From assembly GCA_003056285.1 (NCBI GenBank), contig NDWU01000015.1, forward strand, positions 1-40,371: a stretch of DNA of 40,371 nt, read 5' to 3'. The number at the start of each line of letters is the position of its first letter. The first letter of the stretch is position 1. This DNA comes from Candidatus Terraquivivens tikiterensis (lineage in GTDB: Archaea > Thermoproteota > Nitrososphaeria_A > Caldarchaeales > Wolframiiraptoraceae). The position numbers were made by a program, and so were the translations under genes. The notes beneath the pieces were generated by a model. It had not been told where the DNA came from, ran no database searches, and saw only the letters and a program-made list of their open reading frames with translations. Below are positions 1 through 40,371 of the stretch, piece by piece.

Positions 1-504
1 GCCCTCAACACATGCCAAATGAACCCTATAGCCAAGAATGTATGTTCTTCCAGCCCTTCCAACATCAGCATCCGGATCAGACTTACCCTTCCTAGCGTCT
101 CTGGCGCTGTAAGCCTTAAAGGCTGTTGAATCGATAGCTAAAACGTAGCCCTTAACAGCGCCTAAGGCTATGGCCTGACCAACCATGAAATTGAAAGCCT
201 CCCTGAACCTTTATTCCTTGAAACGGTTCCGCCTAAAATATGTAAAGCAGCCCCTGCTTGGAGTTTCACGCCTAAAACCGCAAATCCGCCTGTAATCCCT
301 GCATTTAGCCAGCTTTTCAGCTAAAACCCTCTCAGAAGGAATGCATAGGAAACGCTGAAGCAATAAAGCCTTAATAATGGCTTCTGGACTGTAGTAGGGT
401 CTTCCAGGCCCCGAATCATGGTATGGCTCAGAAAGCAAGCCCCAAACAGGCTTAAAGTCAAGGCAACCGAACAGTTTCAGCAAACGCTTATTCTCAACCC
501 ACAC
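1..504 (-). pseudogene. IS5-like DDE transposase, runs off window edge, interrupted by one in-frame TAA
   Basis: Minus-strand ORF 211..504 (PYYSPEAIIKALLLQRFLCIPSERVLAEKLAK) ends at TAA (211-213); the same frame continues RFREAFNFMVGQAIALGAVKGYVLAIDSTAFKAYSARDARKGKSDPDADVGRAGRTYILGYRVHLACVEG to position 1, with a DDE-type 'IDST' motif. Confidence 0.7.
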
Positions 505-667
505 ATTTCATCAGGAAGCAGAAAACAAACCCAAAAATTAAAACAAAACGAATTTTTTGCCAGTCACGCGCGCGCTTAGAAGAAGGGCTTCCCCTCTGAA
601 CCTTGTGCGTGCTTTTGGATAACTAAGCGTATGAATCCTGAAGTATCGCTTTCAACGATCTTGTATC

Positions 668-1177
668 CTAGAGTTTCCAGCGCGCCTTGAAGGAGCCGTG
701 ACAGCTGGAAAGAGTAGGATTCATTGAAGTTCGGGCGCGCGCTTCAATCCTCTGTTTCTGTCTCTCCCCAAAGACTATTGGAAGGCTGATTCTTTCTCTT
801 TTATTTAGACTCAGCGTCAGCCAGTACGGCGTTAGTATGTTTGTCGTCTTTGAAAAGCTGTAACACCTTTTGTCAAAGCGTATGGATAAATGCTTAAGCC
901 TTAAGAAGCTGTCCTTGTTTTTGCGTTTATCAAAGCTCTTTAAAACTTCAACTGCTTTGTCTCTTGCTGTTTGAATTAGCGCAGTGTTCAGGTCGAAGAG
1001 GCTCTTAGCTTCTTCATAGCCGTTAGTATGAAGAAAATTTTTAGATTTAGAGTTAAAGCCAAGATACCACTTTACAAGCCTAAAGTATTCGCCGAGTGCC
1101 CTGTTTAATGCTAGAACCTTCAGCCTATTAGCCCTGAAAACCTTCCCTACAACCGTCACCTGAACTTCCTTCTGCAA
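668..1177 (-). pseudogene. Truncated TnpB (IS200/IS605 OrfB) N-terminal fragment
   Basis: The N-terminal ~140 aa resembles archaeal TnpB N-termini; no RuvC DVN/MEDL motifs and no CxxC zinc finger downstream, and the frame ends in unrelated residues. Confidence 0.5.
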
Positions 1178-1385
1178 GGGAACATCCCAGCTAAACCATT
1201 CAAACTATATTTTTAAACTTTTGCCTATTCATCCCAGAGCTAAAGCTCTAGGTTTTCTGGGCACCCATTTTTATAAAATATGAGAGATGTGAACGCTGCA
1301 GGAATGATGATATTTGCACGCGAAACTTTTATAGTTTATGTGCACATTAAATAGAGGTAAAGAAACTAACTGTATTAGGGAGCGT

Positions 1386-1613
1386 ATGCTGGTGGGCAAG
1401 AAGCGAGTTCCCCTTAAAACAGCATTCATCTCGGTTCGCGTGACTGAACCAGTCCTGAAGGAGGTTGAACGTATTGTCTGGACTGAGGGCTACACGGATA
1501 TAGGCGACTACATACGGAACCTCATAAGGAAGGACTTCAAGGAAAGAGGCATAGCCGTTAAAATGGAGGTACAACCAGAAGCACGACCAGAGGTGCCTAA
1601 CGACAAAACGTAG
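1386..1613 (+). CDS. Small ribbon-helix-helix-like DNA-binding protein
   Basis: VPLKTAFISVRVTEPVLKEVERIVWTEGYTDIGDYIRNLIRKDFKERG fits an RHH fold (beta strand followed by two helices). ATG at 1386 preferred to 1338. Confidence 0.55.
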   Translation: MLVGKKRVPLKTAFISVRVTEPVLKEVERIVWTEGYTDIGDYIRNLIRKDFKERGIAVKMEVQPEARPEVPNDKT

Positions 1614-2871
1614 GATAGCTGAAATTTTGCCCGGGTGTTGACAGGCTCGGCATAGGCGGCGTTGGAACGCCTAAAATGTTTTACCATAATTAGCCAGAAA
1701 CTCATGCCCTTTTTGAGTAGGATAAATGGCGTAAATGTTCAAATATTCTCGGTGCAATTAACGTTGTAGATGCCTAATTGGGCATGGAGAGAACGAACGC
1801 GTTCTGCAATACCACTATTTCCATTAATAACGTCTAAGAGAACATATTCAAGCACGTTTGGCGCTCAACGACGACTAACATTTGTGGAACCAGTCTGCCT
1901 CCCTTTTGAGCCTCCTGTATTCTCCGTCGGCAGCGTAGGCGCACGCTGCAACTGCAAGGAAAACGGGGGAAGCGAGGGGCATGGCTGGGAGGAGAGCGAC
2001 GGCGGCCAGCGCTGAAAACATTGCTACCGCCGCCTTCCAGAGGTGGGATCCCCTTTTCTCCGCTAAGGCTTCAAGCGCACGCCTCATAAAAGCCACGCCA
2101 CGGCTAAACGACGTAGGGCAGCTTGTCCCGCCTCTTTTGTTCGCATTTGTCCGGCTCCCCCTGCTTCCTGCGCGCGGCGCCTTCTCATAGGCGCAAAACC
2201 AGCCAAAGATCAGACCGGTCGAAAACTTGAAATATTTTGTCAGTCGCGCGCCGCCCATACGTCGTTGGCGCCCTCCCAAAGCACCGATTAAATAATTATT
2301 TGGCTGCTTTGTTTTCAAGAGTTTTGATGGAATGTTTAGTATGTTTTCTGTTGGTTTGCCGTTTAGAACGGAGACTTTAAGGCTGGTTTACGTTATTTTG
2401 TGTTGGGCGTCAGTAAACATTGCCTAAAGAAACACGTAACTCTGTTAAGGCTAAGCCCTATAAATTCTGTGTTTAAACTTAGCGGATGCCTGTTAAGATT
2501 TAGGTATGTTATGATGGAGTTGCTTTTGCGCCGAGGCGATATGATTGATGAGTTATGGCTTTATAAGCTACAGCCGTACTATGCTTAGTTGAATGGCGGG
2601 ACAACAGATGTGGTTTGTAGTAGTTGCACAGCGCGTGCAGTTTATATTTTAATGGTTTAGATGCGCGTGAATATAAGCTGTGGGCGCATAGTTTTTGTTT
2701 CAACGGTTTTGGCTCCTTTTTCAGAAATAGGGCTGAATTTGGCTTATTTTCTGCCCCAACTTAGTTGCAGTGTGAAACGTCCTAGACGCGTTTTTACAAC
2801 ATAGTTAACGTCAATCTTCATTGCAGACTGACGAAAATTCGCTTTGTAAGGGGAAATTTTAATTTTAAAAT

Positions 2872-3276
2872 TTGAAAATTTTGAAGTGTAGGGTAAGACG
2901 TTTGGTTAAGTGGACTAGAGGGTTGGCTCTCCACATCACGCTTACGAAGGATAACTGGAAATTTTCTAGGCTTAGCGGCCTCTTAATAATGAAGCGTAAG
3001 AAAGGCAACCAATGGGCCTATTATTTGGCTGTGAAGATGAATGAGAAGGGCAAAAAGTACAAGCACTATTACCTGGCAAGCGTCCCAACAGACATAAGAC
3101 ACTACTTCATGGGCTCAGACGCAGATTTACTCCAAAAATATGCCATAGACGACCTAGTAAGAGCTGGATTCAAAATCCTGGAGTGGCATCCAGCCCCGCG
3201 TAAGCCGCCAACCCCCAGAAGAAAGCTGAGCACCAAGGTTAAACGTATCCTGGAAAGGCTTAGAGCCCTAAGATGA
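2872..3276 (+). CDS. Hypothetical basic protein
   Basis: 134-aa ORF with coding-like composition, TTG start; no family recognised. Confidence 0.45.
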   Translation: MKILKCRVRRLVKWTRGLALHITLTKDNWKFSRLSGLLIMKRKKGNQWAYYLAVKMNEKGKKYKHYYLASVPTDIRHYFMGSDADLLQKYAIDDLVRAGFKILEWHPAPRKPPTPRRKLSTKVKRILERLRALR

Positions 3277-3345
3277 TTTTGGGGGAAAAGGACTCGAACC
3301 CTTTTGGGTATAAATCCCGGCGGGCCCGCATCATATATTCTTAAG

Positions 3346-4287
3346 TTATTTCCTGAGGGTGAGCGTGTGGAATGTGGGAAAAAGGAGGGTGGAAGGAGGG
3401 GAGGGTTTGGGAGGTCGGCAGGCTCTCCGTGCGATGGTTCTCCGGTGGAGTTCGTCCAGGACCTCCTGCTTCCGCTTTATAGCGAATCCAATAACCTCCC
3501 TAAACCTGAGTATATCCGAGTTCCTATAAATCCTTAGCAGATAGATAAATTGTCTCTCCCTCTTAACGACTCTGCCTTCGATGTTTTCGGTCTCCCTCTT
3601 CCTACGCTTGTAAAGCCTGGCAAATATTCCTAGTGCTTTCAGCAATGCTAATGCGTATTCCATGAGCTGGCGATCGGTGTTGGCGATCGATATACGTCCA
3701 AAATTATTTTCGTTTTTGTCCACGTCTCCTTCCGCATCTGCCAATCCCCGCAGGAATGTCGCCACACATTTCTCACAATGCTCAACGTATGGCCTTATCC
3801 TCTCGAAGTCGACCGGCTTCCTCAATAATTCATAGAGCTCCCTGGAATACGCCCTAGCAACCCAGCGTCTTTTGCTTCTATCCCAATATGGTTTATAGGG
3901 CTTCTCTCTTCCAAGAGCTATCGCGGCGCACCTACCAAACTCCTCAGCGAAATCATAATCCTTCACAGCGAGGGCGACGGCATAGTGATACTTGCCCTCA
4001 TACTTCGTATATCCGTCTCCCAGCGCTGCTCCGATCGCGTACGCCAGCTCCGGGCATGGTCTTAGCCTATGCCTCCGCAGATCCCATACATCATATCCCA
4101 GCCCATCGCCATATGGTGTATGAACTCTTCTAATCCACCCACTGATGATCGACTTACTCAGATTCTCGCCAAACTCCTTGAAGATCCTCCTCTGAATCTC
4201 CCTATAAGACAGCCCCATACCACGGAGCTCCAGAACCCGATGATACAGCTCTTTTCTCAGCGATGCCGGCCTACACCTCCTACCCAT
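3346..4287 (-). CDS. LAGLIDADG-type homing endonuclease with N-terminal HTH
   Basis: Two LAGLIDADG-like motifs (LAYAIGAALGDGYT and FLRGLADAEGDV) after an HTH-like segment (LRGMGLSYREIQRRIFKEF...SIISGWIRRVHTPYG). Confidence 0.85.
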   Translation of the reverse strand: MGRRCRPASLRKELYHRVLELRGMGLSYREIQRRIFKEFGENLSKSIISGWIRRVHTPYGDGLGYDVWDLRRHRLRPCPELAYAIGAALGDGYTKYEGKYHYAVALAVKDYDFAEEFGRCAAIALGREKPYKPYWDRSKRRWVARAYSRELYELLRKPVDFERIRPYVEHCEKCVATFLRGLADAEGDVDKNENNFGRISIANTDRQLMEYALALLKALGIFARLYKRRKRETENIEGRVVKRERQFIYLLRIYRNSDILRFREVIGFAIKRKQEVLDELHRRTIARRACRPPKPSPPSTLLFPTFHTLTLRK

Positions 4288-4331
4288 TGGCGATCACCTC
4301 CCCCCACTTCGTCATAGACCATCCGCCTACC

Positions 4332-4565
4332 TCACCACGTCAGCACCTCCTCCAGGAGCTGATAGACCTCGGCCTTCAGCCTCTCCGCCAATGGACTCCT
4401 AAGCCACCTCGCATAGAACCAGCAGAACTCGGCAACATCATCGCGCATCTTAAGGCTCCATATACACCTTGAACGATTCCCCTCGAGACCCCTCCTATAG
4501 AACGGCTCCATATAACCAATCACCTCATCCACGTGAGCTACACCTGATGAAGGCTCGCGGCCCAT
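4332..4565 (-). CDS. Hypothetical protein
   Basis: 77-aa ORF upstream of and co-oriented with the LAGLIDADG gene; no recognised family. Confidence 0.3.
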   Translation of the reverse strand: MGREPSSGVAHVDEVIGYMEPFYRRGLEGNRSRCIWSLKMRDDVAEFCWFYARWLRSPLAERLKAEVYQLLEEVLTW

Positions 4566-4569
4566 GGAT

Positions 4570-4860
4570 ATCCACGTTTCCGCTCATATGGGTGGGATCG
4601 CTCTTATCCTCAAAACCCCTCAATCTCAAGATTATCGTTACATCCTCGTCATCCTATGGCCTATACCTCCTCTTAATCACCTCTACCTCTTCACATTCTT
4701 CCGCTATCTTCAAAAGCTCCTTTCCACTCAGTCCTCTTAATGCCTGGTATGCGTATAACAGCCTATCTAGGGTCGCCTCGCCCCCTTCCTCCCCAGACAC
4801 TCCACCAGTACCCTCTTAACCTCATCTCTGTCCATTATCGCAACCCCCCTCCGACTTATC
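4570..4860 (-). pseudogene. Degraded hypothetical ORF
   Basis: Coding-like minus-strand peptides in successive frames: MDRDEVKRVLVECLGRKGARRP, then GGEATLDRLLYAYQALRGLSGKELLKIAEECEEVEVIKRRYRP*DDEDVTIILRLRGF. Confidence 0.3.
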
Positions 4861-5044
4861 TTCCCGTCCGCCTTTACAACGTCTCCCCTTGCTCCCGGGG
4901 TGTATGGCGAATGCCCTTGGGTCGAGACGCCGGTTGTTTTCCGGCTGGGGCCCTTTGGGCGAGTAGCCATGCTACCTGGGGGATTGCCCCGCCGCCCGGA
5001 GGAGGCATAGCTGAGCACCGAGGAGGGGATGGTGTGTCATGGTG

Positions 5045-5450
5045 GGTGAGAAGATGGGTTCTCCGGTCTTCAATCTCGGAGGGGATTCGGAGGCTGTTGA
5101 GGGAGATCGAGGAGCGGTATTCTGAGGCATTTGTCGAGATAGGCCCCTGCGCGTTACGGCATTTCAAGCACATGATCGACAATATCGAGGCCTTCCTGGA
5201 CCTCCTCACGGATCCAAAGACCAGTTTCCTGGTTAAGCTGATGGGCTATGCTAAGGGACAGAGGATAAGATCAAGTGCGTGCACTCTGGGAGAAATAGAA
5301 TATGCAAGCTATACCGGTAGAAATGCGAGGGTGTTGAATGGTTATGAACGATCTCCCTCGCATTTTTATGGTAGCCTCTCCTCCGAGGCGCTTATGGGAG
5401 TATATGGACACCATGGTGGAGCCTTAGGGTTGAAGGAAATTGATGGGTGA
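5045..5450 (+). CDS. Hypothetical protein (C-terminal part of ORF 4740..5450)
   Basis: SSISEGIRRLLREIEERYSEAFVEIGPCALRHFKHMIDNIEAFLDLLTDPKTSFLVKLMGYAKG is coding-like; the N-terminal half of the listed ORF is not. Confidence 0.3.
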
Positions 5451-5504
5451 TGACTACAGTTCCACAACTATATCTTATCCTTGAAACAAAAACGAATCTA
5501 ATTG

Positions 5505-5540
5505 GCTGGGGGTCGCGGGTTCGAATCCCGCCGGGCCCGT
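5505..5540 (+). other. Isolated tRNA 3' end (T-arm plus acceptor strand)
   Basis: GTC GCGGG TTCGAAT CCCGC CGGGCCC G forms a perfect T-stem/loop plus acceptor 3' strand. No matching D-arm or anticodon arm upstream. Confidence 0.6.
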
Positions 5541-6056
5541 TTACACTCTGGTCCAAATTACTTTCCCCGCTTCCAAGCGTACGCGAACCTGCCCTATCGG
5601 GTAGGAAAGTTAAAGACGAAAATCTACGATTTTGAGGAGAGGCTGCACCGTATAGGCGAGTAATGGTAAAGCTTAGGAACGGCGAAACTGCACCTCGACC
5701 ACTTGGTGAGCTTAGGTATCAGTCAAGCCGCGCTCCACTTTACTACGCTTATTCGCATTTATTTTCCTCCAACCATGCTATGCTTTTCCGGAACTACCAA
5801 AAAGTCGTATCTTCACCTCTTTCATGGCTCCTTTACTGGTTCCAAGTTTTTCTGGGGTCGAACTCTTTTGGTGAGTTTGCTAGGACTTCGCGGACTGTAA
5901 AGGACAGCCTCCCTTCACTCAGCAGTTTTCCCCTCGACACCCACGAGCCTTCCAAGCTCTCCTTCAATAGATAACGCCCCTTTGATGGGCGAACTCCACG
6001 ACCCGCTTTGTTAAGGCAACATTTTTCTTTAAAGGGCATGTGGGAACAGTCACTCA

Positions 6057-6300
6057 TCATAGATGTGAAGCCCGTCTCCAGACATTTTTGACGGTTTCCA
6101 TACCTTCTCCATGGTCGAGGTGAAGCGGCATGGATACCGGCATGTTTTCAGCTGCTGTTTTAATGAACCTTGTCAGATAGTTTAGTCCGCCATATTTTAT
6201 GACGCTTGGGATTAAAGCCACAATTGCTGGAGACTTTTCCTCCGCTACGGCCTCCACAACTGCCAGTAGGCTTTCAGTGTTTTGGAAATTGAAGGCTCAA
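6057..6300 (-). pseudogene. Fragment of class II (fructose/ketose-bisphosphate) aldolase N-terminus
   Basis: AFNFQNTESLLAVVEAVAEEKSPAIVALIPSVIKYGGLNYLTRFIKTAAENMPVSMPLHLDHGEGMETVK matches the class II aldolase pattern AFN...VEAAEE..SP.I......VALHLDHG; an in-frame TGA precedes AFNFQN and the C-terminal barrel is missing. Confidence 0.65.
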
Positions 6301-6542
6301 CAGTGTAGACTTCCTTCTGAGGCTTTTTAACGGTTCTTTGTTTGTTATAAGCATTTTGGATTCCACTTCCAGCGATATTTAAGCTGAAGATATAAAGCAT
6401 TGTACAGAGTACAAATTATCAGGCTGGATTTGGCACGAAAGGTTCATGTCGCAAAACCTCAGACTTGATGTGTGCATTATTTGTAGTTCAGGATGTGTTA
6501 AATTTATTGCTTAGTTTGGTTTTATTTAAATAATGAGTAATA

Positions 6543-7589
6543 ATGAGTTTGGTCGGCCCGTTTAAAGGCGCGTATTCCTATGGTTTTTCACAAGTTTTTA
6601 GGAAGTATCCTTCTAATCCTATAATTTCACCTAGGAGCGGGGTTTGGTGGGAAAGCAGGCAGACGTTTAATCCTGGAGCTGTATACGTTGAGGGCAGGGT
6701 TCACTTACTTTACAGGGCTATTGGCGAGGACTGGGTTTCACGGTTAGGTTACGCTTCAAGCGTCGACGGCTTCCGAATAGTCGAGCGGCTCGGCTACCCG
6801 GTTTACGAGCATAAAGGCGAAAGCGTGCCCCTCCCTCTCATGAGCCCTTCAGGAGGCTCGTTTTTAGGCGCTGAAGACCCAAGGTTGGTGCACGTTGACG
6901 GCGAGGATAGGCTTTACATGACTTATACGGCTTATGATGGCTTAAACTTGGAAGTGGCGTTAACATCCATTAGCATCGAAAGTTTCCTTGAGAAAAAGTG
7001 GGATTGGGCTAGGCCTAGAATCATCTCGCCTTCAGGCGAATCCCATAAAAACTGGGTTTTATTTCCAAAGAAGTTTGAAGGCAAGTACGCGATCCTGCAC
7101 AGCTTGTCGCCCACAGTGCAGATAGAATATCTTGACAGCCTCGAAGTTCCGGAGGGGTTCCACATTCGAAGCGTGTTTGATGAGGGCTTCAGTCTTTGGA
7201 GGGGCGGCTGGGAGATGCGTGTGAGGGGGGTGGCTGCCCCGCCAATAGAAACAGGGGAGGGTTGGCTTCTCCTTTACCATGCGACGGATGCGAGAGAACC
7301 TGAGAAATATAAGGTGGGCGCCATGCTTCTGGATTTGCAGGATCCGAAACGTGTTTTAGCAGTGGCGGGCGCCCCGGTTCTTGAGCCGACTGAGGCATAT
7401 GAGTATGAGGGGTTCAAACCTGGCGTGATATATATGACCGGCGCGGTTGCGAAGGGTGATGATTTGCTGGTGTATTATGGGGCTGCCGACAACTACGTCT
7501 GCGTTGCTATGGGAAAGCTCAGCAGGCTTGTTGAGCTACTGCTTGAAAGCACACGTGAAAAGCAACGTTTAAATGGTTTGGGGGAGTGA
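6543..7589 (+). CDS. GH130 family glycoside phosphorylase/hydrolase
   Basis: NPII, TFNPGAVYVEGRVHLLYRAIG, GAEDPRLV, YMTYTAY, LLLYHATD, YYGAAD: GH130 five-bladed propeller signatures. Confidence 0.85.
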   Translation: MSLVGPFKGAYSYGFSQVFRKYPSNPIISPRSGVWWESRQTFNPGAVYVEGRVHLLYRAIGEDWVSRLGYASSVDGFRIVERLGYPVYEHKGESVPLPLMSPSGGSFLGAEDPRLVHVDGEDRLYMTYTAYDGLNLEVALTSISIESFLEKKWDWARPRIISPSGESHKNWVLFPKKFEGKYAILHSLSPTVQIEYLDSLEVPEGFHIRSVFDEGFSLWRGGWEMRVRGVAAPPIETGEGWLLLYHATDAREPEKYKVGAMLLDLQDPKRVLAVAGAPVLEPTEAYEYEGFKPGVIYMTGAVAKGDDLLVYYGAADNYVCVAMGKLSRLVELLLESTREKQRLNGLGE

Positions 7590-9505
7590 GGACCCAAAGG
7601 CGGTTCTCCATGATTAGGCGATGCAAGGAAAACCCCATCCTGCTTCCGGTAAGGGAGAATTCGTGGGAGGCCTATGCCACATTCAACCCTTCAGTCATCT
7701 TGAGGGCCGGCAGATACTATATGCTTTACCGCGCAATCTCATCCTCAGACCTTTTGAAGAAGCAGGGGTCAAGCTTCAGCTCAATAGGCGTTGCCGTGAG
7801 CAGGGATGGGGTGCACTTCATGGGGAGGCGGTGCCTCATATACCCGGAGATGATATGGGAGAGGTTTGGATGCGAAGATCCAAGGACAACGTACGTTGAG
7901 GGTAAATATTATATCTTCTACACGGCTATTTCAACCCTGCCGCCTAAACCTGAAGGGATCAGGGTTGGGGTTGCAGTAAGCAGAGACCTCGAAAAGATTG
8001 AGGGAAAATATCTTGTTACACCGTTCAACGCCAAGGCCATGGCCCTTTTCCCGAAACGTATAAGCGGAAAACTTACGGCAGTCTTGACGGTTCACACGGA
8101 CAAGCCTCCAGCCCACATATGCATTGCCCAGTTGAGCGATGATCCGTCAGTATGGTATACTGAAATGGAGGAGTGGTACCGGCAATACATGGATTGGGCG
8201 TTGAGTCCGGATCCGAGGAGGTCGCCGAGGGACCACATAGAGGTCGGAGCTCCACCCATAGAGGTGGAGGAAGGTTGGCTCCTCATATACTCATACATCC
8301 AAAACTACTTTTCAGAGTCGGGGAGAATTTTTGGGGTTGAAGCCTTACTCCTCGATAAAGACGACCCGAGGAAGGTTATAGCTAAAACCCAGTATCCCTT
8401 CATGGTTCCAGAGGAAGTGTATGAGGTTTATGGCCACGTTCCAAGGGTAATCTTTCCGTCCTCAGCCCTCAAACGTAAAGGCTGGATAAGGCTTTATTAT
8501 GGTGCCGCCGACACAGTTTGCTGTTTAGCGACGGTGAGGTTGAGCCACCTTAGAAGGATCCTTAAGGGCGGCTTGAAATCCGTTTTTAAAAGGTATGCCA
8601 AAAACCCGATAATTATGCCTGACAAGCGTTTCGGGTGGCGGAGCCTCGCAACCTTCAACCCGGCTGCAATAGAGCTTGAAGGGAGCATCTACATACTTTT
8701 TAGAGCCCTTTCCCATGATAAGACCTCCACGATAGGCCTGGCGGTGACCGATGACGGCTTCACGGTGAAGGAGGTCTTAGATGAGCCAGTCTACGTTCCA
8801 AGGGAACCCTTCGAGATGAAGGTCGCACCGGGCCACTCGGGGTGCGAGGATCCGAGGGTTGTAAGGGTGGGCGACAGGCTTTACATGTTTTACACGGCCT
8901 ACGACAACGTTAACCCGCCAAAGGTCGCCGTGACGTCAATAACCGTAGACGACTTCCTCAGCCGAAACTGGAAATGGTCAAGCCCTAAGATAGTCTCTCC
9001 ACCAGGAGTGGACGACAAAGACGCATGCATCCTGCCCGAACCCGTAAACGGAAAATACTTCTACATTCACAGGGTCGGAGGCGTGAACATAGCTTACGAC
9101 TACGTGGACTCCCCTGAGGCTTTTGACCCTTCAACGCTCGTCTCGCACGTTCTGCTCGCGCCAAGGGCTGGAATGTGGGATGGAAAAAAGGTTGGGCTGG
9201 CCGCACCGCCGATTAAGACGGAAAAGGGCTGGCTCATGCTTTACCACGGCGTCTCCCATGACAACTTCTACCATGTGGGGGCGGCGCTCCTGAACCTCCA
9301 ACAACCCGAAAGGGTTATGGCCAGAACAACCACAACCCTCCTATCTCCAGAGGCAAGCTACGAAAGGGAAGGATATGTTAGAAACGTCGTCTTCCCATGC
9401 GGGGCAGTCGTGCGGGGTGACAGAATATTCCTATACTACGGCGCAGCCGACACCTATGTATGCGTTGCCACAGCAACAATAAACGAAATATTCGCAGAGC
9501 TGTAA
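7586..9505 (+). CDS. Tandem double GH130-domain protein
   Basis: 639 aa with the GH130 signature set twice: TFNPSVILRAGRYYMLYRAIS / GCEDPRTTYVEGKYYIFYTA / YYGAADT, then TFNPAAIELEGSIYILFRALS / GCEDPRVVRVGDRLYMFYTAYD / LMLYHGVS / YYGAADT. Its GTG start overlaps the previous stop by 4 nt. Confidence 0.85.
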   Translation: MRTQRRFSMIRRCKENPILLPVRENSWEAYATFNPSVILRAGRYYMLYRAISSSDLLKKQGSSFSSIGVAVSRDGVHFMGRRCLIYPEMIWERFGCEDPRTTYVEGKYYIFYTAISTLPPKPEGIRVGVAVSRDLEKIEGKYLVTPFNAKAMALFPKRISGKLTAVLTVHTDKPPAHICIAQLSDDPSVWYTEMEEWYRQYMDWALSPDPRRSPRDHIEVGAPPIEVEEGWLLIYSYIQNYFSESGRIFGVEALLLDKDDPRKVIAKTQYPFMVPEEVYEVYGHVPRVIFPSSALKRKGWIRLYYGAADTVCCLATVRLSHLRRILKGGLKSVFKRYAKNPIIMPDKRFGWRSLATFNPAAIELEGSIYILFRALSHDKTSTIGLAVTDDGFTVKEVLDEPVYVPREPFEMKVAPGHSGCEDPRVVRVGDRLYMFYTAYDNVNPPKVAVTSITVDDFLSRNWKWSSPKIVSPPGVDDKDACILPEPVNGKYFYIHRVGGVNIAYDYVDSPEAFDPSTLVSHVLLAPRAGMWDGKKVGLAAPPIKTEKGWLMLYHGVSHDNFYHVGAALLNLQQPERVMARTTTTLLSPEASYEREGYVRNVVFPCGAVVRGDRIFLYYGAADTYVCVATATINEIFAEL

Positions 9506-9592
9506 ACTGAAGTGATCAACTTCCCGCTCGGCCCCTGTTGTGCTTCTCAGCATTTTTAATGCCTCAAACCTCCCCCTTTAGGAGGTGATGTC

Positions 9593-10190
9593 GTGAAGAG
9601 CGAGATGGTGGAGGCAAAGGTGCATTATCCGAAGTGCAAACCGACGGAAACTTACATTTTGGCATGCGTACAGCACAAAACGCAGGAAGAGCCCAGACTA
9701 CTTGAACTTCGACTACAACGAGGACGACCTGAAAGACGCAAGGTATGGCCTTTGGAGGACGAAGAATTTACGTGCGTCGATATAGGTTGAAGGTTGCCTA
9801 CGTGGTTAAGGTGTTGAGGCTTTTAACAAGGTGCTACAAAGCCCGAGGAAGCATCTTAGAAACCTTGAAGGGCCTCTAACATACGCGGAGCCCATGTAAA
9901 TGCGCCATTCATTGTTTACATCAAGGGCGAAAACGCTTTGGAGCCCTAACTACCTGGCTAGGTACTACGAGGGCTTGGCTCGTGGCTCAGGTTACCTGGT
10001 CTGTTGCCAAGTGGTTTAGGCCGGGAGGCTGAACCTATTCGGAATAAGCGTTCAATTTATCCGAGGTTTAAGCCTTGAAGCTATGGGTCTGTTTTCACAA
10101 AAAATGTCAACAGTTCCTCTAACCGGATAAGGTACGCCGGCGAGCATAGTGGCTTAAGATGGCTGCAATTCGATTTCGTTATACGAAGAA
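9593..10190 (+). pseudogene. Degraded coding sequence of unknown origin
   Basis: Coding-like peptides in alternating plus frames (KDARYGLWRTKN; RLKVAYVVKVLRLLTRCYKARGSILETLKGPLTYAEP) separated by stops and frameshifts. Confidence 0.25.
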
Positions 10191-10270
10191 CCGCACTTTC
10201 ATACACCCCTCCCCGTACTTAAAAAGGAAAACTCTTATCTGAAACTTCTACAGATTTAACCCGATAAATC

Positions 10271-10720
10271 TTGACCTCCTATATAGGGGGAACTCAGCAT
10301 TTACCGATTACGCTTAAGATAAAGAGGAGAGGGTTCGAGGTGATAGTTCAGGGCGACATTCCTACGATAGCTGGGCAGCTCGACGCCCTATCTGGGTTCA
10401 TAGAATCCCTCGATGAGAAGCTGAGCATAAAAGTAGAAAAAACCCCCTCACACCAAGAAGCGTCCGTAACAGCTACCTACGACATCCCCACGATAAAGCC
10501 ATCCAAGAGCACAACGGAGAACATACTCAGCCTCTTCCAGACACCCTGGGGGAGGCAGCCGCGTACGCTGACCGAAGTCATTAAGGCCCTCGAAATAAAT
10601 GCCGTACCGGATACTCCGGAGAAAGTCTCAGTATACTTGGCTAGACTTGTTAAGAAGGGTATTTTGAAGAGGATAGAGAAAGACGGGAAGTGGGCATATT
10701 TCCATGTTGCTAGCCCTTGA
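10271..10720 (+). CDS. Hypothetical protein with C-terminal winged-helix-like segment
   Basis: TLTEVIKALEINAVPDTPEKVSVYLARLVKKGILKRIEKDGKWAYFHV resembles a wHTH. Confidence 0.55.
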   Translation: MTSYIGGTQHLPITLKIKRRGFEVIVQGDIPTIAGQLDALSGFIESLDEKLSIKVEKTPSHQEASVTATYDIPTIKPSKSTTENILSLFQTPWGRQPRTLTEVIKALEINAVPDTPEKVSVYLARLVKKGILKRIEKDGKWAYFHVASP

Positions 10721-11183
10721 GAGAACTGTTCTGCCCCGAATGCTAGCGGAGGCCTCCCCCTTTTGGATTATTTTGGGTCTTCCCTGCTGTTACCCCTTAT
10801 TTTATTGTTGCGACTTGAAAAAATTCAGGAAACACTTGAATTAATAACTCAAAATGGTGGTTTTTGGTTCTATTTATTTCTGATCGGAACGGTAACTCCA
10901 CCTATTGTTACAAAAAGGATTCGGGGTATTTGGTGGTAAAGATATAGCTTCGCCAAAACCTCCCGTTTTGGTACAGGTGGTTTGGAACTGTTTTTTGGCG
11001 CATTTACCCAGAGAATTCTGGGGTTATCCGGCCAGCCCCAGGTTGCGCTGGCTTTCTCATGGTATTTACAAAGTTTACGGGTTTACGAAACGCGTAAGCT
11101 CAGCCTCTGAAAACCAATAATATATGCGGATTTTCTGCCTGAGCTTTCCACAGAGTTTTCGGGGGAAAAGTTTATTAGGCCAC

Positions 11184-11207
11184 TTTTCCACAGAATTTTC
11201 TGGGGTT
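11184..11207. repeat. 24-bp direct repeat containing imperfect palindrome, copy 1
   Basis: TTTTCCACAGAATTTTCTGGGGTT, identical to 11691-11714. Confidence 0.9.
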
Positions 11208-11211
11208 AAAC

Positions 11212-11643
11212 GTGCCACGTAGGAGGAAGGATTGGGGCTTCTGCCCCAGGTGCGGTAAAAAGATATCCTGGATGGAGAGCTACACTAAAGGTGATAGGGT
11301 ATACTACGTGGCCGTTCACTACTACGGCAAAGACCCAGAGACTGGGAAGAAAGACGTGAAAAAGTGCCACCTGGGTCCAGAGGAATACGATTACGTCACG
11401 AAAACTCACCCTCTAGTGCTGCAGGGTGCGATTGAGGACATAAAAGAGCCCAATGCCAGAATGCTGGCCTACCTTGATGCACTTATCGAGGCCCTTCCAT
11501 ACGCTAAGCTCGACTCGGAGAAAGCCTTAATGCTCGCTGCGAGGTTCAAGGGAATAGGGGCTAAGCTTGAGCAATATGCAGAGGAAGCTAAAAGAGCTAC
11601 AGCTGAAAGCGGAGATTCGACAGGCCTTGATAGAGCTGCGTGA
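11212..11643 (+). CDS. Small zinc-ribbon protein
   Basis: N-terminal FCPRCGKKISW zinc knuckle, then GDRVYYVAVHYYGKDPETGKKDVKKCHLGP. Confidence 0.6.
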   Translation: MPRRRKDWGFCPRCGKKISWMESYTKGDRVYYVAVHYYGKDPETGKKDVKKCHLGPEEYDYVTKTHPLVLQGAIEDIKEPNARMLAYLDALIEALPYAKLDSEKALMLAARFKGIGAKLEQYAEEAKRATAESGDSTGLDRAA

Positions 11644-11690
11644 AGCCCTAGCCCGGGCCTCAAAAAAATAGGCTTTCTCTCTCAGCCTTT

Positions 11691-11714
11691 TTTTCCACAG
11701 AATTTTCTGGGGTT
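11691..11714. repeat. 24-bp direct repeat, copy 2
   Basis: Identical to 11184-11207, 48 bp after the zinc-ribbon ORF. Confidence 0.9.
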
Positions 11715-11919
11715 TTCGACCCCTCGGGCCGGCAGCGCAAGGGGAATTACTCTCAAGGCTGTTATTTCACTCCTCACAAGCTCCCCATTTTTCCGGTTAG
11801 CGTGGCCCGCTTGATATAGCCCAAGCGAGGCTTTCCAGTGCAATTGGAGTTCCCATCATAGAAGCCCTCAGTATGAAAACCAACGTCCGGTTATGTTTTT
11901 AGCAAACTCTTAAGCCCCT

Positions 11920-12250
11920 ACGTTCCTATGCCCATCGAGCGTCCTACGCTTCTGGCCTTTGGATACCAGAAGACCCTTCTGAGGCTAACTCCGGAGACTG
12001 CTGGGTTACCGTTATCTTTCTGTCCTCTAAGCTTAATAGCGGACGAGCATACGGGTTCTGGCCTACGTAGGCCTTGTCCTCCTCTGGGTTCATAGGAGAC
12101 CCAGCATCGCCCTCCAACCCTTTCGGGTCGAACCCGCCCCGTACGTCTTCTTCCCAGGCCCCTTTCGAGCCAGGGGTCATCCGTACAGGGAAATTCCCCC
12201 ACATCTCAAGCTTAACCGCATCATCCGTTCTGTCCGCGCTTTTTACGACA
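11920..12250 (-). ncRNA. Candidate structured non-coding RNA, class unknown
   Basis: Several self-complementary hairpins: CTTCTGG/CCAGAAG 11949-11972, GGCCTACGTAGGCC 12060-12073, CTGGGT/ACCCAG 12084-12104, CGGGT-CGA-ACCCG 12124-12136. No plausible ORF; AT-rich flank at the candidate 5' end. Confidence 0.35.
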
Positions 12251-12318
12251 AAATCAAGGCTTTAATGTTTATTAAGATTATTCTGAAAAACTGTTTCCTA
12301 TGACAACCTGGTGAAAAA

Positions 12319-12576
12319 ATGGTTAGCACTGCTAGGATCGTGATATTCCTTTCCGCAGTAGCCATCGGGCTCGTTAGCCTATTCACCGGCTTGGTCCTGT
12401 ACTTTTGGCCTCATGGCCCTAGGTCGGGCCAATTGGTAATCATGGGGCTGAATAAGGTCGGCTGGTCCGACTTGCACACTTACTCCTCGATGCTGGCCTT
12501 GCTCGTCATAGCGGTCCACTTGGTTTTGAACTGGAAGTCGATAAAGCTCTACATGAAGTGCCTCAAAGAGATATGA
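12319..12576 (+). CDS. Small membrane protein, DUF4405/cytochrome b561-like
   Basis: GLVSLFTGLVLYFWPHG...DLHTYSSMLALLVIAVHLVLNWKSIK: two TM segments with conserved His positions. Confidence 0.6.
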   Translation: MVSTARIVIFLSAVAIGLVSLFTGLVLYFWPHGPRSGQLVIMGLNKVGWSDLHTYSSMLALLVIAVHLVLNWKSIKLYMKCLKEI

Positions 12577-12617
12577 TAGCCCAGGTTAGGAAAAAACTTT
12601 GTGATAGAATAGCGAGG

Positions 12618-12959
12618 CTACAGCCCTAACCGCCTAGCTAAATCGTAGATTATTGGAGGGTTCCAATACGAATTGTTGAGCGACTTCAGTATTCCGAGAA
12701 CCCAAGCCACCAAAAACAGCGCTCCGAGCACAGCGCTAATGGCCCATCCAAGAGGGGCCAAGAACGGTACGATGGATATTATAGTGGCCACGGCGCTTGC
12801 GACCACTGCGACGACGAAAAAAGATATCGAGAGGTACGCCCAATGCCTCGCATACCTATAGCTCGGCTTAAAGAGTAGGACCAGTATCCCTCCGATAAGG
12901 GGGATCAGCCAAGCGATAAATCCCCAAGTTTTCTCTTCATCCCCAGACATAGAACCCAT
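12618..12959 (-). CDS. DUF4870-like membrane protein
   Basis: GFIAWLIPLIGGILVLLFKPSYRYARHWAYLSISFF...LGWAISAVLGALFLVAWVLGILKSLN. Confidence 0.55.
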   Translation of the reverse strand: MGSMSGDEEKTWGFIAWLIPLIGGILVLLFKPSYRYARHWAYLSISFFVVAVVASAVATIISIVPFLAPLGWAISAVLGALFLVAWVLGILKSLNNSYWNPPIIYDLARRLGL

Positions 12960-13041
12960 GAGGTTTTATCTTGCTAGACAATAATTAAAGCTTTTGGAAC
13001 GCGATGAATGGTTTTAATACTCAACCTTTTGCGTAAAAACC

Positions 13042-13926
13042 ATGCTCGGAGAGACGCTGACACTCGCGTCCGCTTTCTGCTGGGCTGCCGGTGCCAACCT
13101 CTACAAGGTAGGCTTAAGGAGCATGAGCCCAGTTAAGCTAAACCTCGTCAGGAGCTCAGCCGCAGCGGCCCTACTTTTTGTATTCGTGCTCGCCTTGAAT
13201 AAATACGAGTACTTCCTCTTGTTGTATACACCATCGGCCGCTTACCTCCTCGCCGCATCACTCGTAGGATGGGCACTCGGTGATACACTCTACCTCATCA
13301 GCCTAAAGCACATAGGCGTATCCCGTGCTGTTCCGTTAACTTATTCCTATCCGCTCTTCTTGGTTCCGATGAGCATGTTCATCCTTCATGAGCCATTTAC
13401 TGTGAGCATCGTCGTAGGGACCGTCTTGATAATGTTGGCGGTATGGTTGCTCAGCGGGCAGAAAACAATACAACCCGAGGGGTCTGCCAAGGTCGGGTTC
13501 GTGGCTGGGATTCTGACAGCTTTATGCTGGGCCTTAGGCGTAACGCTGTTCAAGCTAGCAGTGGCAAGCTTCGACCCTATATTCACGGCATTTTTCAAGA
13601 TATTAGTCGTATTGCCGTTTCTTGCGATATACCTCAAAGTTCTAGGGCCTAGGGAGGCGGCCCCCTCCACGGCCCCTCCAAAGAGGTCAGAGGTCGTCTC
13701 AGCCATGCTTGGCGGGCTCGTCTCTGTAGGGTTGGGTGACATGATTTACCTGGTGGGGCTCAGCCTGACGCAAGCGAACATCGCAGTACCCCTCAGCTCT
13801 TCAACACCCATATTCTCCGTGATTTTGGCCGCTGTTTTCATGAAGGAAAGAATAACGACCAGGTCCGTGTTGAGCTCAGTGCTCGTCGTGGTCGGAGCAA
13901 CCCTCCTCTTAAGCCCGACCCGTTAA
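13042..13926 (+). CDS. EamA-family (DMT superfamily) transporter
   Basis: Ten-TM protein with two EamA repeats (SAFCWAAGANLYKVGL... / TALCWALGVTLFKLAV...). Confidence 0.85.
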   Translation: MLGETLTLASAFCWAAGANLYKVGLRSMSPVKLNLVRSSAAAALLFVFVLALNKYEYFLLLYTPSAAYLLAASLVGWALGDTLYLISLKHIGVSRAVPLTYSYPLFLVPMSMFILHEPFTVSIVVGTVLIMLAVWLLSGQKTIQPEGSAKVGFVAGILTALCWALGVTLFKLAVASFDPIFTAFFKILVVLPFLAIYLKVLGPREAAPSTAPPKRSEVVSAMLGGLVSVGLGDMIYLVGLSLTQANIAVPLSSSTPIFSVILAAVFMKERITTRSVLSSVLVVVGATLLLSPTR

Positions 13927-13960
13927 AGGGATGTACCGTCGCGCCCGTTCATGGTAGCTT

Positions 13961-14044
13961 TGCCGGGGCTGGGATTCGAACCCAGGACGGCCTACGCCAG
14001 TGGGTCTTGAGCCCACCCCCTTGACCAGGCTCGGGTACCCCGGC
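13961..14044 (-). tRNA. tRNA-Leu (CAA)
   Basis: GCCGGGG acceptor, GTGGG-CTCAAGA-CCCAC anticodon arm, long variable arm, CTGGG-TTCGAAT-CCCAG T-arm, CCCCGGC-A 3' end. Confidence 0.95.
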
Positions 14045-14090
14045 CCCGTACAACGATAACCTAGTAGTATTATAAGGTTGGTCACGGGCT

Positions 14091-14867
14091 TTAAGCTTGT
14101 CGGGTATAAAGCTCGACGATCCTCACCCTTTCTATACCTTGGATATTTTCCTGAATTTCTTTAGCTATAAGCCTCTTGGCTACCTGCAAGTTTGGCAGAA
14201 GGTAAGCCTCCTCAGGTACGGTTATGGTAACCTCGGGCGGAGCAAACTCGATATTGAATTTCTGGATATCCACGTCAGGCAACCTGTTATGTATTATGTG
14301 CTGGACCTTCTCAAGATCGTCCGTTATGATCTTCCTTAAAGTGACGTTACAGACTAAGGTCTTGCCGGCAAGGTAGGGGTTGAAGTCTACCTGAACCCTT
14401 CCGGAGCCTATGGAGCGTATTATTCCCTCTTTACCGTCTACCGTTACCCTAGCACCGACGGTCAGCGGTCCCTCCACGTCCCTAAACTTCCTAATCGGAT
14501 AAACCTTAACCTTTCCTGGGTCCCTTTGCCCGAAGGCCTTCTCCGGTGAGATCTCAAACTGCTTGGTCTCGCCGACAGACATCGTGAGCAGTTCTTCTTC
14601 GATTGCCCTAAGCAGCATACCCTTGCCGATTATAGCAAGCCTAGGCTCGTAAAGCCTTGAAGCATCGTATATGCCTGCCTCCTTGGCCTTCTCTTCGGAA
14701 GTCGTGTCGACGACCTCCCCTGTTTCCTTAACGCTTATCGTGTAGTCTACCAGAAGAAAGCTACCCAAGGGCAGGGCATGCTTAGGGGCTTCTTGCACGG
14801 GCTCGGATACCTTTTCCTCCTCAGCGCCCTTCTCTCCTGTAGGGGTATCTGGATCCGTCGGAGGCAT
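14091..14867 (-). CDS. FKBP-type peptidyl-prolyl cis-trans isomerase (SlyD-like)
   Basis: FLLVDYTISVKETGEVVDTT...IGKGMLLRAIEEELLTMSVGETKQFEISPEKAFGQRDPGKVKVYPIRKF. Confidence 0.9.
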   Translation of the reverse strand: MPPTDPDTPTGEKGAEEEKVSEPVQEAPKHALPLGSFLLVDYTISVKETGEVVDTTSEEKAKEAGIYDASRLYEPRLAIIGKGMLLRAIEEELLTMSVGETKQFEISPEKAFGQRDPGKVKVYPIRKFRDVEGPLTVGARVTVDGKEGIIRSIGSGRVQVDFNPYLAGKTLVCNVTLRKIITDDLEKVQHIIHNRLPDVDIQKFNIEFAPPEVTITVPEEAYLLPNLQVAKRLIAKEIQENIQGIERVRIVELYTRQA

Positions 14868-14989
14868 GTCTCAAGTTTTTTCTTAACGGCCTTTATTAAA
14901 GTGTTAACACGCAAACATTTTTATTATAGTAGGATTATGAATCGGATGGCTTTTCCTAAAGCCTTAGTAAGCTAATAGGATGGCGACCG

Positions 14990-15667
14990 GTGTCGGAGAG
15001 GATGTTTGGTCATAAAGTGGATAGGAACATGATCCTAAAGACTGGGACAACGACGGTAGGGCTGGTCGTAAAGGATGCCGTAGTGTTTGCGACAGATACC
15101 AGGGTTACTTCGGGCTACTTTATAGCCCATAGAAAAGGGAAGAAGGTCTTCCCGCTGGCCGACCATGCGGCAATAACGATCGCTGGCAGGGTTGCGGACG
15201 CTCAGAACATCATAGACGTGCTACGCGCCAACATCAACTATTACCAGATCCAGTGGGCAAGACGGATGGACATAGTATCCGTAGCCAGGCTTGCCTCGAA
15301 CCTTTTGTTTAACTCCAGATACTTTCCGTTGATAGCGCAGCTGATAATAGGGGGCGTGGATGGCCAAGGGCCGCACCTTTACAATCTAGACCCGACAGGT
15401 TCCATGACCGAAGAGCTCCTGATCGCTACAGGCTCTGGATCCCCGGTTGCTTACGGCATCATCGAGTCGAACTATAGGCCAGACTTAGACCTTGAGGAGG
15501 GCATCAGGCTGGCCTTTAAGAGCGTCGCCTCGGCAATCAGGAGGGACATAGGCTCAGGGGATAGCATCGACGTCGCATACATCACCACCACCAAGCCGTA
15601 CACGGAGCTAACGCTAGAAGAGAAGGCACCGCTTTATGAGGAGTTTCTGAAGATCAGCGTTAGATGA
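14990..15667 (+). CDS. psmB: Proteasome subunit beta
   Basis: Short propeptide then TTTVGLVVKDAVVFATDTRVTSGYFIAHRKGKKVF (catalytic Thr N-terminus), GSGSPVAYGIIE. Confidence 0.95.
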   Translation: MSERMFGHKVDRNMILKTGTTTVGLVVKDAVVFATDTRVTSGYFIAHRKGKKVFPLADHAAITIAGRVADAQNIIDVLRANINYYQIQWARRMDIVSVARLASNLLFNSRYFPLIAQLIIGGVDGQGPHLYNLDPTGSMTEELLIATGSGSPVAYGIIESNYRPDLDLEEGIRLAFKSVASAIRRDIGSGDSIDVAYITTTKPYTELTLEEKAPLYEEFLKISVR

Positions 15668-15688
15668 GCATCTTAGGGTGTAGATCGG

Positions 15689-17590
15689 GTGAGCGCGGCA
15701 GATAGGCTTCGGACGGAGGTACTGAGGTACTTCTCTGTAGTCAGCCCTAGGGAGGCGGCTATCACAAAGATCGAATACGAGGGGACAAGGCTCGCAATAT
15801 ACACGAAGAACCTGGAGCTGTTTGCGGAAAGGGACCAGATAGCAAAAGACCTTGTCAATATACTCAAGAAGCGCGTGGTTATAAGGTCCGACCCGGCTAT
15901 AAGGCTGCCCCAGGAAGAGGCCGAGAAGATAATAAAGGCAACGTTCGGCGATGATTCCACGTTCTTCTTCGACGAAACGCTAGGAGAGGTTATCGTCGAA
16001 ACTAAGAATTTTAAACTCAACAAAAACGAAGAGATTATTAGGAACGTATGCAAGGAGACGGGCTGGCACGTAAGGATAGCAAAGAAATCGTTGATGCCCT
16101 CAAAGACCTTAGATAAGATAAACCAGTACATTTACAAAGATTCGGGCAGGAGGCTTAGCATACTACGGACAATAGGTGAGAGGGTCTTCGGAGCGAAAAC
16201 CTTCGAGACGAGCGACGTAACGCTCACCGTACTTGGCTCCGGAAGGCAGGTCGGAAGGTCCGCCATACTGCTTCAGACGAATGAGAGCAAGGTCCTGCTG
16301 GATTGCGGCCTTGCAGTCGGCGCGACGAGTAAGCTTGGCATGCTACCTAGGTTCGATGCTTACCCCTCGCTCTTCGACGAGCTTGATGCCGTGATAGCTA
16401 CGCACGCGCACCTCGACCATACTGGCGTCATACCCTATTTATTCAAGTACGGCTATAGGGGGCCGGTTTATTGCGCTGAGCCGACCTTGCCCCTTATGAC
16501 GATGGAGCAGCTGGACTTCGTCAACGTCGCGGAGAAGGAGGGCTCGTTCCCGCTTTACAACGAAAACGACATAAGAACGGCGGTTCAGCATACGATAACC
16601 CTTAAGTACGGAAGCGTCACGAGCATAACGCCCGACATAAGGATAACTTTGTATAACGCGGGCCACATCCTCGGCTCCTCGCTAGTTCATATACACATAG
16701 GCGAGGGGCTATACAACATAGTGTACACTAGCGACTTCAAGTTCGAGAAGACTAGGACGCTGGATGCGTGCGCTCATAAATTCCTAAGGGCGGAGACCTT
16801 GATGATGGAGAGCACGTATGGCGCAACGCCCATACCTTTTACAAGAGAGGAAAGCGAGGCTTTGTTTGCAAACTACGTGAAGCAGACGGTAGAATCTGGC
16901 GGGAAGGTACTGATACCGGTTCCGGCAGTCGGCAGGGCCCAGGAGATAATGCTCGTCCTAGATGACCTTTTAAAGTCTGGAAGCATACCGGAGGTACCCG
17001 TATACTTGGATGGGCTCGTGATAGAGGCAACGGCAATATACACTGCCTTTCCTGAGTACCTTTCTCAGGAGCTGCAGGATGCCATAGAATCGCAAGGGAA
17101 CGTCTTCATGTCAGATTACTTCACGCCTGTAAAGAGCCACTCGCAGAGGGACGAGGTTCTAAACTCCGAGGGGCCTGCCATCGTGATTGCCACGTCGGGA
17201 ATGCTAGAAGGCGGACCCATACTGAATTACCTGAAAGAGTTTGCGGGCGATGAAAGGAACATGCTCATATTCGTAAGCTATCAGGTAGAGGGAACTTTGG
17301 GCAGAAAGCTGCTCAAGGGCATAAGGGAGGTGTCGTTTATGGGTGACGGCGGAAAGGCGGAGGTTTTGAACGTTAAGCTACGGATAGAGAAGGTGGATGG
17401 GTTTTCGGGACATTCCAGCAGACAGCAACTGCTAAGCTACCTGAAGAAATTCACACCAAAGCCGAAGAACATCATTTTCCTGCATGGCGAGGTCGAGGCC
17501 ATCGAGAGCCTGGCAAGCTCTGCCTCGAAGGTGGTCCAGGCAAACATCTACGCGCCGAAGAACCTTGAGACCATATCGCTCTTGGGCTAG
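15689..17590 (+). CDS. Archaeal CPSF-like KH/beta-CASP ribonuclease (aCPSF1/FttA family)
   Basis: N-terminal KH region, THAHLDHTGVIPYLFKYGYRGPVYC metallo-beta-lactamase motif, beta-CASP motifs, FSGHSSRQQLLSYLKKF; adjacent to the proteasome beta gene. Confidence 0.95.
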   Translation: MSAADRLRTEVLRYFSVVSPREAAITKIEYEGTRLAIYTKNLELFAERDQIAKDLVNILKKRVVIRSDPAIRLPQEEAEKIIKATFGDDSTFFFDETLGEVIVETKNFKLNKNEEIIRNVCKETGWHVRIAKKSLMPSKTLDKINQYIYKDSGRRLSILRTIGERVFGAKTFETSDVTLTVLGSGRQVGRSAILLQTNESKVLLDCGLAVGATSKLGMLPRFDAYPSLFDELDAVIATHAHLDHTGVIPYLFKYGYRGPVYCAEPTLPLMTMEQLDFVNVAEKEGSFPLYNENDIRTAVQHTITLKYGSVTSITPDIRITLYNAGHILGSSLVHIHIGEGLYNIVYTSDFKFEKTRTLDACAHKFLRAETLMMESTYGATPIPFTREESEALFANYVKQTVESGGKVLIPVPAVGRAQEIMLVLDDLLKSGSIPEVPVYLDGLVIEATAIYTAFPEYLSQELQDAIESQGNVFMSDYFTPVKSHSQRDEVLNSEGPAIVIATSGMLEGGPILNYLKEFAGDERNMLIFVSYQVEGTLGRKLLKGIREVSFMGDGGKAEVLNVKLRIEKVDGFSGHSSRQQLLSYLKKFTPKPKNIIFLHGEVEAIESLASSASKVVQANIYAPKNLETISLLG

Positions 17591-17658
17591 GTGACTGCTC
17601 CGTGAGCGATAGATTTAATTATTAAAAGAGTCAACCAAAGGAGCAAGGGGTTGCGCGC

Positions 17659-17892
17659 ATGTCCAGCGACGTATCCCTAAAGGTTCTTTCCAAAAGCTTG
17701 GGCGAGAAGGTCCTCGTAAAGCTTAGGAACGGTAAGCTGATAAGGGGGCTCCTTCAGGGCTACGACCAGCACCTAAATTTGGTCCTAGAGAATGCTGAGG
17801 AAGTTTTAGACCAGAACAACAGCAACCAGATAGGAACCATTGTTGTAAGGGGAGACAATATAATAATGATAAGCCCAAGCGTTAAGGAGTAG
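17659..17892 (+). CDS. LSm/Sm-like archaeal protein
   Basis: VLVKLRNGKLIRGLLQGYDQHLNLVLENAEEV (Sm1) and GTIVVRGDNIIMISP (Sm2). Confidence 0.95.
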   Translation: MSSDVSLKVLSKSLGEKVLVKLRNGKLIRGLLQGYDQHLNLVLENAEEVLDQNNSNQIGTIVVRGDNIIMISPSVKE

Positions 17893-17939
17893 CATGATAA
17901 GCTTATTAGAAAGACCTCAGCAGTCCTGTTGAGCACAAA

Positions 17940-18116
17940 ATGGTAAAGGGTACGCCATCGTTCGGAAAGCGGAACAAGCCAGTGCATATACGCTGCAGGA
18001 GGTGCGGGCGCAGGTCTTTCCATGTCTCCAAGAAGCGGTGTGCCGCCTGCGGCTTCGGGGCCTCGAAGAGGCTTAGGTCCTATAGGTGGCTAAAGCCCTT
18101 GAAGCTGAGGGCGTGA
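17940..18116 (+). CDS. rpl37e: 50S ribosomal protein eL37
   Basis: ORF not in the supplied track: [58 protein letters not shown], with 2x CxxC; follows LSm as in many archaea. Confidence 0.95.
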
Positions 18117-18156
18117 AGAAAGCTTTAAACGGCACGGTTAAGCCCATTTAGGATTG

Positions 18157-18249
18157 GGGCCGGTAGATCAGCGGAAGATCGCGCGCCTGGCGACCTGTCA
18201 GTTTTGGCTGGATTGCGCGAGGTCCGGGGTTCGAATCCCCGCCGGTCCA
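18157..18249 (+). tRNA. tRNA-Ala (GGC) with anticodon-loop intron
   Basis: GGGCCGG/CCGGTCC acceptor with G3:U70; CGCGC-CTGGCG [ACCTGTCAGTTTTGGCTGGAT] T-GCGCG anticodon arm; CGGGG-TTCGAAT-CCCCG T-arm. Confidence 0.9.
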
Positions 18250-18549
18250 AAAATTTTAGAGTAACGGTAGGGATGGTCGTTGCCTTTTAGCTATTAATCC
18301 GCTTGGGTATTTTTCATTGAGGCTGGTGAGTTGCTCTTTGTAGAACCTTTTCGTGAACGGGCAACTAAAGTCCTTTAAAACCATGCCTTGAATTAGGCCG
18401 TGGGGCTACGTCACCCTTTATACCCAAGAGTTTCTGAGCTTTTGCGGTTGATGGTTAACCTCGCTGAATTTTCCGATAATTTGACCTAAACCGGTCTAAC
18501 CGCCTGTCCTAGAAAAACTTATTAATAGTAGAACACCAGAGCATCTTCT

Positions 18550-19263
18550 ATGATAAGAATAAAAGTCATAGTTCCGGTTTCTACGGATGTATGGAACGAC
18601 ATGATAAGAGATGCCTACGAAAAGCATAAGGATTCTGACACAAGCATCGACATAATAAACATTAAGACGGGGCCGGAGTCCATTGAGCAGATCTACGATG
18701 ATGTTTGGGCCGGGCTTCCGACGCTGCTTGAAGTGGAGAAGGCCGAAAAGGAGGGTTACGATGCGGTTATTGTATACTGCTTCGGTGACCCAGCTCTAAC
18801 AGCCGCAAAGGAGGCCGTAGATGTCCCGGTAGTCGGGTTGTGTGAACCAAGCATCCATGTTGCATCGATGCTGGGAAGGAAGTTTTCGGTCATAGGTGTG
18901 GGAGGCAAGGTCGCGTACGGCTTGATGCTAGATAATGCGGCTGTTTATGGGCTGTCCCATAAGCTGGCATCTGTCAGGATAACCGACATTAAAGTCCTCG
19001 ACATCAAAAAGGAGTTCAGCAAACTTGTTGACGCTTTAGCCGAAGAAGGGAAGAAAGCTATTGAGATGGATGGAGCCGATGTGTTGGTCCTTGGTTGTGG
19101 AAGCCTACTTAACTTGGCGGAAATGCTCGAGAAGCGGTTGGGCGTTCCAGTAATAGATCCTGGCTTAGTTGCCCTGAAGACAGCTGAGATGTTCGCGAAG
19201 CTCAAGTTAAAGCAAAGCAAAAAAGCGTACGCTACGCCATATCATAAAAAGCGAATAGCATGA
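18550..19263 (+). CDS. Asp/Glu/hydantoin racemase family protein
   Basis: GPESIEQIYDD...DAVIVYCFGDPALTAAKEAVDVPVVGLCEPSIHVASMLG...DVLVLGCGSLLNLAEMLEKRLGVPVIDPG. Confidence 0.85.
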   Translation: MIRIKVIVPVSTDVWNDMIRDAYEKHKDSDTSIDIINIKTGPESIEQIYDDVWAGLPTLLEVEKAEKEGYDAVIVYCFGDPALTAAKEAVDVPVVGLCEPSIHVASMLGRKFSVIGVGGKVAYGLMLDNAAVYGLSHKLASVRITDIKVLDIKKEFSKLVDALAEEGKKAIEMDGADVLVLGCGSLLNLAEMLEKRLGVPVIDPGLVALKTAEMFAKLKLKQSKKAYATPYHKKRIA

Positions 19264-19332
19264 CGAAAACCTGCAAATTTCATTAGGACGGAAGAACATC
19301 GATGCCGTCAAAAACTTTAACGTAAATCAAAA

Positions 19333-20358
19333 TCATACATTTTTATTATGTAAGTGGCACGCGACAAAATGTCTTGTTACAACTTCTTTAAGCGGAGGCT
19401 CCTCTTTGCTACAAACATCCATGACGAATGGGCATCTGGTCCTAAATCTGCATCCTGAGGGTGGATCGATCGCGCTAGGGATCTCGCCTCTAGACTCAAC
19501 ACCCTTTGGCAACATCTTGCTCTCTTCCTCGGATATTGTTGGAATGGAGGAGAGTAGCATCTGTGTGTAGGGATGGAGGGGTTCCCCGAAAATATCGTCA
19601 ACCGGTGCTGTCTCCACGATTTTACCCAAATACATTACGTTAATTCTGTGTGATATGTTTTTAACCACAGCTAGGTCGTGAGTTATCAGGATATACGTTA
19701 AACCCCTATCTTTTTGAATCTTTAAGAGCGTACTCAGTATCCTCGATTGTGCTGATACGTCAAGGCTCGATGTCGGCTCGTCAAGGATCAAATGCGTCGG
19801 GTTTGTAGCGAGGGCGCGTGCGAGCGCTACAAGCTGTTTTTCTCCGCCGCCCAGCTCTCTTGGCAGCTTAAAGAGGTGATCTTCTGTCAGCCCTATGTAA
19901 TCCAACAGCTCTAGCAATCTTTCCATCCTTTCATACTTGTTAAGCTTAGGGTAATGTATTCTTATCGCAGTCTCAATTATATCTTTGACTGTTTTCTTTG
20001 GGTTTAGTGAGGTTGCCGGATCCTGAAAAACTACCTGAATCTCTCTCCTTAACCACAAAGGTCTTTTGGTTAACGGCATGCTACCTATCTCGACATCTTT
20101 GTAAAATACCGAGCCATCGGTAGCCGTATACCTTCCCAAGATCACGTTAGCCGTCGTCGTCTTACCGGAACCCGACTCGCCGACGAGCGCTAGCGTTTCC
20201 CCTTTGATGACGTTGAAGCTTACATCGTCAACGGCCTTCACGGTACCTTTCGGTGTATTGAAATACCTCTTCAGGTGCTCTACTTTAAGAAGCACTTGAT
20301 CGTATAACATAGCCTCATGAGGTTCGTGCATTAAGACCCGCTCCCGTAAAGGTGGCAA
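19333..20358 (-). CDS. Peptide ABC transporter ATP-binding protein (DppF/OppF-like)
   Basis: Walker A GESGSGKTT, Walker B HLILDEPTSSLD, C-terminal oligopeptide domain GCRFRTRCPF. Confidence 0.95.
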   Translation of the reverse strand: MPPLRERVLMHEPHEAMLYDQVLLKVEHLKRYFNTPKGTVKAVDDVSFNVIKGETLALVGESGSGKTTTANVILGRYTATDGSVFYKDVEIGSMPLTKRPLWLRREIQVVFQDPATSLNPKKTVKDIIETAIRIHYPKLNKYERMERLLELLDYIGLTEDHLFKLPRELGGGEKQLVALARALATNPTHLILDEPTSSLDVSAQSRILSTLLKIQKDRGLTYILITHDLAVVKNISHRINVMYLGKIVETAPVDDIFGEPLHPYTQMLLSSIPTISEEESKMLPKGVESRGEIPSAIDPPSGCRFRTRCPFVMDVCSKEEPPLKEVVTRHFVACHLHNKNV

Positions 20359-21338
20359 CGGACAAATCTGCCTTTTTCTACCTCTATCGGAGGTGGCTTA
20401 ACTTTCCTGCACACTTCTTGATCACCGTACGGACACCTCGGATGGAATACGCAGCCGGTAGGTGGGTTCCTATAATCTATTGGGATGCTTTTTATACCCT
20501 CTGTTAGGGGGGATTCTACTAGCTTCGGTGCTGTCTTTAAAAGCAGTTGCATGTAGGGATGGAGGGGCTCATTAAACAACTTAGAGGTCGGTGCCTCCTC
20601 TGCAATGTTCCCACCGTACATTACATAAACCCTGTCGGTCATCTTTCGGACCAACCCTAACGCATGGGAAACTAATATCATGCTTAGCCCTTTCTTTTCT
20701 ACAAGGTCTCCTATTAGCTTTAGTATCTGGGCCTGTATGGTAACGTCGATGTTGGTCGTTGGCTCATCTGCCAGTAAAAGCTCCCTTGCAGATGCCAATG
20801 CCATTGCTATCACTATCCTTTGCCGCATCCCTCCGCTTAGCTGGAAAGGGTAAGAGTTAAGAACCCTTTCCGGGTCCGGTATTAGTGTGTCCCGGAGCAG
20901 GTCCAACGCCATGTTTATCAGGTCAGACTTATTCATGTCGGCCCTTTCGTTAGCGTATCTCAACACCTCTAACATCTGATCTTTTACCGTAAAGACGGGG
21001 TTCAGGGCTGCGAGGGGATCTTGAAATATCATCCCAACGTTTTTCCTTCTTATTTCGAGTAAACGCTGTTTGCTGCACCTCAAAAGGTCGACGTCTTTGT
21101 AGAATATTTCCCCGCCAGTAATTTTTCCTTGGGTCGGTAGCACCCGTAGTATGGATTTTAGCAACGTGGTTTTCCCGGCACCGGATTCTCCTATCAACCC
21201 GACCTTTTCTCCTAGCTTTACGTTTATTGAAACGTCGTCCAGTACATGATACGTGTACCAATAACTTTTGTACTTAACATACAAATTTTTTACAGAAAGG
21301 AGAGGCCCCGCTCCCTGCATGAAGCTACTCACCTGCAA
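20331..21338 (-). CDS. Peptide ABC transporter ATP-binding protein (DppD/OppD-like)
   Basis: GESGAGKTTLLKS, LSGGMRQRIVIAMALA, LLLADEPTTNIDV, GCVFHPRCPYG. Confidence 0.95.
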   Translation of the reverse strand: MQVSSFMQGAGPLLSVKNLYVKYKSYWYTYHVLDDVSINVKLGEKVGLIGESGAGKTTLLKSILRVLPTQGKITGGEIFYKDVDLLRCSKQRLLEIRRKNVGMIFQDPLAALNPVFTVKDQMLEVLRYANERADMNKSDLINMALDLLRDTLIPDPERVLNSYPFQLSGGMRQRIVIAMALASARELLLADEPTTNIDVTIQAQILKLIGDLVEKKGLSMILVSHALGLVRKMTDRVYVMYGGNIAEEAPTSKLFNEPLHPYMQLLLKTAPKLVESPLTEGIKSIPIDYRNPPTGCVFHPRCPYGDQEVCRKVKPPPIEVEKGRFVRCHLYGSGS

Positions 21339-22227
21339 ACACCTCCCGAAGGCCGTCGCCGAGTAAATTAAAGGCCATTATGAGCACGGCTATTCCCAAC
21401 GTAGGACCGATGATCATCCACCAGTATCTTGGGAAGTAGACCATGTACTCTGAAACCATGGTACCTAAATCTGGCGTCGGAGGCTGCGCGCCCAATCCTA
21501 GGAAGCTAATGGCCGAGCCGATAAGTATTACCCATGCAGCGTCCAGCGTGGCTTTTGTTAAAACAGGCCCTAGGATGTTGGGCAATATTTCCTTAAACAT
21601 TATGCTTACGTCCCTTACCCCGAGGGCCCTGGCAGCCCAGACGTAGGGTTCATCCCGGATGGCACTCGTCATCGAGTATACCATCCTAGTGTACCAAGGC
21701 CACCACATCAACGTTACCGCTATCATCGCATTAACGATGTTAGGCTCTAGTATCGCGCAGATGGACAGGGCGAGTATAAGGGGCGGGATGGATACAAACA
21801 CGTCAGCAAACCTCATAACAGCATAGTCCGGCCACCTCCCTTTGTAGTACCCAGCCACGAGCCCTAGGACTGTTCCTACCGGTAGTACTATGCTTATTAC
21901 TATCCCTATCATTATAAAAGCGAGCCTGAATCCGAATATGACCCTTGTGAGGATGTCTCTTCCTAGATGATCTGTCCCTAAAAGGTGGTTTAAATCCGGG
22001 GGATGAAACCTCATTTTAAAGTTTACGTACGTTTCGGCATGCTTAGGGTAAGGGGTTACGGACTCGGCAAACACTGCCATCACGAGTAAAGCAGAAAACA
22101 GGATGAGGCCTGTGAGGGCTAGCTTGCTCCTTTTGAACCTAAACCAGGCCCTCTTGAGCCTCTCCCTTTTCATCTCTTTTTCTTTTTTTAGTACAAAAAT
22201 GAGGTCTTTCGAGGTATTGGACATCAC
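21325..22227 (-). CDS. Peptide ABC transporter permease (DppC-like)
   Basis: HLLGTDHLGRDILTRVIFG...ARALGVRDVSIMFKEILPNILGPVL. Confidence 0.93.
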   Translation of the reverse strand: MMSNTSKDLIFVLKKEKEMKRERLKRAWFRFKRSKLALTGLILFSALLVMAVFAESVTPYPKHAETYVNFKMRFHPPDLNHLLGTDHLGRDILTRVIFGFRLAFIMIGIVISIVLPVGTVLGLVAGYYKGRWPDYAVMRFADVFVSIPPLILALSICAILEPNIVNAMIAVTLMWWPWYTRMVYSMTSAIRDEPYVWAARALGVRDVSIMFKEILPNILGPVLTKATLDAAWVILIGSAISFLGLGAQPPTPDLGTMVSEYMVYFPRYWWMIIGPTLGIAVLIMAFNLLGDGLREVFAGE

Positions 22228-23282
22228 TTCTCCCCATACCTAAGTCTCGGATCGATTATTGTTAATATTAAGTCGACTATCACGTTTGTGACCGTGTATA
22301 TCAGCCCAGCCATGAGTACGACCCCTACGATCCCGTTCAGGTCCTTCTTCAGCATTGCAGTTATACCAAACTTTGAGATACCGGGCCAATTGAATATCAC
22401 CTCGACCATAAATGCATTCGCAATCAAGGAGGCAATGTCTAAACCAATCACTGGTATTGTTGACGCTACAGAGGGTTTTAATGCATACTTAAAGTAAATC
22501 CTGTAGCCCGGTATGCCGTGCGATAGTAGCGTAAGGACGTAGTCCTTGTTTATGTTCTCGACCATGGCTGACCTCAAAATCCGCGCCTCTTGTGCCATTG
22601 CTCCGAGCGCCAGAGCCAAAGATGGTAGAATCAAGTGCCACAGCGCGTCCACGAATGCTCTAAAGTTCCCGGTAGCTAGGGCGTCAACAGTCACTAAACC
22701 CGTGATTCTTGGAACTGTAATGCCAGGAGATAGCCTTTCGGTAGCTGGAAACACGCCTACGACATAACTAAAAATAAATTGTAGAATAAGCCCCCAAACA
22801 AAAGCCGGTACGCATATCCCAACGTAGGTAAATACCCTAAGCGCCCCGTCCAGTATCGAGCCCGGTTTACTGCCGCTTAATGTACCAAGAATTAATGTGC
22901 CCGCTATCTGAATTATAGCAACGAAGAGCATGAGCTCTAATGTCGCAGGAAGAAATTCTGCAATGTCAACGGAGACCTCCCTAAAAGACGTTAGCGAGAT
23001 GCCCAATTTTCCTTGGAAAAGGTTTGTCAGCCAATAGTAGTACTGAACGTAAATGGGCTCGTTGAGGTGGAGCATCTCTCTGTACTTTTGGACAATTTCT
23101 TCTGGCGCTCTAGGGCCCAAGGCCATCCTAGCTGGATCCCCTGGTACTATCCTTGCCAATGTAAAAATTATTAGCGAAAGGCCAAGTAAAGATAACAGGG
23201 AGAGAACAGCTCTCCTAAACACTGTATTTTCATAAACGCTCTTCAAGACGTTAAATCGGGATTTCATTCGTATTGCCGCCAC
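22224..23282 (-). CDS. Peptide ABC transporter permease (DppB-like)
   Basis: IVPGDPARMALGPRAPEEIVQKYREMLHLNEPIYVQYYYWLTNLFQGKLGIS. Confidence 0.93.
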   Translation of the reverse strand: MAAIRMKSRFNVLKSVYENTVFRRAVLSLLSLLGLSLIIFTLARIVPGDPARMALGPRAPEEIVQKYREMLHLNEPIYVQYYYWLTNLFQGKLGISLTSFREVSVDIAEFLPATLELMLFVAIIQIAGTLILGTLSGSKPGSILDGALRVFTYVGICVPAFVWGLILQFIFSYVVGVFPATERLSPGITVPRITGLVTVDALATGNFRAFVDALWHLILPSLALALGAMAQEARILRSAMVENINKDYVLTLLSHGIPGYRIYFKYALKPSVASTIPVIGLDIASLIANAFMVEVIFNWPGISKFGITAMLKKDLNGIVGVVLMAGLIYTVTNVIVDLILTIIDPRLRYGEK

Positions 23283-23355
23283 TTTTATTTTTTTAGTTAC
23301 TTGGATTTTAATATTTTCTAAAAATTTTAGTGTTCTACATTAAAAAATTAGGGAG

Positions 23356-25080
23356 TTACTTAAGGAGCTCTGCCTTCTTATCTAGGTATACGTTCATCTT
23401 CCAGTACTCTACGTCCCAGCCAAAAACCCCAACGAATCCTTTTTTCGCGCTCGGCCAATCTATGTAGTGTGACTGGTATGCCTTGAAGCCGACGTAATCT
23501 CCAGCAAAGATCGACGGGTACAGATAGAATATGTACTCCTGTAGATCTGCTGTCTTGCTTAGCCTTTCTTTTTCATCTAGGGTGCCAAGTGCTTCCTCGA
23601 TCTTCGCATCGAGTTCTGGTAGCTCAAACCACTCATTCTGATTTACCGTACCATGAGAGCTTGAGTGCCACCTCAAATATATCATCGATATTGCCTCTGG
23701 GTAGTCGGAAGTTATCCACATAGGCTCGATATGGTTCGGTGTGTCTGGCTTTGTCATAGCTTCGACGACCTTCAGCCATGGCAATTTCACGACCCTAATT
23801 TTTAGTCCCGCCTGCTCTGCTGCCGTCGCAAGTAGCAGACCAACCCTGTCTTCTCCGGGTACCTCAGCCCTCCAAGTAAGCGTTATTTCGTACTTATCCA
23901 GTTCACCCCAGTACTTAGACTTTTGCAACTCCTCCCTGGCCTTCTCGATGTTGAACTCAACAGGTTCTGGGAACGGAATGGCGCCGATCATGTTCGAGGG
24001 CACTATGCCCTTAGCTTCTTTGTGCTGGGGCATGATCTCTAGGAACGTTTTGTAGTCAAACAGGTAAAACAGCGCTTTCCTGACGTGAACGTCATCCAAC
24101 GGGGGTTTTCTACTGTTCATCATCAAGAAGTACATGCCGTAGTAGTTTAGTTTAGCTACGTCTACGCCCTTTATTTCGGCTAACGCAGCATAAGTTTCTG
24201 GAGGCAACCACACGGTCGATATGTCGAGTTCCCGCTTTGACATCAACGTTTGCGTGGGAACAGGGTCGGTTATTGCTACCAACTTAACCTTATCCGGAGC
24301 GTGGGGTGCAAACTTACCCCACCAATCTTTATTCTTAGCAAGCATTACGTGCGAGCCCGGTACGTATTCGACGAGCATGTAGGGTCCGGAGCCTACGTCT
24401 TTATGCCCTTCCATGAGCCATCCTTTTCCGAAGTCCTGCCACTCGCCGTAAGGTCCTGGACTTCTGATGTTTTTCTTCACCTCTTCGCTGTCGACAACGT
24501 AGATATAGCTGGCAAGGTATTCAAAGACACCGCAAGGTTTCTTGAGACCTATCTCTATCGTGTATTTATCCACAACCCTTGTTTTCTTAAGGTCTATCCA
24601 AGGTACCAATAGATAACCCATACCTTCGGGCATCGTTACCATCCTCATGACGGAGAACGCGACATCTTCTGCTGTAAGCTCTCTCCCTGTATGGTGGAAC
24701 TTCACACCTTCCCTTAAACGGAATGTCCATATGAGCCCGTCTTCAGAGACAGTCGGCCGCTCCTTGGCCAGCCAAGGTATGATCCTTACGGTCCCGTCCT
24801 CTCCGTACTCCATACTAAGCAAGGTATCGTATACGTTGTGTATGTAAGCCCGACCTGATTCGTCGTGCGCGACATGGGGATCTAGGTAAGGCAGGTTGGC
24901 GAATGAGACCACTATCAACGACTCCGGAACTGGGGTCGGAGTTGGTGTAGGCGTTGGAGTGGGTGTTGGTGTTGGGGTAGGCGCTGGTGGCACTGCAGTA
25001 AGGTACCACGCTACTGCACCTACGATGGCTATGATGACTATGATTGCGACAACGGCCGCAATAACGGAACGCTTTACCAT
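23356..25080 (-). CDS. Peptide ABC transporter substrate-binding protein (SBP family 5)
   Basis: N-terminal TM, (PT)n linker, DVAFSVMRMVTMPEG..., VGSGPYMLVEYVPGSHVMLAKNKDWWGK. Confidence 0.93.
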   Translation of the reverse strand: MVKRSVIAAVVAIIVIIAIVGAVAWYLTAVPPAPTPTPTPTPTPTPTPTPVPESLIVVSFANLPYLDPHVAHDESGRAYIHNVYDTLLSMEYGEDGTVRIIPWLAKERPTVSEDGLIWTFRLREGVKFHHTGRELTAEDVAFSVMRMVTMPEGMGYLLVPWIDLKKTRVVDKYTIEIGLKKPCGVFEYLASYIYVVDSEEVKKNIRSPGPYGEWQDFGKGWLMEGHKDVGSGPYMLVEYVPGSHVMLAKNKDWWGKFAPHAPDKVKLVAITDPVPTQTLMSKRELDISTVWLPPETYAALAEIKGVDVAKLNYYGMYFLMMNSRKPPLDDVHVRKALFYLFDYKTFLEIMPQHKEAKGIVPSNMIGAIPFPEPVEFNIEKAREELQKSKYWGELDKYEITLTWRAEVPGEDRVGLLLATAAEQAGLKIRVVKLPWLKVVEAMTKPDTPNHIEPMWITSDYPEAISMIYLRWHSSSHGTVNQNEWFELPELDAKIEEALGTLDEKERLSKTADLQEYIFYLYPSIFAGDYVGFKAYQSHYIDWPSAKKGFVGVFGWDVEYWKMNVYLDKKAELLK

Positions 25081-25271
25081 TTTTTCACCTTGACTTGAGT
25101 TATATTAGGTAACTTTTATTCCTTTTAGGTTTATAAATCTTTTCCTAAACAACTTTTTTAACATCTGATTTAAGGGTTTTGACGAATTGACGTCCTGTCC
25201 CAATCGGTTAGGAGAAGGCCCTTAGCAAAAAATTTTAAATATAGTAAGTAACAAAACCTACACGAAAATAT

Positions 25272-26318
25272 ATGGTTGGTAGGTATGAGTATGAATTAGG
25301 GAAAGCGGCCGACACGCTCGTTCGGGAGCTTTTCAAACTAAAGCCCGATGAGACCTTCATCATAACTGCCGATACGGAGTCCGACCCAAGGGTCGTGGAT
25401 GCGACGGCCAGGGCCGCGTTCTCCGTAGGTGCCAAGCCCATGGTCATATGGCTGGCTTCTCCTTTGGGTGTTGGAAAAGCCGCCGACCCGATGCTGCCTA
25501 TAAAGCCTTTGACGGCCGCGCTGAAGGAGGCCGACGCTTGGGTCGAGTTCAACAACCAATGGCTGCTCTACTCTACGCCTTGGGACATTGCCATAGAAGA
25601 GAACAAGAAGCTGAGGTACCTTTGCCTCGTCGGCATGGATGCTGACATGATGGTAAGGTGCATCGGTAGGGTCGACTATCCAACATTAAAGGAGTTCCAG
25701 ACGAAGGTCGCGGACTTGACCAAGAAAGCTAAGAGGATGAGGATAACGACGCCGGCCGGGACGGACGTTTCCTTCGAGAACGACCCGAAAAGACCGGTAA
25801 TAGTGGAAGTCGGGTACGCCGACACACCCGGCCCCCACTTCTTGTCGGGACAGATAGGTTGGTCGCCAATATTCGAAACCATTAATGGTATGATAGTCTT
25901 TGATGGGTCGTTATCGCCGCCGATAGGTTTGCTAAAAGAGCCGGTTAGGTTGCATGTTAAAGAGGGCAAGATCGTGAAGATCGAAGGAGGCAAGGAGGCA
26001 GTGGAGTTCGAGGCTTGGTTGAAGAGCTTCGACGACCCGAACATGTTCTACATGGCGCACGTATGCTACGGTTTCCATCCGAACGCAAAGCTGACGGGTG
26101 CCATCCTTGAGGACGAAAGGGTCTGGGGAGCAACGGAGTGGGGAATCGGCAACGTGGGACCGATGCTAGCGCCACCGAAGGGAAGGCCAGCAAAGTCCCA
26201 TACGGACGGGATATGCCTCAACTCCTCGGTATGGCTTGACGACGTGCAGCTACTCGACAAGGGCAAAGTGGTCCATCCGGAGCTCGTAGGGCTAGCCAAG
26301 AAATTGGGTAAAGCCTAA
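25272..26318 (+). CDS. M29-related metalloenzyme, NicX/dihydroxypyridine-dioxygenase-like branch
   Basis: AHVCYGFHPNAKLTGAILEDERVWGATEWGIGNVG...AKSHTDGICLNSSVWLDD resembles the NicX-like arm of the M29 superfamily. Confidence 0.7.
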   Translation: MVGRYEYELGKAADTLVRELFKLKPDETFIITADTESDPRVVDATARAAFSVGAKPMVIWLASPLGVGKAADPMLPIKPLTAALKEADAWVEFNNQWLLYSTPWDIAIEENKKLRYLCLVGMDADMMVRCIGRVDYPTLKEFQTKVADLTKKAKRMRITTPAGTDVSFENDPKRPVIVEVGYADTPGPHFLSGQIGWSPIFETINGMIVFDGSLSPPIGLLKEPVRLHVKEGKIVKIEGGKEAVEFEAWLKSFDDPNMFYMAHVCYGFHPNAKLTGAILEDERVWGATEWGIGNVGPMLAPPKGRPAKSHTDGICLNSSVWLDDVQLLDKGKVVHPELVGLAKKLGKA

Positions 26319-26354
26319 AACTTCTCCTACATTTTTTGTTGGGGGTAATGTGTT

Positions 26355-27395
26355 TTGATTGAGGTTGATAAGATAGAACCCGGCGTCGTTAACATGTTTA
26401 AGGTCAACATGGGAGTTAAACCGGGCGAGAAGATTCTCGTCGTCACGGACTTTCCGACAGCGGAAGAGTGGAGGACAAAACCGAGCGGAAAGCTTTTAGA
26501 TGCTGTTAGGAGGTCGATCCTTGCCAAGATTGTAAGCGAGATTGCGGCAAAGAATTTCCCTGAATGTACAGTTGAGTTTTTTGCTTACCCATCGGTTGGT
26601 AAGCATGGGACTTATCCGGGAATCGAAGTCGAGGAGAAGATGAAGGCGGCAGATGTTGTAATCGCAATAACTACGTACTCCTTAACGCATACGGATGCAC
26701 GAATAAATGCTTGTAAGGCTGGTGCAAGGGTCGCAAGCATGCCGATGTTTTTGCCCGAGATGTTCTATCCTGGAGGGCCGATGGCCGCAGACTACCAGAA
26801 GATAGCCGAAGAGACAAAAAAGATCGCAAAGATGCTGAGCGAGGCGAGCAGGGCTCACATAAAAACAGAAACCGGTACAGACTTGACGTTTAGCCTAGAG
26901 GGTAGAGAGGGGAAAGTGGACGCTGGAATATTTAGGGAGAGGGGCTCATGGGGCAACCTGCCGTCAGGGGAGGCTTACATAGTCCCATTAGAGGGGACGG
27001 CCAACGGCAAGGTCGTCGTCCAAGCAGGGTGGTATCCGGATCTAAAAGAGGACATGGTCTTCACCTTTAAGGACGGTTACGTCGTGGAGATATCCGGCGG
27101 CGGCGAGGTTGGCGACAGGTTCAGGGGGCTTCTGGCCTTGGAAAAGAAAGAGCAGCCATACGTATCGAGAAGGAACCTGGCCGAGCTCGGCGTAGGAACG
27201 AACCCTTACGCAAAGCGTCCGGACAACGTGCTAGAGGCTGAAAAGATAAGGGGCACAGTCCACGTAGCCATCGGAGATAATTCACACATGGGCGGAAAGG
27301 TTGAATCCGACCTGCACGAAGACTTCATAATACCGCGTCCTACGCTAACACTAGACGGCAAAGTTGTAATGAAGGACGGAGAATTGTTAATTTAA
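26355..27395 (+). CDS. M29-family aminopeptidase
   Basis: NLPSGEAYIVPLEGTANG, LAELGVGTNPYAKRPDNVLEAEKIRGTVHVAIGDN, SDLHEDFIIPRPTL: ordered M29 metal-ligand motifs. Confidence 0.85.
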   Translation: MIEVDKIEPGVVNMFKVNMGVKPGEKILVVTDFPTAEEWRTKPSGKLLDAVRRSILAKIVSEIAAKNFPECTVEFFAYPSVGKHGTYPGIEVEEKMKAADVVIAITTYSLTHTDARINACKAGARVASMPMFLPEMFYPGGPMAADYQKIAEETKKIAKMLSEASRAHIKTETGTDLTFSLEGREGKVDAGIFRERGSWGNLPSGEAYIVPLEGTANGKVVVQAGWYPDLKEDMVFTFKDGYVVEISGGGEVGDRFRGLLALEKKEQPYVSRRNLAELGVGTNPYAKRPDNVLEAEKIRGTVHVAIGDNSHMGGKVESDLHEDFIIPRPTLTLDGKVVMKDGELLI

Positions 27396-27406
27396 GATCC
27401 GAATTT

Positions 27407-27673
27407 TTAAACTTCTAAAACCTCACCATTTCTTTTATGCGTGTGGAGAACTATAGAGGACGTTATTGCCTTTATGCCCTCTATCTTTAGCAAGTCCGTC
27501 TTCAAGATTTCTCTAAACTTTGAGACGGATTCTGCCTCCATTACGGCTATGACGTCATAATCTCCAGTCACCTCAAATACGTCAGATACCTCATGCATGC
27601 TGTTCAGTAGCTTACAAACGTTCTCCAGCTTGTTGGACTCTACGTATATATGAAGGATTACTGTGATCGTCAA
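27407..27673 (-). CDS. Stand-alone Lrp/AsnC ligand-binding (RAM) domain protein
   Basis: 88-aa beta-alpha-beta protein EVSDVFEVTGDYDVIAVMEAESVSKFREIL; no HTH. Confidence 0.8.
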   Translation of the reverse strand: MTITVILHIYVESNKLENVCKLLNSMHEVSDVFEVTGDYDVIAVMEAESVSKFREILKTDLLKIEGIKAITSSIVLHTHKRNGEVLEV

Positions 27674-27710
27674 TTCTAATTAGAATCGTTTAGCATTCAG
27701 GTGTTTATTA

Positions 27711-29672
27711 ATGTATTGTTCTTATAAGATTTTAGCTTTATATCCACCTTACCTTTGTGAATCTCTTGACCGCTCAGGATTGTCAGAAAAAGAGCGCAAA
27801 GCTGTCACGCTGAAGAGGGACATCGGCTGGCTTGGATCCTTCGCCATCGGTTACGGCGACGTAGGAGCAGACATATTCGTGGCCTTGGGCGTTGTATTTC
27901 TTTACGCAGCAGGAGCCGCGCCGTTTGCTTTCATGGCTGCTGCCCTCGTCTACTTGCTTATCGGTTTAACGTATGCGGAGATGAGCTCGGTCTACCCATA
28001 CGCCGGAGGGTGCCATGTCTTTTCCCTAAAAGGGTTTAACACCCTAATCGGGTTTATAGCAGGTTGGGCATTGATGCTGGACTATATGATAAATATTTCG
28101 CTCTTCTCCCTTGCGGCCGCAGGTTACCTCAAGTTCCTTTTCCCCTGGTTGTATACAATGCGTCTGAGCGGCCCGTTCAACTTGAACGTACCCCCTTTAG
28201 GTTTGGTAGCGGCGCTCCTCGTACTGTCCCTTTTGTTCATAAACTACATCGGCATAAAATACTCCGCCAACTTCGTAACGATTTTGGTCGTGTTCGGCTT
28301 GGTCGTCGAGGCAATCATACTATCGCTGGGGTTTGCGTTGACTTTCAACCTAGAGACCCTGTTCCGCCAATTGAACGTTTTCGGAAACAATAAAATCCTG
28401 CCGGACGTGGAGTACTTTTTCTCCAACTCTGTACAGCTCAGCAACTTCGTATACGGTATAACTGTGGCCATGGCCAGCTTTATAGGCATAGAATCCATAT
28501 CGCAAGCGGCGGAGGAGACGAGAAAACCGTATAGATGGATACCGATAGCTGCCAAGCTTACGATACTTGCGGTTTTGCTATCAGTCCTTCTGTTCGCATT
28601 TCTGGCAGACGGTAGCATGGATTGGGAAAAGGTAGCAACATCCTACGAAAACCCAGTTGCAGTTTTAACCTCAAACTTCCCGGCCATAGGTAAGATGCTC
28701 TCCCCGATAGTCGCGATAACGGCCTTCATCCTATGCTATGCGTCAGCCAATACGGGCGTTATAGGAATCTCAAGGCTTACGGCCAGCATGGGTAGGTTTA
28801 GGCTTATGCCCAGATGGCTCTACTACATACATCCGATGTTTAGGACGCCTACGAGGACCCTGCTCATTTTCGGAAGCATAGGCACTTTAATAGCGTTGAT
28901 GGGAGACATACCTTTCGTGGTCAGCCTATACAACTTTGGCGGCCTCCTGAGTTATGCGATCCTGATGGCCAGCTTTATCAAGCTCAGGATAACCGATCGT
29001 GACGTCTACAGGCCTTGGAAAGCCCCACTAAACGTTAGCTTCAGGTTTAAGGAAAAGGTTATCGAGCTACCGTTGGTGGGGTTGATAGGGTTGCCTGCCA
29101 CGATTCTTTTGTGGACACTCGTAATAATCCTGCATCCGCATGGAAGGTTGTTTGGTTTTGTCTGGGTTGCGATAGGGTTAACGTTGTATGCGTGCTACCG
29201 CAAGTACCACAAGCTTCCTTTGATAAGCAAAGAAGAAGCTTCGTGGATAGTACCATCCTCTTACACCATAGAGGTAACGGTTCTAGTGGATCCGATGGAA
29301 GATTACGATACTGTCAAGAGGACGATAAAGCACTCATACGACAAAAGATACAAACTAAGGCTCGTAAGTGTCATAAACAACATCGCGGAAAAGGAACCTT
29401 ATCTAAAAGAATTGCAGGTATCAGTCTCCAGCGACCTTGAGAATTTGGCGAACGAGCTCAGAAGGGAAGGATACACAGTAACCCATGACGTATTCTTGGG
29501 CGACCTCGAGGAGGCAGTTAAGCAAGAGATTTCAATCTTTAACGTGGATTTCATAGCTTACATAAAGCGTTCCGTTAAAGAAACTTTGACGGGTAAGCAT
29601 CGCGAAGAAATAATAAACAGACTGTCACAGGAATATCCTGGAAGGTTTGTAATTTTGAGAAGGGCGGAGTGA
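27711..29672 (+). CDS. APC-superfamily amino acid permease with C-terminal USP-like domain
   Basis: Roughly 12 TM APC permease (IGYGDVGADIFVALG... IGIESISQAAEETRKPYRWIP) plus ~150-aa soluble C-terminal region. Confidence 0.85.
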   Translation: MYCSYKILALYPPYLCESLDRSGLSEKERKAVTLKRDIGWLGSFAIGYGDVGADIFVALGVVFLYAAGAAPFAFMAAALVYLLIGLTYAEMSSVYPYAGGCHVFSLKGFNTLIGFIAGWALMLDYMINISLFSLAAAGYLKFLFPWLYTMRLSGPFNLNVPPLGLVAALLVLSLLFINYIGIKYSANFVTILVVFGLVVEAIILSLGFALTFNLETLFRQLNVFGNNKILPDVEYFFSNSVQLSNFVYGITVAMASFIGIESISQAAEETRKPYRWIPIAAKLTILAVLLSVLLFAFLADGSMDWEKVATSYENPVAVLTSNFPAIGKMLSPIVAITAFILCYASANTGVIGISRLTASMGRFRLMPRWLYYIHPMFRTPTRTLLIFGSIGTLIALMGDIPFVVSLYNFGGLLSYAILMASFIKLRITDRDVYRPWKAPLNVSFRFKEKVIELPLVGLIGLPATILLWTLVIILHPHGRLFGFVWVAIGLTLYACYRKYHKLPLISKEEASWIVPSSYTIEVTVLVDPMEDYDTVKRTIKHSYDKRYKLRLVSVINNIAEKEPYLKELQVSVSSDLENLANELRREGYTVTHDVFLGDLEEAVKQEISIFNVDFIAYIKRSVKETLTGKHREEIINRLSQEYPGRFVILRRAE

Positions 29673-29680
29673 TCGTACGA

Positions 29681-29990
29681 TTAGATCCAACGCGTAGGTA
29701 CGTCTCTTATAACTCGAAGTAAAGCGGCGAAGAGCACTAACGACTTAGCCGTGAACGCAGGGTTAGAGTAGACCCTTGTTAACGGCTTAACCTTAACTAA
29801 CCTGCTTACGGACGCCGTTCCAGGGCTCAGCTCTCCGGAAAATATCCTCTTCGCAACGTCATATGTGCTCTCTACCGTGTAGTCAGGACTGGCACCCTCA
29901 GGCACCTCTCTCGTAACAGCAAAACGCTTGGTTACGCCTCTCGAATGCCCTAACCCTACGCCTCAGCCTATCGGGTATATCATGCGGAAA
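29681..29990 (-). pseudogene. Possible frameshifted hypothetical protein (weakly SCP2-like)
   Basis: RFAVTREVPEGASPDYTVESTYDVAKRIFSGELSPGTASVSRLVKVKPLTRVYS follows HDIPDRLRRRVRAFERRNQ in another frame; no start codon joins them. Confidence 0.25.
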
Positions 29991-30104
29991 TGAATGGTTG
30001 ACGTAGCCCAAAAATGAATGCAATGAAACCTTGAGTAGAGGGCAGAGAATATCCCGGCTTCAGCCGTGTAAAACGTCGACGCTTATATGTTGGGCAAAAA
30101 TTGG

Positions 30105-30196
30105 CGCCGCGGGTCGGATTCGAACCGACGACCAACGGGTTAACAGCCTCAGCCCTCCATGAGGTCCGCTGCTCTACCGAGCTGAGCTACCGCGGC
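30105..30196 (-). tRNA. tRNA-Asn (GTT) with non-canonical anticodon-stem intron
   Basis: GCCGCGG...CCGCGGC-G acceptor. Removing ACCTCATGGAGGGCTGAG after position 30 gives GCGGG-CTGTTAA-CCCGT. T-arm GTCGG-TTCGAAT-CCGAC. Confidence 0.88.
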
Positions 30197-30233
30197 TTGT
30201 TTTCTAAAGTATAAACCGGGACGTTTTAAATTT

Positions 30234-31886
30234 TTAGCTCAAAGGTAACGAAACGTGCCTCGATTTGCTGTAGACCTCGAGGCTTCTCTTCCTCTCCAAC
30301 GCAGCCTTTATAAGACCTAAATAAACTGCCTCAGGCCTCCCTGGCCTCGATATAAATTCTGCATGGTACTGGGTTGCTATGAAGTAGGGATGGTTTGGTA
30401 ACTCGACGATCTCGACCCTCCGACCATCCTCTGACATGCCCGAGAATACCATGCCAGCTCTGTTTATCCTATCCCAGTACGCCGGGTTGACTTCATATCT
30501 ATGACGATGCCTTTGATACGTTATCCCAGAGTTGTAGAGCTTATGAGCGAGCGTTCCGGGTTTTATGATTATCTTCGATGCACCCAGCCTCATCGTGCCG
30601 CCTAAGTTTTCGAGCGAGCGTTGTTCCGGTAAAAGGTCCACGACAGGGTGGGGCGTGTCCGCCGATATCTCCGTGCTGTTTGCACCTTCAAGGCCGCAGA
30701 CGTTCCTTGCGTATTCGACGACCGAAAGCTGCATGCCTAGGCATATTCCGAGAAATGGTATTCCGTTTTCCCTAGAATATCTTATGGCGTTTATCTTGCC
30801 CTCAACGCCCCTATGACCGAAGCCGCCCGGTACCAGTACGCCGTCGTACCTACTAAGCATATCGACCCTTTCGGGTTTTGCCTCAAACTCTTCCGCATCC
30901 ACCCAGTCTATGATCGCCCTGACCCCCACGTAGGCAGCGGCATGCAACAGCGCCTCCCTTACGCTAACGTAAGAATCTATGAGCTTGGTGTACTTGCCGC
31001 AGACAGCGATCCTAACTTCCTCCTTTGCGTTCTTCATAGAAGAAACTATCTCGCTCCATTCCTTCAGCTTTGGCTGCCTCCAGCCCAAGTTAAGCCTGCT
31101 GGTTATGAAAACACCCATGCCTTGCTCCTCCAGTATCAGCGGCACCTCATACACGTACTCCACGTCGTAGGAGCAGAAAACAGCATTCTCTGGAAGCGTT
31201 CCGAACAGGGCTATCTTGCTCCTCGTTGCCCTATCTATTGGCCTCTCGCACCTAGCCACGATAGCGTCAGGCTGTATGCCTATCCTACGCAGCTCGTTTA
31301 CGCTATGCTGCAGCGCCTTGGTTTTGAACTCGTCCGTGGCCTTCAGTATGGGTACTAGGGCTACGTGGATGAAGAGCGTGTTCTCGAAGCCCTCTTCGAG
31401 GCGCATCTGCCTCGCGGCCTCTAAGAACGGCTGCCCCTCTATGTCGCCCGCTGTACCGCCGATCTCGACTATGGCTACGTCAACGCCATCCCTCTCCGCG
31501 GCCAGCCTTATCCTACGCTTAATCTCGTCCGTTATATGGGGAACGATTTGGACGCATTTTCCTAGGTAATCTCCCCGTCTTTCTCTCGTGATGACCTCCA
31601 GGTAAACCTGCCCGGTCGTGATGTTGTTGTTCTTTGAGAGCGTGATGTCCAGAAAACGCTCATACCAACCTATATCCAAGTCCGTCTCGCCACCGTCGTC
31701 GGTAACGAAAACCTCGCCGTGGGCGTAAGGATTCATCGTGCCGCTGTCGACGTTCAGGTAAGGGTCTATCTTGATGGCCGTTACCCTGTAGCCCCTTGCC
31801 TGCAAAACCTTACCGACGGAGGATACGACTATGCCCTTACCGACCGAGGATACTACGCCGCCCGTTACGAAAATGTATTTCGGCAC
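30234..31886 (-). CDS. pyrG: CTP synthase
   Basis: [76 protein letters not shown]; glutaminase GICLGMQ. GTG start at 31886 (VPKYIF). Confidence 0.98.
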
Positions 31887-31988
31887 AAAAATGATGACCC
31901 CGAGCTTAATATAAATGTTTACAAAAGAAAGGCTGGGCATTTTGCCTGCGACATCGTGTGAAACCTTTTTTGGCCAAAAAGCTTAATA

Positions 31989-32005
31989 GTTAGGCAGTGC
32001 CTAAC
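31989..32005. promoter_or_regulatory. Perfect inverted repeat, candidate DtxR-type operator
   Basis: GTTAGGCA-G-TGCCTAAC; overlaps the likely TATA/TSS region just upstream of the GTG at 32012. Confidence 0.75.
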
Positions 32006-32011
32006 ATTTTT

Positions 32012-32446
32012 GTGAGCAGAAACCTCAGTAAGGTTGAATCCTGTTATCTTAAGCGCATCTATACCTCAGTATTTGAAGACGGGAGACAGATTACGAGTGG
32101 GGACCTCGCCAGGATATTTAACGTAAGAACATCCTCGGCGATAGACGTTCTGAAAAAGCTGGAGAGAAAGAGGTACGTCAAAAAAGAAAGGTATGGGTAC
32201 GTCACGTTGACTAGGGTAGGTTACAACGTTGCCGTTGAACTTTTACACGCCCACAGGGTCTTTGAGGTCTTTTTCGTGAAGAATCTTGGGATGAGTTTCA
32301 GCGAAGCGTGTAGGGCAGCGGACGATGTTGACCATATATTCGACAGGGAGGTCGTAGCAAGGCTTTGCGTTTACCTTAAAAAACCCGAGAGGTGCTGCCA
32401 CGACCGTATCATAATCCATAAGGGTTGTGGGGCGAAGGGCAGGTGA
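32012..32446 (+). CDS. DtxR/MntR-family metal-dependent transcriptional regulator
   Basis: SKVESCYLKRIYTSVFEDGRQITSGDLARIFNVRTSSAIDVLKKLERKRYVKKERYGYVTLTRVGYNVAVELLHAHRVFEVFFVKNLGMS...ACRAADDVDHIFDREVVARL. Confidence 0.9.
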   Translation: MSRNLSKVESCYLKRIYTSVFEDGRQITSGDLARIFNVRTSSAIDVLKKLERKRYVKKERYGYVTLTRVGYNVAVELLHAHRVFEVFFVKNLGMSFSEACRAADDVDHIFDREVVARLCVYLKKPERCCHDRIIIHKGCGAKGR

Positions 32447-33441
32447 GCCTGAGGCCTATATTTTTAATATCCATCGCGATAGCTACGCTATTCTTTTCGG
32501 CACAAACTAACGCTTCCACGAGATTGCATGTCGTGGTATCTACGCCAACGCTTATACCTTTGGTCAAGTCTGTTGCAGGAGATTATGCTGACGTGACAAG
32601 CGTGGTCCCGTTCGGGACAGACCCGCATGAGTACCAGCTCGTTCCTAGGGATGTAGAAAAAATCTCTTACTCGGACCTACTAATCGTTACTGGTCATTTC
32701 GTGTGGGAGAAGGAGCTAGCCTCGCTTTCTAAGCACGGCTCAACCATTGATCTGTACGAGGCGCTGAGGGGAAAAATAAAGTTGCTTAAGCTTCCGAGTG
32801 GTGACGTAAATTTGCACGAATGGTGGCTTTCCCCGCACAATGCCAAGCTCGTCATAGACGAGTTGGCATCAAAATTGGCCGAGGTTGATGGGGATAACGC
32901 CAAAAACTATATGGCAAACGCAGAGAGGTCAGCGAGGGCCATAGATAAAATCGTAGCTGAAGTAGAAAGGACGTTAAGCGAAGGAGGTCTTGCAGGCGAC
33001 GTTGCGATCTGCTCAACACCAATCGAACAGTATCTAGTCGAAGAGTTCGGCATGCGTTGTAAGTTAATTTTAGCAGAAGAGGAGTTAACCGGCGTAAAAC
33101 CGTACGCTCTCGAGGACGCAAGGAAGATGCTTACCGAAGGTTCCCTTAGGGTTATCGTGGTGTCTGACATAAGCGAGGGGACGATTGGCGCGGACGTGGC
33201 AAGGAAGCTCGCCGATGAGACGAAAGCCTACCTTCTTAAGCTCCTCGTTATGCTAAACGATGGTTGGGATTATGAGACGCTCTTAGCCTACAACGCGGGC
33301 TTGGTTAGCAGCACGGTCCATGCTCCCAAGCTGAGCTCCGAGCCGAGCACATCCATGCCGGTACTCTTGATTTCTATACTATCCATCGCTGTGGCTCTTG
33401 AGGCATTGATCATATTGAGGTTAAAGGTGATGAGGTCATGA
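32443..33441 (+). CDS. Zn/Mn ABC transporter substrate-binding protein (ZnuA-like) with C-terminal TM anchor
   Basis: VVSTPTLIPLVKSVAGDYADVTSVVPFGTDPHEYQLVPRDVEKISYSDLLIVTGHFVWE; cluster A-1 type SBP. C-terminal hydrophobic MPVLLISILSIAVALEALIILRLK. Confidence 0.9.
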   Translation: MSLRPIFLISIAIATLFFSAQTNASTRLHVVVSTPTLIPLVKSVAGDYADVTSVVPFGTDPHEYQLVPRDVEKISYSDLLIVTGHFVWEKELASLSKHGSTIDLYEALRGKIKLLKLPSGDVNLHEWWLSPHNAKLVIDELASKLAEVDGDNAKNYMANAERSARAIDKIVAEVERTLSEGGLAGDVAICSTPIEQYLVEEFGMRCKLILAEEELTGVKPYALEDARKMLTEGSLRVIVVSDISEGTIGADVARKLADETKAYLLKLLVMLNDGWDYETLLAYNAGLVSSTVHAPKLSSEPSTSMPVLLISILSIAVALEALIILRLKVMRS

Positions 33442-34214
33442 ACTCCGTTGAGGCTTCAGGTTTAACCGTTAAGTTGAATGGTTTCGAGGTCCTGAGGGAC
33501 GTCAACCTATCTTTGAACCATCCCTCGTTCACAGCGATCATAGGGCCGAACGGCGCGGGCAAGACTACGCTCCTCAAAACAATCCTTGGACTCCTGAAGC
33601 CGCAAAGCGGAAGCATCAGGGTGATGGGTTTGGACCCGACGAAGGAGCCAAAAAAGGTTAGGTCTATGGTCGGTTACGTTCCGCAGAGAGACAGGGTATC
33701 CTTCTTTGTGCCGATGAGGGCAAAAGACGTCATCGCGATGTCGAGGCTCGTATGGAAAAGACCGCCCAGATGGGCGACAAAGCGCGATGAGGCTGCCGTG
33801 AAAAAGGTTGTTAGCATGGTGGGAATCGAAGAGATAGCTGATAGAAGGTTCGACGAGCTAAGTGGCGGACAGCAGCAAAAGGTTCTGATAGCAAGGGCCA
33901 TAGTTTCGGAACCCAGCATGTTGTTGCTCGACGAGCCTTTTAACGGCGTCGACGTAAGGAGCCAGTCCGAGATAATGAGCCTTCTAATGAGCCTTAGAGA
34001 AAAAGGCGTCTCCATCTTAATGGTCACGCACGACGTGAGCGACGTCATCCACATCATCGACAACCTCGTCCTATTGCATAGGACCGTCGTAGCCGCAGGG
34101 AAGCCGGAGGACGTCCTGAAGGAAGAGATCCTTAAAAGGGTTTACGGCGATAGGATCGGGGTTTACTCGCACGAGCCGTGCATAATGTTTGTGCCGAGAG
34201 ATTCGCATGGTTGA
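33438..34214 (+). CDS. Metal ABC transporter ATP-binding protein (ZnuC-like)
   Basis: IGPNGAGKTTLLKTILGLLKP, LSGGQQQKVLIARAI, LLLDEPFNGVD. Confidence 0.95.
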   Translation: MNSVEASGLTVKLNGFEVLRDVNLSLNHPSFTAIIGPNGAGKTTLLKTILGLLKPQSGSIRVMGLDPTKEPKKVRSMVGYVPQRDRVSFFVPMRAKDVIAMSRLVWKRPPRWATKRDEAAVKKVVSMVGIEEIADRRFDELSGGQQQKVLIARAIVSEPSMLLLDEPFNGVDVRSQSEIMSLLMSLREKGVSILMVTHDVSDVIHIIDNLVLLHRTVVAAGKPEDVLKEEILKRVYGDRIGVYSHEPCIMFVPRDSHG

Positions 34215-35034
34215 CCCCCTATCGCCTTTTTTGGTAAAGGCCTACGTTGCCATACTTCTCATGGCAGGGATATCCATAAGCGGCTCCGTATCAGTGCTGA
34301 GGGGAATCGCCTACATGCCAGCCGAGGCTGCCCATGCGGCTTTGGGCGGAGCAGCGCTGGGAATCTTGGTCTCTCATGTAACGAACATGACGTTAGACCC
34401 ATACGTAGTAGCGGCAATGTTCGCGAGCGTAACTACGCTTTTTGCGGGGTACGTGGGAAGGAGGGGTGGCCCAGAGGCTATCGCCGCCGCGCTCGCCGGT
34501 GCGCTTACGCTTGGTGTTTCCATCTACGCTTTCGTAAGGTACATCTTGCCCGCAAACCTAAGGGTCGTTCTGGATGGCTACCTTGTTGGCGACATACTAA
34601 TCCTGAAGGACTCGGAGATAGCCATGCTGTCCATCCTGACCATAGCTTACATGATTATTTTTACCCTGTTTTACAACGAGATAGTTTACGTGTGCTTCGA
34701 CCCAGAAGGTGCCGAGGCCATGGGTATGAACGTCTCGCTCTATGATTTTATGATATTTTTCTTGATAGGCTTGGCTGGTAGCGTGGCCACGAAGGCCGTT
34801 GGCAGCCTTCTCGTATATGCCCTCGTGATAGCGCCGGCCATAACGGCAAAGGAGCTCTCAGGAAGCGTCAGGGGAATGCTGGTGCTTACTTCGGCCATCA
34901 CACTCTTAGCAGGCTATGGGGGATTGGCGGTATCCCTCCTGTTCGACATGCCAAGCGGCGGCTCGATAGCGGTAGTCGCCAGCCTGACGTATGTCGGTAC
35001 GATGCTGGGCAAGAGGCTTTTCCAAAAGCGGTGA
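34207..35034 (+). CDS. Metal ABC transporter permease (ZnuB-like)
   Basis: GSVSVLRGIAYMPAEAAHAALGGAALGI...DPEGAEAMGMNV...KAVGSLLVYALVIAPAITA. Confidence 0.93.
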   Translation: MVDPLSPFLVKAYVAILLMAGISISGSVSVLRGIAYMPAEAAHAALGGAALGILVSHVTNMTLDPYVVAAMFASVTTLFAGYVGRRGGPEAIAAALAGALTLGVSIYAFVRYILPANLRVVLDGYLVGDILILKDSEIAMLSILTIAYMIIFTLFYNEIVYVCFDPEGAEAMGMNVSLYDFMIFFLIGLAGSVATKAVGSLLVYALVIAPAITAKELSGSVRGMLVLTSAITLLAGYGGLAVSLLFDMPSGGSIAVVASLTYVGTMLGKRLFQKR

Positions 35035-35078
35035 AGGTATAATTCAAGGCTTATTATTATGGTTGGGTAAGGGAAGAT

Positions 35079-35172
35079 GGGCCGGTAGCGTAGCGGAAGC
35101 GCGCCCGCCTCGCTCTTAAGGGCAAGGAGGAAACGCGGGAGGTCGCGGGTTCGAGTCCCGCCCGGTCCACCA
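35079..35172 (+). tRNA. tRNA-Ala (CGC), intron-containing, CCA encoded
   Basis: GGGCCGG/CCGGTCC acceptor with G3:U70; CCCGC-CTCGC [~19-nt insert TCTTAAGGGCAAGGAGGAA] AC-GCGGG; GCGGG-TTCGAGT-CCCGC T-arm; A-CCA. Confidence 0.9.
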
Positions 35173-35252
35173 ATTTTTTGCGGATTGTGTTACCTGGGAA
35201 CCCCACATTCTACGTCTACGCGAGTTTTAGATAATTAGATAAAATTTAAATA

Positions 35253-35269
35253 GTATACAAATTGTATAC
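35253..35269. promoter_or_regulatory. Perfect inverted repeat, candidate VapB operator
   Basis: GTATACAA-A-TTGTATAC, 5 bp before the vapB ATG and directly after an AT-rich TATA-like stretch. Confidence 0.75.
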
Positions 35270-35274
35270 CCGTC

Positions 35275-35505
35275 ATGAGTGAGGTCTTCTCCATTAGGAT
35301 ATCTAAGGACGTTAAAAAGAAAATGGAGTTACTTAAGGATGTTGTCGATTGGAACGAGGAGGTTAGACGTTTCATCGAGTCGCGGGTTGATGAATTCTAT
35401 AGATCTAGGGTCATAGAGGAGGTGAGGAGCGTCATCATGAAGCTGCCGGAAACGCCTAGGGGGTCTGTTACAAGGTATGTGAGGGAGGATCGTGATAGTT
35501 ATTGA
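35275..35505 (+). CDS. vapB: VapB-type antitoxin
   Basis: MSEVFSIRISKDVKKKMELLKDVVDWNEEVRRFIESRVDEFYRSRVIEEV; overlaps the vapC start. Confidence 0.8.
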   Translation: MSEVFSIRISKDVKKKMELLKDVVDWNEEVRRFIESRVDEFYRSRVIEEVRSVIMKLPETPRGSVTRYVREDRDSY

Positions 35506-35587
35506 TGCTTCGTCCTTAATCAAATATCTACTAAGGGAGGAGGGTTGGCGTCTAGTAGAGGGCAACCTCCTACAAGGAGCTTTAACC

Positions 35588-36766
35588 GTTGTGGGATTCA
35601 TAGACTTTCATCCCTTCCCCTCACCTCTACCGTTAGAGGTTCATGGAGGGCTTTCGGGGGCAACGGCGCTCCCCTCATCCTGAGCATGTTCAAACAGGCA
35701 ATTACATCCCTATCATCCTCATATCCGCATTCGCAACTTACTAGCCTATGCCCATTCGGTGCTAGTTTTCCACCACATACCGGGCATAGGCTCGAAGTAC
35801 CTTTAGGGTTGACGTAAATTACTGGTAATCCGTTTAATCTAGCCTTGTACTCGATGTAGAATTGGAGTTTCCTGAAGTTCCATGAATGTAACCTACGGTT
35901 CAGCCTTCTACCGTAGTCTATTCTTTTCCTTATTCCTTTCAAATCCTCCATAACTACACCCATCTTATGCTCACTGGCGAAACTTACAATCTTTTTCGAT
36001 ATCTTATGGCATTCATCCGCGGCTTTGTGCTTCCTCCTGCCAGAATACTTTTTCAACAACCTCTCTGCCGTCTTAGGCTTAAACTTACTCAGCTTTTGAA
36101 TGCTTCTGATAATGTTAAAGTATGTTGTATGAGTAGTTCTCAAGTTGCTTTCGATTTTTAGAATGTGTGGGTTTGAGCTTACGGCTGTGACATTGGACTC
36201 GTTTACATCTATCGCTATCCAGTCTTTCGGGTTAGTGAGGTCTACATCCTTCTTGAATGGTATGATGATTTTAGCCTCGTTTATTGTTACTTCACCTGTT
36301 TTGAGCTTGCCCTCCCTCCAAGCGTCTATAAACTTCCTCTGGTATTCACCATACTTTAAGTCTATGTAGAGGAATCTTCTAGGCTTAACTGAGATCCTAA
36401 TACTGTCGCCATAGAATTTGTATAGTTGCGGATCCAACTGCATGAAGAGCTTCCTTGCTTCAGGCTTGCCCTCCCTACTTCTCCGCCTATGGTTCTTGAG
36501 CATCGCCAAGGCTATCTTGCACGCTGAGTGGCAGAAATGCGTCGAGTAATCCCAGCGCTTCTTCCACTCCTCGTATACGCCCTTCCTAAGCCTAGCGTAA
36601 GATGTAATCTTCCTCCTATAGGCGTAGTCTATGCAAAAGTTGATCATATCCCTGAAGTCCTCTAAGAGCCTCCTGACCTCGCCGTTGATGCTATAGCTGA
36701 AAGGGACGCCTAAGATCACTTCCACATAAGAGTATACACTAAAACATCGGAAACTGCCGACTTACC
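35588..36766 (-). mobile_element. IS200/IS605-type TnpB-only element inserted in vapC
   Basis: 1179-bp insert between the vapC halves; contains only tnpB; boundary ambiguous by ACC microhomology; GGGAT/ATCCC hairpin near the right end. Confidence 0.8.
35598..36725 (-). CDS. tnpB: TnpB RNA-guided nuclease, apparently intact
   Basis: RuvC-I IAIDVNESNVTAVS, RuvC-II VVMEDLKGI, zinc finger CPVC...CECG, RuvC-III DDRDVIACLNML. Confidence 0.93.
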   Translation of the reverse strand: MEVILGVPFSYSINGEVRRLLEDFRDMINFCIDYAYRRKITSYARLRKGVYEEWKKRWDYSTHFCHSACKIALAMLKNHRRRSREGKPEARKLFMQLDPQLYKFYGDSIRISVKPRRFLYIDLKYGEYQRKFIDAWREGKLKTGEVTINEAKIIIPFKKDVDLTNPKDWIAIDVNESNVTAVSSNPHILKIESNLRTTHTTYFNIIRSIQKLSKFKPKTAERLLKKYSGRRKHKAADECHKISKKIVSFASEHKMGVVMEDLKGIRKRIDYGRRLNRRLHSWNFRKLQFYIEYKARLNGLPVIYVNPKGTSSLCPVCGGKLAPNGHRLVSCECGYEDDRDVIACLNMLRMRGAPLPPKALHEPLTVEVRGRDESL

Positions 36767-37189
36767 CTAGATCATGCGAGGAAAGAAGTTTTAAATGCTG
36801 TATGGAAGCATTACCCGATCAGCAAGGCGATCGGCAAGGAGCTGGCTATCGAGCTGCATGAGGCTTTCAAAAAGCTCGTGGACGCTAAAGTACTCATACT
36901 GGAAGATAAGGAAAAGTACGTCGAAAAAGCACTCGAGATATCGCTAACGCATGGCCTGACTTTCTACGATTCTCTATACGTATCTCAAGCGTTGAAATGG
37001 GGAAAACTATTGACGAGTGACAGATTACAAAAACAAGTAGCAGAGAGGATGAATGTAGAAACGATCTTCATAGAATAGAAAGGCTATCTGGGCAATGTGC
37101 GCTTGGATAGAGGAACGATGTTAGCTTAAACAAGCAGTAGGAGCCGCAGGATCCCTCTTACGATATCTACCGGAACAGGAAGTATAATC

Positions 37190-37480
37190 ACGTTAACATG
37201 AGCATCATTTTGGCGGCATGCCTTTTATGTTGCACACGGTAAAGAAATTGTAAAAGGGCTATAGTCCAGCTTATCCAAATCCAATCGATACCATGGATTC
37301 GTATCTACCATCGTCAACGATTTGTTACAGCATACCATTAGGGCTTTCTTCAGCGATTCCAGGGCAGTTTGTATGAAGCTTCCAGGCAGACCGTAATATC
37401 CTCTAAGCTCAGGCCGGTCGCGAAGAGAACGATGGCATAGACACTATCAAAAGGAGCGGCTATCGAAGCCTGAATAGCTA
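37190..37480 (-). pseudogene. Degraded transposase remnant (IS6-like)
   Basis: Minus-strand GSFIQTALESLKKALMVCCNKSLTMVDTNPWYRLDLDKLDYSPF resembles the 'VDxxPWYxxAL..L' region of archaeal IS6-like transposases; stops in flanking frames. Confidence 0.35.
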
Positions 37481-37603
37481 AGGACGGCGCTCGCTAGATG
37501 ATCGGATACATGCACCGTTGGGGAGGACAAGCGAGGCCAAAGACCCAGCGAGAAAAGCTTGGGTAGAAATTGTGCAAAAGTTTAATTTCAGGTCAAGATA
37601 GGA

Positions 37604-39526
37604 ATGGAAGAGTCCAAAAAGGCTGAAAACAGTGCGGAGCATTTAACGATGCTAGACGAGAAGCGCTACCTGAAGCATCCACTGTTGAAGGAGAAGGCTG
37701 TAGAGGACAGGCTATACCAGAACAGGATTCTGGAAAGGGCTAGGTTCAATAACACGCTCGTCGTTCTGCCCACGGCCCTCGGAAAAACGATCATAGCCCT
37801 GCTGCTGGCCGTTGAGAAAGCAGGAGAGGGCAAAGTGTTCTTTCTCGCGCCCACAAGGCCGCTGATCCAGCAGCACCACCGGACTTTCCTTGAAAAAACC
37901 TTGTTTGGTAAGGACGAGCTTGCCCTCGTTACTGGGCGCTATCCGCCAAACCATAGAGCAGCCCTGTACAGTAAGGCTAGGATCGTTTTTGCAACCCCAC
38001 AGTGTGTTTGGAACGACCTGAGGAGTGGGCTCTTGAGGCTTGACGACGTCTCGCTCATGATCTTCGACGAGGCCCATAGGGCTAGGGGAAACTACGCCTA
38101 CGTGGGCATAGCCTCGCGGTACCTTAGGGAGTGCCGCAAGCCCTTGGTTTTGGGCTTAACTGCCTCGCCCGGCGGGAGCGAGGAAAAAATAGCTGAGGTC
38201 TGCAGAAACCTCGGTATAACGGCCATAGAGCACCGCACGGATAAGGACGATGACGTTAGGCCCTACGTTCAGCCCATAGAGGTTGAGTGGCGAAGGGTAA
38301 AACTTCCTGAACAGTATCTGGCCGTAAGGGAAAGGCTTAGGCAGATGCTCGTCAAGAGGATCAAGGGCTTGCAGGCCCTGGGCGTTTTGACTGACAAGCA
38401 GCCTGCTTCCATAACGCGGCGGGACCTCGTGGAGCTTAACGAGGAGCTTCAGAGGAGGCTCGTGGGCGGCGAGGGCGGGTTCCTATACCAGCTTAAGGTC
38501 GAGGCAACGGCGGCCCTTAGCATAGCCCACATGATAGAGCTAATAGAGTCGCAGGGGCCTGAAACCCTCGAGGCCTTCATAGAGAAAAGCCTAAAGCGCA
38601 TGGCAACGGAGGGGAGCAAGGGCCACAGGTCGATACTGAACGACCCGCTCTTCGCGGAGGCCAGAATGTTGCTTAGAAGCTGCATGGCAGCAGAAAACCC
38701 AAAAGTAAAGGAGCTCTTCAAAGTTTTGGAGGCCCAACTTCAGGCTAAGCCCGACTCGAGGCTTATCGTTTTCACCCAGTACCGCGACACGGTAAACGCC
38801 CTAGTTAAAGCGCTTAGCGGAAACCCTAGGCTTAGGGTTGAGCGCTTCGTCGGCCAAGGGGAGAGGGAGGGCGACCCTGGGATGAGCCAAGAGGAGCAGC
38901 GGATAGTCCTTGAAAAGCTTAGAAGCGGAGAAGTGAACGTGCTGATCGCTACGAGCATAGCCGAGGAAGGCTTAGACATACCAGAGGTCGACCACGTAGT
39001 CTTCTACGAGCCCGTGCCTAGCGAGATACGCTACATACAGCGGAGGGGCAGAACTGGAAGACGCGTAGCCGGAAAGGTAACAATCATAATAGCCGAAGAT
39101 ACCGTGGACGAGGCCTTCTACTGGTCGAGCATATCAAGGGCCAAGAAGATGAGGCAAATAATCAGCCAGCTCGACAGGAAGCTGCCAGAAATGCTGAAGT
39201 CAACTGCCAAGCAGGTCGTGACCCTAATGGACTACCAGCCCCAAACGAAGCAAGCCGGCATGAGCACCCAAACGCTCCAGGCACAAGGGGCCCTGCCAAA
39301 AAAGGAGCTTTGGAAGCCCAAAACGTTACAAACGAAGGGCTTAAGCCAAGCCATAAGATGGCTCATGGAAAACCTTCCGAGCAAAACAATGCAGATAGAA
39401 GAGGTTGTCAGGCGAGCTTACGAGGATGAAGGCCTGGAAAAGACTGTAGTCGAAACTGCCATATGGTGCCTAATACAGCAGGGCCAAATATACCAGCCAG
39501 AGCCGGGAAAAATAAGAAAAGTATAA
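37604..39526 (+). CDS. Hef/FANCM-like SF2 helicase without XPF nuclease domain, with C-terminal winged-helix-like segment
   Basis: LYQNRILERARFNNTLVVLPTALGKTIIALLLA, IFDEAHRARGNYAYVGIA, LGLTASPG, RLIVFTQYRDT, VNVLIATSIAEEGLDIPEVDHVVFYEPVPSEIRYIQRRGRTGR; no ERKxxxD nuclease motif. Confidence 0.9.
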   Translation: MEESKKAENSAEHLTMLDEKRYLKHPLLKEKAVEDRLYQNRILERARFNNTLVVLPTALGKTIIALLLAVEKAGEGKVFFLAPTRPLIQQHHRTFLEKTLFGKDELALVTGRYPPNHRAALYSKARIVFATPQCVWNDLRSGLLRLDDVSLMIFDEAHRARGNYAYVGIASRYLRECRKPLVLGLTASPGGSEEKIAEVCRNLGITAIEHRTDKDDDVRPYVQPIEVEWRRVKLPEQYLAVRERLRQMLVKRIKGLQALGVLTDKQPASITRRDLVELNEELQRRLVGGEGGFLYQLKVEATAALSIAHMIELIESQGPETLEAFIEKSLKRMATEGSKGHRSILNDPLFAEARMLLRSCMAAENPKVKELFKVLEAQLQAKPDSRLIVFTQYRDTVNALVKALSGNPRLRVERFVGQGEREGDPGMSQEEQRIVLEKLRSGEVNVLIATSIAEEGLDIPEVDHVVFYEPVPSEIRYIQRRGRTGRRVAGKVTIIIAEDTVDEAFYWSSISRAKKMRQIISQLDRKLPEMLKSTAKQVVTLMDYQPQTKQAGMSTQTLQAQGALPKKELWKPKTLQTKGLSQAIRWLMENLPSKTMQIEEVVRRAYEDEGLEKTVVETAIWCLIQQGQIYQPEPGKIRKV

Positions 39527-39574
39527 GACATAATTATTTGCTCGCTCATTTGGGCTTCTGGAGTTCTAAGAAGC

Positions 39575-39979
39575 ATGAGTTCCCTGAGGCCTGAGGCAGA
39601 GGATTGGTTCTACGAGGCATGCGTTGATCTAGAGGAGGCGAAGGATGCTTTCAGCCGTGGAAGGTATAACTGGGCATGCTTCGCTGCGCAGCAGGCCGCG
39701 GAGAAGGCGCTCAAGACAATGTACCTTGTGGCAAGGAAGAAGCGTTTTCCAAAAACCAACGACCTAGTAGAGCTTTACATGGAGTTGGAGGGAGAGCTTA
39801 CGATAGAAGGCTCTGATAAGATAGGGCTTTTATCATCCTTCTACGAGATGGCCAGGTACCCTAACGCGGGGATGCGTAGGCCATCTAGGTCCATATCCAA
39901 GGAGGTAGCGGAAGAGATGGTTAGGCTCTCTGAAAGCATCGTGAAGAAGGTGGGCGAGAAGGTTGGGCTCCGTTGCTGA
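39575..39979 (+). CDS. HEPN-domain protein
   Basis: AEDWFYEACVDLEEAKDAFSRGRYNWACFAAQQAAEKALKTMYLVARKKRFPKTNDLVELY. Confidence 0.88.
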   Translation: MSSLRPEAEDWFYEACVDLEEAKDAFSRGRYNWACFAAQQAAEKALKTMYLVARKKRFPKTNDLVELYMELEGELTIEGSDKIGLLSSFYEMARYPNAGMRRPSRSISKEVAEEMVRLSESIVKKVGEKVGLRC

Positions 39980-39992
39980 CCTGCGGATACCA

Positions 39993-40308
39993 TTGCCGAT
40001 TAAGCAAAAGTTGGAGAAGGCCGTCAAAGCGCTGAGAGACATATGCCCTGACGCCCGAATACTTCTCTTCGGAAGCCTCGCCAAAAGGTGACTGGCTCGA
40101 GGACAGCGACATAGACCTGATAGTCATCTCAGAGTGCTTCAGCAAGATGGAATACGTAACCAGGGTTATGCTACTGAAGTCGAAGTTGTTCGAGATGGGG
40201 CTTTCAAGAGTGCACGTCATACCGCTCACGGTTGAGGAGTTTGAGGTCCAGAAGAGGAGGAGCGTCGTCGTGTCGGATGCTGTTGAGTACGCCGTTGAGA
40301 TCCTTTAG
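39993..40308 (+). pseudogene. MNT-type minimal nucleotidyltransferase with apparent +1 frame disruption
   Basis: Frame 1 ...DARILLFGSLAKR* (TGA 40089-40091); +1 frame GDWLEDSDIDLIVISECFSKMEYVTRVMLLKSKLFEMGLSRVHVIPLTVEEFEVQKRRSVVVSDAVEYAVEIL*. Together GS...D.D MNT motif. Confidence 0.8.
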
Positions 40309-40371
40309 GCATCATGGGATAAAAGTTTGAACGGATTCTCGGTGCCGCCTCCAAAACAGGTAGGCCAGAAA

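What the first reader, a model, noticed from the sequence alone, without database searches (positions are those of the whole stretch)
35492..37078. vapC toxin split by a TnpB element at a point where precise excision restores an intact PIN toxin
Seen: the two vapC halves join in frame after removing 1179 bp (393 codons), giving MIVIDASS...QGALT|LDHARKEVLNAVW...TFYDSLY...LLTSDRL, with all four expected PIN acidic positions. The element carries an intact tnpB and no tnpA. Known: IS200/IS605 elements excise and insert without target duplication. Inference: the toxin is off while vapB remains, and reversible excision could reactivate it.
Basis: partly seen in the sequence, partly recalled or inferred. 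Interest (0 to 1): 0.72.

Follow-up and report, generated by a model that had tools for sequence, protein, structure and literature searches.

The report
TnpB element inserted in vapC toxin
In this archaeal genome a small mobile element carrying an RNA-guided nuclease (TnpB) has landed cleanly inside the toxin gene of a toxin-antitoxin pair; its guide RNA now matches that toxin gene, so it should protect its own position there rather than act as an on/off switch, and this is an ordinary kind of insertion with an unusually clean outline.

Summary
A 1179-bp tnpB-only IS200/IS605-type element (35586-36764, tnpB on the minus strand) lies inside vapC of a vapBC pair. It splits codon 32 after the first base. 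Nothing of vapC is lost or duplicated: intact vapBC pairs in two related genomes run straight through the same point (VTLDHA), with the same 14-bp vapB/vapC overlap. Element ends were fixed independently from ~20 other copies of the same TnpB subfamily: right end ..AACGG, left end preceded by AGG or GGG. The right end encodes a covariation-supported omegaRNA scaffold with a pseudoknot. The following bases, the predicted guide, are antisense vapC and occur once in the genome. The toxin is therefore broken now, recently by its lack of decay, and vapB remains.

The reversible-switch reading is only partly supported. Precise removal would leave vapC in frame, but the only TnpA found in this 97%-complete genome belongs to an element with a different left end, no empty allele was found, and from published work TnpB should cut the restored vapC and copy the element back. 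The best reading is selfish retention at a dispensable toxin gene: a new member of a known kind, modest interest.

The parts
35275..35505 (+). vapB antitoxin gene, intact (76 aa)
   Evidence: NCBIfam NF050799 TA_anti_VapB_Sulfo 78.5 bits vs cut-off 60; 79% and 67% aa identity to vapB of L023 and L024
35492..35585 (+). vapC 5' part (codons 1-31 plus first base of codon 32)
   Evidence: 74% aa identity over 31 codons to intact VapC of L023 and L024; BLAST 1.5e-11
35586..36764 (-). tnpB-only IS200/IS605-type element, 1179 bp; LE at the 36764 side, RE at the 35586 side
   Evidence: ends conserved in ~20 copies of the subfamily; interruption point relative to orthologues
36765..36769 (-). transposon-adjacent motif read 5'-TAGGG on the minus strand, immediately 5' of LE
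   Evidence: GGG next to LE in 14 of 16 distinct copies, AGG in the other two; TAGGG commonest (tally by eye)
35598..36725 (-). tnpB, 375 aa, start GTG; RuvC D/E/D motifs and zinc-finger cysteines present
   Evidence: NF040570 guided_TnpB 135.6 bits vs cut-off 100; PF07282 67.9 bits; dN 0.083, dS 0.886 to nearest genomic copy
35586..35674 (-). predicted omegaRNA scaffold overlapping the tnpB 3' end (GGGG/CCCC stem with CCGTTG loop pairing to terminal CAACGG, P2, right-end hairpin P4)
   Evidence: helix covariation over 17 distinct rows; fold -33.1 kcal/mol, z -1.88
35566..35585 (-). predicted guide segment TTAAAGCTCCTTGTAGGAGG, antisense to vapC codons 25-32
   Evidence: lies directly 3' of RE; only one match in the genome with up to 3 mismatches
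36765..37078 (+). vapC 3' part (rest of codon 32 to stop), carries E39, D100, D117
   Evidence: 66-69% aa identity to L023/L024 over 102-103 codons, no stop or frameshift

Best explanation
A tnpB-only, TnpA-dependent IS200/IS605-family element inserted at a TAGGG site inside vapC of a horizontally variable vapBC module. Shown: exact ends, no loss of vapC codons, intact tnpB of a subfamily under purifying selection, a structured right end, and vapC-derived sequence directly after that end. Inferred: the toxin is inactive; TnpB bound to an omegaRNA guided by antisense vapC would cut any element-free copy of this vapC allele next to its GGG motif, so that repair from a sister copy restores the insertion. 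The element persists because the disrupted gene is dispensable and because TnpB removes empty alleles; it is not a toxin on/off switch.
For: Ends and motif shared by copies across several archaeal lineages. Orthologous vapBC uninterrupted in G009 and G032. omegaRNA helices covary: P2 98.8% paired vs 80.5% with shuffled arms, P4 95.3% vs 62.1%, pseudoknot 98% vs 92.8%. tnpB dN/dS about 0.09. vapC C-half shows no decay: pN 0.175 and 0.173 to the orthologues, which differ from each other by 0.156 over the whole gene. Guide unique in genome. Mechanism of TnpB retention at the donor joint from Karvelis et al. (PMC8612924) and gene-drive behaviour in plasmids (PMC11870625).
Against: No expression, cleavage or excision data. 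This copy diverges from every other copy in the assembly (nearest 83% nt identity), so its source is unseen and activity is not demonstrated. The helix segmentation for the covariation count was made by hand. One genome only, a fragmented assembly of 39 contigs.
Confidence: 0.8

Rival explanations
1. Reversible toxin switch: a TnpA in trans excises the element precisely at useful frequency, restoring vapC, and reinsertion turns it off again.
For: Frame and PIN residues are preserved on both sides; one full-length TnpA is present in the genome, and its element's right end also ends CCCACAACGG.
Against: That TnpA element has a different left end, AGAAAG plus a strong ~20-nt hairpin, shared with relatives and unlike the GGG + GTCxGCAGTTTCC left end here. 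No empty allele in the assembly. Any IS200/IS605 insertion restores its target when excised, so the preserved frame is a family property and no sign of selection for switching. TnpB should act against the empty allele.
Confidence: 0.07
2. Plain dead insertion: the element is immobile and TnpB/omegaRNA inactive here; vapC is simply a young pseudogene on the way to loss, within a variable region after a tRNA gene.
For: No cognate TnpA found; congeners lack a close vapC and carry different genes after the same tRNA; other copies in the genome are broken (L003, L004, L010/L013/L020).
Against: This copy's tnpB, both ends and scaffold are intact, and the family is under purifying selection.
Confidence: 0.11
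3. The split is domesticated: fragments of vapC or antisense readout of the omegaRNA over vapB/vapC have a regulatory role.
For: The predicted omegaRNA reads out of the element into the antisense strand of vapC.
Against: No conservation: no other genome searched carries the insertion; the first start codon of the C-half (GTG 36878) would leave a 66-aa fragment without D5 and E39.
Confidence: 0.02

Closest known systems
IS200/IS605-family tnpB-only elements (IS1341-type); best-studied TnpB is that of ISDra2 from Deinococcus radiodurans
   Same: TnpB with RuvC and zinc finger, no inverted repeats or target duplication, fixed motif 5' of LE, omegaRNA from tnpB 3' end plus RE with pseudoknot and right-end hairpin, guide from flanking DNA
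   Different: Motif here is (T)AGGG rather than TTGAT; no tnpA in the element (ISDra2 has one); lies inside a toxin gene
VapBC type II toxin-antitoxin pairs (NF050799 VapB of Sulfolobus type; PIN-domain VapC)
   Same: vapB match above cut-off, 14-bp overlap, PIN acidic residues in both halves, intact orthologues with same organisation
   Different: toxin gene broken by the element
IStrons (group I intron plus IS200/IS605-type element)
   Same: IS200/IS605-type mobile DNA with precise ends inside a coding gene
   Different: no group I intron or other RNA family found over the element, and the element is antisense to vapC, so no splicing rescue

Membership tests
IS200/IS605 family, tnpB-only (IS1341-type) element | TnpB protein with C-terminal RuvC/zinc-finger domain | tested here: met
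   NF040570 135.6 bits over cut-off 100; PF07282 67.9 bits over 26.3
IS200/IS605 family, tnpB-only (IS1341-type) element | fixed ends with no target duplication and insertion 3' of a short fixed motif | tested here: met
   no vapC bases duplicated beyond the 2-bp ambiguity; GGG/AGG before LE in all 16 distinct copies read
IS200/IS605 family, tnpB-only (IS1341-type) element | subterminal hairpins at both ends | tested here: inconclusive
   RE hairpin supported by covariation; LE hairpin TCGG-CAGTTT-CCGA visible in this copy but imperfect in several relatives
IS200/IS605 family, tnpB-only (IS1341-type) element | mobilised by a Y1 TnpA supplied in trans | tested here: inconclusive
   one TnpA in genome, from an element with a different LE
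TnpB-omegaRNA nuclease systems | omegaRNA scaffold with pseudoknot next to guide | tested here: met
   CCGTTG/CAACGG with CCGTTC/GAACGG compensation in three relatives; architecture as in PMC10097598 and PMC12558985
TnpB-omegaRNA nuclease systems | RNA-guided, motif-dependent DNA cleavage | not testable with these tools
   needs a biochemical or plasmid-interference assay
VapBC toxin-antitoxin | VapB antitoxin upstream of and overlapping VapC | tested here: met
   NF050799 78.5 bits over cut-off 60; 14-bp overlap
VapBC toxin-antitoxin | uninterrupted PIN-domain VapC | tested here: not met
   gene broken at codon 32; PIN domain matched over full length in orthologues L023, L024
IStron | self-splicing group I intron in the element | tested here: not met
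   Rfam search at E <= 1 over 34900-37700 finds no match within the element

The most novel reading that the evidence does not exclude
By sitting in vapC, the element turned TnpB into a nuclease programmed against an intact toxin gene, so that carriers cut reactivated or incoming copies of this vapBC allele: a selfish element acting as guardian against a toxin-antitoxin module, retained partly for that benefit.
Probability: 0.06. Interest if true: 0.6.

Novelty: new member of a known kind. Interest (0 to 1): 0.3.

Why it matters
It is a clean natural case in which the target of a TnpB guide is a gene of known family, so TnpB-driven retention could be read out in a population. The same data argue against taking a preserved reading frame around an IS200/IS605 insertion as evidence of a switch, since such elements leave their target restorable as a rule. 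It also outlines an archaeal TnpB subfamily with an AGGG motif and a covarying omegaRNA.

Tried and rejected
Rfam search of 34900-37700 for a group I intron or other RNA: only the tRNA passed its threshold. Whole genome as file: not available. Search for the guide elsewhere in the genome, with 3 mismatches: only the donor site. Sister element from recent duplication: none, nearest copy 83% nt. MAFFT alignment of the RE misaligned the middle helix between two subgroups, so pairs were counted from hand-cut segments. TnpA of the genome as the obvious excisase: left end differs. Recurrent targeting of vapC: among the ~70 VapC-like matches listed almost all sit in full-length open frames and none was seen split by TnpB. 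In a rough flank scan of 15 copies, whose automatic left edge was off by one or more bases in several, this was the clearest case of a split gene; the others looked intergenic or near gene ends. Literature searches showed no report of TnpB inside vapC in titles or abstracts, but the library is partial.

Full report
The window is one whole contig (C8) of a 1.54-Mb archaeal genome in 39 contigs, 97% complete. The host's phylum includes a Bathyarchaeota genome (loci L059 and L081 share their flanks), so it is GTDB Thermoproteota by inference.

The observation. vapB (35275-35505) is followed with a 14-bp overlap by vapC, whose frame runs from 35492 to 35585 and resumes at 36765-37078; between them are 1179 bp with tnpB on the opposite strand. 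Relatives G009 (L023) and G032 (L024) hold the same pair uninterrupted, with the same overlap. Analysed apart, the two vapC parts match these orthologues at 74% (N) and 66-69% (C) amino-acid identity and meet at residues 31/33, with codon 32 split after its first base. No residue is missing. Intact orthologues score as PIN domains; the window's vapB passes the NCBIfam VapB model.

The element. The TnpB (375 aa) passes NCBIfam guided_TnpB, resembles TnpB/Cas12f structures over the RuvC and zinc-finger part, and has the D (WIAIDVN), E (VVMEDLKG) and D (DDRDVIA) motifs by eye. The genome has 55 TnpB-like matches, five of them at E <= 1e-100, this one included. The subfamily is absent at that level from the other 21 genomes of the family searched and patchy in the phylum (9 of 400 genomes at 1e-120, this one included), with members also in Alkanophaga and Archaeoglobaceae: it moves between lineages. 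Comparing copies fixes the right end at ..AACGG and the left end just after a GGG (14 of 16 distinct copies) or AGG (2 of 16), most often TAGGG (the tally was made by eye). In vapC the motif is TAGGG on the minus strand. These ends, derived without reference to vapC, coincide with the edges given by the orthologues.

The right end as omegaRNA. The last 89 nt of the element form a GGGG/CCCC stem whose loop CCGTTG can pair with the terminal CAACGG, then further helices. Over 17 distinct rows, P2 pairs in 98.8% of cells against 80.5% when 3' arms are shuffled, the right-end hairpin in 95.3% against 62.1%, and the pseudoknot in 98% against 92.8%, with the last pseudoknot pair changed on both sides in three relatives. 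Segments were cut by hand, which favours pairing somewhat. The layout matches the pseudoknot and right-end hairpin described for omegaRNAs. The bases that follow, the expected guide, are antisense vapC codons 25-32 and occur once in the genome. The corresponding stretch in vapC of G009 and G032 lacks the GGG motif and mismatches the guide (by eye), so the guide is specific to this allele.

Age and selection. tnpB differs from its nearest genomic copy by dN 0.083 and dS 0.886. The vapC C-part has no stop or frameshift over 103 codons and a third-position bias like that between the intact orthologues; its pN (0.175, 0.173) barely exceeds theirs (0.156). The insertion is therefore recent relative to that divergence; at 103 codons a few extra changes would go unseen. 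As no near-identical copy is in the assembly, the element came from a copy not seen, or the whole vapBC region arrived already interrupted. The region after the tRNA gene at 35079-35172 varies within the genus, and no close vapC is found in congeners, which fits an acquired segment.

Mechanism. Published work on ISDra2 shows that TnpB cuts the empty donor joint when motif and guide match, and proposes that repair from the sister copy restores the element (PMC8612924); the same nuclease drives such elements through plasmid populations (PMC11870625). Applied here, vapC is off and any element-free copy of this allele should be cut. A toxin gene whose antitoxin stays intact is a tolerable place to land. 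The single TnpA in the genome (C22) heads an element whose left end, AGAAAG plus a strong hairpin, is shared with its relatives and unlike this one, although its right end also ends CCCACAACGG. Excision is thus possible but not shown, and a preserved frame is what an IS200/IS605 insertion leaves in any gene.

Verdict. Observation confirmed, exact and not by chance; interpretation partly supported; a new member of a known kind of insertion. The vapC flanks were not joined, and nothing was folded or designed from a restored toxin sequence.

Noticed in passing
window 35079-35172: ARAGORN calls a tRNA-Arg(TCT), but five congeners have tRNA-Ala(CGC) at the same place after the same permease gene; the window copy carries a ~20-nt insert (TCTTAAGGGCAAGGAGGAAA) in the anticodon loop, so it is most likely tRNA-Ala(CGC) with a lineage-specific intron.
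   Followed up: partly
window 35173 onward; L097-L101: Downstream of this tRNA the congeners carry different genes: a methyltransferase-like gene (L097), a helix-turn-helix regulator (L098 and L101), an integrase-like protein (L099), a superoxide-dismutase-like protein (L100). Functions were judged by eye; it looks like an integration hotspot.
   Followed up: partly
L071 (G000:C32 end): A TnpB right end (..CCCACAACGG) is followed directly by the left end of a second, decayed copy (AAGCCAGCAGTTTCTGAATAG): a tandem insertion, or a trace of an end-to-end junction.
   Followed up: no
G000, whole genome: 55 TnpB-like matches in 1.54 Mb, many at contig ends, against a single TnpA.
   Followed up: partly
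window 39575-40308: A HEPN-domain gene (PF05168, 91 bits) near the contig end, followed by a short open frame that by eye resembles a partner nucleotidyltransferase: a second likely toxin-antitoxin pair close by.
   Followed up: no
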